From Thermococcus pacificus (GTDB lineage Archaea; Methanobacteriota_B; Thermococci; Thermococcales; Thermococcaceae), in assembly GCF_002214485.1 (NCBI RefSeq), contig NZ_CP015102.1:1364001-1428000 (forward strand): 64,000 nucleotides of DNA, in the 5' to 3' direction. Below are positions 1 through 64,000 of the stretch, piece by piece. The translations under genes were made by a program, and so were the position numbers. The stretch's first letter is position 1. Every line of letters begins with the position of its first letter. The notes beneath the pieces are model-generated. The model had not been told where the DNA came from, did no database searches, and worked only from the letters and a program-made list of their open reading frames with translations.

Positions 1-752
1 TTGACCTCCTCCCGGTAGTTCTCAAGCGCCAGCCGCATCATTCCGCCAATGTCAGCGTACTTCTTGACAAAGGGCGGAACGTCCTCATAGATTCCAAGGA
101 GGTCGTGCCAGACGAGAACCTGGCCGTCGACCCAGGGGCCAGAGCCTATGCCTATGGTTGGAATTGAGATTTCCTCCGTTACGAGCTTCGCAACATCTGC
201 CAGGGTGAACTCCAAAACAACGGCAAACGCTCCCGCCTTTTCGAGGGCCTTTGCATCGCGGAGGATTTCCTCAATCTCCTCCTCAATTTCACCCATGAGC
301 CTGTAGCCGCCTAGGCGAAGGTAGCGTTGCGGTGTTAACCCCGTGTGACCCATTACTGGAATGCCCATCCTAACCAGCTTCTTGACAAGCTTCCTGTGGT
401 CGTAGCCGCCCTCGATCTTGACCGCGTCCGCTCCGGCCTGGATGAGTCTCACCGCGTTCTTAACACCCTCCTCAACGCTCACTTCGTAGCTTCCGAAGGG
501 CATGTCCGCCAGAACTAGGGCGCGCTTTACGGCCTTTGCGACAGCCCTCGTGTGGAAGACCATTTGCTCCATACTTACGTTGAGTGTATTCGGCTCGCCG
601 TAGACCACCATGCCGAGTGAATCGCCGATGAAGATTATGTCCATCCCGGCTTTGTCAGCTATCAGCGCGGAGGGATAATCGTAAGCCGTTACCATCGCTA
701 TCTTTTCTTTCCCCTTCATCTCGATTATGTGCCTCGGCGTTATCTCTCTCAT
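1..752 (-). CDS. panB: 3-methyl-2-oxobutanoate hydroxymethyltransferase, C-terminal end outside window
   Basis: Translating the complement from the ATG at 752 gives an open frame to the window edge starting [15 protein letters not shown]. It contains the PanB signatures [23 protein letters not shown], the Lys/Glu segment AVKIEGG and the loop MGHTGLTPQ. PanB transfers a hydroxymethyl group from methylene-tetrahydropterin to 2-oxoisovalerate, the first committed step to pantoate and coenzyme A. About 250 codons are present, so only the last few tens of residues are missing. It diverges from vapB. The coaBC gene at the other end of the window belongs to the same pathway, but about 62 kb of unrelated genes lie between them. 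Confidence 0.93.
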
Positions 753-797
753 GTCACCACCCACCCCATTTCGAGGCCTGTCTAATTAACCGTTTCG

Positions 798-840
798 ATT
801 GGTTTATATACCTATTTAGGTAATTACCAATGGTGGTATA
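798..840 (+). promoter_or_regulatory. vapBC promoter with palindromic operators
   Basis: A TATA element (TTTATATA, 803-810) is followed at once by a perfect inverted repeat, TACCTA-tt-TAGGTA (809-822). A second, weaker dyad, ACCA-a-TGGT, lies at about 826-834, and the GGTGG ribosome binding site is at 832-836. Palindromes overlapping the core promoter are what is expected where a ribbon-helix-helix antitoxin represses its own operon. Autoregulation is inferred from this position and from the VapB family. Confidence 0.6.
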
Positions 841-1101
841 ATGGGGAAGGTAAAGACCAGTGTTTATCTGGATGAGGAACTGTGGAAGGAGTTCAAAGAG
901 CTGGCCCAGCGGGAGAAGAGCGAGGTCAGCAAGCTCCTTGAGGAGGCGCTGATGAACTACCTCATAAACGAAGTTTTGAAGGACGTAGACGACTCAGAGG
1001 TGCCCCTGTGGTTTGAGCCTCTGAAAGTCAAAGGAGAGAGCAGCGAGAAGCTCGTGAGGGAGATGAGAGATGACAGGGAGAAGCGTTTACTTGGACACTA
1101 G
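841..1101 (+). CDS. vapB: VapB-type ribbon-helix-helix antitoxin
   Basis: This 86-residue protein begins MGKVKTSVYLDEELWKEFKE, a typical ribbon-helix-helix start: a beta strand with alternating basic and polar residues followed by two helices to about residue 45. The C-terminal half is charged and would wrap and inhibit the toxin. The gene overlaps the start of the PIN-domain toxin by 32 bases, which implies translational coupling. The upstream region carries palindromes over the TATA box, so repression by the VapBC complex is likely. The fold assignment is strong; the exact antitoxin subfamily is not certain. Confidence 0.82.
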   Translation: MGKVKTSVYLDEELWKEFKELAQREKSEVSKLLEEALMNYLINEVLKDVDDSEVPLWFEPLKVKGESSEKLVREMRDDREKRLLGH

Positions 1102-1531
1102 TGCAATTCTGAAGAGATACTTGGACGAAGAGGGCAGCGACGTTGTAAAGGAGCTCTTCAGGGACGCCTACCGGGGGGAGGTGAGGCTGGCCTTCAGCTT
1201 CTGGAATATCGGAGAGGTGATTGGCGTACTCGATAAAAGGCTGAGGAGGGAACAGCTCAGCAAAGATGAGTTCGACTTTCTGAAAAAAGGCTTCCTAGCG
1301 GAGGTGAAGCGGTTCACGAGGCTGGGCGTCTTAGAGGTCGTTCCCGTTCACTCCCTAATCCTGGCAGACGCCTGGAAGCTAATTGAGAAATATCACATGT
1401 ATCAGGCCGATGCCCTGCAGATAGTCTCGGCAAAGTACGTGGAGGCGGGGAGCTTTTATACTGCCGACAAGAGGCTCCATCAGGTGGCAATCGAGGAAGG
1501 TCTAAACTCAATACTCCTTGGAGGTGGGTGA
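1070..1531 (+). CDS. vapC: VapC-type PIN-domain ribonuclease toxin
   Basis: This 153-residue protein has a PIN-domain fold. The acidic residues expected for metal binding are visible: Asp in VYLDTSA near residue 9, Glu in FWNIGEV near residue 48, Asp in QADALQ near residue 115 and Asp in TADKRL near residue 131. VapC toxins are Mg-dependent endoribonucleases that usually cut tRNA or rRNA when the antitoxin is lost. The gene starts inside vapB. Its stop codon lies one base before the archease start, so the toxin pair may read through into the RNA repair cluster downstream. Confidence 0.88.
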
Positions 1532-1532
1532 A

Positions 1533-1961
1533 ATGAGAGAGTGGGAGCACTACGAGCACACGGCCGATATAGGCATCCGCGGATACGGCTCAACTCTTGA
1601 GGAAGCCTTTGAAGCGGTTGCTTTAGCGCTCTTCGATGTCATGGTGAACGTGAGAAAGGTGGAGCCTAGGGAATGCAGAGAGGTTGAGGTAGAGGGTGAG
1701 GATCTGATGGCACTCCTGTACAACTTCCTCGAGGAGCTTTTGGTGCTCCACGACATGGAGGGCCTCGTCTTTGGAGATGTAAAGGTTGAGATTGAAGAGA
1801 GTGGAGATGGCTACAAACTCAAGGCGAGAGCCTGCGGTGAGCCTCTCGACTACGAGAAGCATGAGCCGAAGGAGGAAGTAAAGGCGATAACCTACCACGA
1901 TATGGAGATAAAGCAGCTGCCAGATGGGAGATGGATGGCCCAGCTGGTTCCAGACCTATGA
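1533..1961 (+). CDS. Archease
   Basis: This 142-residue protein starts [19 protein letters not shown]; the motif HTADIGI and the C-terminal [10 protein letters not shown] are diagnostic of archease. Archease activates the RNA ligase RtcB by promoting its guanylylation, and in Pyrococcus abyssi it alters the specificity of the tRNA m5C methyltransferase encoded next to it. Both partners lie downstream here, the methyltransferase 10 bases away and rtcB about 1.5 kb away. The ATG at 1533 is chosen because GGAGGTG precedes it at a suitable distance; an ATG 15 bases upstream lacks one. Confidence 0.95.
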
Positions 1962-1970
1962 GGTGGTCTC

Positions 1971-2906
1971 ATGAGCGCGAAGGACAGGATAAGGGAAGTA
2001 AACCCCGAGTTCTACGAGCGCTATTCAAAGCTCGAAGACACTGACGAGTTCTGGGAGTTCATAGTGAAGCCGCTCAGGCAGAGCATAAGGGTGAACACGC
2101 TGAAGGCACCGCTGGAGGTCGTTGTTGAGAGATTGAGGGAGGAGTTTGAGCTTGAACCCATCCCCTGGGTTCGCGAGGGCTTCTTCATAAACGTCGACAA
2201 CCTCGCGAAGGTTCCGGAGCACGGTCTGGGGCTGATATTCGGCCAGGAAGCGAGTTCGATGATTCCGCCCGTTGTGCTCGACCCTAAGCCGGGCGAGCTT
2301 GTCTTGGACATGGCCGCCGCGCCGGGTTCAAAGACAGGCCAGATAGCGCAGTACATGGAGAACGAGGGGTGCATAATAGCGAACGACCCCAAGCTCAGCA
2401 GGGCCAACGTCCTAATCGCGAACCTCAACAGGATGGGAGTTCTGATAGCGCGCGTCACCACGAGGGACGGGGCTTACTTCGCCCGCTTTGAGAAGGCCTT
2501 CGACAGGATACTCCTCGATGCTCCGTGCTCCTCGGTCGGAATGATAAGGAAGAAGTGGCGCTTTCTGGAAGAGTGGCGCCTGAAGGGCGTCATCAAGTAC
2601 ATGAACATCCAGAAGAGACTCATAAGGGCGGCCTACGACGCTCTAAAGCCCGGGGGGACGCTAGTCTACTCCACCTGCACGATAGACCCGCTGGAAAACG
2701 AGGAGGTGGTTGATTATCTCCTCAGGAAGACGGATGCGAGGCTGGAAAAAATAGACCTCCCCGTTAAAACAAGCGAGCCAGTCCTCGAATGGGAAGGAAG
2801 AGAGTACTCGCCCGAGCTGAAGAAGGCTCTCCGGATTCACCCGAACGACAACGACACTGAGGCGTTCTTCATAGCGAAGATAACCAAGCCGGAGGGAGGA
2901 GAATGA
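1971..2906 (+). CDS. tRNA/rRNA cytosine-C5 methyltransferase (NOL1/NOP2/Sun family)
   Basis: This 311-residue enzyme has the NSUN architecture: an N-terminal RNA-binding segment, the SAM-binding loop DMAAAPGSKT near residue 108, then the catalytic motifs DAPCSS near residue 184 and STCT near residue 235, giving the usual two active-site cysteines. The gene order archease-methyltransferase matches the P. abyssi pair PAB1946/PAB1947, in which the enzyme makes m5C in tRNA. tRNA is therefore the likely substrate. Its stop overlaps the next start by four bases (ATGA), consistent with one transcript. Confidence 0.9.
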   Translation: MSAKDRIREVNPEFYERYSKLEDTDEFWEFIVKPLRQSIRVNTLKAPLEVVVERLREEFELEPIPWVREGFFINVDNLAKVPEHGLGLIFGQEASSMIPPVVLDPKPGELVLDMAAAPGSKTGQIAQYMENEGCIIANDPKLSRANVLIANLNRMGVLIARVTTRDGAYFARFEKAFDRILLDAPCSSVGMIRKKWRFLEEWRLKGVIKYMNIQKRLIRAAYDALKPGGTLVYSTCTIDPLENEEVVDYLLRKTDARLEKIDLPVKTSEPVLEWEGREYSPELKKALRIHPNDNDTEAFFIAKITKPEGGE

Positions 2907-3376
2907 GCGGGGAGAGCATGGAAACTCCGAGAAACCCGAGAGAAGAAGTTGGAAAGGCGGACGACACCGAACTCGTGAAAAAACTCCTCATCGAAAACTA
3001 CGGCTACGCTCCCGATTTGGTATACGAGATACGAGGGAGATACCATAAGGTCTACGCGTGGAAGCCGTGCTCCATTGAGATTAAAGGTCCCGATAGGCAG
3101 GGAATCTACTTTGCTCGAGTAGAGAGCGACGGGATAAGGCTCAGCATAGAGGGAAGCTTCTTAGTCGGGCCAAAGGCGACGAAGAACGTGGTTGAGCTCG
3201 ACGATGAGAGGGTGAGGCGCTATCTGGCCGGTGAGAGCGTTGAGATTGGGGACAGAGAACTCCACGGCTGGGTGATAATTAAATGGCGCTCCTACTTCCT
3301 CGGCTCCGCGAAGGCCAAGGGGGGGAAGCTGATAAACTACGTGCCGGGGGAGAGGAGGCTGAGGCTTGACCTGTAG
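2903..3376 (+). CDS. PUA-like RNA-binding protein linked to the m5C methyltransferase
   Basis: This 157-residue protein has an acidic, probably disordered N-terminus of about 25 residues, then a compact domain. The segment LGSAKAKGGKLINYVPGE near residue 132 resembles the C-terminal PUA-like domain that many NSUN methyltransferases carry as a fusion. Here it is a separate gene overlapping the methyltransferase by ATGA. The inferred role is to help the upstream enzyme bind RNA. No catalytic motif was found. The PUA-like assignment rests on motif similarity and context only. Confidence 0.6.
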   Translation: MSGESMETPRNPREEVGKADDTELVKKLLIENYGYAPDLVYEIRGRYHKVYAWKPCSIEIKGPDRQGIYFARVESDGIRLSIEGSFLVGPKATKNVVELDDERVRRYLAGESVEIGDRELHGWVIIKWRSYFLGSAKAKGGKLINYVPGERRLRLDL

Positions 3377-3390
3377 TCAAAAGTGTTCCT

Positions 3391-3433
3391 CGAAAGGTTA
3401 AAATAAATTTAGGGCGACCTAAGGTGGGGGTGA
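3391..3433 (+). promoter_or_regulatory. rtcB promoter with short palindrome
   Basis: A BRE/TATA pair (cgaaaggtta then AAATAAATTT, 3391-3410) is followed by a perfect dyad, TTAGG-gcga-CCTAA (3409-3422), then a GGTGGGGGTGAG ribosome binding site before the ATG at 3438. rtcB therefore seems to have its own promoter in addition to any read-through. The dyad lies just upstream of the expected transcription start and could bind a repressor; that is inference. Confidence 0.5.
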
Positions 3434-3437
3434 GAGG

Positions 3438-4877
3438 ATGGTTCCGCTGAAGAGGATTGACAAAATCCGCTGGGAGATACCAAAGTTCGACAAGAGGATG
3501 CGCGTTCCGGGGAGGGTCTACGCCGACGACGCGCTAATAGAGAAGATGCGCCAGGACAGGACGCTTGAGCAGGCGGCAAACGTTGCGATGCTCCCGGGCA
3601 TTTACAAGTACTCCATCGTAATGCCGGACGGACATCAGGGTTATGGCTTCCCAATCGGTGGGGTAGCTGCCTTTGACGTAAAGGAGGGAGTAATAAGCCC
3701 TGGAGGAGTGGGCTATGACATCAACTGTGGAGTACGGCTAATCCGAACAAATTTACGTGAGCAAGAAGTAAGACCTCGCATCAAGGAGCTCGTTGACACG
3801 CTCTTCAAGAACGTGCCAAGTGGCCTTGGAAGTAAAGGTCGCGTAAGGCTCCACTGGACACAGCTGGACGATGTTTTAGCGGACGGTGCCAAGTGGGCCG
3901 TTGAGAATGGCTACGGCTGGGAGGAGGACCTTGAGCACCTCGAAGAAGGCGGAAGGATGGAAGGCGCCGATCCGGAGGCGGTAAGCCAGAAGGCGAAGCA
4001 GCGTGGAGCGCCCCAGCTCGGCTCCCTCGGTTCTGGAAACCACTTCCTCGAGGTCCAGGTCGTAGATAAGATATTCAACGAGGAGATTGCCAAAGCCTAC
4101 GGCCTCTTTGAGGGGCAGGTCGTTGTTATGGTTCACACCGGCTCGCGCGGTCTCGGTCATCAGGTTGCGAGCGACTACCTCAGGGTAATGGAGAAGGCCA
4201 ACAGGAAGTATGGAATTCCGTGGCCCGACCGCGAACTGGTAAGCGTCCCCTTCCAGAGCGAGGAGGGGCAGCGCTACTTCAGCGCGATGAAGGCAGCTGC
4301 AAACTTCGCCTGGGCCAACAGGCAGATGATAACCCACTGGGTCAGGGAGAGCTTCGAGGAGGTCTTCAAGAGAAAGGCCGAGGACATGGAGATGCACATA
4401 GTCTACGATGTGGCGCACAACATAGCGAAGGTCGAGGAACACGAGGTTGACGGTAAGAAGGTCAAGGTCGTCGTCCACAGGAAAGGTGCAACGAGGGCCT
4501 TCCCTGCCGGACATCCGGACGTTCCCAGGGCCTACCGCGACGTCGGCCAGCCGGTTCTGATTCCAGGTTCAATGGGTACGGCCAGCTACGTCCTGGCTGG
4601 AGCAGAGGGCTCAATGAGAGAGACCTTTGGAAGCTCCTGCCACGGCGCCGGAAGGCTCCTGAGCAGGAAAGCCGCAACGAGGCAGTACCGCGGCGATAGG
4701 CTCAGGAACGAGCTCGCCCAGAGGGGCATCTATGTCCGCGCTGCATCGCTCCGCGTGGTTGCGGAAGAGGCACCCGGAGCCTACAAGAGCGTTGACAACG
4801 TCGTCAACACCGTCCACGAGGCTGGCATAGCCAACCTCGTTGCTAGAATGCGCCCGATGGGTGTTGCCAAGGGCTGA
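3438..4877 (+). CDS. rtcB: RNA-splicing ligase RtcB (tRNA ligase)
   Basis: This 479-residue protein joins RNA 2',3'-cyclic phosphate or 3'-phosphate ends to 5'-OH ends using GTP and Mn, and joins tRNA exons in archaea. Visible signatures include [14 protein letters not shown] near residue 62, the metal-binding [11 protein letters not shown] (Asp94, Cys97), [32 protein letters not shown] and the guanylate-accepting His region [10 protein letters not shown]. The length fits the mature ligase. The P. horikoshii orthologue carries an intein at the conserved cysteine; none is present here. The activator archease is encoded three genes upstream. Confidence 0.97.
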
Positions 4878-4950
4878 TCTCTGCTCTCCCCGTTTCTTCC
4901 CTTGCACCTCCTTCAGGAACTCAGGGAAAACTGGGGAAAAAGAAAAGACG

Positions 4951-5877
4951 TCAATTCAGGTCGCTCGTGAGGAAGCGGGCGTAGGCAAGGGCGAAGGGGA
5001 GAAGCAGCATTATCATGAGCGCCGCGAGGTTGTTGAAGCCGTAGGTGAAGGAATCGCTAAGCGGGATGTAGTAGTTCATGAACCTGTCGCCGCCGAAGAT
5101 GTAGTGGACGAGCTGGACGTAGTGGTGTGCTGGGTTTATCGAGTGGAGCCTGGCCATCCAGGTGTTGAGCTCGTCCTCCCACATCCCGTGAGCAGTCGTT
5201 CCCCAGGGCGGCTCGGGGCCGACGAACTTCGGTGCCACTATGCCGACCACTATGCCGTAGAACACCGTGAGGAAGATCGCCAGTCCCACCGCTGCCAGCA
5301 TTGAGGTTTCCGGCTTCTTGGAGAGGGTGGAAAACAGAACTCCAAGGGAGAGAAAGACCAGGGTGTAGAGGATCGTCACGAGGGTCGCAAGGAAGCCCCT
5401 CAGCAGGGAGTCGCCGTCGAGGGGTATGCCAAGTATCAGCATCACCGCGACCATGACTACATAGGATACGAGGTAGGTCACCGCTATCAACGTCCCGATC
5501 CCGAGGAACTTGCCGTTGATGACCTCGTCGCGGTAGACGGGGTGTCCGAGCAGTACCTTCGCCGTGCCGTTCTCGACCTCCCTGTTTATCGCGTCCGCCC
5601 CCAGGGCCGCTCCGAGAACCGCTCCGAGGACGGTGATTATCATCATGTTGACCGTGAATAGCATGGCGAAGGGCGTCGTGTAGACTTCGGCGTTGACGCC
5701 CCAGAGGTAGAGCTCGTTGGACTCAACGCCCGGGACGCCCATTTGTATCAGGTAATCCTTGATCGCGTAGACAGCCAGCCCAAAAATTATGAAGTAGATG
5801 GCGACGATAACTCCAAAGCGCCTGCTCTTCACCGAGGTGTAGAGTTCCTTGAGGGCGATGTTCCAGGCCGGGTTCAT
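4951..5877 (-). CDS. ABC-2 type transporter permease
   Basis: This 308-residue membrane protein has about six hydrophobic segments: one near residues 20-42, four between about 95 and 215, and a last one near the C-terminus (ALMIMLLLPFALAYARF). It resembles NosY/ABC-2 permeases. The ATG at 5877 overlaps the stop of the preceding surface-protein gene by ATGA, so the longer reading from 5949 is unnecessary. It is the last gene of a three-gene operon read on the minus strand. Substrate unknown; export is more likely than import for this class. Confidence 0.85.
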   Translation of the reverse strand: MNPAWNIALKELYTSVKSRRFGVIVAIYFIIFGLAVYAIKDYLIQMGVPGVESNELYLWGVNAEVYTTPFAMLFTVNMMIITVLGAVLGAALGADAINREVENGTAKVLLGHPVYRDEVINGKFLGIGTLIAVTYLVSYVVMVAVMLILGIPLDGDSLLRGFLATLVTILYTLVFLSLGVLFSTLSKKPETSMLAAVGLAIFLTVFYGIVVGIVAPKFVGPEPPWGTTAHGMWEDELNTWMARLHSINPAHHYVQLVHYIFGGDRFMNYYIPLSDSFTYGFNNLAALMIMLLLPFALAYARFLTSDLN

Positions 5878-8009
5878 CTCCTGCCGACCCTCCTCATCAG
5901 CCATATCACGACGCCGAAGGCCAGTACCAGGAGGACGACCCCGATCCACGTCCCGCTGGAACCCTGCGTAACCCTGACCGTTATCACGGTTTCGGCCTTT
6001 GCTTGATCACCAGCGGCGGTTACCGTTATCGTGTACGTTCCTGCCGGGGCCGACTTGGGGACGCGGACTCTAAGCTCGACTCTGTTTGGTCCTGGGTAGG
6101 TGACGACGTTGCCGTAAGCCTCGGCCCCCACGCGGCTTATCGTTGGCGGCAAAACCTCGACGTCCCAGCCGTTAGGGGCCTGGACCGTGAACTTGACGTT
6201 GGTTACCGTACCTGTGGCGTCCACCCAGAGGTTCGTGGCTGTACTTCCCCCAGCTCTCACGGTCAATGAGGGCATTTCCGCATCCAAACGGAGGAAGGCG
6301 GGGTTTTCAACATGGATCGTCAGAGGGAGCTCCCTCTTCGAGGCACTTCCTGAAACAACGACCCTGGCGTTGAGGTCGCCGGACTCGACGTTGAAGGGCG
6401 GGAAGAGTACCAGGTAAGCGGTGGCGCTGTCTCCGCTATCCACCTTGATGCTCCCAACCGGGACGGCTCCGTTCGGGTCCTGGCTGACGACGTAGATCCA
6501 CCCGTCGGGGAGGCCCTCCACCGTCACCCGGTACTCGTCGTCCCTCGAACCGAGATTCTGAATTACTATCTCTGTGCTTCCGCTGCCGCTGGGTCCGGTG
6601 GTCAGTACGTCCCGCTCGAGCTTCGCCGTGAAGTAGTACTCAGCGCGCTTCAGCTCGAGCTGGAGGGTCTTTTCCTCCCCGTCGGAGAGCTTCACTTTCT
6701 CGCTAACGGGAGAGCAACCTTCCGCCCCGGCGGTAACGGTGTATTCGCCCGGCTTCAGCTCGAGATCAACGGAGCCAGCTGGGGATGTTGTGACGTTTCT
6801 GTCCTCAACGGCAACCCATCCCCTGACCGGGTTGCCGCTCTCGTCTGTGAGGACTACGGTGAGCTTCGCTGGCTGGCCGAGGTAGGTCTTGTAGACGTAG
6901 ACGTCAAGGCTGTATGCCCTTCCGTTGAGGGTGAAGCCAATCCTGTGGTCTCCCAGGGTGGCGTTCCTCGGTACCTCCACCATCAGACTGGCAGTAAAGC
7001 TCCCTTCGACCTCAAAGCTCCTCAGCCTGTACTGGCCGTTGGTCAGGTAGACCGTCCATCCCTCAGGCAGTTCGCCGGGCTCGAACTCAACCTTTCCTGT
7101 GCCGCTGAAGGACACCGGGACGCTGAGGGCAGTCCCCGCCTCTGCCTCGAGGCTCAGGTAGGGGAGGGAAACTTCTATCCCGGCGCTCTCGACCTCAAGG
7201 GTTCCGGTGAAGTTCCCCACGGCGAACCTAATCGCTCCACTGCTGATGGGCTCGATGTGGAGGATCAGGCTGACCGTTCCCCTGGGCGGGACGGATATTT
7301 CGCCGACTTCGATGCCCCCGTAGAGGAAGCTCGCGCTCCAGCCTTCTGGAAGGGAAAGCACCCTCAGCGGGAGGGTCAGCTCGGCGTCGGTGGAGCTAGC
7401 CACTGTTATGGGCAGGTCAACCGGTCCCGAGGCCTTCACCTTCCCGTAGGGGTAGAAGACCGTGTAGTCCGCGCTGATGGTTTCTGAGGCAGGGGAAGCA
7501 GCGTAGACCTTAACCTCCTTCCCGTTGTACTCGAGGGCGACGAGATCAACCACCGCGCTTCCATTGACTTCGAGCGTCCTCACGACGCCGTTCACCGAGA
7601 CGTCGATGGTCCTGTTCCCCACAGCGGTTACCTCAACCGTCGTGCCGTTGAAGCTCAACTTGGCCCCTACCTTGGGCTCGAGCGAGCCGACGAACCTCGG
7701 CTTGACCGACACCACGATGAAGCCGCCATCCGGGGTGTAACTGCCCATGATTATCCTGATGTCGTCGCGCTCTATCTCGGTTCCGAAGACGAAGGGTTTA
7801 AGCTCCAGTATCCTGCTCCCGTTCCTGAGCATGAGGTACATGGAGTATGGGCTTCCTCCAGCCGACTTGACGATGGTTATGGTGTAGTCACCTACCACTA
7901 CCGCATGCCCGCCGGCGAGCCTGCCCTCAAAAACCGTCACGTAGGGCTGAGCTCCCACCAGCGGGAGCAGAAGGGCAACCGACAGCAGAAACGCGAGAAC
8001 CTTCTTCAT
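5874..8009 (-). CDS. Secreted/surface protein with NEW3-type beta domains and C-terminal anchor
   Basis: This 711-residue protein has a signal peptide (MKKVLAFLLSVALLLPLVGA), a long beta-rich extracellular part and a C-terminal membrane helix followed by RRVGRR, so it should face outward. Repeated units with LPEGW or LPDGW turns (near residues 225, 315 and 520) resemble NEW3/COG1470 modules. A carboxypeptidase-regulatory-like segment (VTAGAEGCSP) lies near residue 430. It is joined by ATGA overlaps to both the ABC ATPase upstream and the permease downstream, so it is probably a fixed extracellular part of that transporter. Its ligand is unknown. Confidence 0.75.
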   Translation of the reverse strand: MKKVLAFLLSVALLLPLVGAQPYVTVFEGRLAGGHAVVVGDYTITIVKSAGGSPYSMYLMLRNGSRILELKPFVFGTEIERDDIRIIMGSYTPDGGFIVVSVKPRFVGSLEPKVGAKLSFNGTTVEVTAVGNRTIDVSVNGVVRTLEVNGSAVVDLVALEYNGKEVKVYAASPASETISADYTVFYPYGKVKASGPVDLPITVASSTDAELTLPLRVLSLPEGWSASFLYGGIEVGEISVPPRGTVSLILHIEPISSGAIRFAVGNFTGTLEVESAGIEVSLPYLSLEAEAGTALSVPVSFSGTGKVEFEPGELPEGWTVYLTNGQYRLRSFEVEGSFTASLMVEVPRNATLGDHRIGFTLNGRAYSLDVYVYKTYLGQPAKLTVVLTDESGNPVRGWVAVEDRNVTTSPAGSVDLELKPGEYTVTAGAEGCSPVSEKVKLSDGEEKTLQLELKRAEYYFTAKLERDVLTTGPSGSGSTEIVIQNLGSRDDEYRVTVEGLPDGWIYVVSQDPNGAVPVGSIKVDSGDSATAYLVLFPPFNVESGDLNARVVVSGSASKRELPLTIHVENPAFLRLDAEMPSLTVRAGGSTATNLWVDATGTVTNVKFTVQAPNGWDVEVLPPTISRVGAEAYGNVVTYPGPNRVELRVRVPKSAPAGTYTITVTAAGDQAKAETVITVRVTQGSSGTWIGVVLLVLAFGVVIWLMRRVGRR

Positions 8010-8935
8010 TTCTCCTCCCTCCCATATATCGTCTTCAGGAAAACGTCCTCGAGGCTCGGCTCCTCTATCTCAAGGCTGAGGATGGTTATTCCCCTCGAGG
8101 AAAGGTTCTTGGAGAGCCATTCCCTTATGTCCGAGCGGGCAAATATTATGGCCCGGTTGGGGGCGACGCGCTCGAGACGGGTTATATCCTCGTGCCCGAT
8201 CTCCGGCAGCGGTTCCTTCGTTTCGACCTTTATCTCGTAGCCCTCAAGCTCCATGAACTGCCGCTTTATGTCCCCGATGGGTCCAACGGCCTTGAGCTTT
8301 CCGCGGACGATTATGCCGACGCGGTCGCTGAGCTCCTCGACCTCGCTGAGAACGTGGCTGGAGAAGAAGACCGTCTTTCCCTCCGCCTTTGCTTCTCTGA
8401 TCACCTCCTTGACGAGGTGGGCTCCCTCCGGATCGAGGCCGCTCGTCGGCTCGTCGAGGATTAACAGTTCCGGGTCGTTTATGAGGGTCTGGGCTATCAA
8501 AAGCCTCTGCTTCATTCCCTTGGAGAAGGTCTTGGCCTTCCGGTAGCGGACCTCCCAGAGACCCACCCTCTTGAGGAGCTCGGTTATCCTATTCTCCTTC
8601 TCCGCGTTGCTCATCCTGTAGAAGTTCGCGAAGAACTCGAGGTTCTTCCACGCTGTAAGCTCGCCGTAGACGGTCGCGTTCTCCGGGAGGTAGCCTATCC
8701 TCTCCTTTATCTTCAGGGGCTCCCTGGCCATGTCCATGCCAAGTATCTGTATCCTTCCCCCGTCGGGGATTATGATCCCGAGCATGCTCAGGATCGTGGT
8801 CGTCTTCCCGGCCCCGTTCGGCCCAAGAAACCCAAAAACCTCGCCATTCTCAACCTCGAAGGTGAGCCCGTCGACGGCCCTAAAGCGGCCGTACGACTTT
8901 GTGAGGTTTTCAACGGTTATGGCCTGAGTGGACAT
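8006..8935 (-). CDS. ABC transporter ATP-binding protein
   Basis: This 309-residue ATPase shows the Walker A GPNGAGKTTT, the signature FSKGMKQRL, the Walker B LLILDEP and the H-loop SSHVL. The last 90 residues form the extra domain common in ABC-2/NosF exporters. An ATG at 8935 preceded by GGGGTG is preferred to the in-frame GTG at 8944. It is first in the operon ATPase - surface protein - permease, all with four-base overlaps. The promoter region is shared with divergent moaC. Confidence 0.92.
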   Translation of the reverse strand: MSTQAITVENLTKSYGRFRAVDGLTFEVENGEVFGFLGPNGAGKTTTILSMLGIIIPDGGRIQILGMDMAREPLKIKERIGYLPENATVYGELTAWKNLEFFANFYRMSNAEKENRITELLKRVGLWEVRYRKAKTFSKGMKQRLLIAQTLINDPELLILDEPTSGLDPEGAHLVKEVIREAKAEGKTVFFSSHVLSEVEELSDRVGIIVRGKLKAVGPIGDIKRQFMELEGYEIKVETKEPLPEIGHEDITRLERVAPNRAIIFARSDIREWLSKNLSSRGITILSLEIEEPSLEDVFLKTIYGREEK

Positions 8936-9033
8936 ACTAGGCACCCCACATAATGGTAAGATTTTGCTAATTCTAAGTGTAGTCGGGGGTCAGGGTTTTA
9001 AACTTTACCCCCAATTGTCGAGAGGGATGGAAG
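8936..9033. promoter_or_regulatory. Divergent promoter region, ABC operon / moaC
   Basis: The 98-base gap drives two divergent units. For moaC a TTTTAAACTTT element at about 8996-9006 lies some 30 bases before the start. For the ABC operon an A+T-rich stretch on the other strand (about 8960-8985) is the likely TATA region. No strong palindrome was seen. Confidence 0.45.
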
Positions 9034-9495
9034 ATGGAGCTGACCCACGTCGATGAGAAGGGCGTTAAGATGGTCGAGGTAGGGCACAAGAGTGAAGTTT
9101 TCAGGAAAGCTGTGGCAAAAGGCCGTATCTACCTCCGGCCGGAAACCATCGAGCTCATAAAGGCCGGGAAGACCAAGAAGGGCAACGTCATAGCGACGGC
9201 CCAGATAGCCGGGATTCTAGCGGTGAAGAAGACCCCGGAGCTCATCCCGCTCTGCCACCCGATACCTCTTACCGGCGTCGACATAAGCTTCGAGTTCGGG
9301 GAGGACTACATCGAGGCCACCTGCGAGGTAAGGGCGACATACAAGACCGGCGTTGAGATGGAGGCATTGACCGGTGTGAGCGTCGCTCTCCTCACGATAT
9401 GGGACATGGTGAAAGCGGTTGAGAAGGACAAGAACGGCCAGTATCCGGTGACGAGGATAGAGAACATCCACGTCGTCGAGAAGGTGAAAGGTTAA
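9034..9495 (+). CDS. moaC: Cyclic pyranopterin monophosphate synthase accessory protein MoaC
   Basis: This 153-residue protein carries the MoaC signatures [15 protein letters not shown] near residue 70 and [20 protein letters not shown] near residue 107, and begins [14 protein letters not shown]. MoaC acts with MoaA to convert GTP to cyclic pyranopterin monophosphate, the first step to molybdopterin/tungstopterin, which this lineage needs for tungsten enzymes. moeA and moaB for later steps lie 15 kb away. Its TAA interlocks with the TAA of the convergent gene at 9492. Confidence 0.96.
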
Positions 9496-10001
9496 GCGTT
9501 GCAGTAACCGAGGATCAGGTAATCGACCGCCTTGACTATATCGTTGAGGGCGAACCCGAAGATCGTCAGCAGGAAGCTCATGAGGACGTCCTCCTTAAGC
9601 CAGCTTAAGGCGTAAACGCCTACCATACTCCAGAGGATCCACTGGGGCAACAGGAGGCTAAGCTTGGCCTTCAGCGAGAGCTCCTGAAGGAGGAGGCGCT
9701 TCAGTCCGGCCACATGCCTGACCAGATAGGTCTTAGGCCCCTTCCACTCTTTTCTGAGAACCTTTTCCTTGCCCCTGGCCAGGTAGGTTTCCTCCTTAAA
9801 CTTGAGGACGTAGACGTATTTTCCGTAGGTCGAGGCTATGAAGGATTCGATCTCAAGCTCAATATCAAGCCCACTAAGGGACTTCCAGATGTGAAAACCC
9901 CTCCTCTTGAAGCCTTCCAGGAGGTCTTTGGGCTCGAACTTCTTGAGGTTGAGGACAGTGACCGTGTAGGCAGGACTTAGGAGCTTCTCAACTATCACCA
10001 T
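9492..10001 (-). CDS. Uncharacterised two-helix membrane protein
   Basis: I do not recognise this 169-residue protein. The first 115 residues are soluble and rich in Lys and Leu. Two hydrophobic helices follow near residues 118-133 ([16 protein letters not shown]) and 139-160 ([18 protein letters not shown]), with a short tail ending GYCNA. A soluble N-domain with a C-terminal hairpin suggests a peripheral or anchored membrane protein. It is convergent with moaC, with interlocking stop codons, and divergent from the MutS2-like gene, so it is likely a single-gene unit. Confidence 0.65.
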
Positions 10002-10103
10002 ACACCCACCCGCATCGTGTCGGGATTACTCTCAGAATTTATAAATCTTGCCTGCCTTTCTTTTTAGGGTAAGTTTTTTAGGCCTTCCCTCGTTCCCTAA
10101 ACG

Positions 10104-11834
10104 ATGAGGCTCAAGCTCAACCCCGAGGCGAAGACGGTATACAGGTCAATTCAAGAGGAGATCAAGAGGCGGTTAGTCCTGCCCGAGAGCGCCTCCCTTT
10201 TGGACGAGTTTGGGCCTGTCTCCGATAGGGAAGAGATACTCCGCAGACAGGCCTACTTCAGGGGAACCCTCCCCTGGATACGGCCCGAGCTGAAGGACTA
10301 TCTCTCTAAGGTGAGGCATATAAAATTCAGGCGTGACTTCCTCCACGATAGAATTCTCGTCGTTGACGAGTCCGAGCTGGAGAGGGCCGAGAAGCTGGGC
10401 CTCTGCGAGGTGACCACTGAGATCGAGGATACCGAGGGATACCCCCTCGTTCTGAGCACGGCAGGTTATGGAATAGACGTCGAGCTCGTTCCCTCCCAGA
10501 TAGCACCGGAACTCTACGTGATGCCCCTCTGGGAGAACCTGGAAACGCTCAAAGCCCTCGCCAAAATCGGTGAGCTGACGGGCAGGGAGAGCGTCGCTGG
10601 GGAGATTCTGAGGTCCCTCGAGGGCCTGAGAGAGGTTATGGAAAAGCGGAAGACCCTCGATGACCTGGAGGAGCTGATAGTCGAGAAGGAGCGCGAGCTC
10701 AACGAGCGGATCTCGGAAAAGCTCGAGAGGTTCAGTCTCACCCTCAGCGGGAAGGAGCTCCTTGAATTCCTGAGTGAGCTGAAGGTAGGAAACTACGAGG
10801 CGATATTCTCCCACTTCGGCGAGGTGGAGGGGGAGATACTCGATCTGATAAACGAAGCTGAGAACGAGCTGAGCGAGAGGATCGGCATCACGATTGAGCT
10901 GTTTTCGAGGGAAGAGCTGTATCCAGTATCCGTACCACCGGAAAGGGTCGAAATGCTCAGGGAGGAGCTTGAGAAGGAGCTGAAGGTCGAGCTCTACCTC
11001 AGAAGCAGGGAGATACTCGAAGAAGTCATGCCGCTCCTCCAGAGGCTTAAAGAAGAGCTCTCCGCCGTCCACGAGCTCGACTTCCTCCAGGCTGTAAAGG
11101 ATTTCGCCGGAAACTTCACCTTCCCCAAAATCCACAACGGTGGTATCGCGTTCATCAATGGGCGGCACCTCTTCATCGAGAACCCCCAGCCGGTGAGCTA
11201 CGTTGTTGGGAGAAAACCGGAGAGCTTCGATGTTCCCGGTTCCGAGGTAGTTAAGGACGAGAAGGTTGTAATACTAACCGGGGCCAACAGCGGTGGAAAG
11301 ACATCCCTGCTGGAGCTGATAACCCAGATAACACTCCTAGCGCACATGGGCTTTCCAGTTCCCGCCGAAAAGGCGTGGGTGGAGCCCCTCGACGAGCTGT
11401 TCTTCTTCAGGAGGAAGAGGAGCGCCTACGGGGCAGGTGCCTTCGAGACGGCCCTCCGCTCCTTTGTCAGGGCCCTTCGGGGGGAGGGGAGAAAGCTGAT
11501 CCTCATAGACGAGTTCGAGGCCATAACAGAGCCAGGTGCCGCGGTTAAGATAATCGGGGAGTTGTTGAAGGTGGCCCACGAGAGAGGTTTCCACGTCGTC
11601 ATAGTTTCACACCTCGGCGAAGACCTAAAGGCTGAACTTCCATTCGCGAGGGTCGACGGCATAGAGGCTCAGGGTCTGGACGAGAACCTCAACCTCATTG
11701 TGGACAGGCAGCCGGCCTTTGGAAAACTCGGGAGGAGCACGCCGGAGCTGATAGTCGAGAGGCTCGCGAGGAAAAAGCGCGGAAAAGAGAGGGAGATTTT
11801 TGAGAGGGTTCTGAGGGCCTTCAGGGAGAGGTAA
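10104..11834 (+). CDS. MutS-family ATPase, archaeal MutS2-like
   Basis: This 576-residue protein ends in a MutS ATPase domain: Walker A TGANSGGKTS near residue 392, the Walker B region LILIDEFEAIT near residue 465 and a His switch VIVSHLGED near residue 500. Before it lie a core and a coiled-coil clamp (about 190-330). There is no N-terminal mismatch-recognition domain and no C-terminal Smr nuclease domain, so it is unlikely to be a classical mismatch sensor. A Pyrococcus furiosus homologue binds DNA and hydrolyses ATP without mismatch preference. A role in recombination or branched-DNA handling is possible. Confidence 0.85.
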   Translation: MRLKLNPEAKTVYRSIQEEIKRRLVLPESASLLDEFGPVSDREEILRRQAYFRGTLPWIRPELKDYLSKVRHIKFRRDFLHDRILVVDESELERAEKLGLCEVTTEIEDTEGYPLVLSTAGYGIDVELVPSQIAPELYVMPLWENLETLKALAKIGELTGRESVAGEILRSLEGLREVMEKRKTLDDLEELIVEKERELNERISEKLERFSLTLSGKELLEFLSELKVGNYEAIFSHFGEVEGEILDLINEAENELSERIGITIELFSREELYPVSVPPERVEMLREELEKELKVELYLRSREILEEVMPLLQRLKEELSAVHELDFLQAVKDFAGNFTFPKIHNGGIAFINGRHLFIENPQPVSYVVGRKPESFDVPGSEVVKDEKVVILTGANSGGKTSLLELITQITLLAHMGFPVPAEKAWVEPLDELFFFRRKRSAYGAGAFETALRSFVRALRGEGRKLILIDEFEAITEPGAAVKIIGELLKVAHERGFHVVIVSHLGEDLKAELPFARVDGIEAQGLDENLNLIVDRQPAFGKLGRSTPELIVERLARKKRGKEREIFERVLRAFRER

Positions 11835-11855
11835 TCCCCACCTCCTTGGGGATTA
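11832..11855. terminator. Convergent hairpin containing both stop codons
   Basis: A perfect 9-bp stem, TAATCCCCA (11832-11840) and TGGGGATTA (11847-11855), encloses a six-base loop. The left arm begins with the TAA of the MutS2-like gene. The right arm ends with TTA, the complement of the TAA of bud32. One dyad thus supplies both stop codons and may serve as a bidirectional terminator or mRNA 3' end for the convergent pair. Confidence 0.6.
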
Positions 11856-12521
11856 TCCCACCCAGCTCCTCTCCCTGTACCTTCCCCTGCTCTCGATCTC
11901 TTCCAGCTTCTCCTCAATCTCCTCTCTGGCCTTTTTCCCGCGTATCTCGGCGTAGCCTTCTAAAACTGCCTCAAACCCCGCCTCGAACCAGGTGTAGTGG
12001 GTGCTCTCCATAGCACGCCTGAGCAGGTGCAGGTCGACGCCCTGGGCTTCCAGAGTGGTGTCAAAGTCTGCCAGGCCGAAGTCTATGAGATAAACCTTAC
12101 CTTCCCTTAGGATCATGTTGGAGGTCGTTAAATCGCCGTGGACTATTCCCGCCTCGTGGAGTTTCCCGATCTGCCTCCCAACCTCGCGGCAGAGTTTAAG
12201 CCTCTCTTCCATTGGAACGCTTTCTAGGAGCTCCTTGAGGCGATCGCCCTCAATGAACTCCATGACGATCTTCATGTCCTTTAAGTCCACCTCGTAGACG
12301 TAGGGGCAGTTAACGCCGAATTCTTTCGCCCTGTGGAGCACCCTCGCTTCCCTGACGGTTCGCTCCTTCCTGAGTTTTCTGTCTATCTCCTCTATACGAT
12401 AGCGCTTGGGGATCCTGTGCTTCACGATGACCTTCTCACCTGGCAAGAGGTCCGCACCGAAGAACTCGGCAAAGCCCGCGAGGTAAATCTTCGCCTCCGC
12501 GCCCTGTTTTATCAACTCCAC
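11853..12521 (-). CDS. bud32: Kae1-associated kinase/ATPase Bud32 (KEOPS subunit)
   Basis: This 222-residue minimal protein-kinase fold has the nucleotide-binding start IKQGAEAKIYL, the catalytic loop HGDLTTSNMIL near residue 126 and the metal site LIDFGLADFD near residue 146. Bud32 is part of KEOPS (with Kae1, Cgi121 and Pcc1), which makes t6A37 in ANN-decoding tRNAs. The basic C-terminal tail (GRYRERSWVG) is typical and contacts Kae1 or tRNA. In some archaea Bud32 is fused to Kae1; here it stands alone. The stop codon sits in a hairpin shared with the convergent gene. Confidence 0.94.
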   Translation of the reverse strand: MELIKQGAEAKIYLAGFAEFFGADLLPGEKVIVKHRIPKRYRIEEIDRKLRKERTVREARVLHRAKEFGVNCPYVYEVDLKDMKIVMEFIEGDRLKELLESVPMEERLKLCREVGRQIGKLHEAGIVHGDLTTSNMILREGKVYLIDFGLADFDTTLEAQGVDLHLLRRAMESTHYTWFEAGFEAVLEGYAEIRGKKAREEIEEKLEEIESRGRYRERSWVG

Positions 12522-12654
12522 ACTCTCACCCCGTTTTTATCCCGCGGTCGATTTCCCGCACCTGCCCTTAATACTTTCTCCTCCATTTTAGCCCTTTCCT
12601 CCATATTATTACTAGGTTTTTGTCATATAAACAAATTTGAACCGTTTTCTTGAA

Positions 12655-12730
12655 ATTTTCGACCCAAAACTTTTTATAGAGTGCTGACGAAGCGTTTCTG
12701 CAAAAAGAAATCTGATAGGAGGAATGTCAA
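12655..12730 (+). promoter_or_regulatory. Thermosome promoter and ribosome binding site
   Basis: A clear TATA element, CTTTTTATAG (about 12669-12678), is preceded by an A-rich BRE (ACCCAAAA). The start codon lies about 53 bases downstream, giving a leader of roughly 30 bases with an AGGAGGA ribosome binding site at about 12717-12723. A+T-rich sequence upstream (12600-12660) could hold heat-shock regulator sites, but I could not assign a Phr motif with confidence. Confidence 0.55.
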
Positions 12731-14386
12731 ATGGCACAGCTTAGTGGACAGCCGGTTGTTATTCTGCCCGAGGGAACCCAGAGGTACGTTGGAAGGGACG
12801 CCCAGAGGCTCAACATTCTGGCTGCAAGGATTATCGCCGAGACGGTGAGGACAACCCTCGGCCCAAAGGGTATGGACAAGATGCTGGTGGACAGCCTTGG
12901 GGACGTCGTTGTCACCAACGACGGTGCAACCATCCTCGACAGGATCGACCTCCAGCACCCGGCCGCTAAAATGATGGTCGAGGTTGCCAAGACCCAGGAC
13001 AAGGAGGCTGGTGACGGTACCACTACCGCCGTTGTCATCGCTGGAGAACTCCTCAGGAAGGCTGAGGAGCTCCTCGACCAGAACATTCACCCGAGCATCA
13101 TCGTCAAGGGATACACCATGGCCGCCGAGAAGGCCCAGGAGATTCTCGAGGACATTGCCATCGAGGTCACCCCGGATGACGACGACACCCTCATGAAGAT
13201 AGCCATGACCTCGATCACCGGCAAGAACGCCGAGAGCCACAAGGAGCTCTTTGCGAAGCTCGCCGTTGAGGCCGTCAAGCAGGTCGCCGAGAAGAAGGAC
13301 GGCAGGTACACCGTTGACCTCGACAACATTAAGATCGAAAAGAAGGCCGGCGAGAGCGTTGAGGAGAGCGAGCTCGTTAGGGGAGTCGTCATTGACAAGG
13401 AGCGCGTCCACCCGCGCATGCCGAGCAGGGTAGAGGGAGCCAAGATAGCCCTCATCAACGAGGCCCTTGAGGTCAAGAAGACCGAGACCGATGCAAAGAT
13501 CAACATCACCAGCCCGGACCAGCTCATGAGCTTCCTCGAGCAGGAAGAGAAGATGCTCAAGGAGATGGTTGACAAGATAGCCGAGACCGGTGCGAACGTC
13601 CTCTTCGTCCAGAAGGGCATCGACGACCTGGCACAGCACTACCTCGCCAAGAAGGGCATCCTCGCCGTCAGGCGCGTCAAGAAGAGCGACATGGAGAAGC
13701 TGGCTAAAGCCACCGGCGCCAAGATAGTCACCAACGTCAAGGATCTCACTCCTGAAGATCTCGGCCACGCCGACCTTGTTGAGGAGCGCAAGATCGCCGG
13801 CGAGAGCATGATCTTCGTTGAGGGCTGCAAGAACCCGAAGGCCGTCACCATACTCATCCGCGGCGGTACCGAGCACGTCATCGACGAGGTTGAGAGAGCT
13901 TTAGAGGACGCCCTCAAGGTCGTCAAGGACGTCATGGAGGACGGCTACGTACTTCCGGCCGGCGGTGCCCCTGAGATTGAGCTGAGCATCAGGCTTGACG
14001 AGTATGCCAAGGAGGTCGGTGGAAAGGAGGCCCTGGCCATCGAGAACTTCGCCGAGGCCCTCAAGATAATCCCGAAGACCCTGGCAGAGAACGCCGGACT
14101 CGACACCGTTGAGATGCTTGTCAAGGTCATCAGCGAGCACAAGAACAAAGGCCTTGGAATAGGCATCGACGTCTTTAAGGGAGAGCCGGCCGACATGCTC
14201 GCCAACGGCATCATCGAGCCTCTCCGCGTCAAGAAGCAGGCCATCAAGAGCGCCAGTGAGGCCGCGATAATGATCCTCAGGATCGACGACGTCATAGCCG
14301 CCAAGGTCAGCAAGCCCGAGGGCGGCCAGGGCGGTGGAATGCCCGGCGGTATGGGTGGAATGGGCGGCATGGACATGGGCATGTGA
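12731..14386 (+). CDS. Thermosome subunit (group II chaperonin)
   Basis: This 551-residue subunit shows the group II signatures [16 protein letters not shown] near residue 38, the nucleotide-binding [25 protein letters not shown] near residue 94 and the catalytic Asp region [12 protein letters not shown] near residue 475. The tail is Gly/Met-rich ([17 protein letters not shown]). Eight or nine such subunits per ring fold proteins with ATP in a double-ring cage. Thermococcus usually has two paralogues, one heat-induced and one cold-induced, with different tails. Only one lies in this window, and I do not assign it to either class. Codon use is strongly biased, as in highly expressed genes. Confidence 0.97.
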
Positions 14387-14458
14387 TGCCCCTTTCACTT
14401 CCCTTTTCTGTCCAGAGATTTTTATAAGCGGCTCCTCCGGAACCCCTCTGGTGGTAAC

Positions 14459-14983
14459 ATGTACGAAGTTAAGAAGAGCCGGGCCGGCTACATATTCGAC
14501 CTTCCGAGGGAGAGAATAGCCTTCATGTTCCTTAAAGACGGCACCTACCTGATGTACCACGATGAAAAGACGCTCTGCTACTCAATGAAGCCGGTGGATG
14601 TTTCGAAGGAAGAACTTGAGCACTTCGAGCGGACTGGAGAGCTTCCGGAAATCATAAAGGCCATTAAGTCGGGCAGCTATCCCGAATCCTGCGTTGTCAA
14701 AGAGCTTCCACCGATAGACGAAGATCTAAAACCGCTCAACCCTTCGCGCAAATGCGTTGTGATCTTCACGGGCTTCCAGGACACTGTGATAGACTACGTT
14801 GAGTGCGAAAATGAAATCCTGGCCGTCGCAAGGCTTGTCGATGAGCCCGAAAAGGTCTGCCGCTTCTTTGGAAGGGGCAACTACAAGATAGCAGCTGTGA
14901 AACTCAAGCGCGGTGAGAAATGCCTGACCCGCGAGGAGTTCCTCAAGAAGGTCGAGGAGTGCATGGAGAGGCTGTCGGAGTGA
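14459..14983 (+). CDS. Uncharacterised cytoplasmic protein
   Basis: I do not recognise this 174-residue protein. It is soluble, with no signal or membrane segment. It has four to five cysteines (for example TLCYSM, ESCVVK, RKCVVIF, EKCLT) in no zinc-ribbon spacing. The segment KCVVIFTGFQDTVIDYVECE looks like a beta-rich core. TATA-like ATTTTTATAAG lies at 14416-14426, and GGTGG precedes the ATG at 14459, so it is transcribed separately from the thermosome gene just upstream. Confidence 0.65.
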   Translation: MYEVKKSRAGYIFDLPRERIAFMFLKDGTYLMYHDEKTLCYSMKPVDVSKEELEHFERTGELPEIIKAIKSGSYPESCVVKELPPIDEDLKPLNPSRKCVVIFTGFQDTVIDYVECENEILAVARLVDEPEKVCRFFGRGNYKIAAVKLKRGEKCLTREEFLKKVEECMERLSE

Positions 14984-15040
14984 ACCGACCAAAAGGTTTT
15001 AGTACCCCATTGTTATTTTAACCAGATTGGAGGTGAGAGA

Positions 15041-15913
15041 ATGGGACTGCTGATGTGGCTCAGAACGGGTCTGCTGATGGCCATACTCACCGGGCTGCTC
15101 ATGGGGATAGGCTACCTCTTCGGCGGCCCCAATGTGGCGTTCATCATGTTCCTGTTCTCGCTGTTCTTCAACTTCCTGACCTACTGGTACAGCGACAGAA
15201 TCGTGCTGAGCTGGTACAACGCGAGGCTGGTTGACGAGTATGAAGCGCCAGAGCTCTACGCCATCGTTAGAAACCTCGCAGAGAGGGCGGGGCTCCCCAT
15301 GCCGAAGGTTGCCATAGTCCCCACGGAAACCCCCAACGCCTTCGCCACTGGAAGGGACCCGAAGCACGCGGTAGTCGCCGTAACCACCGGGCTGCTGAAG
15401 ATTCTCAACAGGGACGAGCTTGAGGGCGTCATAGGACACGAACTTACCCACATTAAGAACCGCGACATGCTCATCGGAACGTTTGCCGCCGCAATGGCCG
15501 GCGCGATAATGCAGCTCGCCTACTGGGCGAGATGGATAGCTATATTCGGCGGCTTCAGCAGGGACAGGGACGAGGGCGGCGATATTATAGCGGCCATCCT
15601 CGTTGCAGTTCTTGCACCAATAGCGGCGATGCTCATACAGGCGGCCGTAAGCCGTTCCAGGGAGTTCTTAGCGGACGAAGGAGGCGCAAGGATAAGCGGC
15701 AAGCCGCACGCCCTTGCCAGCGCGCTGATGAAGATAGAGCAGGCGGTCAGATACAGGCCCATGAGAAACGGCAACCCCGCGACGGCCCACATGTTCATAG
15801 TGAACCCCTTCAGGGGCATGAGCATAGCGAATCTCTTTTCAACCCACCCGCCCACTGAGGCAAGAATAGAGCGCCTTAGGAAGATAGCGGAGGAGATGGG
15901 GATTTACTTCTGA
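15041..15913 (+). CDS. htpX: HtpX-like membrane zinc protease (M48 family)
   Basis: This 290-residue protease has two N-terminal membrane helices (about 5-50), the zinc motif [13 protein letters not shown] near residue 130, two further hydrophobic segments (about 150-170 and 185-205) and the third zinc ligand Glu in [11 protein letters not shown] near residue 208. HtpX degrades misfolded membrane proteins at the inner face of the membrane. The length is normal for the family. Its position after the thermosome is consistent with a proteostasis neighbourhood, but the gene has its own ribosome binding site (GGAGGTGAG). Confidence 0.92.
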
Positions 15914-15956
15914 TTCCCCTATTTTTCCTGCTTTTGGCTGGCTTTTTCCTGGACCC

Positions 15957-16763
15957 TCAGAGGAAAACGCCCCTCGTCATTGCCCCGTCGATAACAACCG
16001 TCGAGCCGAGCATGTATTCTGCCTCGTCACTCAGGAGGAACGCCACGAGAGAGCCAAGTTCACTCCACCTTCCGGTCCTGTGGAGCGGCGTCCTTTCCAA
16101 AACTTCCCGCTCCCATGTCTCCTCGAAGGGTTCCCCCCTCTCCTCTGCCAATGCTCTCAGGTTCTCCCTTGCGCCAGGGGTATCAAAGCTCCCCAGCAGA
16201 ACCGAATAGGCCCTTATCCCATACTTCCCGTAGGTTCTCGAAACGCTCTTCGCAAGCTGAACCAAGCCCGCCCTTGTAACGTCCGCCAAAACGAGGGGCG
16301 GCATCGGCTCCTTCACTGAGACGGAGTTTAGGTAGACCAGTCTTCCCTTCATCCTCTTCTCAAGCCACGTCTGGACGAGCAGGGTCGTGAGGTAGCCCGG
16401 GGCGACGGTGTGGAGTGCGGAAGCCTCGATCCAGTCGAGGTAGCCTGCCTCGTGGAGAAGGCAGGGTTCACAGGGCACGTTCGGGGCGTTCCAGACGAGC
16501 GCATCAACCCCACCCAAAAGCTCCCAGGCCTCTTTGACGAGGTTTTCAACCTCTTCCTGCCGGAACAGGTTTGCCTGAACAGCGTGGACCTCCCCAAATT
16601 CGGACAGCTCTTCTTCAGCCTTCTTCAGGTTTTCGAGGCTGTGGGAGCTTATCACAACCCTCGCGTTTCTCCTCAAAAGCTCCCTCGCGACGTTGAAGCC
16701 TATTCCCCTGGAGGATGCCGTGACGATGACTCCAAGCCCATCGAGGTCGATTTTCACACTCAT
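15957..16763 (-). CDS. Short-chain dehydrogenase/reductase with atypical active site
   Basis: This 268-residue Rossmann protein begins MSVKIDLDGLGVIVTASSRG and has the cofactor loop TASSRGIG and the motif WNAPNV in place of NNAG. The catalytic Ser is present (YLNSVSV), but the Tyr-x-x-x-Lys pair expected about 12 residues later reads ADVTR, so both Tyr and Lys appear replaced. The C-terminal LLSDEAEYMLGSTVVIDGAM is a standard SDR end. Chemistry may differ, or the protein may act as a binder. The ATG at 16763 is chosen; the frame is open 60 bases upstream but without a good start context. Confidence 0.82.
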   Translation of the reverse strand: MSVKIDLDGLGVIVTASSRGIGFNVARELLRRNARVVISSHSLENLKKAEEELSEFGEVHAVQANLFRQEEVENLVKEAWELLGGVDALVWNAPNVPCEPCLLHEAGYLDWIEASALHTVAPGYLTTLLVQTWLEKRMKGRLVYLNSVSVKEPMPPLVLADVTRAGLVQLAKSVSRTYGKYGIRAYSVLLGSFDTPGARENLRALAEERGEPFEETWEREVLERTPLHRTGRWSELGSLVAFLLSDEAEYMLGSTVVIDGAMTRGVFL

Positions 16764-16789
16764 AAACGCAGGTTGTCTCTGGAAGATAA

Positions 16790-17848
<1,059 letters not shown>

Positions 17849-17869
17849 CCCCCTTCGTCCTTTTTCCCA

Positions 17870-17904
17870 GACGATATGAATGCATATCGTCCTTATACAA
17901 GGAC
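17870..17904. repeat. Two overlapping perfect inverted repeats between convergent genes
   Basis: GACGATATG-aatg-CATATCGTC (17870-17891) is followed by, and shares three bases with, GTCCTT-atac-AAGGAC (17889-17904). Both stems are perfect. They lie between the ends of dys and tiaS, where a terminator would be expected, but no T-run follows on either strand. A TATA-like TTTATAAG follows at 17909-17916. The function is unknown; mRNA 3'-end protection or a small transcript are possibilities. Confidence 0.5.
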
Positions 17905-17945
17905 AGGATTTATAAGAGAGTTTTTGGTGTCAGTTCATCCAGTAA

Positions 17946-19220
17946 TCACAAAAGCTCCAACAGTTTATCCTCCCCGCCCGGCAACACCAACGGCCTCGAC
18001 AGGTGCTTCCTCGCATCTGGAGGGACCTCGTAGATTTTCTTCTCCAAGTCGCGGAGCACCTCAACCGGGATCAGCTTCTTCGGCATTTTGTAGCCGCAGT
18101 GCTTGCACTTGAGGTAGTCGCCCTTGCTCTTCATCGTCCCGCCGCACTTCGGGCACTTCGGCTTTTGGTACTCGACCTTTGGAACGAGCTTCACTGGGTA
18201 GAACTTCTCAAGGTTGAGCGTGAGAACGCCCTCGTGCTCCTTGACACCACCGGCCGCTATGATTTCATCACCGGGCAGGAGCTTTCTCACATAGTTGCGG
18301 AACTTCTTGGTCGGCTCGAAGGCCGCGACGCGAATTCTTCCAGTATCGTCTTCCAGCTCGAAGAAGACGTGCCTCCCACGCTCCCAGTATTCTCCCACGA
18401 CCCTACCCCTCACGACGGCGCTGTCATAGAGCTTAAGCTCGCCGATTTTCTTCGGAGCAAGGTGGTCGTCGGTGTTCTGGTTGGTCTTGTAGAGCTGGTA
18501 GAACGCGACCGGCTCCCCGAACTCAACGCGCTCGAAGACCTGAATGACTTTGGTTTTATCAATTCCCCTGATTCCAACCAGAACTGGATCTTTGCCGTGC
18601 GGCGTTATCAAAACGCTCCGTTTGTATGGATCAACATTGTCGTAGCTGAAGGGGTAGGCCCACTTGTCCACTCGGAAAACGCTCTCCGAGTTTACCCTTC
18701 TTGGCGTTCCCCAGTTCTCCGGCTCGCGGTAGGCCAGAAGCTCGTAGGTGAACCGCTCCAGGGGGTAGCCGATGGCGGCTAAGGAGCCTATAACTCCTCG
18801 GCCGAGCTTGAACTTGAAGTACTCGGCCCCGACCTCTCTCGCGACCTTCTCCGCTTCCTGGATCGTAACGTGCTCCCTCAAAGCTTTGAGCGAGAACTCC
18901 CTCAGCTCGTCGGGGATTTCACCCTCAAAGAAAACCACTCCTGGGTTGGTGTTCTCGTGCTCAAAGTCAGACAGCTGGCTCACGTAGAAGAGGACGGTGT
19001 CCTTTATTTCCGGAATAACTCCCTCATCGGCATCAAAGCTCATAGTTACGGCCCCGTTGCCGCGCGTCTTGTATGGGACGTTGGGGTTTAGCCTTATCAG
19101 CCTCGGAAGATCGAGAGGCTCCGCTATCCTCGAAAGCTCGCGGTAGAGGAGAGCACCGAGGTAGGTGGTACACATGCCGTTTGGCGAATCAGTGTCGTCG
19201 ATCCCGATGTGGATGAGCAT
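17946..19220 (-). CDS. tiaS: tRNA(Ile2) 2-agmatinylcytidine synthetase TiaS
   Basis: This 424-residue enzyme uses agmatine and ATP to convert C34 of tRNA-Ile(CAU) to agmatidine so that it reads AUA. The start [19 protein letters not shown] is the diagnostic ATP-binding N-terminus. An OB-fold segment ([20 protein letters not shown], about 272-291) follows. The C-terminus has a zinc ribbon, CPKCGG...CKHCGY, near residues 362-382. Length and domain order match the Archaeoglobus enzyme. Convergent with dys. Confidence 0.96.
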
Positions 19221-19250
19221 GTTTGGAGAAAAGGAGAGGGGGTTTAAAAA

Positions 19251-20642
19251 TCAACCGCCGAAGAGCCAGAGCACGGCCTTCGGGAAGCGCTTCCCCCAGT
19301 AGTACTCGTTGTGTGTAGCCCCTTCGTCCTCGACAACCATCAGGTTTTCTCCCTCGACGTAGCCCTTTTCCTTCAGTATCTCTACCATCCGCTCGTTCGT
19401 CTCTATCATCTCGCTCGGGTCGCTTCCTTCGCTGGTCCCCCAGTCGATATAGATTTTCTCCGGTCCCTTGGGAGCGTTCTTCACGAAGTCGTATATCTCC
19501 GGGTTGAACCAGAAGGCCGAACTCATCGCGCCAACGTATTTGAAGGTCTCAGGGTAGGAGAAGCCTGCATAGATTGCCATCAATCCGCCGAGCGAGGAGC
19601 CCATTATCCCCGTCTCGTTCGGTAGCGTGCGGTACTGGAGGTCTATGTAGGGCTTGAGCGTCTCAACGATGAAGCGGACCATCGCATCCCCCTCGCCGCC
19701 CCTGCCGTACTCCTCGTTCACCCAGGGAGCGTACTCGTCGATCCTCTTGTCGCCGCCGTTGTCTATGCCGACCACTATGAGGGAAAAGCCGCTCTCGTTG
19801 TAGAGCCTTTCGAGGGCCTCGTCCACTCCCCACTCGCCGGCGAAGGAAGTCGCCCTGTCGAAGAGGTTCTGGCCGTCGAGCATGTAGAGGACCGGGTAGC
19901 GCTTCCCGTCCGTCCCGTAGTCTGGCGGCAGGTAGACCCATATCCTCCTTGTCCTGTTGAGCTGGGGGATGAGCATCTTGAAGGTCGTCACGTTGCCCGT
20001 TATCGTGTGCTCGCCGACGCCGACTTCCTCCACGTAGTCCCTCCAGTGGTAGACCGTGAACTCGTAGGTTCCGCTCTCCTTGAACGTGAAGCGCCTGTTG
20101 GCTATCTCCTCTCCATTCCTGCCCTTCTCGACGGTCTCCCACGAGCCGCGTGTGAACTTGAACTCTATGCTCGTTCCTTGGGGAAACTCGAGGGTTATCT
20201 CCCACCTTCCGTCATCACGCTTCCTGAGCCTGTAGTTTTCATCGCCCGGGTTCCAGCTGTTGAAGTCGCCCGCTATGTAAACCGGGTCATTCTCCGGTGT
20301 GTAGTCCGGGACGGAGACGATGAAAGTGACTTCGACCATTCTTGAGGTCTCCGTGGGTGTAGACGTCGTCTGAGTGGTTGTGCTGGTCTCCGAAGAGGTT
20401 GTCTCCGCCGCCGTGGTACTTGAGGTAGTGGTTGTCGGAGTGGATTCTGTGGAAGCCGCGGACGTCGTGGGTGTGGTGCTGTGGGGGACGCCGGCTGTCC
20501 CGTTAGGGTCAGAGGTCGTCTTTTCGGACTGCGATGGTGAAGTAGTCACCGAAGCGCCTCCATTTCCGAGACAGCCGGCAGAGAACACGATCATTCCAGC
20601 AAGCATCAGGGCGAGGAGCCTGGTTAAATGAACGCTTTGCAT
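19251..20642 (-). CDS. Lipoprotein esterase with N-terminal starch-binding-like domain
   Basis: This 463-residue protein has a signal peptide ending in a lipobox (VFSAGCLG), then a Ser/Thr-rich linker of about 80 residues, probably glycosylated. A CBM20/CBM48-like domain follows (VYIAGDFNSWNPGDENYRL near residue 126), then a putative-esterase (esterase D-like) alpha/beta-hydrolase domain. The nucleophile elbow is GIMGSSLGGL, with candidate Asp in IDWGTSEGSD and His in GATHNEYYW. It should sit on the outer cell surface and may act on acylated polysaccharides. The ATG at 20642 preceded by GGTGG is preferred to an ATG 33 bases upstream. Confidence 0.85.
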   Translation of the reverse strand: MQSVHLTRLLALMLAGMIVFSAGCLGNGGASVTTSPSQSEKTTSDPNGTAGVPHSTTPTTSAASTESTPTTTTSSTTAAETTSSETSTTTQTTSTPTETSRMVEVTFIVSVPDYTPENDPVYIAGDFNSWNPGDENYRLRKRDDGRWEITLEFPQGTSIEFKFTRGSWETVEKGRNGEEIANRRFTFKESGTYEFTVYHWRDYVEEVGVGEHTITGNVTTFKMLIPQLNRTRRIWVYLPPDYGTDGKRYPVLYMLDGQNLFDRATSFAGEWGVDEALERLYNESGFSLIVVGIDNGGDKRIDEYAPWVNEEYGRGGEGDAMVRFIVETLKPYIDLQYRTLPNETGIMGSSLGGLMAIYAGFSYPETFKYVGAMSSAFWFNPEIYDFVKNAPKGPEKIYIDWGTSEGSDPSEMIETNERMVEILKEKGYVEGENLMVVEDEGATHNEYYWGKRFPKAVLWLFGG

Positions 20643-20736
20643 TCTTTCCACCTTTATGGTAGCTGGAGTCTGCACTTATATTTTTAACGTGGCCAAAATT
20701 AAAATACCTAGGGCACAATCCAGAACGGTGGAAGCC

Positions 20737-21063
20737 GTGATCCCAAAGGTTAGTCTGGATGAAAAGATTAGGGAGATTACCGAACCGTGGTCGCCGGTTG
20801 AGATAGCTCGAGTGAACGACTACGTCGTCAGGATGGCCCTTTTTGAAGGCGAATACCACTGGCACAAGCACACGAACGAGGATGAACTCTTCTACGTCTA
20901 CAGGGGCAGGATAGTCATTCAGCTTAGAGGCCAGCCGGATATAACCCTGGAAGAGGGAGAGATGGCCGTTGTGGCCAAGGGGGTGGAGCACTGCCCGAAG
21001 GCTCTCGAACCCTCGTATGTTCTTATGTTTGAACCGGCGGAGCTGAAGAGCAGGGGCGATTGA
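20737..21063 (+). CDS. Cupin-domain protein
   Basis: This protein of about 108 residues folds as a single cupin barrel. The first metal motif is visible as EYHWHKHTNEDELFYVYRG, and the second as EHCPKALEPS. Such small cupins bind a metal and act as isomerases, dioxygenases or sugar-binding regulators; the substrate cannot be told. A GTG at 20737 with GGTGG just before it and a TATA-like AAATTAAAATACC (about 20695-20707) fits better than the distant ATG at 20656, which would overlap the promoter of the divergent esterase gene. Confidence 0.75.
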   Translation: MIPKVSLDEKIREITEPWSPVEIARVNDYVVRMALFEGEYHWHKHTNEDELFYVYRGRIVIQLRGQPDITLEEGEMAVVAKGVEHCPKALEPSYVLMFEPAELKSRGD

Positions 21064-21083
21064 GGGGTTCGATTTATAGCCCC

Positions 21084-21614
21084 TCACTCCCTGAACCTCT
21101 CGTACAGGAGCACGTCGACGAAGCCCTCGCCGGGCACGTACTGATGCCTCTTCCATCTACCTGCGAGCTGGAAGCCGTTCTTTTCGAGTATTCTGATCGA
21201 AGGAAGGTTGGGTTCGTACACCCGGGCGTAGACCTTTCTCAGGTTGAGCCACGTGAAGGCGTACTCCAGGGCGAGCTTTACAGCTTCACTTCCGTATCTG
21301 TGGCCCCAGTGCTCCCTCGCCAGAAAATAGCCCAGTTCTGCATGGCCGTTGTGGTAGTCTATCCTGTGGAGTCCCACAAGCCCGACGAGCGAGCGCGAGG
21401 AGTTTTCGAGGATTGAGAATACCTTCTCGCCCCTCTTTTCCCGCCGCAGGGTCTCGTACCATTCAAGCTCGTCCTCGTAGAAGAATATCTCCTCCGGGAA
21501 TGCGAGGTACCTCCTGACCTCGCGGTCGTTGTACCAGAGCCAGACCTGCCTCAGATCCTCCCTCAGCAGTATGCCCAGGGACACGAGGTTGCCTTTGAGT
21601 AGGATTGGCCTCAT
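21084..21614 (-). CDS. GNAT-family acetyltransferase, RimJ/RimL type
   Basis: This 176-residue protein has the GNAT acetyl-CoA loop as REHWGHRYGSEAVKLAL near residue 99 and the conserved end VYEPNLPSIRILEKNGFQLAG near residue 132. RimJ/RimL enzymes acetylate protein N-termini or small molecules. The start region overlaps the divergent regulator gene leader. No operon partners. Target unknown. Confidence 0.87.
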   Translation of the reverse strand: MRPILLKGNLVSLGILLREDLRQVWLWYNDREVRRYLAFPEEIFFYEDELEWYETLRREKRGEKVFSILENSSRSLVGLVGLHRIDYHNGHAELGYFLAREHWGHRYGSEAVKLALEYAFTWLNLRKVYARVYEPNLPSIRILEKNGFQLAGRWKRHQYVPGEGFVDVLLYERFRE

Positions 21615-21655
21615 GGAAACACCTTAAACTTATTAAGCCGTTTGCGTATTTAAAA

Positions 21656-22615
21656 ATGATGGACAGGGAAAGGCTCATCAAAACGGTCGAGGCGGTGCTC
21701 AGAGGGGCAGGATACAAAACCGCGCGCATGGATTTCCGGGGCTCGTGCTTTGACGTGGTGGCGAGCAGGTTAATGGTTCTTCTCTTCATCAAGGTAGCTA
21801 CGAACATCGACACCGTTACGGAGGAACAGGCCGAGGATTTGAAGCGCTTGGCGAGCTTCTTCAACGCTTCCCCCCTCATCGTTGGGGTTAAGACGAAGAA
21901 CGCGGAGCTTGAGGAGGGCGTTGTCTACGAGCGCTTTGGAATCTACGCAGTCAGACCCGAGACCCTCTACGACATTCTCGCAGAGAACGAACTGCCGGCC
22001 ATCTTTGCCGAGCGCGGCGGCTTCTACGTAAAGGTCAACGGGGCACTTCTGAAGCGTCTCCGCGAGGAGAGGGGCTATTCAATAAACGAACTGGCCCAGC
22101 TACTCGGTGTCTCGCGGAAGAGCCTCATAAACTACGAGCGCGGCGAACAGGCGGTTTCACTCGAGGTGGCCATCCGCATGGAGGAGCTTTTTGATGAACC
22201 CCTCGCCGAGCCAATAGATGTGCTAAGCGCGCGGGTGGAGGCCAACCTCAACGTCAACCCTGAGACGCCCCTCGAAAAGGAAATCTTCGACCGCCTGAAG
22301 AAGCTCGGCCTCGGAGTCGTCAAGGTGAAGAAGGCACCGTTCAACGCGGTCTCAAAGGAGGATGAATTCAGGATTCTGACAGGCATAGACGAGCGCAAGA
22401 CCCGCTCGACTGTAAAGAGGGCGGAGATGGTGGCTGAGGTGGGGAAGATAATCAACTCCGATGGAGTCTTCATCCTCGAAAGGACGAGAAAGGAAGTGGT
22501 TGGAGATGTCCCCCTGATCCCCAAGGATAGCCTTGAAGAGGTTAAAGATGCTGACGAGCTTATCGACCTCATAGAAGAGCTGAAAAAGGAGATAAAAAGG
22601 CAGCTTTTCGGTTGA
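21656..22615 (+). CDS. HTH-type transcriptional regulator (COG1395 family)
   Basis: This protein of about 319 residues has an N-terminal restriction-endonuclease-like domain that probably lost activity (FRGSCFDVVASRLMVLLFIK near residue 25). An XRE-type helix-turn-helix follows (YSINELAQLLGVSRKSLINY near residue 140), with a long C-terminal domain. It matches the conserved archaeal putative HTH regulators of COG1395. The TATA-like ACTTATTAAG (about 21627-21636) lies only about 25 bases before ATG 21656, so the mRNA is probably leaderless; ATG 21659 is an equal alternative. Confidence 0.83.
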   Translation: MMDRERLIKTVEAVLRGAGYKTARMDFRGSCFDVVASRLMVLLFIKVATNIDTVTEEQAEDLKRLASFFNASPLIVGVKTKNAELEEGVVYERFGIYAVRPETLYDILAENELPAIFAERGGFYVKVNGALLKRLREERGYSINELAQLLGVSRKSLINYERGEQAVSLEVAIRMEELFDEPLAEPIDVLSARVEANLNVNPETPLEKEIFDRLKKLGLGVVKVKKAPFNAVSKEDEFRILTGIDERKTRSTVKRAEMVAEVGKIINSDGVFILERTRKEVVGDVPLIPKDSLEEVKDADELIDLIEELKKEIKRQLFG

Positions 22616-22644
22616 TCTGCCTGGCGGCTTCCTCCCTTCTCATA

Positions 22645-23895
22645 TCAGCTGAATATGACCCTTCTCCAGACTTCCCTGAGCTTGGGAACGTACTCCTTCG
22701 GAGAGGCTATTAAAACGGCCCATCTCGGAGTCTGGCGCCTTTTGAGGGCGTTGGCAAGGGGAGTTACCTTAGTAAGCGGCTGAACCTCACCGTCCTCGAG
22801 GAGAACGTTTATTTCCGTCGATTTGAGCCTCGGCTCGCTGAGCATCAGGTCCGCTATGCTGAACTCGAGGATGACCTCCCCCTCCCTCGCGCCAACTGCA
22901 TCCGCCAAAGCGCGCTCTATCTCCTGCCGCCTTTTGACGTTCCTATAAGCTGCCAGAAGCTCCCTCTTCTCCTCGGTGCTCAATCCGTCGGCGCTCGCGA
23001 GAACAGCGGCCTTGTAAAGCTCGCGGTATTTAACACGCCTGACCATCTCCGCGGGGAGACCTTCCAGGTCCTCAAGCTCGACTAAGACACGGCAGTCCAC
23101 CATCCTCCAGAAGTCCCAGAGGTGACCCTCCTCGAGGGCGAACTCCAGCGCTCTGGTCAGCATCCCCTCGGCAATCTTGACTGTGTGGTGGAAGTAAACG
23201 CGCGAGTACATAAGCGAGCGCGCCACCATCATTCCCTCGACGGCCTCAACGCCCTTCTCATCCACCACAAGCTCCCCGTCGTGGATCCTCAGCACCTTCA
23301 AAAGCCTTTCAAGGTCGATTATGCCGTGGGCGACGCCGGTGTAGTGGGCATCCCTGATCAGGTAGTCGAGCTGGTCCACATCCACATCCCCGTGGAGCAT
23401 CTGACCGAGGTACGGCTTCTCCGCCTTTCCGAGGATAAGATCCGCGACGTCCTTGGGAGTGAAGTCGTAGCCGTAGCTCTCGATTATCTCGGAAATCCTG
23501 CCCCCGTTCTCACTCTCGGTTATGTTTATCCTTCCGAGGATGATGTCCTGTCCGAGGCGCATGTGGTCGCGCTCTTTTACGTAGTGCTGGTAGATGCTCT
23601 CGAAGGTGTGGCTGAATGGGCCGTGGCCGATGTCGTGGAGGAGCGCGCCAACCTGGAGGAGCATGCTCTCGTCATCGCTCAGGCCAACTTCGCTGGAGAG
23701 CCTTTTAGCGATGTTCCACGCTCCGAGTGAGTGCTCAAACCTGCTGTGGTTCGCACCGGGATAAACGAGGTAAGCCAGCCCAAGCTGTTTTATGTTCCTG
23801 AGCCTCTGAAACTCCGGGGTTTTGACGAGGTCGAAGATGAGTCCGGTTAATTTCATGCTACCGTGAATCCCGTCGTGAATAATCTTTCCATCCAT
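22645..23895 (-). CDS. HD-domain phosphohydrolase (dNTPase/SAMHD1-like)
   Basis: This 416-residue protein has the metal-binding HD motifs HSRFEHSLGAW near residue 50 and LLHDIGHGPFSHTFE near residue 85, and a later DVDQLDYLIRDAHYTG near residue 172, the pattern of the dGTPase/SAMHD1 group. It may hydrolyse dNTPs or related nucleotides. The start MDGKIIHDGIHGSM at 23895 is preferred to a GTG nine bases upstream. It stands alone, divergent from the guide RNA gene. Confidence 0.88.
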   Translation of the reverse strand: MDGKIIHDGIHGSMKLTGLIFDLVKTPEFQRLRNIKQLGLAYLVYPGANHSRFEHSLGAWNIAKRLSSEVGLSDDESMLLQVGALLHDIGHGPFSHTFESIYQHYVKERDHMRLGQDIILGRINITESENGGRISEIIESYGYDFTPKDVADLILGKAEKPYLGQMLHGDVDVDQLDYLIRDAHYTGVAHGIIDLERLLKVLRIHDGELVVDEKGVEAVEGMMVARSLMYSRVYFHHTVKIAEGMLTRALEFALEEGHLWDFWRMVDCRVLVELEDLEGLPAEMVRRVKYRELYKAAVLASADGLSTEEKRELLAAYRNVKRRQEIERALADAVGAREGEVILEFSIADLMLSEPRLKSTEINVLLEDGEVQPLTKVTPLANALKRRQTPRWAVLIASPKEYVPKLREVWRRVIFS

Positions 23896-24031
23896 CGGCA
23901 CCACCGCTGGATATTTGAGAATTGCCTTAAATAAGTTTTCGGCATTGTGACAACAAAGTGGGGGGAGAAGATCAGAAACCTCTAAAACCGGGAGTTGACG
24001 AAGTACGCACAGCCCGTCAAACTAGGGGTGA

Positions 24032-24061
24032 GCAGTTTTATATACCCCTCTTCTTTAACCC
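24032..24061 (+). promoter_or_regulatory. Promoter of the H/ACA RNA gene
   Basis: GCAGTTTTATATACC (about 24032-24045) is a strong BRE/TATA element. The predicted transcription start, 22-26 bases downstream, falls at about 24060-24065, just at the foot of the first RNA hairpin. No ribosome binding site follows. Confidence 0.7.
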
Positions 24062-24285
24062 CCCAATGCCCCTGCGCGAGGACCCCGGGGAGAATGAACC
24101 GGGGGGCGATGCGGGGGCAACAGCCCGGCCTTACAGCGAGGTCCCCGCGGGAGGGCCTTCCGCGTTACGGAGCGCGATGACCGCGGGAAACCCAGGCCGG
24201 GCACAGACGGCCCGCTCGGGTTAACCCGCTCGAGTTCTGCCGTCAGGCTCCTATGAGAGCGGGGGTTACGGGCGGGCCATATCCT
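24062..24285 (+). ncRNA. Triple-hairpin H/ACA guide RNA
   Basis: This very G+C-rich stretch folds into three H/ACA units. Unit I: basal stem 24067-24075/24111-24119, box ACA at 24120, upper stem 24083-24088/24099-24104 closed by a GA/TGA K-loop. Unit II: basal stem 24123-24131/24194-24202, ACA at 24203, upper stem 24144-24150/24181-24187, then a K-turn (GA 24151-24152, TGA 24178-24180). Unit III: basal stem 24209-24215/24272-24278, ATA at 24279, upper stem 24225-24231/24257-24263, K-turn (GA 24232, TGA 24254). In all three units exactly 15 bases separate the upper stem from the ANA box, the canonical 14-16 spacing. It should guide Cbf5-Nop10-Gar1-L7Ae pseudouridylation of rRNA. I do not see RNase P or SRP RNA signatures. 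Confidence 0.82.
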
Positions 24286-24334
24286 ACCCGTCGAGAAGTA
24301 AGGCTTATTAGGGGAAATATTGACACATCCCGGA

Positions 24335-24580
24335 ATGAAAATGGCGACCGAGAAAGAGAATCTCGCGCCAAGTGAGGAGGACGAGAAAAAGATCAAGTCG
24401 GTTCTCCCCTGGGGCAATCCCAGGTTTTTGAGTGAGGTTATTGAAGAGCGTGCGAAGGAAAGAGAAGAAGCGATTGAAATCGTCGAGGGCCTCATCGACC
24501 CGGACATACTCCCCGGCGAGATCAAGTCAATAGTGAAGAAACCGGACAAAAAAGAGCTGATAGAGGAAATAGAGGAGTAG
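24335..24580 (+). CDS. Small charged protein, function unknown
   Basis: This protein of about 81 residues starts MKMATEKENLAPSEEDEKK and is rich in Glu and Lys, with no membrane segment. A central WGNPRFLSEVIEERAKERE is probably helical. It is followed by PDILPGEIKSIVKKPDKKE and an acidic end. A TATA-like CTTATTAG at about 24303-24310 would give a nearly leaderless mRNA. I do not recognise the family. It lies between the H/ACA RNA and convergent moeA. Confidence 0.6.
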   Translation: MKMATEKENLAPSEEDEKKIKSVLPWGNPRFLSEVIEERAKEREEAIEIVEGLIDPDILPGEIKSIVKKPDKKELIEEIEE

Positions 24581-24599
24581 CGTTTCTGTCGGTATTCCT

Positions 24600-25790
24600 T
24601 TAGTAAAGCACTACCTCCACCAACTCTCCTTCCAGATACCCCTCGCTGTCCTCTGGGATTCCTATGTAACCGTTGCTTTCCACGAGGGAGCTTATTATCC
24701 CGCTTCCCTTCTTGCGTATCGGCCTCGCCTCCCCGTTTTCATAGCGAACCTTGATGAACTCGTACCTGCCGAGCTGACTCGGAACCCTCTCCGTGAGCCT
24801 CGCCCTGACTTTTACCTCGTAGTCCCTCGCTCCAACGAGCTTCGCGAGGGCGTGCTTGACGTAGAGGTGGAACTGGGTGAACACTGCAGCTGGATAGCCG
24901 CTCATGACAAAGGTTTTCTCGCCGTAGCCTATCGGCCTTCCCGGCTTTATTGTCGTCCCGTGGAAGAGAAGGCTGACGAAGCGGTGAGCGAAGTCCTTGT
25001 CGCCGAAGGCGGAGCCGCCAGTGATGAGAACGAGGTCGCACTCCTCCCTGGCCTTTCTTATCGCCTCTCCAATCCTCTCCTCATCATCGGGGATTACCCC
25101 ATAAAACCTCGGTTCGCCGAAGTACTGTCTCACGAGGCCCTTAAGCATCACCGAGTTGCTATCGAGGATCTTGCCGGCTTTGAGGGCTCCCTCGTCGAAT
25201 TCCTCGATGAGTTCGTCGCCGGTGACGATTATGCCGACGAGGGGCTTCCTCTTCACCCTGACGGTTTTGAGCCCGATGCTCTTAAGCAGCGCCAGGTCCT
25301 GGGGTCTCAGGATTTGTCCTTTTCTGAGAACGACCTCTCCCTTCTTCACATCCTCCCCTGCGAAGGCGACGTTCTGGCCAGGGGCGACAGGTCTGAGAAC
25401 CCTTATGATGTCCCTTTCGCGCTCGGCCATCTCCTGCATGAGGACCGCGTTGGCCCCCTCGGGTATCTTGGCCCCGGTGGTCAGTTTCACTGCGGTGCCG
25501 GGTTCGACTTTAGCCCCACTCTTCTCCCCGGCCACTATCTCGTCGATGACCTTGATCTCGACCGGGTTGTACTCCCTCGCCTGGAAGGTGTCCTCGGCGC
25601 GGAGGGCATAGCCGTCGACGGCGGCCCTGTCGAAGGGCGGGCTGTCTATGGGTGAGACGATATCTTCTGCGAGAACCCTTCCGAGGGCCCCGTCGAGAGG
25701 AACCTCCTCCACCTCTCCAATCTCCGCCAAGCTCTCCAGCATGAGCCGGAGGGCTTCCTTGTAAGGAGTCAGCTTCTTGAACTCCCTCAT
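24600..25790 (-). CDS. moeA: Molybdopterin molybdenumtransferase MoeA
   Basis: This protein of about 396 residues has the MoeA signatures SPPFDRAAVDGYALRAED near residue 50, GAKIPEGANAVLMQE near residue 106, VGIIVTGDEL near residue 188 and ITGGSAFGDKDF near residue 257, with the C-terminal MoeA domain IV. MoeA inserts molybdate or tungstate into adenylylated pterin. In Thermococcales the metal is chiefly tungsten. It follows moaB directly: moaB's TGA at 25793-25795 lies three bases before ATG 25790, with a GTG at 25796 as an overlapping alternative start. Confidence 0.96.
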   Translation of the reverse strand: MREFKKLTPYKEALRLMLESLAEIGEVEEVPLDGALGRVLAEDIVSPIDSPPFDRAAVDGYALRAEDTFQAREYNPVEIKVIDEIVAGEKSGAKVEPGTAVKLTTGAKIPEGANAVLMQEMAERERDIIRVLRPVAPGQNVAFAGEDVKKGEVVLRKGQILRPQDLALLKSIGLKTVRVKRKPLVGIIVTGDELIEEFDEGALKAGKILDSNSVMLKGLVRQYFGEPRFYGVIPDDEERIGEAIRKAREECDLVLITGGSAFGDKDFAHRFVSLLFHGTTIKPGRPIGYGEKTFVMSGYPAAVFTQFHLYVKHALAKLVGARDYEVKVRARLTERVPSQLGRYEFIKVRYENGEARPIRKKGSGIISSLVESNGYIGIPEDSEGYLEGELVEVVLY

Positions 25791-25792
25791 CC

Positions 25793-26308
25793 TCACTCCC
25801 CCGCGTGCTTCAGTACGTGCCCGGCCTCGTTGAGAATTATCTTTATGCCAGTCTTCGCGGCTCCGAGGCTTCCGGGAAGGCAGAAGACTACCATCGCCCT
25901 GCCCGAGCTTTTGATGATTCCAGCTGTGGCCCTGCTCATCACGGCAGCCGTTCCAATCTCCTCGTAGCTCAGGAGCCTGAATATCTCCCCAAAGCCTGTT
26001 AGTTCCTTGTCAAAAAGAGGTCTGATGCTCTCTATCGTGACGTCCCTCTGGGCTATCCCAGTTCCACCAGAGGTGACGACAACGTCGGCGCCCGCCCTGA
26101 AGGCGCTGATCACCGCCCCGACGATTTCCATCTTCTCGTCAGGAACGACGGCGTAGTAAACCTTCTCGTGGCCGTTTTTCTCCAGCTCTTCCACGAGGAA
26201 CTTTCCGCTCTTGTCCTCTTTCTCACCCCTGCTGGCCGTATCGCTGACCGTTACGACCGCGAACTTGAACCTCCTTAGGGCCTTTCTCTTGTGCTCCTCA
26301 GCGCCCAT
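25793..26308 (-). CDS. moaB: Molybdopterin adenylyltransferase MoaB
   Basis: This 171-residue protein has the MoaB/MogA motifs FAVVTVSDTASRGEKEDKSG near residue 15, VVTSGGTGIAQRDVT near residue 77 and VFCLPGSLGAAKTG near residue 141. It adenylylates the pterin before metal insertion by MoeA, which is encoded next in the same operon. moaC, 16 kb upstream, supplies an early step. Confidence 0.95.
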   Translation of the reverse strand: MGAEEHKRKALRRFKFAVVTVSDTASRGEKEDKSGKFLVEELEKNGHEKVYYAVVPDEKMEIVGAVISAFRAGADVVVTSGGTGIAQRDVTIESIRPLFDKELTGFGEIFRLLSYEEIGTAAVMSRATAGIIKSSGRAMVVFCLPGSLGAAKTGIKIILNEAGHVLKHAGE

Positions 26309-26384
26309 ACTACCACCGAGTTAAACTCCGCGGTGGGCTTAATAACCTTTCAGCAAACGGAAGCGTTTAACAGAATAGAGGGGT

Positions 26385-26581
26385 TCACCAGCCCCGGTGC
26401 TCCCATTCCTCGTACTGCATGGGGGTCTTTGAGGTCCTTGGATTCCTTTCGGCGTTTTCCGTGATCCAACCGATTATACCTATGATTGCTATCAGGGGAC
26501 TATTACCACCAGCGTGGCAGCTCCCACGACTATGATGTCCAGCACCACCAGAACCACGAGATCGCCTTGAGAAAACCCCAT
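26385..26581 (-). pseudogene. Small membrane protein gene with one-base frameshift
   Basis: From ATG 26581 the frame reads MGFSQGDLVVLVVLDIIVV, a membrane helix, then meets TGA TAG. In the next frame the sequence goes on as LIAIIGIIGWITENAERNP and ends QYEEWEHRGW at TGA 26385-26387. The switch lies in a run of four C (about 26494-26497). A fifth C would restore one open frame of 65 codons. The product would be a short protein with one or two membrane helices and a charged tail. This could be decay or an assembly error. It is divergent from the structured RNA region upstream of valS. Confidence 0.5.
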
Positions 26582-26592
26582 AATAAGGTTGG

Positions 26593-26630
<38 letters not shown>

Positions 26631-26680
26631 AGAAAAAAGTAACCCCAAAATTTTTAAACCCATGCCTACTTTTATGCCTT

Positions 26681-26771
26681 GGTGGTGCCTATCGTCCACC
26701 GTAGGAACGATTTCAACCCCTGAATCCCAAGCGTTCCGCCCTTCTGGGTTAGTCTCAGCTCTGGCACCACC
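26681..26771 (+). ncRNA. Putative structured small RNA upstream of valS
   Basis: A perfect 9-bp closing stem, GGTGGTGCC (26681-26689) with GGCACCACC (26763-26771), encloses a second perfect stem, GGAACG (26704-26709) with CGTTCC (26732-26737). AACCC (26716-26720) could also pair with GGGTT (26746-26750). A separate TATA element, AAAATTTTTAAACC (26647-26660), places the transcription start right at the foot of the stem. A second TATA (AGATTTTTAAG, 26779-26789) then serves valS, so this looks like its own RNA gene rather than only a leader. It lacks tRNA, ACA-box and C/D-box features. Confidence 0.5.
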
Positions 26772-26839
26772 GCGGCTAAGATTTTTAAGTCACCCTTCTG
26801 AGGGTATTCCATCTTCAAAAAACCGAAAAGGTGATGGCT

Positions 26840-29512
26840 ATGCTTCCCAAGAACTACGACCCCAACGAGATTGAGCCCAAGTGGCAGAAGTTCTGGCTGG
26901 ATGAGAAAATCTACAAATACGAGCTGGACGAAAAGAGGCCCGCTTACGCTATAGACACCCCTCCGCCGTTCACGAGCGGAACGCTCCACCTCGGCCACGT
27001 GCTCAGCCACACGTGGATTGACATAATCGCGCGCTACAAGAGAATGACCGGCTATAACGTGCTCTTCCCGCAGGGCTTCGACAACCACGGACTTCCGACA
27101 GAGCTTAAGGTCGAGAAGGAGTTTGGAATAAGCAAGGACCAGCCCGAGAGGTTCCTCCAGAAGTGTATCGAGTGGACTTGGCAGGCTATTGAAGCAATGC
27201 GCAACCAGTTCATCAGGATAGGCTACTCAGCCGACTGGGACCTTGAGTACCACACAATGGATGACTGGTACAAGGCTGCCGTCCAGAAGTCACTACTCGA
27301 GTTCTACAAGAAGGGCATGCTCTACCGCGACGAGCACCCGGTCTACTGGTGCCCCAGGTGTAGGACCAGCCTGGCCAAAGCAGAGGTTGGCTACGTTGAG
27401 GAGGACGGCTACCTCTACTACATCAAGCTTCCGCTCGCTGACGGTTCCGGTCACGTGCCGATAGCAACCACCAGGCCCGAGCTCATGCCTGCCTGTGTTG
27501 CCGTCTTCGTCCACCCGGATGACGAGCGCTACAAGGACGTCGTAGGAAAGAAGGTTAAGCTCCCGATATTCGAAAGGGAAGTGCCTGTTTTGGCTGATGA
27601 GGACGTTGATCCCACCTTCGGAACCGGAGCGGTCTACAACTGTACCTACGGTGACGAGCAGGACGTTGTCTGGCAGAAGCGCTACAACCTACCCGTAATC
27701 ATTGCCATCAACGAGGACGGCACGATGAATGAGAGGGCCGGGCCTTATAAGGGTCTCAAGACTGAAGAGGCGAGAAAGAAGATCACCGAAGACCTTGAGA
27801 ATATGGGCCTCCTCTACGACAGGAAGAAGGTCCACCACCGCGTTCTGAGGCACACCGAGAGGAGCTCCTGTATGGCACCGATCGAGCTGTTGCCAAAGAA
27901 GCAGTGGTTCATAAAGGTCAAGGACTTCACCGACGAGATAGTCAAGGTTGCCGAGCAGATAAACTGGTATCCCGAGGACATGTTCCTCCGCCTTAAGGAC
28001 TGGGCCGAGTCAATGGACTGGGACTGGGTTATAAGCAGGCAGAGGGTTTTTGGAACGCCGATTCCATTCTGGGTCTGCAAGAACGGGCACGTAGTTCCTG
28101 CTAAGGAGGAGGATTTACCCGTTGACCCGCGCTTTGACAAGCCTCCCGTGGAGAAGTGCCCCCTCTGCGGCGCCGATCTTGAGCCTGTAACAGACGTCCT
28201 CGACTGCTGGGTCGATTCGAGCATAACCCCGCTAATAATAAGCAGGTGGCACGAGGCCATAAAGGGCAATGAAGAAGCCAAGCGCTGGTTCGAGCACAAC
28301 TTTCCGACGGCACTCAGGCCGCAGGGAACGGACATTATAAGGACGTGGGCATTCTACACGATATTCAGGACGTGGGTTCTGACCGGAGAGAAGCCTTGGC
28401 ACGACATCCTCATCAACGGTATGGTGGCCGGGCCTGACGGCAGAAAGATGAGCAAGAGCTACGGCAACGTGGTTGCTCCGGACGAGGTCATTCCGAAGTA
28501 CGGCGCCGACGCTCTTAGGCTCTGGACTGCCTTAGCTCCGCCCGGAGAGGACCACCCGTTCAAGTGGGAGACTGTCGATTATAACTACCGCTTCCTCCAG
28601 AAGGTCTGGAACATCTACCGCTTCGCCGAGAGGCACCTTGAGGACTTCGACCCGGCTAATGCTCCGAGTGAGCTTGAGCCCCTCGACCGCTGGATACTCA
28701 GCAGGCTCCACAGGCTTATAAAGTTCGCCACCGAGGAGATGGAGCGCTACCGCTTCAACCTGCTCACGCGCGAGCTGATAACCTTCGTCTGGCACGAGGT
28801 TGCCGACGACTACATCGAGATGATCAAGTACCGCCTCTACGGCGACGACGAGGAAAGCAAGCTCAAAGCTAAAGCGGCCCTCTACGAGCTGCTCTACAAC
28901 ATCATGCTCCTGCTCGCTCCATTCGTCCCGCACATCACCGAGGAGCTCTACCAGGAGATGTTCAAGAAGCACGTCGGAGCCAAGAGCGTGCACCTCCTCG
29001 AGTGGCCGAAATACGATGAAGGAAAGATAGACGAAAAGGCTGAGAAGCTCGGCGAGCTCGCCCGCGAAATAGTCGGCGCCATGAGGCGCTATAAGAACGG
29101 TCACGGCCTCGCTTTGAACGCCAAGCTCAAGCACGTTGCCATATATGCCACCGACTCCTACGAGATGCTCAAGACCATCGAGAAGGACATAGCCGGAACG
29201 ATGAACATCGAGAGGCTTGAAATCATCAAAGGCGAGCCCGAGCTTGAGGAGAGAATCATCGAAATCAAGCCGAACTTCAGGACGGTCGGGCCGCGCTATG
29301 GCAAGCTCGTGCCCAAGATTACCGCCTACCTCAAGGATAACGCGGAAGAAGTGGCGAAGGCCCTCAAGGAGAGCGGAAAGGTCGAGTTCGAGGTTGATGG
29401 GCAGAAGGTAGAGCTTACCAAGGACGACATAGTGCTCAGGAAGGCGGTGTTCAGCGAGGGCGAGGAGGTAGAGACCGCGGTCGTTGGAGATGCGGTTGTT
29501 CTCTTCTTCTGA
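26840..29512 (+). CDS. valS: Valyl-tRNA synthetase
   Basis: This 890-residue class I synthetase has the HIGH-type motif GTLHLGHVLSH near residue 49, an editing domain (CP1, about 190-350), zinc-like CPRC/CPLC pairs and the KMSKS motif GRKMSKSYGNV near residue 535, followed by an anticodon-binding domain and a C-terminal helical tail. It charges tRNA-Val. The ATG at 26840 is chosen: AGGTGAT lies at the right distance, and family members begin MLPKNYDPNEIEPKWQKFW. Confidence 0.98.
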   Translation: MLPKNYDPNEIEPKWQKFWLDEKIYKYELDEKRPAYAIDTPPPFTSGTLHLGHVLSHTWIDIIARYKRMTGYNVLFPQGFDNHGLPTELKVEKEFGISKDQPERFLQKCIEWTWQAIEAMRNQFIRIGYSADWDLEYHTMDDWYKAAVQKSLLEFYKKGMLYRDEHPVYWCPRCRTSLAKAEVGYVEEDGYLYYIKLPLADGSGHVPIATTRPELMPACVAVFVHPDDERYKDVVGKKVKLPIFEREVPVLADEDVDPTFGTGAVYNCTYGDEQDVVWQKRYNLPVIIAINEDGTMNERAGPYKGLKTEEARKKITEDLENMGLLYDRKKVHHRVLRHTERSSCMAPIELLPKKQWFIKVKDFTDEIVKVAEQINWYPEDMFLRLKDWAESMDWDWVISRQRVFGTPIPFWVCKNGHVVPAKEEDLPVDPRFDKPPVEKCPLCGADLEPVTDVLDCWVDSSITPLIISRWHEAIKGNEEAKRWFEHNFPTALRPQGTDIIRTWAFYTIFRTWVLTGEKPWHDILINGMVAGPDGRKMSKSYGNVVAPDEVIPKYGADALRLWTALAPPGEDHPFKWETVDYNYRFLQKVWNIYRFAERHLEDFDPANAPSELEPLDRWILSRLHRLIKFATEEMERYRFNLLTRELITFVWHEVADDYIEMIKYRLYGDDEESKLKAKAALYELLYNIMLLLAPFVPHITEELYQEMFKKHVGAKSVHLLEWPKYDEGKIDEKAEKLGELAREIVGAMRRYKNGHGLALNAKLKHVAIYATDSYEMLKTIEKDIAGTMNIERLEIIKGEPELEERIIEIKPNFRTVGPRYGKLVPKITAYLKDNAEEVAKALKESGKVEFEVDGQKVELTKDDIVLRKAVFSEGEEVETAVVGDAVVLFF

Positions 29513-29597
29513 ATACTATTTTTTATTCGTTTTTCACTAAAAACCAAATTAAGTAACTTTTTTAAGGTGTCGGATTTTTTAGCCAACCGGTGGTGGG

Positions 29598-30155
29598 ATG
29601 GGCAGGTGCCTCATATACTACGTGGGGGAACTAAAAAAGCCTGAAGAGTGGGTGTTGCTCTCGGAGGAACTTAAATCAATGGATATTTGGCCCATCCAAT
29701 TATACGGCCCCAAGGATATAGCCAAAGTTCTGAAGAAGCTCTGCATGGAAAAGGGAAGTGCAGTTGTCGTGAATCTGCCCGGAGGATTCTACGCAGTTCC
29801 GAACGGACAAATTCAAGAAAGCGGTAATGGCAAGGGTCCCGGTGACGTCAAGCTCACTACAGTAAAGGATATGATAGCAAAGAGACTGAAAGGCAGAGTT
29901 GAAGAAATCATAATTACCAGCGAAAAGGGTTTCGAGAACTTTGCCAAGGATCTTTTCGAGGGTAGGATCAAAATTTCACCGCCGTGGTGGAAAAAAGTGC
30001 TGATGATCCTTGCGGCAGTGGTTGCAATTGTAGCTCTTTTAGTCCACTTTGGCATCGAACTTCCAGAGCTTTCTGGAACCCAGAGAATTGCCCTCAAAGT
30101 TTTGGCCCTCCTGCTAATCTTGTTTGAAGGATGGAGACGGGGATACCGGAAATGA
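29598..30155 (+). CDS. Uncharacterised protein with two C-terminal membrane helices
   Basis: I do not recognise this 185-residue protein. Residues 1-130 are soluble and alpha/beta-like. Two hydrophobic helices follow (KVLMILAAVVAIVALLVHFG, about 135-154, and IALKVLALLLILF, about 164-176) with a basic end. A T-rich stretch after valS (29515-29540) probably terminates it, and GGTGGTGGG precedes this ATG. Codon use is more A+T-rich than in valS, perhaps recent acquisition. Confidence 0.6.
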   Translation: MGRCLIYYVGELKKPEEWVLLSEELKSMDIWPIQLYGPKDIAKVLKKLCMEKGSAVVVNLPGGFYAVPNGQIQESGNGKGPGDVKLTTVKDMIAKRLKGRVEEIIITSEKGFENFAKDLFEGRIKISPPWWKKVLMILAAVVAIVALLVHFGIELPELSGTQRIALKVLALLLILFEGWRRGYRK

Positions 30156-30249
30156 TGTTTTGCAGTCTTTGGTAGGGATTTTCGTTTCCATTTTAGACTT
30201 CTTCTGCCGTAACTTGCCGGGAAATAAAGAATCTAAGAACGACAAAAAA

Positions 30250-31359
30250 TCAGCAGTTGTAGCACAGCATCGCGGCCTTCTTGAGGAGCAGGACGCGGTA
30301 GGCCTTCCCGTTGATTATCCGCGCGTTGGATATCTTGTTGAGGTGGTGTATCCTCTTTCGCTCGAGGGCTATGAGGTCAAGCTCCCTCAAGACTTTCACG
30401 AAGTCTTCCCAGCGGATTTTGAGCCAGCTGGAATAGTAATCAAAGAGCTCCTTCTCCACGACGCGGTAGGTCTTCCCATCCACCTTGTAGCGGATTGCCC
30501 TTTTTGGAAGCTCCTTCCTGAGACGCCAGCGCGCGTGCAGGGGTTCTTGCATCTCGTAAACAGCTTCATCCATGCTCTTCCCTTCCACCATCATCTTGAG
30601 GATTATTCCGAGAATCCTGTTTATCCTGTCGGGGACGCCTATGATGTCGCCTTTGAGAACAATCTTCCGCCGACGGACCTTTATTCCAGCTTTCTCCAGT
30701 TCCTCTCCTATCTTGGGGGTCAGCTTTTTCTCTCCGCCGGTGTCCACTATTCCTCCGATTATGAAGGCCTTAACGTCGAAGTCCTTCTCGCTCAAAACCT
30801 CGTCTGCCCAGGGGTCGAGGAGAACGACCTCGTCTATTTTATTCTCCTTCAGAAACTCGGCGGTTGGGTCATCGTAAACGGTTATCCTGTCGAGCGGGCC
30901 GTGGAACATCTTTCTGAATTCCTCGTTGGCCCAGGTGACGGCAACCTCGCTTCCCGTGAAGTAGTCCCTCAGCAGGCCGTAGCACTGGTTAATCTGGAGG
31001 CAAACTTTGCCCTTCTCCTTCTGGGTGTGCTTATCCCAGAGCTGGAGGTCAACTATGAAGTACGGCCAGTCCGGGAGCCTTAAGCGGAGCTCGTCGGGGG
31101 TTAAGATGGGCTCGAATTTCTCCATCATGCAGAGCGGGGCGTAGGCGTAGTAAGAGCCCTCAACGCGCTTTCCACTGAGGTCCCAAGCAACGGCCGTCTT
31201 TTCCGGAACCCTGAAGATTGCTCCCTTTCCGTGGACTATCTCAATCGCTATGTCCTGGAGCTTGTTCTTTGACTTCCTAAACCTCTTCGAGAGGGTTCCG
31301 ATGCTCTCAATGCCCTTCTCCATGAGTACTTCCCTGAATACGTCGGCGAGCGTCTTCAT
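30250..31359 (-). CDS. tRNA (adenine/guanine-9-N1)-methyltransferase, archaeal Trm10 family
   Basis: This protein of about 369 residues resembles the Thermococcus Trm10-type SPOUT enzyme that methylates position 9 of tRNA on A or G. The central region has the SPOUT-like VVLLDPWADEVLS, AFIIGGIVDTGGE and the basic stretch IKVRRRKIVLKGDIIGVPD, which would form the knotted SAM site. An N-terminal helical tRNA-binding part and a C-terminal domain flank it. The assignment is from family memory; the motifs fit. ATG 31365 is an alternative start. Confidence 0.8.
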   Translation of the reverse strand: MKTLADVFREVLMEKGIESIGTLSKRFRKSKNKLQDIAIEIVHGKGAIFRVPEKTAVAWDLSGKRVEGSYYAYAPLCMMEKFEPILTPDELRLRLPDWPYFIVDLQLWDKHTQKEKGKVCLQINQCYGLLRDYFTGSEVAVTWANEEFRKMFHGPLDRITVYDDPTAEFLKENKIDEVVLLDPWADEVLSEKDFDVKAFIIGGIVDTGGEKKLTPKIGEELEKAGIKVRRRKIVLKGDIIGVPDRINRILGIILKMMVEGKSMDEAVYEMQEPLHARWRLRKELPKRAIRYKVDGKTYRVVEKELFDYYSSWLKIRWEDFVKVLRELDLIALERKRIHHLNKISNARIINGKAYRVLLLKKAAMLCYNC

Positions 31360-31417
31360 AGCCATCGGGTGGAGGCTTAGATAGAGGGTTAAAAAGGTTG
31401 CTGAAACACCAGACGAA

Positions 31418-31430
31418 AGATTTTTAAATC
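31418..31430 (+). promoter_or_regulatory. tRNA-Glu promoter
   Basis: GAAAGATTTTTAAATCC (about 31416-31432) is a BRE/TATA element placed about 25-30 bases before the first base of the tRNA. Confidence 0.6.
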
Positions 31431-31451
31431 CTCATCCTTCCCTAATATCGA

Positions 31452-31529
31452 GCCCCGGTGGTGTAGCCCGGTCAAACATGCGGGCCTTTCGAGCCCGCGC
31501 CCCGGGTTCAAATCCCGGCCGGGGCACCA
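31452..31529 (+). tRNA. tRNA-Glu (UUC), CCA end encoded
   Basis: A full cloverleaf is visible: acceptor GCCCCGG/CCGGGGC, a D-arm with GTAGCCCGGTC, an anticodon stem CGGGC/GCCCG holding the loop CTTTCGA (anticodon TTC), a T-arm with GGTTCAAATCC, discriminator A and an encoded CCA. The gene lies at the left edge of an accessory region. tRNA-Glu is a known integration site for Thermococcus virus-like elements. Confidence 0.96.
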
Positions 31530-31537
31530 AAACAGCC

Positions 31538-31677
31538 CTTTGCTTCGCAAAGCGCTGGCGGAAAGATTGCGTGCTTTTCTGAAAATGCAAATTTTCAGGT
31601 GGTTTACTCGTCAATGGTCATTTCTCAGTGTTTGCCTTCCTCAAGGCGTCCTTCGGACGCCGGAATGAAGCGCAAAC
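31538..31677. repeat. Three perfect hairpins downstream of tRNA-Glu
   Basis: Within 140 bases after the tRNA lie CTTTGC-ttc-GCAAAG (31538-31552), CTGAAAAT-gcaa-ATTTTCAG (31579-31598) and GGCGTCC-ttc-GGACGCC (31645-31661). The last can be extended outward by TTCC/GGAA and TTTGC/GCGCAAA pairs to a large imperfect stem (31631-31677). No gene is convincing from 31530 to about 31950. The hairpins may be terminators, recombination or replication signals left by an integrated element; no integrase was found. Confidence 0.5.
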
Positions 31678-31904
31678 TAGTTTTAGGAGCTTCTATTGAA
31701 TTTAAACCCCTACCTAACGGGAATTTGAAACTGCACGCTGATACTGTCAACCATCCACGAGAAAGAAAATCTCCTAGTTAAGCCGGTTTAATGAACACTC
31801 TCCAAAAGCCGCAAACTTCCAGTAAACCCACACAATACTTCTTTTTTCTGTATCCGATTGGGATACATTCCGTCTATTACTTCAACACAAGTGAAGTTTG
31901 GCGT

Positions 31905-31950
31905 AAAGTTATTATATGTTCACGTAAGTAGACCTTAAAGGTCGGTGGTG
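31905..31950 (+). promoter_or_regulatory. Promoter with palindrome before the SAP-nuclease gene
   Basis: A TATA element, GTTATTATATG (about 31907-31917), is followed by the perfect dyad GACCTT-a-AAGGTC (31931-31943), then a GGTGGTG ribosome binding site before ATG 31954. The dyad sits at the expected transcription start, where a repressor could act. Confidence 0.45.
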
Positions 31951-31953
31951 CTG

Positions 31954-32406
31954 ATGGGAATCGGGAATTTTCTCAAAAAGGTTGGGGATGCCACCAAGAA
32001 AGCGATGGATCGTGCAGCTAAAGAGGCCAAGTACCGAGCAAAGGCTCTGGATATTAAGAGGGAAATCGCCGAGGCTGAACGAAAGTTCCGAGAAGAAGCT
32101 GCAAGAAAGGAGTTTGAGGCCAAGAGGGAAATCCTCTCTCAGCTCAAGATGAGGCAGCTTGAGGCTGTCTGTGCCGCCAAGGGCATTCCTACTTACCGAA
32201 CACAAATTGTTAATGGCGAGGAGCGCCGCTACAAGATACGGAACAAGGATGAACTTATTGATGTTGTTGCGAGCCATTTAACTCTTGAGGAAGTTGCCGA
32301 AGTCGCCAAGAGGTATAAGGTCAAGTCCCGCCACATAATTCAGCACTTCCAGAAATGGCTTGAGGAAGCTAACGAGGCATTAGGGGCATTCAAGGAGCAA
32401 ACTTAA
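31954..32406 (+). CDS. SAP-like domain protein, N-terminal part of a frameshifted gene
   Basis: This 150-residue open frame starts MGIGNFLKKVGDATKKAMDR, with a long Lys/Glu/Arg-rich helical region (about 10-60). A SAP-like DNA-binding segment follows (LKMRQLEAVCAAKGIPTYR...NKDELIDVVA, about 64-108), then a further helical region. It ends at TAA 32404-32406. In the +1 frame from the same place translation runs without a stop to 32968 and joins the nuclease-like frame, so this is probably the front of one gene of about 338 codons broken by a one-base change between about 32375 and 32404. Confidence 0.6.
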   Translation: MGIGNFLKKVGDATKKAMDRAAKEAKYRAKALDIKREIAEAERKFREEAARKEFEAKREILSQLKMRQLEAVCAAKGIPTYRTQIVNGEERRYKIRNKDELIDVVASHLTLEEVAEVAKRYKVKSRHIIQHFQKWLEEANEALGAFKEQT

Positions 32407-32551
32407 CGAATATAAGGCTCACCTTTTCGGGGAGGAGTCTAACGAGGTTGCTACCATTGAGCTTGAAGAGGAGAGCGCTGAATCTCTTGGTGGGGAAGCC
32501 CTTGAGGAATACATCCTTGGGGAAGGGGATTACCAGCCGGAACCGGATATT

Positions 32552-32968
32552 GTGGACATTCTCTTTGACTTTGAGCCTGAAACAGTAAGGGATGAAGAGG
32601 ATCTTGAAAAACAGCTCTATCAATACCTTAAAGCACGCCTCGGAAGTAGGGTCACGCGACAGTATCCTGCTGGAGATCAGAAGATTGACATCGCCGTTGA
32701 CGGCAGAGTTGGAATTGAGATCAAGATTGCGGAGAGTAGGAGTAAGCTCCAGCGTTTGGCCGGTCAGGTTTTGGATTATGTGGAGTACTTCGACGAGGTT
32801 ATTGCTGTGATTCTTGACGTTGGGGCCAACGTGGACATTGACAATTATATCAAAAAGCTCCGTCAGCTTGGGGCCGAGGTTGTGGTACTGGAGGGAGACA
32901 TTAAACGAAAAGGCCGTTCGAGAGAGATTATCATTAAAGACGCGCGGAGAAAGATAATAATACGCTGA
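32552..32968 (+). CDS. PD-(D/E)XK nuclease-like domain, C-terminal part of a frameshifted gene
   Basis: The frame is open from about 32388 but has no ATG; the first possible start is a GTG at 32552 with no ribosome binding site. This supports a split from the SAP-domain frame upstream. The domain reads GDQKIDIAVDGRVGIEIKI, giving the Asp and Glu-x-Lys spacing of a PD-(D/E)XK nuclease, followed by a helix-strand repeat (ILDVGANVDIDNYIKKLRQL) and a basic end. A SAP domain joined to a restriction-like nuclease suits a mobile-element or DNA-processing protein. Confidence 0.55.
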   Translation: MDILFDFEPETVRDEEDLEKQLYQYLKARLGSRVTRQYPAGDQKIDIAVDGRVGIEIKIAESRSKLQRLAGQVLDYVEYFDEVIAVILDVGANVDIDNYIKKLRQLGAEVVVLEGDIKRKGRSREIIIKDARRKIIIR

Positions 32969-33052
32969 GTCTTTTTCTTTGTTTGTTGTAGCCGTTTAAC
33001 TCGGAGAGTAATTTTTCCGTCCGTAATTTACTTAAGGGCTGTCTTCATTGTA

Positions 33053-33733
33053 ATGTTTGGTGTTGTAATGCTAAGGCCGTACGAGGTTGAATTAGCAACT
33101 CTTGGAAATAAGGTCCGTGTTGAGTTCTTGAGAGGGGATTATGTCGGTCTAATTGAATCAGTTAACTGTGGGGAGGGTGGAGAAGAGCAGACGAATTTTG
33201 CACGGGAGGAGGCATGGGATTCTCATAGAAGGTGTCTTTCAACGGTTTTTGTTGTTCTGAGCGAGAACCGTCTTGTTTCATATTTTACCCTTTCGCCGTT
33301 TATTGTTAGTCTGAAAATCCGTGAAAATATGCCCGAACCCAAAAAAGAGCTTGTCATGGAGCTACGGGGTCGGCTTGAAAGGCTGTTGGGCATGGATATC
33401 AAGTATTCGTCGGTACCTACGATTCTTCTTGGTCAATTCTGCCTTCAGAATGAGTATAGAGGTAGGGGAATTGGTGGGGAGTTGTTGGCTAAAGTCATTA
33501 AGCCTTATGCAGTTCTTTATGCTGCTCGGATTGGGGGAGTTGGTTTGTCTCTCCATGCTAAAAAGCAAGTAGCAAAGCGGTTCTATTTGAATCCCAAAAA
33601 GAATCCTCTCGCGAGTGGATTTCAGGCTGTTTCTAAGGGTAGTACTTATGAGTTGTTCTATCCTTTTGCCGCCGAGGCCATTGCAGTTAGAAGAGCATTA
33701 ATTGAGCGATTTAAGAGTAAAGAATTCAGATGA
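33053..33733 (+). CDS. GNAT-type N-acetyltransferase in accessory region
   Basis: This 226-residue protein has the acetyl-CoA motif FCLQNEYRGRGIGGELLAKV near residue 132 and a C-terminal part like plasmid- and toxin-associated GNATs (KKQVAKRFYLNPKKNPL). The mRNA is probably leaderless: AATTTACTTAAGG at about 33024-33036 and ATG 33053; a second in-frame ATG lies at 33068. Its base composition is more A+T-rich than that of core genes. Its 3' end overlaps by eight bases a small antisense-facing gene, which could be a partner. Confidence 0.68.
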   Translation: MFGVVMLRPYEVELATLGNKVRVEFLRGDYVGLIESVNCGEGGEEQTNFAREEAWDSHRRCLSTVFVVLSENRLVSYFTLSPFIVSLKIRENMPEPKKELVMELRGRLERLLGMDIKYSSVPTILLGQFCLQNEYRGRGIGGELLAKVIKPYAVLYAARIGGVGLSLHAKKQVAKRFYLNPKKNPLASGFQAVSKGSTYELFYPFAAEAIAVRRALIERFKSKEFR

Positions 33734-33875
33734 GGCCTGCAATGGTGAGAGCTCTCCTGACAGTGTCATCTATCTCTTTAGGGTCCCGCTCTTTGGCTTT
33801 TTCAAATGCTCTCACGAAGTTCTGGAGCTCTTCTGGAGTCTCCAGTATGAGTTCGTAACCATCAAATTTGGCCAT
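33726..33875 (-). CDS. 49-residue small protein, possible partner of the GNAT protein
   Basis: On the minus strand a frame of 49 codons starts MAKFDGYELILETPEELQNF and ends RRALTIAGLI. It has a GGTGAG ribosome binding site five bases before the ATG and a strong TATA (TTTATATAATT, minus strand, about 33906-33916). It is short, acidic and helix-forming, similar in size to antitoxins or small regulators. It ends inside the last codons of the convergent GNAT gene. The family is not recognised. Confidence 0.55.
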   Translation of the reverse strand: MAKFDGYELILETPEELQNFVRAFEKAKERDPKEIDDTVRRALTIAGLI

Positions 33876-33903
33876 TTTTCTCACCGTTCCTTTCTTCCGT
33901 ACG

Positions 33904-33960
33904 GAATTATATAAATGTTATGCATCTTGCATAGCCAGTATTCACAGTGCATACTAATGC
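33904..33960 (-). promoter_or_regulatory. Promoter with repeated TGCATA boxes
   Basis: Next to the TATA of the 49-residue gene (minus strand) lie TATGC-atctt-GCATA (about 33918-33932) and a further TGCATA at about 33948-33953, followed by ATGCG. The repeats adjoin the BRE/TATA and could be an operator. The stretch from here to 34174 shows no other convincing gene. Confidence 0.4.
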
Positions 33961-34174
33961 GTAATGATTACGAAGATACTAGTCTGTTGTAGGTGGATTC
34001 TGGAGTGGACGCAGTGGTGAATTTCTCGGGGTAATGTGTTCAGGATCTTTCGGCTTTTTGAGTAATATTTCGAATTCTGGCTTTTCTCAGCCTGCAACAG
34101 GCGAAATGTTAAAATACTTCGTGGTAATATGTCCTAGTTGCTGATTCAAAAACGAGCGGAGGAGGGCCCGGAGA

Positions 34175-35011
34175 ATGGGTGAGAATATTCCTAGTCTGAA
34201 GAAGGTGGCTGAGGCTAAAAATTCGCCTGAGGAATTGTACATTCCTAAAGGGGTCAGGTTCAAGAAAAAGACCTTTCTCAGGGCATCTGGGTATGTTTTC
34301 CTCATTATGCTGGTCCTTGGCATGGTTCTCATAGGTTATGGTGCTTCGCTCGATCCAACGGTAAAATACGTGGTTGCTGACAGATGGGACAAGTCTTGGG
34401 AGCTCAAGCCAGGGTACTACAATCATCACACGTGGAAACTTGAGAGTCCTCATGATGCCTTCTTAGAGATTAACGCGACCGTTAGTGGTGGGAATGGAGA
34501 TCTGGATGTTTACATTGACACGCCATCTGGTAGAGTCAATTATGGACGGTTGACAAACCCGGTTCACGTGACCGTGAATTTGAGCAGGTATGGCGTCGGA
34601 GAATACACGATTTATTTGGACAATTCTTTTAGCGTGGTGACTTCCAAGTATATCACTCTCCATGAGGCAGTATACAGGAAAGTTCAGGACACTACTGACA
34701 AGGACGCGTACCAAGCCTTGGGGGGAATTTTGATGTTCGTTGGTTTCTTTGGAGTGCTATATACCCTCAGCAAGCGTGTTATCCTAGAGGTAGATGGCGA
34801 CGAGATAGTCATGGAGTTTAAGAGCGGCCTCCTCAAGAATTACGTGGAGCTCACGGTGAATGGGTTCAAGCTCGATCAGAAGATCAAAGGCCCCGTGAAG
34901 TTTAGGGTTGGGCAAAATGAGGATAAGGTGCTTGAGATTGAGCCAATAGTATTTCTGAACCTTGCATGGAAGATAACGCTTGACGGACAGTTCATCGGCG
35001 GCGTGCCGTGA
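34175..35011 (+). CDS. Two-helix membrane protein with external beta domain, unknown function
   Basis: In this 278-residue protein a basic N-terminus leads to helix 1 (GYVFLIMLVLGMVLIGYG, about 39-56). An outside domain of about 120 residues with beta pattern follows (DAFLEINATVSGGNGDLDVY; NATV and NLSR are possible glycosylation sites). Helix 2 (about 183-200, GGILMFVGFFGVLYTL) precedes a C-terminal internal domain (about 80 residues). I do not recognise the family. The next gene begins at the stop, and both are A+T-richer accessory genes. Confidence 0.62.
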   Translation: MGENIPSLKKVAEAKNSPEELYIPKGVRFKKKTFLRASGYVFLIMLVLGMVLIGYGASLDPTVKYVVADRWDKSWELKPGYYNHHTWKLESPHDAFLEINATVSGGNGDLDVYIDTPSGRVNYGRLTNPVHVTVNLSRYGVGEYTIYLDNSFSVVTSKYITLHEAVYRKVQDTTDKDAYQALGGILMFVGFFGVLYTLSKRVILEVDGDEIVMEFKSGLLKNYVELTVNGFKLDQKIKGPVKFRVGQNEDKVLEIEPIVFLNLAWKITLDGQFIGGVP

Positions 35012-35058
35012 GGGAGTTAAAATGGAAGATTCAAAACACGCGCGAGGGGGCAAAATGC

Positions 35059-35781
35059 ATGAACTCTTTTAAATGGCAGATTATAGTTTTATTTGCGATT
35101 TTCATTCTGTGGACAGGTGCAGGATATCTCTTTAGAGATACTCTTTTGGTAGAGAGCGCCCTTGTTGTTGCTACAATTTTCATGGCTGGTTTCGTGGCCT
35201 ACCAAGCGTGGGCTACCATTGTAATGGCTCAGCAAGCCCAAGAACAGGTAAAACAAATGATCCGACAAGCCCAACTTACACAGCGATCCATGGAAGAGAT
35301 GCAGAAGCAAGTAGCAATTATGGGCGAAACTCTTATGGAAATGAAAAAAGACCGCATGAGGATAGAGGAACTTAAAGATTCGCTTGTAAGCTACATTCAG
35401 TATTTGATTAAGGCATTGAATGCATCTTCTCCGAATTATGTCCTTGTTGAGAAACCGTATCCTTATTTCTATAAGAGATATCGGACGAGAATCGGTACCA
35501 GCTTATCTCCATCTGAAGAAGGGTGGGTATGGAGAATCTCAAAATTTATTGAGAGATTACTTGAAAAGAAGGGCTTCTCTTTGGACGAGTTAGAGGAATA
35601 TAATGGCATGATCGCCAAATTCAAAAAACCTGGCACTCCTAGGGAAGAGAAACATAGGCTTGCCGCCGAATTAGAGAAGAAATCTAAAGAAATGAGACAA
35701 ATAGCTGAGGACATTTTCCATGAAATTAAAGAGATGGGCGAGTATGCCTTTGAGAGAGAAATCATGGCAAATCGCTGCTGA
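35059..35781 (+). CDS. Membrane-anchored coiled-coil protein, unknown function
   Basis: This protein of about 240 residues has two N-terminal hydrophobic helices (about 5-22 and 31-52) and a long coiled coil (QAQEQVKQMIRQAQL... to about residue 110). A charged helical C-terminus follows. A GTG at 35008 overlapping the previous stop would add 17 residues; ATG 35059 follows a GGGGG stretch and is preferred. It is coupled with the upstream membrane protein, so the pair may form one envelope complex. No family recognised. Confidence 0.6.
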   Translation: MNSFKWQIIVLFAIFILWTGAGYLFRDTLLVESALVVATIFMAGFVAYQAWATIVMAQQAQEQVKQMIRQAQLTQRSMEEMQKQVAIMGETLMEMKKDRMRIEELKDSLVSYIQYLIKALNASSPNYVLVEKPYPYFYKRYRTRIGTSLSPSEEGWVWRISKFIERLLEKKGFSLDELEEYNGMIAKFKKPGTPREEKHRLAAELEKKSKEMRQIAEDIFHEIKEMGEYAFEREIMANRC

Positions 35782-36104
35782 TGCAGAGCTTCTTCACTCT
35801 TTCTCCTTTATCACCCCCGAAAACATGCCCCCGTTCTCGGCGATGATGACCTTGAAGCTCGATGACCGTTCTTAATGCTCTCCATGACTTCAGGTAGATC
35901 CCCCCATTACTGGGCGGCAAAATGTTAACCTACTTTCAGATTGGTATTGTGGTATGGCAGCTTTCTAAGAAGATATGCAGATTATCTCATCTTGAGTCAT
36001 GGTTAGAGACAGTATGACCTACGTAGTTCCTTAAAGGTTGAGTGCTACAAGTAGTCCTTTTCCCCTCCCAAAACCCTTAACTACCATAAACTCTGACGTT
36101 ATCT
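35782..36104. other. Intergenic stretch with a gene fragment
   Basis: Minus-strand codons 35794-35862 read SSFKVIIAENGGMFSGVIKEKE and then stop, a plausible C-terminus with no intact upstream frame, so it is probably the remnant of a lost gene. The rest (35880-36100) shows no gene. A TATA-like region before 36120 may serve the nuclease-like lipoprotein. Confidence 0.35.
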
Positions 36105-36119
36105 TTGGAAGTGTTATCT

Positions 36120-36620
36120 ATGACCCCGCGCCCCAGATATGTCGTCTTAGTGCTCGCAATGGTCCTCTTCTCAGTCGTTGCCTCAGCCTGCATCGGCGGT
36201 TCTCCTTCAACAACACCTACGGAGAATTATTCCACTGAGACAAGCGTGTCAAAGGTTTCCACATTCTCAACGTCCACCCATAACGTCCCAGCAGACGCGA
36301 TTAAAGTCTACGTGGTTAAGGTCATAGACGGGGACACAATTGACGTTGCTTTCCCAAACGGGACTGTGGACAGGGTCCGTTTCCTCGGTGTGGATACACC
36401 GGAGACTTCTGCTTCCAGGAACAAGGCCAATGAGTACGACCACATAACTGATTTAAAATGTCTCGCCAGCTGGGGCGTTGCGGCCAAGTTCTTTGTAAGG
36501 GATTACATCCAAGACAAGGTCGTCTATATTGAATTCGATCCCATCGCGGGTAGAAGGGGTTATTACGGTCGTCTTCTGGCGTACATTTACCTCAAGAACG
36601 GCACCGATTTCACTGGGTGA
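36120..36620 (+). CDS. Thermonuclease-like lipoprotein, N-terminal part of a split gene
   Basis: 166 residues. A signal peptide ends in a lipobox (VVASACIGG), followed by a Ser/Thr linker and a staphylococcal-nuclease (SNase) domain with VIDGDTIDVAF, RVRFLGVDTPET and GRRGYYGRLLAYIYL, which hold the expected catalytic Asp, Arg and Glu-type positions. The frame stops at TGA 36618-36620 within the SNase fold. The remainder (VKKGYARVY onward) continues in another frame from GTG 36617. The overlap GTGA resembles coupled genes, but the domain is cut in the middle, so a frameshift with a small deletion is more likely. Confidence 0.65.
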   Translation: MTPRPRYVVLVLAMVLFSVVASACIGGSPSTTPTENYSTETSVSKVSTFSTSTHNVPADAIKVYVVKVIDGDTIDVAFPNGTVDRVRFLGVDTPETSASRNKANEYDHITDLKCLASWGVAAKFFVRDYIQDKVVYIEFDPIAGRRGYYGRLLAYIYLKNGTDFTG

Positions 36621-37117
36621 AAAAGGGGTACGCTAGGGTGTATACCGAGGGAGAGTTCAAAAAGGAGCAGAGGTACGTCTCTTACCAGAAGAGCGCAGAA
36701 TCCAAGAAACTCGGCTTATGGGGCTGTGAGTTCGGAAAATATGCGGATGTGAATGGTGTAGCCACTCACGTGGCATCGACGGGGGATGTCGTCATTGTGA
36801 AGGTTCATTACGATGCCGGCGGACCTAACGTTAGGGACACGGAAGTTCTGAATGATGAGTACGTAGTGCTAAAGAACAAAGGCTCAACTCCCGTGAACCT
36901 TAAAGGATGGTTCATTGAGGATGAGGCAGACCACCGTTATTATTTTCCCTCGATAACCCTCCAGCCGGGGAAAGAGATCGTCCTCCACACGGGAAAAGGA
37001 ACCGATACGGCCCACGACCTTTACTGGGGCTCCGGAAGAGCAATATGGAACAACGACCATGACACCGCATACCTCTACAATTCCGATGGCAAATTGGTGG
37101 ACAAGTTCAGCTGGTGA
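36617..37117 (+). CDS. End of SNase domain plus lamin-tail-like domain, C-terminal part of a split gene
   Basis: 166 residues. The first 40 (VKKGYARVYTEGEFKKEQRY... KLGLWG) are the usual end of an SNase domain. The rest is a lamin-tail/LTD-like beta domain (DEYVVLKNKGSTPVNLKGWF near residue 83, DTAYLYNSDGKLVDKFSW at the end), found in secreted nucleases. Read with the preceding frame it would make a surface-anchored nuclease of about 330 residues. Translational restart at the GTG is possible, but the first part lacks the last strand and helix of the fold. Confidence 0.65.
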   Translation: MKKGYARVYTEGEFKKEQRYVSYQKSAESKKLGLWGCEFGKYADVNGVATHVASTGDVVIVKVHYDAGGPNVRDTEVLNDEYVVLKNKGSTPVNLKGWFIEDEADHRYYFPSITLQPGKEIVLHTGKGTDTAHDLYWGSGRAIWNNDHDTAYLYNSDGKLVDKFSW

Positions 37118-37166
37118 GCATTCCACCACTGTAAACCTTTTTAATCCCCCCTCCCATTCCACACCG

Positions 37167-38159
37167 ATGCTCGCCGTAAAAGTCCCAAAGCGAGAGGCAG
37201 AAAAGATCAGGAAGAAGCTCCTCGAACTGGGCGTCCTGGCTAAAGGATACGCCATAAAACGGGAGGGAGACTTTGTCCTCTTTCCAGTTACTGGACAGGT
37301 TGAGGGTTTCGAGCTCGTTGAGTCCGAGTTTGAGAGGCTGGAGAAGAGGTATCACAGCTACCGCGAGGTTGTTGAAGTTCCCGAAGAGCTTAGACCGCTC
37401 CTTCCGAGTTCCTTCGATATCATCGGGGACATTGCTATAATCGAACTCCCCGAGAAGCTGATGCCCTATGGAAGGGTCATCGGCGAGGCCATTCTAAAAG
37501 TCCATCGCCACATAAAGGCGGTCTTCGCCAAGGGGAGCAAAGTTGAGGGCGAGTACCGCGTGAGGGAGCTCATCCACCTTGCCGGCGAGAGCAGGACTGA
37601 AACCGTCCACCGCGAGAACGGGATAAGGCTGAAGCTCGACGTCGCGAGGGTCTACTACACCCCGAGGCTCGCCACCGAGAGGAGGAGGGTTTTTGAGAAG
37701 ACGCAACCGGGAGAGGTCGTCTTCGATATGTTCGCCGGAGTTGGCCCGTACTCAATACTCCTTGCGAAGAGGGCAAAGCTCGTATTTGCCTGCGACATAA
37801 ACCCCTGGGCGATCCGCTACCTTGAGGAGAACGTACGCCTGAACAAAGTCAATAACGTCGTCCCGATTTTGGGCGACGTGAGAAAGGTGGCCGGAAAAAT
37901 CAAGGCCGACCGCGTGGTAATGAACCTCCCCAAGTTCGCCGACCGCTTTTTGAGGGAGGCGATGATGAGCGTCAAGCCCGGCGGGATAGTCCACTACTAC
38001 GGCTTTGGTCCAGAGGAAGACCTGTTTTCCGAGCATGAGGTGAAGATAAAAGCGGTGGCGAAAGAGCTGGGCCTTTCGGTTGAGTTCCTTGACCGGAGGA
38101 AAGTGCGCCCCTACGCGCCGAGGCAGTTCAACATCGCTATAGACTTTAAGGTGGAGTGA
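37167..38159 (+). CDS. trm5: tRNA (guanine-37-N1)-methyltransferase Trm5
   Basis: This protein of about 330 residues has an N-terminal D1-like domain (MLAVKVPKREAEKIRKKLL), a middle RNA-binding domain (YRVRELIHLAGESRTETVH near residue 131) and a Rossmann SAM domain with VVFDMFAGVGPYSILLA near residue 186, ACDINPWA and VMNLPKFA (the NLP motif). Trm5 makes m1G37, and in archaea it also starts wyosine synthesis. The ATG at 37167 is about 28 bases after CTTTTTAATCC, so the message is nearly leaderless. Its stop codon overlaps the first operator of the next gene. Confidence 0.92.
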   Translation: MLAVKVPKREAEKIRKKLLELGVLAKGYAIKREGDFVLFPVTGQVEGFELVESEFERLEKRYHSYREVVEVPEELRPLLPSSFDIIGDIAIIELPEKLMPYGRVIGEAILKVHRHIKAVFAKGSKVEGEYRVRELIHLAGESRTETVHRENGIRLKLDVARVYYTPRLATERRRVFEKTQPGEVVFDMFAGVGPYSILLAKRAKLVFACDINPWAIRYLEENVRLNKVNNVVPILGDVRKVAGKIKADRVVMNLPKFADRFLREAMMSVKPGGIVHYYGFGPEEDLFSEHEVKIKAVAKELGLSVEFLDRRKVRPYAPRQFNIAIDFKVE

Positions 38160-38212
38160 TGTTTTCTGCATAAAACAATCTTTTTAAATAGAATGTTTTA
38201 TGTATAAAACAT
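38159..38212 (+). promoter_or_regulatory. Two operator copies bracketing a TATA box
   Basis: A perfect dyad, ATGTTTTAT-gt-ATAAAACAT (38193-38212), overlaps the start codon of the ATPase gene. A second copy with 17 of 20 matches (38159-38178) begins within the stop codon of trm5. The TATA element TTTTTAAATAG (38181-38191) lies between them. With the TATA about 25 bases before ATG 38211, the mRNA should be leaderless, so a protein bound at the second copy would cover both the transcription start and the start codon. Autorepression or a dedicated repressor is inferred. Confidence 0.65.
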
Positions 38213-39479
38213 GATTGGACGCTCAACTTGGGAGGAAGTACTCTCGGACTATCTGGAGCTGAGGGTGGAATACACCAGGCGAGATGTCGAGGTTAAGCTC
38301 CCCAAGAGCCGTGCTCTGGCCATTGTGGGACCGAGACGTGCTGGAAAAACGTTCTTCCTCTTCCAGCTGTGGGACGAACTCGATCCGGAGCGGAGAAGAA
38401 GCCTCTACGTAAACTTCGAGGATCCACGTCTCGTTGGGGCAACCGCCGAGGACTTAATGGAGATGCTGAGGAGCTATTATTCCCTGATGTCCGTTCCCAA
38501 AGGTGAGAAGCTCCTTTTCCTGCTCGATGAAGTCCAGGTGGTTGAAGGCTGGGAGCGTTTCGTCAGGTACGTCCTCGACATGGGACACAAAGTAATCCTG
38601 ACAGGTTCTTCATCAAAGCTTCTCTCAAAGGAGATAGCAACTGTCCTGAGGGGGAGGGCTATAACCCTGAACCTCTACCCCTTCTCGCTCTCCGAGGTTC
38701 TGAGGGTGAGGGGGCTCGAAAAAGCCCTCCTGGGGCTGGAGACAAGAGGAAAGCTCCTGGGGGTTGTGCAGGAGTGCCTTGAGTGGGGCTCCTACCCTGA
38801 GGTTGTCTTCCAGCCGGAGCTCAGGCGCGAGATTCTGCGAGAGATACTTGACGTCACAATCTACCGCGACATCGTCGAGAGGTGGCGCGTTGACAACCTC
38901 AAAGCGCTAAGATTCCTCTTCAAGCTTCTGGCCTCATCAAGCCACACGTCGGTAACCAAGCTACACTCCACGATGAAGAGCATAGGCATAGCGGTCGGAA
39001 AGCCGACGCTGGCCAATTACGTGGAATACCTCAGCGATGCCCTGGTTGCCTTCCCGCTAAGGGCCTATGTGAAATCTGAAAAGAAGAAAGAGCTCCTCGG
39101 CTTCAAGCCATACTTCGTTGACAACGGTCTTCTCACGGTTCTCGGAGTTAGCGACCGCGGGAGGCTCTTGGAGAACCTCGTATTCACCGAGCTCCTCAAA
39201 CGCGGTCTCAGGCCAAACGAGGACCTCTTCTTCTACGTAACAGGAAGTGGCAGGGAGGTTGACTTCATAATCCCCGGAGAGGAGCTAATACAGGTCTCGT
39301 GGAAACTCCATCCTGAGAACAGGGAGAGGGAGCTGGCGGCACTTATTGAAGCCGCCTCTGAAACGGGAATCAGAGAGCCAACGATGGTCACGTGGGAAAA
39401 AGGGAAGGAGGAGAAAATTAAGCTCGGGGGACGCGTTATCAAGCTCCTGCCCGTGGAAGAATGGGTAAAGAAAGGGTAA
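38211..39479 (+). CDS. AAA-family ATPase with DUF4143 domain
   Basis: This 422-residue protein belongs to the AAA_14/DUF4143 group. Walker A is IVGPRRAGKTFF near residue 38, Walker B LLFLLDEVQVV near residue 105 and the sensor LTGSSSKLL near residue 131. A winged-helix segment (about 230-285) is followed by a C-terminal DUF4143 part with nuclease-like GSGREVDFIIPGEELIQV near residue 345. Such ATPases are abundant in archaea, and their role is unclear; mobile-element or DNA-repair links are suspected. Two palindromes at its promoter suggest tight control. Confidence 0.85.
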   Translation: MIGRSTWEEVLSDYLELRVEYTRRDVEVKLPKSRALAIVGPRRAGKTFFLFQLWDELDPERRRSLYVNFEDPRLVGATAEDLMEMLRSYYSLMSVPKGEKLLFLLDEVQVVEGWERFVRYVLDMGHKVILTGSSSKLLSKEIATVLRGRAITLNLYPFSLSEVLRVRGLEKALLGLETRGKLLGVVQECLEWGSYPEVVFQPELRREILREILDVTIYRDIVERWRVDNLKALRFLFKLLASSSHTSVTKLHSTMKSIGIAVGKPTLANYVEYLSDALVAFPLRAYVKSEKKKELLGFKPYFVDNGLLTVLGVSDRGRLLENLVFTELLKRGLRPNEDLFFYVTGSGREVDFIIPGEELIQVSWKLHPENRERELAALIEAASETGIREPTMVTWEKGKEEKIKLGGRVIKLLPVEEWVKKG

Positions 39480-40805
39480 TCACTTCCCCGCTATCTTCAC
39501 GTTCTCGAACTTTATGTGCGGCGTTATCATCGTGTTCATGAAGGGCATGACCGTCTGCTCCTTCGTTACCTCGCTCGTCTGCTTTAGCAGTTCGTAGACG
39601 TTTCCAGCGATGAGGAACACGCTCGCGCCCTTGACCTCGCCGTCCTCGATGAGGAAGGCCGGGTTAGCGGTGACTGCGAAGTTTCCGTTGTCCGGGTTGC
39701 TGGAGTGTGCACCTTGGAGGCCGTCCACGAGGTAGCCGCGGTCTATCTCCGCTATGAGGTCTTCGAGCGAGCGCTTGCCGTTCTCGATGACGACGCTGTG
39801 GAAGCCGATGTTTATGCCTCCGCTTCTCAAATCCCTCTTCCCGTTGCCGGTGCTCTCGGTTCCGTAAACCTTGGCCCAATAGTTGTCCCAGACGAAGCCC
39901 TTGAACGTTCCCTCCTCGATGAGGATGTTCTTCCTCGTCGGAACGCCCTCGCCGTCGGCTATAACCGGCTCAAGCGACAGCGGGTGGAACGGGTCATCGT
40001 AGATGGTCAAAACTTCGCTTGCTATCATCTCGCCGACCTTTCCAGCGAGCGGGGTGGTCTCTTTGACTAAGCGCTCACCGCTGAACGCTGGAAGGAGCGC
40101 GTAGCTGAAGAGCCCCGCTATGGCCCACGGACCGAGGATTATCGGCACTTCCTCGTTCCTGCTCTTCTCCACGTTGTAGGCCCACCCCACCTTCTGGACG
40201 GCCCTCTCGACGACGCCATCAACGTCAAGGTTGAGGTCTCTCCTGGCGTCGAAGTCGAAGATGCCCGGCGTTACGACGTCTCCCTTCCTTCCAACCAGCT
40301 CGAGGTAGAAGAACGCCGCTCCGCCCTCCTGGAAGATGTCGATACCGTGGGAGTTGAGTATTCTTCTCTCCTCCCAGGAGACGCCGCCCTCGCCGCCAGC
40401 TACTACCGCGTTGGGATCCTTCTCGCGGGCGAGCTTTATTCCGTGGACGAGCTTCTCGACGAGTATGTCGGGGGAAGTCTCCTTAAGCTCGTAGTTTGGC
40501 TTTGGCTTCTCCCTGTACTTCCCCGGCTCTGGGAGGGAGACCCACTTCTCATCTGAGGAGTTGAGCTTTGCCATCTTCGCGGCCTGCTCTATGGCCTCCT
40601 TGATCCTCTCCGGCTCGTCGCTGTCAACGATAGCAAGGCCGAGGCGCTTGTCCTTTATTCCGCGGATTACAGTTACAGCGCCGCTCCTCGTCGAGGCCAT
40701 CGAAATCTCGTTCAGCTCGACGCTCGCGCTGACGTCCCTTGAGCGGTAGACGGCTATCTCGAGCTCGTCGAAAAGCTTCTCGCCGAAGCGTATGAGGTTC
40801 TCCAT
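39480..40805 (-). CDS. tldE: TldE/PmbA-family metalloprotease partner subunit
   Basis: This 441-residue protein has the TldE/PmbA fold: an N-terminal domain with SASVELNEIS near residue 27, and a C-terminal domain with VVAGGEGGVSWEERRILNSH (about 137-156) and HSSNPDNGNFAVTANPAFL near the end, but no HExxxH zinc motif. It forms a heterodimer with TldD, encoded just upstream, and the pair degrades unfolded peptides or matures small peptides. ATG 40805 is chosen over a GTG 9 bases upstream. Confidence 0.93.
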   Translation of the reverse strand: MENLIRFGEKLFDELEIAVYRSRDVSASVELNEISMASTRSGAVTVIRGIKDKRLGLAIVDSDEPERIKEAIEQAAKMAKLNSSDEKWVSLPEPGKYREKPKPNYELKETSPDILVEKLVHGIKLAREKDPNAVVAGGEGGVSWEERRILNSHGIDIFQEGGAAFFYLELVGRKGDVVTPGIFDFDARRDLNLDVDGVVERAVQKVGWAYNVEKSRNEEVPIILGPWAIAGLFSYALLPAFSGERLVKETTPLAGKVGEMIASEVLTIYDDPFHPLSLEPVIADGEGVPTRKNILIEEGTFKGFVWDNYWAKVYGTESTGNGKRDLRSGGINIGFHSVVIENGKRSLEDLIAEIDRGYLVDGLQGAHSSNPDNGNFAVTANPAFLIEDGEVKGASVFLIAGNVYELLKQTSEVTKEQTVMPFMNTMITPHIKFENVKIAGK

Positions 40806-40815
40806 CTTCACCACC

Positions 40816-42183
40816 TCACCCGATCAGGATTCCTCCATCAAAGCGCATGTGTGGGCCGCCTGAACTTACGAAGGCCGTCTGTCCCTTACCGCAGAAGCCG
40901 ACCTCGAGGCCGAAGTCTTTGCCGACCGCCGAAATCTTCTTGAGAGCTTCGATGGCAACGCCCGTGATCGAGGTGTCCCTTATCGGCTCGGCTATCTCGC
41001 CGTTTCTGATGACGTAACCTTCCTGAATTCCGACCTGGAAGGCCGAGTTGAGCTGGGCCTGGCCGCCGCGGAAGTCAACGACGTAGTAGCCGAACTTGAT
41101 GTCCTCTATCAGCTCCTCGAAGGAGTGGTCGCCGGGCTCAAAGATGGTGTTGCGCATCCTGATTATCGGGGCATAGCGGTAGCTCTCAGCTCTAGCGTGG
41201 CCGTTGGGTTCCATGCCCCACTTCGCCGCGTATTCCCTGTTCAGCATAATCTCCTTGAGAATACCATTCTCGATTATGTGGATGTCCTTAACCGGGACGC
41301 CTTCGTCGTCGTACTTATCGTTACCAAAGCCTCCCTCAACGTAGCGCTCGCTCATGGTTACGTACTCTGGAGCTATCTGTTTGCCGATAAGGTCTTTGAA
41401 GGGCGAGTTTATTGTTAAGTCAGCCTCCGCAAGGTGTCCAAGCGCCTCGTGGGCGATGATGCCAACTACTATCGGGCCTGCAACGATCGGCCACTCGCCG
41501 CGCTTTGGTGCAACGCCCTTCAGCTGGCTGTGCATCTTCCTCAGAATCCTCTCCGTCACCTTCTCGTTCGGCTCGTGGTCGGTCATGAGCTCCCAGCCGT
41601 AGTCAACCGCCCCTATGCTGTCCCTCGCCATAGCGAGCTTTCCGTCGGCCTTGCCCGTGACGTAGGTTCCCTGGTAGAGGTAGTTGTAATCCCACTCTAT
41701 CCTCGTCCCCTCGTTCGTGAGGAGGAGTTTTCTGCCGCCGCCGTCCTCGTAGCGTATCTGGACGCTTTTAACCGCGCTGTCCTCCTTGAGGAGCTTCTCC
41801 AGCTCCCTGAGGTGGTTCACCTTCTCCTCGATGTCAACCTCGCGGGGCTTAACGCGCATCTTGCTCTTAACGAAGTCCTCAACGGGCTTTATCTCGGCCA
41901 GCTCTATCTTCTCCCTCTTCGTCTGGGCCGCGGCCTTTGCCAGTTTGTATGCTTCTTCAATCTTCTTCTCGAGGCTAGAAAGGTCGCTGGTTGATGAGAA
42001 ACCCCAGGCGCCGTCTGCCAGAACCCTTATTGCGACTCCCCTGTGGAGCTTTCCTGTAAAGCTCGTAAAAACGCCGTCCTTGAGTCCTAGGGTGGTCTTC
42101 TTCAGATCCTCGTAGCGGAGCTCAATGTACTCAGCCTTTAGGTTTTCCTCAGCCCATTTAAGGGCTCTTTCAAGTGCTTCCAT
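40816..42183 (-). CDS. tldD: TldD-family metalloprotease catalytic subunit
   Basis: This 455-residue protein has the zinc motif IIAHEALGHLAEAD (HExxxH) near residue 246 and a Cys in GFCGKGQTAFVSSGGPHMRF near the C-terminus, as expected for TldD. It precedes tldE by 10 bases in one operon. ATG 42183 is taken because GGTGAT precedes it properly; further in-frame ATG 42189 and GTG 42192 lie just upstream. Confidence 0.94.
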   Translation of the reverse strand: MEALERALKWAEENLKAEYIELRYEDLKKTTLGLKDGVFTSFTGKLHRGVAIRVLADGAWGFSSTSDLSSLEKKIEEAYKLAKAAAQTKREKIELAEIKPVEDFVKSKMRVKPREVDIEEKVNHLRELEKLLKEDSAVKSVQIRYEDGGGRKLLLTNEGTRIEWDYNYLYQGTYVTGKADGKLAMARDSIGAVDYGWELMTDHEPNEKVTERILRKMHSQLKGVAPKRGEWPIVAGPIVVGIIAHEALGHLAEADLTINSPFKDLIGKQIAPEYVTMSERYVEGGFGNDKYDDEGVPVKDIHIIENGILKEIMLNREYAAKWGMEPNGHARAESYRYAPIIRMRNTIFEPGDHSFEELIEDIKFGYYVVDFRGGQAQLNSAFQVGIQEGYVIRNGEIAEPIRDTSITGVAIEALKKISAVGKDFGLEVGFCGKGQTAFVSSGGPHMRFDGGILIG

Positions 42184-42245
42184 AGTCATCACCGATTACG
42201 TTTGTCCGTTGATGAGTGGAAAGCGACCTATAAAAGTCTTGTGAG

Positions 42246-42261
42246 GACTTCGATGGAAGTC
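42246..42261. promoter_or_regulatory. Inverted repeat in the tldD/regulator divergent region
   Basis: GACTTC-gatg-GAAGTC is a perfect 6-bp dyad in the 196-base gap between divergent tldD and the Bat-like regulator. It lies near the A+T-rich CCTATAAAAGTC stretch (42230-42240). On either strand it could be an operator. Nothing else is evident in the gap apart from a TATA-like CCTAATAAC about 35 bases before the regulator start. Confidence 0.4.
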
Positions 42262-42379
42262 AAAACAGGTGAAATATATCAGTTGCCGCTACCCTCAGCT
42301 TTTGCGGTTTTGGTGTACCTGCCAGTTTGTTTTTTCAGAAACCCTAATAACAACCAGTTCCTACTTCCTTTGATGCCCC

Positions 42380-43036
42380 ATGAAGAGGATAAAGTTCTCC
42401 ATCCCGATCAGCCTTGATTATTTCAACGCCTTCAGGAGCTTCCTGGAGGCCGTGGAGTGGGGTTATGGAGATACTTACTTCCTTCTCGGGAGCGACGTGG
42501 TCAAGCTGGTGGAGGTCAAGTTTAAGGAGGGCGTGAAGCCCGAGGAGGTTCTCGGCGAACTGCTCAAAATTCCCTACGTGAAGGACGCGAAGCTCATCCC
42601 GAAAAACGATCACTACCTGCTCTACGTGAGAGCGAACCTTCTCCATGCGTCCCTTCCGGAGAACGTCTCCCGGTTCTTTGAGGTGCAGAAAAGGGGCATG
42701 GTGGTCTTTGAGAAGGGCACCTTCAGCACGGAGGGGTTTTACCTCTACGTCGTCTGCGAGGAAGGCCTCCTCGGGGACGTAATCTCGGCGGTTAAGGAAG
42801 TTTACGGGGCCAGAGTGGTCAGCGTTGAGGATTACACTCCGGGGGAAAATCCACTCCTGAAGCTGACCGGGAGGCAGTTCGAGGTTCTCCTTCTGGCCTA
42901 CAAGAGCGGCTACTTCGACAATCCGAGGCGCGTGACCCTCAGGGAGCTCTCCCAGATGCTCGGCCTGAGCCCTTCCACCGTGAAGGAGCACCTGAGGAAG
43001 GGCTTGAAGAGGGTGCTGGAGGAGGTTATAGAGTAG
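42380..43036 (+). CDS. Bat-type (HTH_10) transcriptional regulator
   Basis: This 218-residue protein ends in a bacterio-opsin-activator HTH (LTGRQFEVLLLAYKSGYF... LRELSQMLGLSPSTVKEHL, about 160-212). The first 155 residues are an alpha/beta sensor-like part (YGDTYFLLGSDVVKLVEVK). Such regulators control small metabolic regulons in archaea; the ligand is unknown. The start codon follows a TATA-like element closely, so the mRNA is leaderless or nearly so. It is convergent with the large ATPase gene. Confidence 0.83.
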   Translation: MKRIKFSIPISLDYFNAFRSFLEAVEWGYGDTYFLLGSDVVKLVEVKFKEGVKPEEVLGELLKIPYVKDAKLIPKNDHYLLYVRANLLHASLPENVSRFFEVQKRGMVVFEKGTFSTEGFYLYVVCEEGLLGDVISAVKEVYGARVVSVEDYTPGENPLLKLTGRQFEVLLLAYKSGYFDNPRRVTLRELSQMLGLSPSTVKEHLRKGLKRVLEEVIE

Positions 43037-43052
43037 CAATTCTTCTTGAAAT

Positions 43053-46000
43053 TTATGACGAGTCTATCTCTACAGTTGCATTTTTCACTTTAATTTTTCC
43101 TTCATATATTAACTTTATTGGGTTTGAGATCTTGACTACCTTGGGATTGCTTCCTCCTGCCCCGTATACCCTATAGATACAGTATTTATCACCGTTTTCT
43201 TTCATGAAATTCCATTCATTCCCGGACAAGTGAAATATTGCCTTAGCCATTGAAGGTGTAGTCTTAACCTCAACAAAAAAAGCTTCTTCTTTGTCCCCTT
43301 CTCTTTTATGTATAATCCTAATGTCATAAGGCTTGCCACTTTCACCTTTTTTGTTTTCCCATATCACCTCTACAATCACATTACCTCTCCTTTCCAATCT
43401 AAAGCCCCGTTCAGTATCCACTAAAGAGGCATCAGGGTATCTATCCACTAACTCTTCTTTGATGCATCTTAAGGCGTATTTTTCTCCCCACCGTCCAATC
43501 TCCTCTCTTGTTTTTTCGCTCAGGTTTTCTGGAGGTGAATTGGTGGACCTAAAAGATAATAAAGTGTGAATTTCCTCCATGGAAGAATTTTTGCCATGTC
43601 CTTCTTGTATGTGGCTTTGCTTTTGAAGCTTGTATTCTTCAACCCTAACCGGAACTTCCTCTGAAGAAAATTCTGGAGTCCATTCTTTCTCCCCCGTTTC
43701 GTCTGGGATACCTTCATTACTTCCAATAATGTTCTCTTCTTCCTTTGGCTTTGTTGACAATTTGGGGGTAGTTTTTGTTAATATTGAAAGATGGATTCCT
43801 TCACGTCTTTTTTCTTTTGAAAGGGTTTTTTCTGCGCTCTTTTCAAGCTCTTTCTCTTCTTCTATCTTTTCAGCTTTGAGCACATTTCTTAAAAACTCAG
43901 CCTTACCCTCGGGTAGTTTCCCTATTTTTTGTATCTCCATGATTTTCTCTATTTTTGATGGAGGGATATTTATAATGAGCAACAGGAATGAGTCAAGACC
44001 CTTAACTTCTCCGAACACTTTGGAAAATTCTACTGCAAGATCATTGAGGCTAGCATTCTCTCTTTCGACATACAAATTGCCGCCATAGTAAATACATTTT
44101 CTCTCGGCAATTTTATCTACTGTGTTCCTTTCGCTAATACTTATTGAATATTTAACCTTTAGAGTCTCTGAGATATAAACTTTAATTTCTCCGATCTTTT
44201 CGAATATTCCCTCTTTTTTGAGCTTTTCATATGTTGCATTTTCTCTCCAATAAAGATACCGTAAAACATAGGGTATGAGAGTCCGAATGCGATTTGTGAG
44301 TTCTTGATCTTTTAAATATTCACTCTCTTCAAGCAACGGTTCAACTTTAGTGCTTTTAGATATATAACGAAGATTGCATGCTTCGATGAAAAATTTGATC
44401 TTATCTACGGGGTATTCCTCGGGCAACCATAGAAAACTGATGTTTTCTTCGTCTTTAAACAGTTCATAAAGTTCGTTATCATCGTTTATGAAGATGTCAT
44501 TATCGTTATACCAAAACTCGTTCCTGTCGGTTAAGAATATTGGTTCCTCGATGAAATCTTTCCACCAATCTTCCTGAGATATAAGGGTTTCAACTCTATC
44601 AGGATTTAAGCTACGGTTCAGTTCTTCGTATATCTTCAAAACAATTTTCTTATCTTCCTTAGAAATCTCCTCTTTTTTGGAGATATCAACCAATACGTTG
44701 GCATAATCTTTTGGGGTGGGCTTCTCACTTATGCCAAGTTTTTCCACAAAGAATTTTTTGAGCTTGGGATAGTGTTTTTCCAAATATATCCTGTTTTTAC
44801 CGAAAATATTGCCCACATCCTTCCAGATAACTTCCTCAGTGCTGTAATATTTTTTCCCTGAGTTGGGAACAAAAATAAGAGAATTTTCAGCAAATTCCTT
44901 CTTAATGTTAGTTGCGTCTTCCCCAAAATGCTTATCCAAGAACTCATACAGCCGTTCAAATTTTTCCTTATCTGTACTCTCCTGCCTCACAAGAGCTTTT
45001 AAATAATTTAGTACACCCCCTACATTAGCCTGAGTGTTGATACCCAAGGCTTCAATGAACTCATTATTTTTAATTTCCACTGCCAGATATGGGACAGTAT
45101 CCCCCAAGAGTTCTCGAATTTCTGGTTTATCTAGGAATACCTCTGGGGGACTTGCAAGGACATTTTGTGTTGTGGGGAGCTTAATATTTTCTTTTAACTC
45201 TCTGATAAACGATGAAGGAAATGACCTATAATACTCGAGGTAATAGAACCACCAATAACCCATATTCCGATATTTTGAGTATTTTTCGCTCCAATATTTG
45301 TCCAGTAGGGTCAGTAAAATCTTCATTCTCCGTTCATTCCCATTTTCTAGTATGTATTCGAGTTCTGGAGAGAGCTTCCAGTCTCTAATCCTGTGCTCTC
45401 TAGTTGAATATTTCATTTCTTCCTTGGGTATTCCAAATCTGCTCTGAAAATCACAATAAGTGTGAGAATAGCTTAACCCACAGCTCCCCTCATAATATTC
45501 GACCCTAGGTACTTCATGAACCCCAAGCTTTAGAAAGAACTCTTTCCATTCCCTAATCCTCTTCTCTTTTTCTTCTTTCAAGTCCCTAATTCTCTTTTCT
45601 ATTTTTTTCATTTCTTTTTTGTGCTTTTTCTTCCATGTTTTGCTTCTATCCTTTAGTTTATTCTCCAATTCAGAGAGTTCATTATTGATGTGCCTTATAT
45701 CTTGCTCGAGATAGCATGGATGCACAAAACTTACGTCGATTCCCTCAAATAACTCCTCCAAGTCATTCTCGTTCCCGTAGATCTTAGGCAAATATGTATT
45801 TTCTGGGTTGTCATACCATTCTTCTCCTTCATCTCTGTTTATGCGTATAAGAAGTGACTTTTTAAGGCGCTTTAATGGATCTTCTTTAGTTTCCCACGAT
45901 TTTTTATTGGCATTTAATCTTCTGTCACTTTCTCTCTCGTATTTGTGCATATTATCTTTGATATATCTAATATATCCAATCAATGTCCTTGAATCTTTTT

Positions 46001-47780
46001 GTTTCCAGTCTTCACCTTCATAAGCTGGTAAGATATAATTCTCGATAATTTCGTATGGTGTTGCATGTCTGATTCCCAACTCTTTAAGGAACTCAAGAAT
46101 CTTATCTCCCTCTTCTTTTCCGTATTTTGAAATGATATCGATAACATCTCTTCTAATTATTCTGAGTTCACTTTCAAATCCATAGATTCTCTCTTTTTCT
46201 ATTGGGAAGAAAACTGTGCCTTTGTTTATGGAAGTTAGTTCCCCATTCTCCAATCTGACAATATCCAGATCCCTTAGATCCTCTAACTGTTCCTCAGAAA
46301 GTTTTCTATTGCTGAGATATCTATACAAACTTGCAAACCATTCGTCACCCTGTTTTTTAAGCCATTCAGTGTTCCCAAGTATTTTAATCAGGTCATCAAT
46401 TGAAAAATCTCTAATCCCTAATTTGTGGAGTACCTGTTTTTTGGCTTTTATTTTACTGGATAAATATTCCTTTCCGAGGAATTGATACAAATATTCGTTG
46501 GGTACTATCTTCTTTATCTCTTCATTCCCTACTATGACTTCCGAAGGCTTTTTCCAAATATTGGCGTCTGTTAGGATGCACTCTTCCTCTTTAAGCCTTC
46601 TATATATCCCCTCCACTACTGGCAAAAAGAATTCATCTTTAACTTCATCAAGGGGAAGATACTCATAAAAGCAATATTTTAGTTTATCATCTTTCTTGAA
46701 TTCTTCAACAGCATCCATAAAAACATCCACGATGAAATCTCTAAGCCAGGCATTCCAACGGCTATCTCTGATTATATCCTCTCGAGTTATGGGGAGGATA
46801 AAATCGGCTTGGAGAATAAATTTAAATCCATACCTCCTAACCGGTAGGAATGCAAAAACATGTTGTTCTTTTGAAGCGTCTGGAGAGCCATCCTCGTTTA
46901 ATGGGAACGCTAAGATTATTTCTGTTTCCTTTACACCTCTCCGTTTATCTTCGAAAATTTCAGAAGGCACTGTTAGAGTTTTTTTAACAACAAACCACCT
47001 CAGTGTAGAAGTTTTGTTTAATTTGTCGGCTTTTTCTTCTATTCTGATTTCAACCACGTTGTCTTTTTCAAAACGTTCGAATCTTTTGTATATCCCCCGA
47101 GTTCTGTCTTCAATTTCAATTATCTTTAATTTCCGAAGGAACAGTAGCAAATTAGGGTGGACATCATTTAAATATCTAGAGGCCTTTGTCTTTGATTCAT
47201 CATTTAGTACCAGTATAATGTTTGTTTGAGTGGGATCAACAAAATCTGGAACATGCTCAATCCACCTTGGGATTAACATTGTTAGAGGGTCATTTTTATT
47301 GTATTCAAACCTGAACTGAAAACCATTTGAGAATATCCAAACTTCGTTTGCCACCATAAAAACGGACTTAAATCCTATCCCTTTTTCACCGATGTATCCC
47401 AGAGATTTATTTGTTTTGGTAGAACCTCCAATTTTACATAGAGCCCAGACGTTCTCTTCTTTAAATCCAGTCTCATTATTTTGGACTATTAAACAATCTG
47501 AGGTTAGAATAAATTTGATTTTTGGTATCACGGCCTCTTTATATTCGTTGTCTTCTGCATTTTGGATTAATTCAAAAACAAAGTGGGGCTTTTTAGTGTG
47601 GATATCCTCAGCAAGTTTTGCAGCATCTCTCTTAAACTCGTTATTGCGTAAAATGTAGTTTTTTACATTTTCAGGTAATTCACTGGAATCAATACCAATT
47701 CCAAATAGTTCCTCCTGAATTTTTCTGATTATATCCTTTGGTTTCAGCGTGAGATTCGCCTGGGAGTGAGTGTTTCCCAC
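43053..47780 (-). CDS. NO VEIN-like giant ATPase: HSP90/GHKL domain plus DUF3883
   Basis: 1575 residues. The N-terminus is a sacsin-like GHKL ATPase: N-box FELIQNAEDNEY (about 69-80), a G1 region NNETGF (101-106) in place of the usual DNGxGM, and G2 GYIGEKGIGFKS (128-139). A very long middle follows, with a Lys/Glu coiled coil at about 697-740 (KKHKKEMKKIEKRIRDLKEE). A low-complexity linker (about 1330-1425) leads to a C-terminal DUF3883 module: EEIGRWGEKYALRCI near 1426, KPYDIRI and FFVEVKTT near 1502, which fits a PD-(D/E)XK-like nuclease. The gene is strikingly A+T-rich against its neighbours and stands alone. A GTG start with GGAGG is used. Function unknown; defence or quality control is inferred. 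Confidence 0.85.
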   Translation of the reverse strand: MGNTHSQANLTLKPKDIIRKIQEELFGIGIDSSELPENVKNYILRNNEFKRDAAKLAEDIHTKKPHFVFELIQNAEDNEYKEAVIPKIKFILTSDCLIVQNNETGFKEENVWALCKIGGSTKTNKSLGYIGEKGIGFKSVFMVANEVWIFSNGFQFRFEYNKNDPLTMLIPRWIEHVPDFVDPTQTNIILVLNDESKTKASRYLNDVHPNLLLFLRKLKIIEIEDRTRGIYKRFERFEKDNVVEIRIEEKADKLNKTSTLRWFVVKKTLTVPSEIFEDKRRGVKETEIILAFPLNEDGSPDASKEQHVFAFLPVRRYGFKFILQADFILPITREDIIRDSRWNAWLRDFIVDVFMDAVEEFKKDDKLKYCFYEYLPLDEVKDEFFLPVVEGIYRRLKEEECILTDANIWKKPSEVIVGNEEIKKIVPNEYLYQFLGKEYLSSKIKAKKQVLHKLGIRDFSIDDLIKILGNTEWLKKQGDEWFASLYRYLSNRKLSEEQLEDLRDLDIVRLENGELTSINKGTVFFPIEKERIYGFESELRIIRRDVIDIISKYGKEEGDKILEFLKELGIRHATPYEIIENYILPAYEGEDWKQKDSRTLIGYIRYIKDNMHKYERESDRRLNANKKSWETKEDPLKRLKKSLLIRINRDEGEEWYDNPENTYLPKIYGNENDLEELFEGIDVSFVHPCYLEQDIRHINNELSELENKLKDRSKTWKKKHKKEMKKIEKRIRDLKEEKEKRIREWKEFFLKLGVHEVPRVEYYEGSCGLSYSHTYCDFQSRFGIPKEEMKYSTREHRIRDWKLSPELEYILENGNERRMKILLTLLDKYWSEKYSKYRNMGYWWFYYLEYYRSFPSSFIRELKENIKLPTTQNVLASPPEVFLDKPEIRELLGDTVPYLAVEIKNNEFIEALGINTQANVGGVLNYLKALVRQESTDKEKFERLYEFLDKHFGEDATNIKKEFAENSLIFVPNSGKKYYSTEEVIWKDVGNIFGKNRIYLEKHYPKLKKFFVEKLGISEKPTPKDYANVLVDISKKEEISKEDKKIVLKIYEELNRSLNPDRVETLISQEDWWKDFIEEPIFLTDRNEFWYNDNDIFINDDNELYELFKDEENISFLWLPEEYPVDKIKFFIEACNLRYISKSTKVEPLLEESEYLKDQELTNRIRTLIPYVLRYLYWRENATYEKLKKEGIFEKIGEIKVYISETLKVKYSISISERNTVDKIAERKCIYYGGNLYVERENASLNDLAVEFSKVFGEVKGLDSFLLLIINIPPSKIEKIMEIQKIGKLPEGKAEFLRNVLKAEKIEEEKELEKSAEKTLSKEKRREGIHLSILTKTTPKLSTKPKEEENIIGSNEGIPDETGEKEWTPEFSSEEVPVRVEEYKLQKQSHIQEGHGKNSSMEEIHTLLSFRSTNSPPENLSEKTREEIGRWGEKYALRCIKEELVDRYPDASLVDTERGFRLERRGNVIVEVIWENKKGESGKPYDIRIIHKREGDKEEAFFVEVKTTPSMAKAIFHLSGNEWNFMKENGDKYCIYRVYGAGGSNPKVVKISNPIKLIYEGKIKVKNATVEIDSS

Positions 47781-48058
47781 AACCTCCTTCCTCCGTAACT
47801 TTTGTGTTCGGACAATTATAGGGCTTTAAGAGGATTTAAAGGTTTCTTAACTACGTTACACACTGTTTAGGATAAACCAATTTGGGCAGTATTATAGATT
47901 TTTAGTTGGCTCTCAAGCACAATGGGTTGTTTTAATAGAGAGCTTTATCTATCACAATGACGCCTTTCTTAAGGTGTGGAAGTACTTGATAACTTATCCC
48001 GCACATGTGCGTGGCTAACTATAACTACACCAAGCGCGTATTCTAAACCGGTGAAAGC
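47781..48058. other. Intergenic region between the giant ATPase gene and the ABC operon
   Basis: On the minus strand CCCTATAATTG (about 47815-47825) is a plausible TATA for the giant gene. The perfect palindrome CGCACATGTGCG (about 48001-48012) lies on the ABC side. Nothing in the 280 bases looks like a gene. The base composition falls from A+T-rich to normal across it, so one edge of the insert probably lies here. Confidence 0.4.
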
Positions 48059-48910
48059 ATGCCGGTCATAGAGGTTGAGAACGTTAGGAAGTACTACGGT
48101 GATGTGAGGGGCGTTGATGGGCTCAGCTTCTCGGTGGAGGAGGGGGAAATCTACGGCTTCCTCGGGCCGAACGGCGCCGGAAAGACCACAACGGTCAAAA
48201 TCCTCGTGAAGATCATCAAGGACTACGAGGGCACTGTGAAGGTATTTGGGAAGGATCTCCGGGAGTGGGGAAAGGACTACTACAACAAAATCGGCGTGTC
48301 CTTCGAGTTTCCTGCCGTCTATTCGAGGCTAACCGCCCTGGAAAACCTTCAATTCTTCGCGAGCTTCTACAAAAGGCACCTCGACCCCCTCGAAGTCCTG
48401 AAGATGGTTGGGCTCGAGAAAGAGGCGGACCAGCTCGTATCCGGCTTCTCCAAGGGCATGAAGAAGAAGCTCGACCTCGCGAGGGCTTTGCTGCCAGACC
48501 CAGAGGTGCTCTTCCTCGATGAGCCGCTTGAAGGCCTCGACCCCGCGAGTGCAAGGAAGATAAAAGACCTTCTCCTCGAGATGAGGGAAAACGGCAAGAC
48601 GGTCTTCCTGACAACCCACAACATGTACGTCGCGGACGAGCTGTGCGACAGAGTAGCTTTCATCGTTGAGGGAAAGATAGCCCTCGTTGACAGCCCGGGA
48701 GAGCTCAAGGTGAAGATGGGGAAGAGGCTCGTCAGGGTGGAGTACGTGGATGACAATGATGTTAAGATGGCCGAGTTCCCGCTCGAAAACCTCGGAAGAA
48801 ACGAGGAGTTTCTGAATATCATCAAAAACCACGAGGTCAGGAGGATAAACACGGAGGAGCCCACACTGGAGGAGATATTCCTGAAGGTGACGGGGAGGAG
48901 GCTCGTATGA
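48059..48910 (+). CDS. ABC transporter ATP-binding protein
   Basis: This 283-residue ATPase shows Walker A GPNGAGKTTT, the signature GFSKGMKKKL, Walker B VLFLDEPLEG and the H-loop TTHNMYVADE. A C-terminal domain typical of ABC-2 exporters ends EEIFLKVTGRRLV. It overlaps the first permease by ATGA. It is first in a three-gene export operon; the substrate (drug, lipid or peptide) cannot be told. Confidence 0.92.
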   Translation: MPVIEVENVRKYYGDVRGVDGLSFSVEEGEIYGFLGPNGAGKTTTVKILVKIIKDYEGTVKVFGKDLREWGKDYYNKIGVSFEFPAVYSRLTALENLQFFASFYKRHLDPLEVLKMVGLEKEADQLVSGFSKGMKKKLDLARALLPDPEVLFLDEPLEGLDPASARKIKDLLLEMRENGKTVFLTTHNMYVADELCDRVAFIVEGKIALVDSPGELKVKMGKRLVRVEYVDDNDVKMAEFPLENLGRNEEFLNIIKNHEVRRINTEEPTLEEIFLKVTGRRLV

Positions 48911-49608
48911 TTGGAAGGCTCGTGAAGACGAACCTCACCCTCGGTGTGAGGGGCTACGTCTACCCGATATACGTCCTGATAGGCCTGGCCTACGGGCTGA
49001 TGCTCATGATATTTCCAGAGAGATACCTTCCGACAATGGTGCCCATATTCCTCCTCTTCGAGCCGGGGCTGGTCGGCTTCATGTTCGTCGGCACGGAGAT
49101 ATTCGCCGAGAAGAAGGACGGGGCGATAGGGGCTTTAGCGGTGACGCCCATAGAGTGGAGGGACTACATCATCGCCAAAACACTCATCATGAGCCTGCTG
49201 TCGGTCATCGGGGCGGTTTTGATAATGGCCATAGGCACCCGCTCGCTCGATGGACTGGGCTATGTGGCGGTGGGGGCCTTTCTGGCATCGGTGGTCTATA
49301 CACTCCTCGGGATTGCGGTTTCGGCAAAGTACCGCGACCTCGACGACTACTTCGTGCCCATCATGGCGGTCCTTATAGTCTCCCTCCTGCCCTTCGCCCA
49401 CTACCACGGCTACCTCACGAGCGAAATCTGGAAGGTTCTTTACGCCGTTCCAAGCTACCCGGTGCTCTACTTCTTCAAAGCTCCTTTCGTGGAGGTTTCA
49501 ACGGATACACTGGTGAAGTCGGGAATAGCTCTAGTTGTTTGGGCGGGTGTGGCCTATTACCTCGCCAAAAGGAGGTTCTACAAATACGCCGTGGAGGGAT
49601 TGAGATGA
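48907..49608 (+). CDS. ABC-2 type permease (fluoroquinolone-export-like)
   Basis: This 233-residue protein has six hydrophobic segments, including VYPIYVLIGLAYGLMLMIF near the start and ALVVWAGVAYYLAKRRFY at the end. An EKKDGAIGALAVTPI loop after helix 2 is typical of ABC-2 permeases. It overlaps the ATPase gene upstream and the second permease downstream by ATGA, so the two permeases probably pair. Confidence 0.86.
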   Translation: MIGRLVKTNLTLGVRGYVYPIYVLIGLAYGLMLMIFPERYLPTMVPIFLLFEPGLVGFMFVGTEIFAEKKDGAIGALAVTPIEWRDYIIAKTLIMSLLSVIGAVLIMAIGTRSLDGLGYVAVGAFLASVVYTLLGIAVSAKYRDLDDYFVPIMAVLIVSLLPFAHYHGYLTSEIWKVLYAVPSYPVLYFFKAPFVEVSTDTLVKSGIALVVWAGVAYYLAKRRFYKYAVEGLR

Positions 49609-50309
49609 GCTTTGTGAAGAAGTTTGGGGCAATTTACCGGACGGACATCAAACTGTTGAGGAGGGATCCGATGCTCCTCTACAGCGTTGCAATGACGCTG
49701 GTGCTCCTCTTAATCGTCCGTTACTTCAAAGACCGCGTTGGCGTTTACTACCCTCTCCTCGCGCTCCTGACGCTGATATTCATTCCCATGATACTGGGCA
49801 TGATTCCCGGCTTCATGATGGCCGACGAGAAGGAAGACAAGACCATACAGGCACTTCAGGTCATTCCAATATCAAGCGAGGCTTTCTTAGCCTACAGGCT
49901 CACGTGGGCTTCCATAGTCACCGCGCTGATGACCGCCGGTGCTCCCTGGATCCTCGACATAGAGATGCCCCAAAAGGGAATTCTCGCGTTGATCGCCCTC
50001 TTCCTCCTCGAGGTGTGGATCTACGGGCTTCTCATCACGGTGTTCTCGGAGTCAAGGATGCAGGCGCTAACGGTTTCCAAGGTTCTCGGCTGGTTCCTGA
50101 TGTTACCCCCGCTGATAAAGCTCGTCGTCGTTTGGAGGAACCTTTCCACCGACTGGAGCAGGTTCACGGCCTTTCTGCCCACATACTGGCTCTACAAGGT
50201 CTTTGATGGCATTCCCGCCAACGACTACTCGGATTTCCCAATTGCCGTCATGGTCCACCTCCTGTGGCTCGTCCCGCTCGTGCTGCTGTTCAGGAAGAGG
50301 GTGCTCTGA
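49605..50309 (+). CDS. ABC-2 type permease, second subunit
   Basis: This 234-residue protein starts MSFVKKFGAIYRTDIKLLRR at the ATG overlapping the previous stop. It has about six membrane segments. The EDKTIQALQVIPISSEAFL loop corresponds to the loop in the partner permease. The C-terminus is MVHLLWLVPLVLLFRKRVL. It completes the ATPase-permease-permease exporter. Confidence 0.87.
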   Translation: MSFVKKFGAIYRTDIKLLRRDPMLLYSVAMTLVLLLIVRYFKDRVGVYYPLLALLTLIFIPMILGMIPGFMMADEKEDKTIQALQVIPISSEAFLAYRLTWASIVTALMTAGAPWILDIEMPQKGILALIALFLLEVWIYGLLITVFSESRMQALTVSKVLGWFLMLPPLIKLVVVWRNLSTDWSRFTAFLPTYWLYKVFDGIPANDYSDFPIAVMVHLLWLVPLVLLFRKRVL

Positions 50310-50402
50310 TAACCAACGGATTTCAGACTTTGAAGCCTGACTTCGTCTAGTTGAGGGAATGGTTTATCTATCCCTCCTTCGCAGGGGACTATCGGTGATA
50401 CT

Positions 50403-50747
50403 ATGAAGGCCGAAATCAAGAACCTCATTGATAGGGGCACTTATCGAAAGCTCCCGCTCTTTGAGGGCGAGCTGCCCGAGGGGAGCTACGCCCAGATAGT
50501 CGAGGTCAAACCAAATCAAACCGTCAAAAAGCACTATCATGAGCGCCAGTACGAGCTGTTCTACATAATAAGCGGTGAGGCGAGGCTAGGGATAGGGGAG
50601 ACCGAGTATTTAGCAAAGCCCGGCGATATCTTCCTCGTCAAGCCTAAAACAGTCCACTGGGTCGTCAACGAGAAGGATGAGCCCTTCAGGCTCTTCGTGG
50701 TTAAGCTGAACTACTACGGCGACGACTCGGTGTGGCTGGATGAGTAG
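50403..50747 (+). CDS. Cupin-domain protein
   Basis: This 114-residue single cupin has motif 1 KKHYHERQYELFYIISGE (His-x-His and Glu) near residue 43 and motif 2 PGDIFLVKPKTVHWVVNEKD near residue 78. It is co-directional with the racemase 12 bases downstream, so they are likely one unit. Small cupins of this type are often sugar-phosphate isomerases or metal-binding sensors; the substrate is unknown. Confidence 0.82.
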   Translation: MKAEIKNLIDRGTYRKLPLFEGELPEGSYAQIVEVKPNQTVKKHYHERQYELFYIISGEARLGIGETEYLAKPGDIFLVKPKTVHWVVNEKDEPFRLFVVKLNYYGDDSVWLDE

Positions 50748-50759
50748 GCTGGTGAGAGT

Positions 50760-51458
50760 ATGGCCGAGCGTGTCATAGGAATCCTCGGCGGCATGGGACC
50801 TTTAGCAACGGCCGACCTCTTCAGGAGGATAGTTGAGAAGACCCCCGCGAAACGCGATCAGGACCATCCGAGGATAATCATCTACAACAACCCGAAGATA
50901 CCGGACAGGACAGCGTTCATACTTGGACAGGGTGAAGACCCAAGGCCCGAGCTGATAGCCAGCGCGAGAAAGCTTGAAGAGTGCGGTGCCGACTTCATAA
51001 TAATGCCTTGCAACACGGCACACTTCTTCGCAGAGACTATACAGAGGGCTATACGCATTCCCCTCGTCAGCATGATTGATGAGACCGCTAAAGTTGTTCG
51101 GGAAATGGGCCTGAGAAAAGTCGGCCTCCTTGCCACCGATGGAACCATCAAGGGACTCGTCTACCACAGAGCGCTCCTTGAACACGGCGTCCAGATAGCG
51201 GTACCGGACAAGACCAACCAGGAGAAAGTTATGAGGGGCATATACAAGGGGGTAAAAGCCGGAAACCTTGAACTGGGGAGGAAGCTTCTCCTCGAAGTGG
51301 CCAGGCGGCTGGAAAGGCGCTCCGATGGAATAATAGCGGGCTGCACCGAGGTGAGCGTGGCGTTGAGGCAGGAGGACTTGAGCGTCCCCCTGATAGACCC
51401 GATGGACGTGATAGCGGAAAAAGCTGTGAAGCTTGCCCTCGGCCTTGAGGACTTTTAA
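50760..51458 (+). CDS. Aspartate/glutamate racemase family protein
   Basis: This 232-residue protein has the paired catalytic cysteines of the family, in MPCNTAH near residue 82 and AGCTEVS near residue 195, and begins [18 protein letters not shown]. It fits PLP-independent aspartate racemases, which interconvert L- and D-aspartate. It follows the cupin gene. Its end overlaps corA by four bases on the other strand. Confidence 0.92.
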
Positions 51459-52435
51459 ATCCACACCTTTTTCTTGAAATAGACCAGCATGCCAACCGCT
51501 ATCACCAACATAGCGAGCAGAACCACAGGGTAGCTGTAGCGCCAGTAGAGCTCTGGCATGTAGCGGAAGTTCATGCCGTAGAGGCCGGTTATGAAGGTAA
51601 GCGGGATGAATATCGTTGAGACCACCGTCAGGATTCTTATGATGTCGTTGGTTTTCATCGATATGGTCGAATAGTAGAGTTCCACGAGGCTGTTGGCGAG
51701 TTCGCGCTGTCCCTCGAGGATTTCGAGGACTTCCATCACGTGACCGTGAAGCTCCTCGATATAGGGCCTGGTTTCCTCGCTGAAGAAGCTCGTCCCCTCC
51801 AGTTCGAGCTTCCTGAAGGCCTCGAGGAGCGGGAAGACGGTTCTCCTCATGAAGAGTATCTCCTGCCTTATGCTATGTATCCTGCGCAGAACGGTCTCAT
51901 CCCCCTTTGATAGTATCCTCGCTTCGAGCTCCTCCATCCTGGAGCTTATCCTCTCTATTATTGGCACGTAGTTCTCGACTATCGCCTCGAGGAGTGCGAA
52001 GAGGAGGTAGTCAGCGCCACGCTCGCGGAAGAGTCCCTCCCCCTCGCGGATGCTCTCTCTTATGGGGTCGAAGACATCTCCGGGAATCTCCTGAACGGTG
52101 ACGAGGAGGTTGCCCTTGAGGAGGAGACCTATGCGCTCCCTCTTCAGCCCGCCATCCTTCTCGTATATCTGGTGGAGCAGGACAAAGAGATAGTCCGGGA
52201 AAACCATCACCCGTGGCCTTCCGGCGCCCCTCTTGAAGTCCCTCACGAGAACCTCGTGGATGCCGAGGACTTCCTTGAGCTCCGGGATGAGGGAGACGGT
52301 ATCCACGTTCACCCAGACGACGTCGTAGCCCGTTATTTCAAGGACTTCCCGAATATCGGAGAGCTTCCCGCTCATGAACCTATCCTTTGAATAGGCTATC
52401 ACCGTTATCCGCGGCTTCTCCGGTTCCTCACCCAT
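51455..52435 (-). CDS. corA: CorA-family magnesium/cobalt transporter
   Basis: This 326-residue protein has a soluble N-terminal funnel with a long helix, then two C-terminal membrane helices with the invariant pore motif [10 protein letters not shown] just after helix 1 (near residue 290). The basic end is KKKVWI. It should form a pentamer importing Mg2+ or Co2+. The conserved loop ends in PELYW rather than the common PE plus Leu form. Convergent with the racemase. Confidence 0.93.
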
Positions 52436-52444
52436 TCGATCACC

Positions 52445-53275
52445 TCAGTCAGGGAAATCAATCACCACCCCAGAGTGGAGCTTGTGGAAGCGCTCGCCGT
52501 AGGCTTGGAGGAAAGCAGCTTCAGCCTTCAATCCGGTGCAGTGCCCGGTGTAGACCTCCTCGACTCCGAGCTCCAGGAACTCCCTCACTGTCCTCTCGAT
52601 GCGTTCCTCACTCGCGTCGATGAGGTGAAAGCCTCCAATGATGGCCTTAACCCTCTTCTCGCCTGTGAGCCTTATCGCGTGCTTCACTATGCTCACTATG
52701 CCCGCGTGGCTGCAACCGCTCACGACGACAAGACCTTCTTCGGTTTTTGCGACAAGGCTCGTGTCGTCGAGGAGTTCATCTTTTATGACCTTTCTGCCTC
52801 TCAGGGTGTAAACCTCCAGATTGGCCTTCTCAAAGTCCTCGCGCCCCCTTATCTCGCCCGTTGAGTATAGATCCTCAACTATCTCGATGAGTTCAGCAGT
52901 GAAATAAAGCTCCGCCAGCTCCTCAATCTCATCTCTCCTGAAGGGTATCCCGACGCTCCTTAAGTAGGGCTTCGTGATGAAGTGCTTCCTGAATATCTCG
53001 GGGTGCGCTATGACGGGAATCCTCCTCCCGACCGCCTTGAGGATTCCCAGAAGGCCGCCGGTGTGGTCGTAGTGGCAGTGGCTCAGGAAGATGTAGTCGA
53101 TGCTCCCGGGCTCTATTCCGAGGAGCTCCATGTTGTGGAGAACCGGCTCGGCGCTCTGCCCCGTGTCGAAGAGAATCCTCTTCCCGCCTTTTTCAACGAG
53201 AAAGCTGACGCCGTGCTGCGCCAGAAACGGGCTTTCATAGCCAGAATAGTCCTCGACGAGGACGGTTACGCGCAT
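52445..53275 (-). CDS. Metallo-beta-lactamase-fold pterin synthase-like protein (MJ0301 family)
   Basis: This 276-residue protein has the metal motif LSHCHYDHTGGL near residue 63, further ligands in SGCSHAG near residue 181 and IGGFHLID, and begins VTVLVEDYSGYESPFLAQHG. It matches the group annotated as the synthase of dihydropterin ribofuranosyl-aminobenzene 5'-phosphate, an early methanopterin step. Family members lacking that pathway may have other substrates. It lies just upstream of corA in one orientation. Confidence 0.82.
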   Translation of the reverse strand: MRVTVLVEDYSGYESPFLAQHGVSFLVEKGGKRILFDTGQSAEPVLHNMELLGIEPGSIDYIFLSHCHYDHTGGLLGILKAVGRRIPVIAHPEIFRKHFITKPYLRSVGIPFRRDEIEELAELYFTAELIEIVEDLYSTGEIRGREDFEKANLEVYTLRGRKVIKDELLDDTSLVAKTEEGLVVVSGCSHAGIVSIVKHAIRLTGEKRVKAIIGGFHLIDASEERIERTVREFLELGVEEVYTGHCTGLKAEAAFLQAYGERFHKLHSGVVIDFPD

Positions 53276-53369
53276 GGGTTTTTCACCGGAAGGATTAGGA
53301 CAAAGAAGAAGTTATAGTTTTCGCCGAAACCCCTTAAAACCCTCCCCCGAAATTAGCCCGGTGGTGAGT

Positions 53370-54563
53370 ATGGAGATAGGTGTCGTTGGAAAGCCAAACG
53401 TTGGGAAATCGACGTTCTTTTCGGCGGCTACACTCGTTGACGTCCAGATTGCCAATTATCCCTTCACGACGATAGATGCGAACGTCGGTGTCACCTACGC
53501 GATAGCTGAGCACCCCTGTAAGGAGCTCGGCTGCACCCCGAACCCGCAGAACTATGAGTACCGCGAGGGGAAGTCTCTAATCCCGATAAAGATGATAGAC
53601 GTCGCAGGTCTCGTCCCCGGTGCCCACGAGGGACGGGGTTTGGGTAACAAGTTCCTCGATGACCTTAGGATGGCGTCGGCTTTGATCCACGTGGTCGACG
53701 CGACCGGAAAGACCGACGCCGAGGGGCAGCCGACGGATCACCACGACCCCGTGGAGGACATCGAGTTCCTTGAGAGGGAGATAGACTACTGGATATACGG
53801 CATCCTGAGAAAGAACTGGGACAAGTTCTCCAAGCGCATCAAACTCCAGCACCTCAAGCTCGCCCAGGCGATAGCCGACCAGCTGACGGGGATAGGCGTG
53901 ACCGAGGAGGACGCTTTCGAGGCCATCCACAAGCTCGGCCTCGACAACGACCCGACGAAGTGGAGCGACGAGGACCTCTTCAACTTCGTCCGCGAGCTGA
54001 GGAAGGTGAACAAGCCGATAATCATAGCCGCCAACAAGGCTGACGCGGCCGCCGACGCTCAGATAGAGAGGCTCATAAAGAAGGGGAGGAGCAGGGGATA
54101 CATCGTCATCCCGACGAGCGCCGCCGCGGAGCTCACGCTGAGGAAGGCAGCCAAGGCTGGATTCATCGATTACGTTCCCGGTAGTTCGGACTTCAAAATC
54201 CTCAAGAAGATGAGCCCGAAGCAGGAGAAGGCGCTGGAGCTCATCAGGGAACGCGTTTTGAACAGGTTTGGCTCGACCGGCGTGCAGGAGGTCATAAACA
54301 CTGCCACATTCGAGCTTCTCAACCTCGTCCCGGTCTACCCGGTGGAGGACGAGCACAAGCTCACCGACCAGTTCGGGAACGTTCTGCCGCACGTCCACCT
54401 TCTCCCGAAGGGTTCGACACCACGCGATCTTGCCTACAAGGTGCATACCGACCTCGGGAAGACCTTCCTCTACGCGGTCAACGCGAGAACCCACAGGCGC
54501 GTTGGCGAGGACTACGAGCTCCAGTTCAACGACATAATAAAGATAGTCGCGACCGCGCGCTGA
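53370..54563 (+). CDS. YchF/Obg-family GTP-binding protein with TGS domain
   Basis: This 397-residue protein starts [17 protein letters not shown] (P-loop) with the G3 motif [12 protein letters not shown] near residue 73 and a helical insert. The base-recognition motif reads NKAD ([13 protein letters not shown]), unlike the NxxE of ATP-preferring YchF, so GTP is likely. A C-terminal TGS domain follows ([20 protein letters not shown]). It binds ribosomes in other organisms. ATG 53370 is chosen; the frame is open upstream but overlaps the divergent gene. Confidence 0.93.
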
Positions 54564-54604
54564 GCCAGAGGAGTTTTCTTCTATTTTCTTATCCCCGCTA
54601 TCCA

Positions 54605-55114
54605 TCATGTTCTTTCACGGATCAGCTCCTGGTAGAGCCGGGGTTCCACATCCTTTTCGCTAAGACCGAGCTTCCTCGCCACTTCCCAGATCTCGCGCTT
54701 GGCCTCGGCCACATCGTCGGAGATAACCTCGATGTCAAGGAAGCCGCCGAGACCTTCAACCTCGCTCAGCTCGAAGGTAACCCTATTTAGCCTGTAAACG
54801 AGACGGCGCTTCCTAACGATGACATCCTCTTTATAGCCGAGTCTTTTGAGGATCTCAACGGTAGTCTCGAAGTCCGAGACCTCGACCTCGAGCTCGTCAA
54901 ACTCCTCGTTTCTTCCAGGGTCAGCTATGCGCTTGTACGTGAGAAAAGTCTTCCCGAGGTTGGGGATACGTCTAACCCTAAGCAACTCGGGTAAGGGGAT
55001 GGAGAAATAGACGTCTTCCTGTACTTCCTCGCGGACGAACGATGCACCGAGGGCTTCTATTACAGCCCTGAGGGAGTTGAAATCCACACGGAATTTGACC
55101 TCTATCTCCATCAT
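54605..55114 (-). CDS. CYTH-fold protein (class IV adenylate cyclase / triphosphatase, CyaB-like)
   Basis: This 169-residue protein has the N-terminal EIEVK (ExExK) signature at residues 3-7 and further tunnel residues in LRVRR, LTYKR, ELEVEV and KRRLVYRL. CYTH proteins bind triphosphates or make cAMP; archaeal members may be thiamine-triphosphatase- or adenylate-cyclase-like. Its ATG overlaps the Lrp stop by ATGA, so it is third in an operon after ubiX and the Lrp regulator. Confidence 0.86.
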   Translation of the reverse strand: MMEIEVKFRVDFNSLRAVIEALGASFVREEVQEDVYFSIPLPELLRVRRIPNLGKTFLTYKRIADPGRNEEFDELEVEVSDFETTVEILKRLGYKEDVIVRKRRLVYRLNRVTFELSEVEGLGGFLDIEVISDDVAEAKREIWEVARKLGLSEKDVEPRLYQELIRERT

Positions 55115-55593
55115 ACGTTCACCAGAAAGCCCACGAGGTCTTTTCCCTTGCCGAACTCGTCTATGTGCATTACCTCAACCCTCTTGAGCGTCGGGAGGAC
55201 CCTTATCGTCTCGTCAACGAACCGGTTAAGCTTCTCGGAACTCTCCTCCCCTATGAGGGCTATCACCCCGCCCTTACCGCTCCTGGCTACGGCCAGAACG
55301 TTCGGGAGCAGGGAAAGGGTTTTTATTATGTGTTTGACATACCTCTCGAGGAAGTCCTCGATTATGGGCGTCTCTGCTTGAATGTAGACGACGGCCAGGG
55401 CACGGGGTTGGAGATCCTCGCCGAGGACGATGGTGTACTTATCGATTACGTTTCTTTCCTGGAGCTTCTTTATCCTGAAGTGTATCGTCGATTCGGGCCT
55501 GTTGAGTCTCTCGGCTATCTCCGATATTGTAAGCCGGGCATCCTCCTTAAGTACCCGAAGGATCGCCCTGTCGAGGTCATCGAGCTGTACCAT
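55111..55593 (-). CDS. Lrp/AsnC-family transcriptional regulator
   Basis: This 160-residue protein starts MVQLDDLDRAILRVLKEDAR. Its N-terminal HTH is LTISEIAERLNRPESTIHFRIKKL (about 22-45), followed by an Lrp effector-binding (RAM-like) domain. The ATG at 55593 lies two bases after the ubiX stop, with GGAGTTG as ribosome binding site. It may control this operon; its ligand is unknown, commonly an amino acid. Confidence 0.9.
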   Translation of the reverse strand: MVQLDDLDRAILRVLKEDARLTISEIAERLNRPESTIHFRIKKLQERNVIDKYTIVLGEDLQPRALAVVYIQAETPIIEDFLERYVKHIIKTLSLLPNVLAVARSGKGGVIALIGEESSEKLNRFVDETIRVLPTLKRVEVMHIDEFGKGKDLVGFLVNV

Positions 55594-55594
55594 A

Positions 55595-56128
55595 TCAACT
55601 CCTCCAACGGGGGTATACCTCGTTCTCAATTCCAAGAAGGTCTAAGATTTTTCCAATTATAAAGTTTATCATATCGTCCAAAGTTTTGGGCTTTGTGTAA
55701 AATCCTGGAGAAGCTGGCATAATTATCCCCCCAGCTTGTGTAACGGCCATCATGTTCTGCAGATGTATTAAGTTCAGGGGCGTCTCCCTGACCAGCAGGA
55801 TAAGCTTTCTGCGCTCTTTAAGGGCCACATCGGCGGCTCTGGCTATCAGGTTGTCCGCGTAGCCGCTGGCTATCGCGGAGAGGGTCTTCATCGAACAGGG
55901 GGCTATCACCATCGCGTCGAAGGGGTTCGAGCCCGACGCTATTGGGGCGAAGAGGTTCTCCTCGGTGTAGTCTGGCTTAAAGTCCACTCCGGTCTCATGT
56001 CTCACAACCGCCAGACCTGTTTTTGACGCTACTGTCACTACCTCGTGTCCCAGCTCCCTGAGAACCTCTATTAGCCTGAGCCCGTAGACGGCCCCGCTTG
56101 CCCCGGTTATCGCAACTATCACCTTCAT
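55595..56128 (-). CDS. ubiX: UbiX-family flavin prenyltransferase
   Basis: This 177-residue protein starts [19 protein letters not shown] (FMN-binding). Further marks are [24 protein letters not shown] near residue 94 and [15 protein letters not shown] near residue 126. UbiX makes prenylated FMN from FMN and dimethylallyl phosphate for UbiD decarboxylases; no ubiD is in this window. It shares FMN-fold similarity with the CoaC half at 62877. ATG 56128 is preferred to one 30 bases upstream. Confidence 0.95.
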
Positions 56129-56234
56129 CCCGTGCACCGAACTGATTACGCGCCCCAAGTTTTAACGTTTTCTGGGTTTTCCTCCGTCGGTAAATTTTTA
56201 TACTGTTCAGAGTACCACTTAACGGCTGATTCGT

Positions 56235-57038
56235 ATGGAGAAGGGAATTCCCAGTGTGCTATTGGAGAGCGCGGTTCGAATCGTTAAGGAACTCGGGGGA
56301 AAAGCCCTCGTCGTCCTCGAGGACGTGAAGCCCGAGGAGCTCCCGGAGGTTGACGTTACCGTCGTCATAGTCGGTTCTTCCTTCGATGTAGAGAACGAGA
56401 GGGTGAAGAGAGTCTCCATCCCCCAAAACCTCGACATCCATAACGTCCTCAACCTCATATCCGCCTTCCTGATAGAGCACAACATCCTCGGAGAGGGCGA
56501 TTCTTTCGTCTACGTGACCAGACAAACCATCGGAATCAAGACCGTCAAGAAGAGCCTCTCAGCGATGCGCGGATTCTTCGCCCAGAACCAGAACGTTCTC
56601 CAGAGGCTCCTTGAGATAGCCATCGAACTCAGCATAGAGGGCCGCGAGGGAACTCCTGTTGGGACGATATTTGTCATCGGAGACACGAGGCGCGTCCTCA
56701 GGCACTCGCACCAGCTCATCCCAAACCCCTTCAAAGGCCACAAGGTGAACGTCCTTGACAGGGACAGCAAGGAGATAATCAAGGAGTTCGCCCAGCTTGA
56801 CGGGGCGTTTGTAATCAGGGAGAACGGCAGGATAACGGCCGCTGGAAGATACCTTCAGGTCGAGCCGAGAGTGATAGACCTCATGCTTCCCCCAGGCCTC
56901 GGGAGCAGGCACATAGCGGCCGCGGGCATAACCAAGCTCACGAAGGCTATGGCAATAAGTCTCTCCGAGAGCGGCACGATAAGGATATTCAAGAACGGGC
57001 TCATGCTGCTCGAGTACAACCCGAGGATAAAGTACTGA
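56235..57038 (+). CDS. dacZ: Diadenylate cyclase DacZ (c-di-AMP synthase)
   Basis: This 267-residue protein has an archaeal N-terminal domain of about 110 residues, then a DisA_N/DAC domain with LDGAFVIRENGRI (Asp-Gly-Ala motif, near residue 189) and LGSRHIAAAGITKLT (Arg-His motif, near residue 222). The enzyme condenses two ATP to c-di-AMP. In euryarchaea it is linked to osmotic control. A TATA-like AAATTTTTATACTG lies just upstream (56190-56203). Confidence 0.93.
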   Translation: MEKGIPSVLLESAVRIVKELGGKALVVLEDVKPEELPEVDVTVVIVGSSFDVENERVKRVSIPQNLDIHNVLNLISAFLIEHNILGEGDSFVYVTRQTIGIKTVKKSLSAMRGFFAQNQNVLQRLLEIAIELSIEGREGTPVGTIFVIGDTRRVLRHSHQLIPNPFKGHKVNVLDRDSKEIIKEFAQLDGAFVIRENGRITAAGRYLQVEPRVIDLMLPPGLGSRHIAAAGITKLTKAMAISLSESGTIRIFKNGLMLLEYNPRIKY

Positions 57039-57146
57039 GCGGCTCCAGTTCTTCAGGTATCACGCTTTTAGTCATCCTATTCCCATATCATGAGATGAAC
57101 GAGCGAGAGACCTCTGGAGAGCTCGATGGTTTCACTGTTCTCCATT

Positions 57147-57342
57147 TCACCGCCCCCTGTGCCTCGGATTCCTTTGAACCTCAAGGACGTGGCCTATTCT
57201 CTTCTTGGCGTACCTCCTCCGCTTCCCAGACCTTAGCCTCTTCATCTCCTCTATCGTGCGGTTGGGGGGCATGGAGAAGATAGAACATGAAGCCGTAGGC
57301 CCCGAAAACAATCGCTGTACCGAGGATTTGATCGATGTTCAT
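57147..57342 (-). pseudogene. Small basic membrane protein gene with one-base frameshift
   Basis: ATG 57342 with GGTG upstream opens MNIDQILGTAIVFGAYGFMF, a membrane helix. Without a shift the frame ends at 57181 with an atypical acidic tail. Shifting one base at a run of six C (about 57267-57272) gives NRTIEEMKRLRSGKRRRY, a lysine/arginine-rich tail with Thermococcus-like codon third positions, ending at 57147. The 196-base span has one base too many for a single frame. A real 53-residue product in the first frame cannot be excluded. Confidence 0.45.
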
Positions 57343-57395
57343 AGGTGCACCTCAACGGACGAGATATTGCACTGCAGCACTAAAAAAATTTGGGG

Positions 57396-58832
57396 TCAGA
57401 CCGTGAATATCCTTATCGTGTTGGTCCCAACGATCTTGCCTATGGGCGTTCCCTTGGTCAGCAGCACAGTGTCATTCTCCTTGACCAGCCCGAGACTCCT
57501 GATGACCCGCAGTATCTCCTCCTCGCTCGTCTCCTCTACGGTGAACGGGTAGACGCCGTAGGAGAACATCAGCGTGTTGCCGACCCATTCGTCGGTCACG
57601 AAGGCCAGAATCCACTGCTTCGGTTTGAAGCGAGAGATGAGTCTGGCTGTCTCACCCGTCCTAGTCGGTGTGAGGATGTACTTGATATCTATTGAGTTCA
57701 GCGCCTCAATGATGCTCCTAGCTATGGCGTCCTTTATGGTCCCCTTTCTCTGAACCCTGCCCTTCCACTCGCTCATCTTGAGCTCGACTATGCGGGCAGA
57801 CCAGAGGGAGTCGCGGTAGGCCTCGGTCGTCTTCGCTATCCTTGCCATCATCCTAACTGCATCGACTGGGTATTTCCCCACTGCTGTCTCCTCTGAGAGC
57901 ATAACCGCGTCGGTGCCGTCGAGGATGGCGTTGGCGACGTCGGTGACCTCTGCCCTCGTGGGAAGCTTCTCCTCGGTCATGCTCTCGAGCATCTGAGTGG
58001 CGGTTATGACGGGCTTTCCTGCGCAGTTGGCCTTGTGTATCAGCTTCTTCTGGAGGATGGGGAGCCTCTCTATTGGCATCTCAACGCCAAGGTCGCCCCT
58101 CGCTATCATTATTCCGTCGGCGGCGTTCAGTATCTCGTCGAAGTTCTTGACCGCGTCGGGGCGCTCTATCTTGGCCACGATGAACATCCTGGCATTCCGC
58201 TCCTCCACGAAGCGCCTCACCTTGAGAACGTCGTAGGCAGAGCCGACGAAGCTTATACCGACCGCGTCAATGCCGTGCTCGAGGGCAAACTCTATGAACT
58301 CTAAGTCTTTCTCAGTAACAGCATCGATGGCCATCCTCGCCCTGGGGACGTTTATGCCCTTGTGGGAGAAGAGCGTTCCGCCGACGAGAACCTTACAGAT
58401 GACATCCGGTTCTCTAACCTCCTCAACGCGGAGCGCTATGAAGCCGTCGTTGAGGTATATGATGTCCCCCTTGGAGACCAGCTTTGGAAAGTCCTTGAAC
58501 TGGACGGGAATGACCCCCTCGTTGCCCACAACGTCGCGTGTTGTTAGGGTTACAGTCTGCCAGCGCCTCAGAACCACGGAACCCCCTGCTATCTCGCCGA
58601 CGCGTATTTTCACTCCTGGCAGGTCGCCCAGAATGGCGACGGGCCTGTTGAGCCTCTCTGAGACGCTCCTGACGAGCTCTATCGTTCGGGCGTGCTGCTC
58701 CAGATCGCCGTGGGCAAAGTTTATGCGCGCGACGCTCATGCCTGCCTTTATCATGGCCTCTATCGTTTCTCTCTTGAGGGATGAGGGGCCTATCGTGGCT
58801 ATGATCTTCGTCTTGTGTGATGGGAGCCTCAT
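57396..58832 (-). CDS. pyk: Pyruvate kinase
   Basis: This 478-residue enzyme starts MRLPSHKTKIIATIGPSSLK. It has the catalytic MIARGDLGVEMPIERLP near residue 240, the K-loop lysine in FIVAKIERPDAV near residue 215, and TATQMLESM and DGTDAVMLSEETAVGKYP (about 287-325). It converts PEP and ADP to pyruvate and ATP, the last step of the modified Embden-Meyerhof route. No regulatory gene adjoins it. It diverges from the peroxiredoxin gene. Confidence 0.97.
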   Translation of the reverse strand: MRLPSHKTKIIATIGPSSLKRETIEAMIKAGMSVARINFAHGDLEQHARTIELVRSVSERLNRPVAILGDLPGVKIRVGEIAGGSVVLRRWQTVTLTTRDVVGNEGVIPVQFKDFPKLVSKGDIIYLNDGFIALRVEEVREPDVICKVLVGGTLFSHKGINVPRARMAIDAVTEKDLEFIEFALEHGIDAVGISFVGSAYDVLKVRRFVEERNARMFIVAKIERPDAVKNFDEILNAADGIMIARGDLGVEMPIERLPILQKKLIHKANCAGKPVITATQMLESMTEEKLPTRAEVTDVANAILDGTDAVMLSEETAVGKYPVDAVRMMARIAKTTEAYRDSLWSARIVELKMSEWKGRVQRKGTIKDAIARSIIEALNSIDIKYILTPTRTGETARLISRFKPKQWILAFVTDEWVGNTLMFSYGVYPFTVEETSEEEILRVIRSLGLVKENDTVLLTKGTPIGKIVGTNTIRIFTV

Positions 58833-58924
58833 AATCTTCCACCCCCTACCCCTTCGGGATGGTTCCTAATAACCTTTGCCAAAAGGCTTAAGAATTAGGG
58901 CGCCCTAATTAATCCGGTGATGGT

Positions 58925-59386
58925 ATGAACCCGCTCGAGGTCAAGGTTCTCGACGAGGAGGGGAAGGAGCTTCCCCTGAAGGACGCCGTCCTCGGAAGGT
59001 GGACGGTTCTATACGTCTATCCAAAGGACAACACGCCCGGCTGCACGACCGAGGCGAAAGAGTTCACGGAGCTTTTGCCGGAGTTCGAGAAGCTGGGCTT
59101 CCAGGTTATCGGCGTCTCAAAGGACTCCGTGAAGAGCCATCTGAAGTTCAAGGAGAAGCACAACCTGAAGGTCAGACTCCTCAGCGACCCCAACGCGGAG
59201 CTGATAAAGGCCCTCGGAGCGTGGGGCAAGAAGAAGCGCTATGGAAAGGAGTACGAGGGCGTTATAAGAAGCACCTTCATCCTCAACCCTGAGGGCGAAA
59301 TCGTGTGGAAAAAGATCAACGTCCGCGCAAAGGGCCACGCCGCCAAGGTGCTTGAGGAGGCAAAGAAGCTCGTGAGAGCAGAATGA
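58925..59386 (+). CDS. Peroxiredoxin, BCP/PrxQ type
   Basis: This 153-residue protein has the peroxidatic Cys in DNTPGCTTEAKEF near residue 42. No second Cys follows five residues later, so it is a 1-Cys type or uses another thiol as resolver. The thioredoxin fold is complete (VIGVSKDSVKSHLKF, STFILNPEGEIVW). It reduces peroxides. The promoter motif AAAAGGCTTAAGAATT (about 58879-58895) lies upstream, followed by GGTGATGGT. Immediately downstream is a broken small frame. Confidence 0.93.
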   Translation: MNPLEVKVLDEEGKELPLKDAVLGRWTVLYVYPKDNTPGCTTEAKEFTELLPEFEKLGFQVIGVSKDSVKSHLKFKEKHNLKVRLLSDPNAELIKALGAWGKKKRYGKEYEGVIRSTFILNPEGEIVWKKINVRAKGHAAKVLEEAKKLVRAE

Positions 59387-59389
59387 TGA

Positions 59390-59583
59390 GGAGATAGTAA
59401 CCGCAATCTCTCCGGAGGAGCTTGGGAAATCGCCGAGAAGTCCAGCGCCCGGGTTAGCCTGACGGTCGAGAATGTGAAGCCCTTCCATGGGATACCCCGG
59501 TATAGGGCGAGGATCGAGGGGCCCGAAGAAGAGGTCGAACGCTTTATGGAGAGGCTCATGCACGCGAGAGCTGGAGGCTGAAC
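59390..59583 (+). pseudogene. Small-gene remnant with frameshift after peroxiredoxin
   Basis: In one frame 59390-59430 reads EEIVTAISPEELGK. In the next frame IAEKSSARVSLTVENVKPFH continues to HARAGG at TGA 59581-59583. Joined at the AAA run near 59434 by one missing A, they form a smooth alpha/beta domain of about 65 residues. No start codon precedes the first frame, so it is most likely decayed or its start is altered. Similar to no family I recognise. Confidence 0.38.
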
Positions 59584-59590
59584 TGGCCTT

Positions 59591-60319
59591 TCAGTCCTGG
59601 TGCTTCTCCCCTTCCTTTTGTCTCAGGGTCAGCTCCGACCACTCCACCGCCCTCTTGAGGTTTATGAAGCAGGAGTCGCAGTAGCCGGGGTAGCGTGAGT
59701 CCCACTCCCCCATGCTCGAGGGGGAGTTCATAACGCAGTCGTTGGAGCAGTGCTCGAGGCCGAAGCCGTGGCCTATCTCGTGGAGGACGCCCTTAAGAAC
59801 CCTGTCCTTGAAGAGGGTGAGCTGCTCCCTGACGTTCCTCTTGAGCCTGGGGTTCGGGTTCTCACTGCCCGCCATCTCCTTCAGCATCTCGTTGAGGCCC
59901 TCCGGCTCAAAGGGCTTCATGGAGAGCACCATTATCCTCAAACCGAGCCTCGTCTCGTGGATTCCAAGGAACTTCTCGTAGAAGTCAAAGTATGGATTCC
60001 TCGAGACGAGCGGGAAGGTGGTAATGGCGAATATCTTGTTCATTGCTATGTCCGGCCTCTCCTCTATCTCCTGAAGGAGCCGCGCGTGGAGCACGTCAAT
60101 CAAGGCTTCCAGCGGGTAGACCCTTATTTTCCCCTCGGGGGTGTTGAGGTTGATGAGGTAGCCCGGCTCGAGCTTCAGTTTATCGATGTAGAGGAACCTC
60201 ATGGGTATATCGTTCTCGTGGAAGAAGCGGTTGGCCTCGTCAAAGACCGTGAAAACTACCTCGTCTATAACCTCCTTCTCCATGAAGTTGCCGACGTAGG
60301 TGAAGGCTATGAACTCCAT
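59591..60319 (-). CDS. amzA: Archaemetzincin zinc peptidase
   Basis: This 242-residue protein has the archaemetzincin signature HEIGHGFGLEHC near residue 180, continuing SNDCVMNS and then CDSC about 18 residues later. The HExxHxxGxxH motif binds catalytic zinc, and four cysteines bind a structural zinc. The substrate is unknown. Its start diverges from the fluoride operon. Confidence 0.95.
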   Translation of the reverse strand: MEFIAFTYVGNFMEKEVIDEVVFTVFDEANRFFHENDIPMRFLYIDKLKLEPGYLINLNTPEGKIRVYPLEALIDVLHARLLQEIEERPDIAMNKIFAITTFPLVSRNPYFDFYEKFLGIHETRLGLRIMVLSMKPFEPEGLNEMLKEMAGSENPNPRLKRNVREQLTLFKDRVLKGVLHEIGHGFGLEHCSNDCVMNSPSSMGEWDSRYPGYCDSCFINLKRAVEWSELTLRQKEGEKHQD

Positions 60320-60394
60320 GATTACACCACAAAGGGAGACCCTTTCAAACTTATTAAGTTTTTAGGTGATTCTTTAGAACCTTGAACCGCAAAC

Positions 60395-60512
60395 GTTTTT
60401 AAGCCCCGTTCGGAGGTTCCATGGGCGATGGCGTCCGCCCGGGCTTCGAGCCGAACCGCCCTCATGGGCTGATGACGCCTGTTCTCCGCTAGAAAATTTG
60501 GGAGGCGGTAGA
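60395..60512 (+). promoter_or_regulatory. Fluoride riboswitch (crcB motif) with promoter and RBS region
   Basis: TATA element GTTTTTAAGCC (60394-60404) places the RNA start near 60420. The aptamer (about 60422-60480) shows GGGCGATGGCGTCCGCCC, then GAACCGCCC, then GGGCTGATGACGCC, the conserved blocks of the fluoride-sensing crcB RNA. Downstream, CCGC (60486-60489) can pair with GCGG (60504-60507) inside the GGAGGCGG ribosome binding site, a likely expression platform acting on translation. A fluoride-responsive riboswitch is known in Thermococcus kodakarensis. The CrcB channel gene is third in order after the aptamer. Confidence 0.85.
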
Positions 60513-61391
60513 ATGGGCTCGAAGCTTTACGAGCTGAGACGCTACATCAACGTAAAGGGTATTCTGGACTACATCGAGGAGAGACGCCACGATGACGGTG
60601 GCTACTGCTTCGTGAGCGTTCTGGACGACACCAACGTGAACGACACTTACTACGCGGTTAAAATTTATGACCTCCTTGGATTAGAGGTTCCTAACGGGGA
60701 GAAGACAATAGAGTTCTTTGAGGAGGCAATCCAGCCCCAGACCGCGGTCGTTGCCATAGCGATGGCGTTAGAGGGACTTGCCCTCCTTGGGGCGAAGGAC
60801 GTTGCAGTGGAGCACACCGACATCGTGTTCACGAAATACAACCCTCTCGAAGGTAAGTTCGCCGTCGGCCTCGGCGGCAGCGAGGAGTTTGGAACGGCGA
60901 CACCTCTTGAAGCGACCTACTGGGTCGTTAAGGCGTTCAGGGCTATTGGGTACGAGTTCTCTCCGGAAGAAAAAGAGGCCATCAGGGAGTTCGTAATGCG
61001 CTTTAGAAACGGGAACGGCTACGGGGTGAAGCAGCCGACGACAACGATGACTTACCAGGCCCTCTATACCCTCAACGCCCTCGGCTACATGCCGCCGAAA
61101 AGCTCGCACTTTAAGAACTGCGAGCTCTGCGGTGATTGGGGCGGCTTTACTGAGGTTCCCTACAGCCTTCCTCCGTACCTTGAACCGACTTTCTATGCAA
61201 CCCGGGGACTTGAGCTCCAGGGAGAGATGCCGTCCTGTCCGAAGAGGCACGTCTGGTTTATACGCCAGCTCCAGAACTCCAACGGCGGCTTCAGGCGTTC
61301 TTTGGAGCTCGGCATCTCAAACTTCCAGAACACCTACAGGGCACTGGCAGTTGTTGAAGCCATGGGTCTCAATCTTTTTAAGGACACCTGA
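60513..61391 (+). CDS. Prenyltransferase/squalene-cyclase-repeat protein in fluoride operon
   Basis: This 292-residue protein has alpha/alpha-barrel repeats of the prenyltransferase beta-subunit/squalene-oxidocyclase type: DDGGYCFVSV near residue 26, NGNGYGVKQPTTTMTYQALY near residue 170 and NSNGGFRRSLELGI near residue 260. Two Cys pairs occur (NCELCGDW). It lacks a visible DxDD cyclase motif. It is the first gene after the fluoride riboswitch, 23 bases before crcB, so a role in fluoride stress is implied by context only. ATG 60513 follows GGAGGCGG; a TTG at 60498 is unlikely. Confidence 0.75.
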   Translation: MGSKLYELRRYINVKGILDYIEERRHDDGGYCFVSVLDDTNVNDTYYAVKIYDLLGLEVPNGEKTIEFFEEAIQPQTAVVAIAMALEGLALLGAKDVAVEHTDIVFTKYNPLEGKFAVGLGGSEEFGTATPLEATYWVVKAFRAIGYEFSPEEKEAIREFVMRFRNGNGYGVKQPTTTMTYQALYTLNALGYMPPKSSHFKNCELCGDWGGFTEVPYSLPPYLEPTFYATRGLELQGEMPSCPKRHVWFIRQLQNSNGGFRRSLELGISNFQNTYRALAVVEAMGLNLFKDT

Positions 61392-61414
61392 AGCGTTAGG
61401 GACGGGGATGGGAC

Positions 61415-61786
61415 GTGAATGCAAGGATAATCATAGCAATCATGACAGGCGGGGCGCTTGGGGCCCTCACAAGGTTCTATCTGTCCGGAATACTCCCCGT
61501 TTACAGAGACTTTCCCGTGGGGACGCTCCTCGTCAACAGTCTCGCGAGCCTCATCCTCGGCTACCTCTACGGCCTCATGTTCTGGGGACTGGACGTTCCA
61601 GCGGACTGGAGGGCATTCTTTGGGACGGGCTTCTGCGGCGCTTTGAGCACGTTCTCGACCTTCTCTTACGAGACGTTCTCGCTCCTGCGCGAGAGGGAGT
61701 ACCTGATGGCGGGCATAAACGTCGCGGCAAACGTTATAATCACCATTGCCTTAGTATTCGTGGGATTTATTCTCGCCCGGAGGTGA
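61415..61786 (+). CDS. crcB: Fluoride ion channel CrcB/Fluc
   Basis: This 123-residue protein has four membrane helices. Family marks are GGALGALTRFYLSG near the start, GTLLVNSLASLILGYLYG near residue 38, and GFCGALSTFSTFSYET near residue 73, which holds the Phe-box and Na+ site. Dimers form dual-topology fluoride exporters. The GTG start follows GGGGATGGG. Placed in a riboswitch-controlled operon; the DUF190 gene begins four bases after its stop. Confidence 0.94.
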   Translation: MNARIIIAIMTGGALGALTRFYLSGILPVYRDFPVGTLLVNSLASLILGYLYGLMFWGLDVPADWRAFFGTGFCGALSTFSTFSYETFSLLREREYLMAGINVAANVIITIALVFVGFILARR

Positions 61787-61790
61787 TTGA

Positions 61791-62171
<381 letters not shown>

Positions 62172-62295
62172 TGAATATTCCTACGCCCCCTCGGTCAAAC
62201 TAGAACACCCGTTAACTTAATAAGGGGATAATGAGAAATGTTATGTTGAATGGGATAGACATAGAACAAAACGTTAATGCCGTGGGGGCGTGGAG

Positions 62296-62817
62296 ATGCT
62301 TGCGCTCGAATTTGAAATCCCGATGGAACGCTTTAATCAAGTCATGGACGCGATCGTCTGGAACGACGCATCTATTGAGTGGGTGTACTACAACGAAAAG
62401 AGGGGCAGTGCAGTCTTTAGGCTTTCTGTACCCAGGGAATGTTTGGAATGGTTCCTCCTCCGCCTGGCCATGGCGGCAGGCCCCCTTGAGGTTACCATCA
62501 CCGAGACAGAGCACCAGAAGACCTACATCCATGAGGCCTTTTTGATACATTTAAACACTGTCTCCGGCGGCTATCCCGTTGTGGTGCTCCTTGAGTACTA
62601 CAGGGGTGTGTTCTACCCGACGGACATAACGATAGTCACGCTCCCGAACCCCCCTCAAGAGCTTATAGACTCCGTCATGAACCTCACCATCGGGCGGGTT
62701 CGGCTGTCCACCGCCAGCCATGTTGGCCGCTCTGTGAGCAACAACACCCTGATAATGCGGCTTAAGACAGGTGTAGCAGAAAGGACTTATACGGAGCATC
62801 TTCTGACAGTTGGCTGA
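62296..62817 (+). CDS. Uncharacterised protein
   Basis: I do not recognise this 173-residue protein. It is soluble and mixed alpha/beta (MLALEFEIPMERFNQVMDAI; VVVLLEYYRGVFYPTD), without cysteine clusters or membrane helices. ATG 62296 with GTGGAG just before it is used; GTG 62290 is possible. A TATA-like ACTTAATAAGG lies at about 62215-62225. It lies between the fluoride operon and coaBC. Confidence 0.6.
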   Translation: MLALEFEIPMERFNQVMDAIVWNDASIEWVYYNEKRGSAVFRLSVPRECLEWFLLRLAMAAGPLEVTITETEHQKTYIHEAFLIHLNTVSGGYPVVVLLEYYRGVFYPTDITIVTLPNPPQELIDSVMNLTIGRVRLSTASHVGRSVSNNTLIMRLKTGVAERTYTEHLLTVG

Positions 62818-62876
62818 TCTGCGGGAATCCGGTAATATTTTAATCAGTTCCGCCAATTCTCTCCGGAGGTGTTCAC

Positions 62877-64000
62877 ATGCTTCACCACGTCAGGCTGATT
62901 TACGCAACCAAGAGCAGAAAGCTGGTGGGCAAGAAAATCGTCCTGGCCATCCCCGGCAGTATAGCGGCAGTCGAGTGCGTCAAGCTCGCGAGGGAGCTTA
63001 TAAGGCACGGCGCGGAAGTCCACGCCGTCATGAGCGAGAACGCGCAAAAAATAATCCACCCCTATGCGATGGAGTTCGCCACTGGAAACCCGGTCGTGAC
63101 AGAGATCACCGGCTTCATTGAGCACGTTGAGCTCGCTGGAGAGCACGAGAACAAGGCCGACCTCGTTTTAGTCTGTCCAGCGACGGCAAACACCATAGGG
63201 AAGATAGCCAACGGCATAGACGACACTCCAGTCACTACTGTTGTAACGACGGCCTTCGCCCATACACCGATAATGATAGCCCCTGCAATGCATTCTACAA
63301 TGTATGACCACCCAATAGTCGTCGAGAACATAGAGAAGCTCAAGAAGCTCGGCGTCGAGTTCATAGAACCGCGCTTCGAGGAGGGCAAGGCGAAGGTGGC
63401 TTCAATAGACGAGATAGTCTACCGCGTCATCAAAAAGCTCCACCCGAAGACCCTCGCCGGAAAGCGCGTTCTCGTCACAGCCGGCGCAACGAGGGAGTAC
63501 ATAGACCCTATTCGCTACATAACCAACGCGAGCAGCGGGAAGATGGGCGTTGCTCTCGCTGAAGAGGCCGAACTCCGTGGCGCTGAAGTTACGCTCATAA
63601 AGACGAGAGGGAGCGTCTCAAGCTTCGTCGAGAACCAGATAGAGGTCGAAACGGTAGAGGAGATGCTCGCGGCGATAGAAAACGAGCTGAAGGCAAAGAA
63701 GTACGACGTTGTCGTTTTAGCCGCCGCTGTAAGTGACTTCAGGGTGAAGGAGAAGGCCGACGTCAAGATAAAGAGCGGAAAGCCCCTAACGCTCGAACTC
63801 GAGCCGACACCGAAGATAATAGACCGCGTTAAGGAGCTTCAGCCAGATACCTTCCTCGTCGGCTTCAAGGCGGAAACCGGGCTGAGCGAGGAGGAGCTGA
63901 TAGCGGCGGCCAGGAAACAGATCGAGAGGGCTGGAAGCGACCTGGTTGTTGCCAACACCCTCAGCGCCTTTGGAAGTGAGGAGAACGAGGTCCTGCTCGT
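62877..64000 (+). CDS. coaBC: Bifunctional phosphopantothenoylcysteine decarboxylase/synthetase CoaBC, C-terminal end outside window
   Basis: About 374 codons are present. The N-terminal flavoprotein CoaC half has VLAIPGSIAAVECVKLARE near residue 22, HVELAGEHENKADLVLVCPA near residue 81 and APAMHSTMYDHP near residue 139. The CoaB half starts at GKRVLVTAGATREYIDPIRY near residue 198 and includes ITNASSGKMG and VVLAAAVSDFRVKEKA. It joins cysteine to phosphopantothenate and decarboxylates the product. GGAGGTG precedes ATG 62877, and AATATTTTAATC at 62834-62845 is a TATA-like site. Confidence 0.96.
   Translation, partial: MLHHVRLIYATKSRKLVGKKIVLAIPGSIAAVECVKLARELIRHGAEVHAVMSENAQKIIHPYAMEFATGNPVVTEITGFIEHVELAGEHENKADLVLVCPATANTIGKIANGIDDTPVTTVVTTAFAHTPIMIAPAMHSTMYDHPIVVENIEKLKKLGVEFIEPRFEEGKAKVASIDEIVYRVIKKLHPKTLAGKRVLVTAGATREYIDPIRYITNASSGKMGVALAEEAELRGAEVTLIKTRGSVSSFVENQIEVETVEEMLAAIENELKAKKYDVVVLAAAVSDFRVKEKADVKIKSGKPLTLELEPTPKIIDRVKELQPDTFLVGFKAETGLSEEELIAAARKQIERAGSDLVVANTLSAFGSEENEVLL

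Follow-up and report, generated by a model that had tools for sequence, protein, structure and literature searches.

A lone Tiamat-type (TmtA) gene for an Hsp90-like ATPase with a predicted nuclease tail, recently inserted into a cargo spot of Thermococcus pacificus

The Tiamat defence system was reportedly described by Millman et al. in 2022, and TmtA is presumably the name that PADLOC gives to its protein, a correspondence that we take from the PADLOC naming; a literature search on the name 'TmtA' returned no relevant defence paper. For archaea, Tiamat is cited from 20 of 382 genomes (PMC13321033), reviews and surveys list its mechanism as unknown (PMC12926258, PMC10482375), and metagenomic contigs of plant origin also score as Tiamat (PMC12409356). 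VcSduA, which joins a GHKL ATPase to a PD-(D/E)xK nuclease, has been studied experimentally as an anti-phage protein, and variants disrupting either activity have been made (PMC12137116). DUF3883, the NOV_C domain, was described by Anantharaman et al. as a novel restriction-endonuclease domain (PMC3710099).

Here we analysed a stretch of 64,000 nucleotides from Thermococcus pacificus (the window), which carries one large gene, tmtA (Table 1), whose product is matched by seven PADLOC TmtA profiles. The best of these, PDLC03972, reaches E=7.1e-292, and several extend over nearly the full length, with PDLC03966 spanning residues 14-1562 of 1575. The gene is a member of an already described single-gene defence family and not a new kind of system, and it shows the single-gene feature of Tiamat, being the one gene of its insert and encoding an Hsp90-like ATPase fold. 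An earlier note on this DNA had proposed a single-gene defence system that combines an ATPase with a nuclease; that hypothesis is supported, the antiviral role being a prediction. With the HSP90 chaperone equivalog NF010683 the protein scores 26 bits against a cut-off of 455 and thus falls outside the HtpG/Hsp90 family proper, and a sequence search of the PDB with the window protein gave nothing convincing.

Table 1. Coordinates of the tmtA locus and of two related copies (window positions unless a contig is named)
Feature	Position	Strand	Details and basis
tmtA (Tiamat-type) gene	43053..47780	-	1575 aa from a GTG start, without internal stops; 75% full-length relative in G080
GHKL/sacsin ATPase core	47325..47612	-	aa 57-152; N-box E70..N74, G1 NNETGF (101-106), G2 GEKGIGFKS (131-139); SACS, P_loop_sacsin, invariant columns
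Hsp90-like N-terminal and middle domain	45921..47753	-	~aa 10-620; AlphaFold2 (model of aa 1-700) pLDDT 81; Foldseek
NOV_C / DUF3883 predicted PD-(D/E)xK nuclease domain	43128..43385	-	aa 1466-1551; Pfam E=1.2e-18
ExK catalytic motif (predicted), E1504-V-K1506	43263..43271	-	D1486 at 43323-43325; all three residues invariant across 12 NOV_C tails
Imported upstream region	47781..47998	-	TATA-like TTTAAAT 47834-47840; Shine-Dalgarno GGAGGAAGGAGG 47783-47794; sequence read
Whole inserted segment	43038..47998	.	4,961 bp, absent from sister genome G020
Left border: HTH_10 (Bat-type) regulator	42380..43036	+	insert starts right after stop codon
Palindrome GCACATGTGC	48001..48010	.	just outside insert; kept in most relatives, ~58 bp before ABC gene
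Right border: ABC transporter ATPase gene	48059..48910	+	
G046 tmtA copy	L024:6894-11462		ATPase N-terminal domain (~275 aa) diverged, sharp boundary
Frameshifted, internally deleted tmtA relative	L003:251-1505		Archaeoglobaceae MAG contig; 91% protein identity in part

The N-terminus is a sacsin/HSP90-like ATPase, as had been claimed. It matches the NCBIfam sacsin ATP-binding domain P_loop_sacsin (E=1.1e-19) and Pfam SACS (E=2.9e-8), with HATPase_c_3 as a weak match. Conserved or invariant residues make up the ATP site (E70, N74, G131, G134, G136 and K138), and the invariant alignment columns of the core comprise E70, D77, G131, G134, G136 and K138. For the modelled N-terminal part, the best 50 Foldseek matches are all Hsp90, TRAP1, GRP94 or HtpG structures (best E=4.9e-11); global TM-scores are low, at about 0.3, so the domains are placed differently from those of Hsp90 structures. 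The G1 box had been singled out in the earlier note as unusual, but it is typical of the family: nearly all sampled members have N or H where DxGxG has its D. We rejected its novelty, since NNExGF is the rule among the closest relatives.

At the other end of the protein, beyond a long body, NOV_C follows SACS in the order of plant NO VEIN, as proposed. The NOV_C core was modelled at a pLDDT of about 75-95 by 10-residue block, and the predicted helix-strand order is that expected of PD-(D/E)xK nucleases, with the D..ExK residues in the expected secondary-structure order. A structure search with the C-terminal model yielded weak matches, none of them significant, the best being the restriction enzyme HinP1I (E=0.044), followed by others that include RecU, a Holliday-junction resolvase (Hjc-type), Cas4 and Dna2. 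The Pfam match and the invariance of D, E and K uphold the proposed DUF3883 domain with an ExK pattern. As to the folds expected of the two ends, the Hsp90-like N-terminus is recovered, and the C-terminal model is compatible with a nuclease, though not decisively so and not as proof of one.

Among relatives this tail is exchangeable. Of 35 tails scanned, 19 carry NOV_C and three HNH_2. G965, which is among the closest relatives and shares 60% identity with the window protein across residues 281-700, has an HNH_2 tail in place of NOV_C, and in a tree built from the first 650 residues the two distinct HNH-tailed proteins, from G965 and Halorubrum, have independent origins. The C-terminal module, either PD-(D/E)xK or HNH, has thus been swapped independently at least twice. 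Another 14 homologues end in a zinc-knuckle tail (C..C...LCLCP.C/H) that lacks the HNH histidine. An SNF2 helicase gene adjoins 12 of these 14 versus none of the 21 nuclease-tailed homologues, for which it was looked for in the available upstream sequence. The gap to the helicase gene is 2-106 nt in 11 of the 12 cases; the exception, G107, has a fragmented helicase gene at a larger apparent gap. One of the two remaining zinc-tail genes is the second ATPase gene of a helicase operon, and for the other, in G572, no helicase gene lies within 1.5 kb. Both SNF2 helicases that were scanned contain a HEPN_Swt1 domain. The split between tail and helicase is suggestive, given that it was noticed post hoc and comprises two independent contrasts on well-supported branches (four on the best tree), which all point the same way. 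The zinc-tailed ATPase and its SNF2 helicase likely form a separate two-gene system. Zinc-knuckle sacsin-type ATPase genes directly follow an SNF2 helicase gene on L089, L093, L042, L046, L111, L117-L119, L123, L124 and L108; on L124 (Poribacteria, G117), two such genes lie in tandem behind one helicase gene.

The composition of the window gene had raised the suspicion of a foreign insert, far more A+T-rich than the adjoining genes and without a partner gene, and this was borne out. GC content is 0.364 and GC3 0.363 for tmtA, against about 0.55 GC in the surrounding region and a GC3 of 0.73-0.80 in neighbouring genes. In the sister genome G020, whose flanking proteins are 96-97% identical, the site is empty and the flanks meet at a single base, which makes the segment a clean insertion and not one conserved locus of normal composition. 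The insert consists of tmtA alone plus about 218 bp upstream, whose strong Shine-Dalgarno sequence and TATA-like box were brought in with the cargo; this upstream region is partly conserved in G080, as far as 47852. The same spot (43037-48058 of the window, compared with L027-L039, L021, L022 and L026) holds only about 50-60 bp in five sampled Thermococcus genomes, a VapBC-type toxin-antitoxin pair (PIN plus ribbon-helix-helix) in three, a methyltransferase gene in five and a methyltransferase remnant in one. Since it is empty or filled with VapBC, a methyltransferase or tmtA depending on the species, the spot between the HTH_10 and ABC genes receives different small cargoes. The insertion of tmtA into it is recent. 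The insert borders carry no transposase, tRNA, or flanking or terminal repeats, and a transposon or integrase origin was rejected on this ground. Elsewhere in the window, a second A+T-richer stretch (31452-37060, 43-50% GC) lies after a tRNA-Glu and before the gene at 37059; its mostly uncharacterised genes include a GNAT-like gene and one (32552-32968) whose small product weakly matches REase_MTES_1575. At 36105-37117, a staphylococcal-nuclease and lamin-tail gene occupies two overlapping frames that part inside the SNase domain, which is likely a frameshift.

Within the Thermococcales, tmtA occurs in 3 of 94 genomes, of which the window genome and G046 share a genus while G080 belongs to another; in each of these hosts the GC content of the gene is about 36%. 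The G080 copy lies in a different neighbourhood, and its product is 75% identical to that of the window across the entire length; the dN/dS of 0.17 between the two indicates purifying selection, and together these values exclude a chance ORF. The dN/dS also weighs against a decayed mobile-element remnant without function. Foreign composition would fit such a remnant, as would the frameshifted and internally deleted relative on L003, but the window frame is open over its full length and its upstream region retains promoter-like and ribosome-binding sequences; we consider this explanation very improbable. The L003 relative itself reflects either a recent transfer between hyperthermophiles or mis-binning. 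The protein of G046 is mostly 67-84% identical to that of the window past about residue 280 and 29-53% before it. The break is abrupt, at residues 275-285, DNA similarity ends at the same point, and the G080 protein keeps about 83% identity in this part. The whole ATPase N-terminal domain of the G046 copy thus appears to have been replaced; a search for its donor found none. Given that copies closely related elsewhere differ by exchange of this domain, it may be what sets target specificity. A reading of the G046 copy as broken ("1 TAA") was rejected, as its ORF is intact at 1522 aa. More widely, family matches were obtained in 5 of 396 genomes of an archaeal sample, 23 of 394 in the archaeal phylum of G116 and 5 of 297 in one bacterial phylum. 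Close virus-borne copies were absent from the viral contigs searched with the single protein, and phage records gave one weak match. A profile query retrieved 12 IMG/VR viral contigs (L094-L105) with distant relatives of the ATPase half, at 21-32% identity.

A patchy distribution within defence islands had been held to favour a defensive role. The patchiness is evident from the Thermococcales, and the islands are found around relatives: the Sulfuricurvum relative lies directly upstream of qatABCD, the G869 relative adjoins JetC of Wadjet, the Halorubrum relative is near a DNA cytosine methyltransferase, and three archaeal relatives (G827, G954 and G924) have a HerA-type helicase, a D12 DNA methyltransferase and an EVE protein alongside (the G827 neighbourhood was scanned, those of G954 and G924 were read from near-identical sequence). 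Next to the window copy there is no defence gene. An Hsp90-like fold and a sacsin domain, with a chaperone role reported for sacsin itself (PMC3710099), might instead mark a chaperone-like sacsin/Hsp90-like stress protein whose NOV_C is structural and not antiviral. We regard this as improbable, because D, E and K are conserved in the NOV_C tails, HNH substitutes for the tail, presence is patchy and relatives have defence neighbours. A possible, if somewhat doubtful, alternative is a type IV-like restriction enzyme, in which the large middle region would itself recognise modified or foreign DNA and ATP-driven clamp closure would position the nuclease, so that only incoming DNA is cut and abortive infection does not occur. 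The exchange between PD-(D/E)xK and HNH tails, the resemblance of the helicase-partner variants to DrmD/BrxH-type helicases, and the EVE and D12 methyltransferase genes next to three relatives would suit such an enzyme; however, Pfam recognises no modified-base reader domain in the protein, and the window copy lacks an adjoining methyltransferase.

We consider it probable that the product of the window gene is a Tiamat-type (TmtA) antiviral protein, that the gene arrived by horizontal transfer as one-gene cargo, and that in this protein an infection-sensing Hsp90-like clamp licenses a tethered nuclease. The TmtA profiles, the Hsp90-like fold, the invariant D/E/K, the exchangeable tail, the defence neighbours of relatives, the patchiness, the empty site and the VapBC-carrying hotspot all argue for this antiviral role; the literature searched contained no plaque or nuclease assay for any archaeal member. 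We propose the following hypothetical mechanism, in which (i) the ATPase would dimerise as an ATP-driven clamp, like Hsp90, MutL and MORC proteins; (ii) an infection cue, which may be viral DNA or protein, would bind the N-terminal and middle region and alter the clamp; and (iii) the altered clamp would free the tethered nuclease onto DNA, either that of the virus or that of the host (abortive infection). Taken more broadly, the Tiamat/sacsin-ATPase family could be a modular immune platform, acting either as a lone clamp with its own nuclease (PD-(D/E)xK or HNH) or in a zinc-knuckle form through an adjacent SNF2 helicase, with the ATPase domain also swapped and plant NO VEIN as a domesticated lone form; we put this forward tentatively, as a reading that falls a little short of probable. 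In the literature searched we met no account of the exchangeable tail, of the split between nuclease tails and helicase partners, or of a Thermococcus copy with an apparently replaced ATPase domain. Tiamat becomes directly testable as an Hsp90-like clamp that gates a nuclease, owing to the tail-helicase split and to the use of two unrelated nuclease folds in one and the same tail position. Besides this family-wide modularity, the locus is of interest because its insertion site is clean and its protein comes from a thermophilic archaeon; this compact member, with an empty site in a sister species, is well suited to structural and biochemical work.

Among known systems, prokaryotic MORC and paraMORC proteins are likewise GHKL ATPases, whose operons also encode helicases, HNH nucleases and methylases (PMC2292703), but they are separate GHKL families, the window protein matching SACS and not MORC. 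Sacsin shares the SACS domain and an Hsp90-like module; however, its repeated modules, DnaJ and HEPN domains are absent from the window protein, which has a single SACS match by Pfam. Closer in layout is the Shedu-type VcSduA, likewise one polypeptide with a GHKL ATPase, a middle region and a C-terminal PD-(D/E)xK nuclease and likewise anti-phage (PMC12137116). Its nuclease is DUF4263, for which the window protein has no Pfam match at E<=1, and the two are therefore not of the same family. Plant NO VEIN (NOV), likened here by architecture, also has an N-terminal sacsin/Hsp90-type ATPase and a C-terminal NOV_C, although it is a eukaryotic developmental protein; the window protein is its archaeal counterpart. 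We infer that the plant contigs scored as Tiamat are NOV genes, and their scoring agrees with the comparison to NO VEIN made in the earlier note. Tiamat itself is by far the best profile match and is likewise a lone large ATPase gene, occurring at a frequency of about 5% among archaeal genomes (20 of 382, PMC13321033; 23 of 394 in one phylum here); the window member differs in its host, a representative of the Thermococcales living at high temperature.
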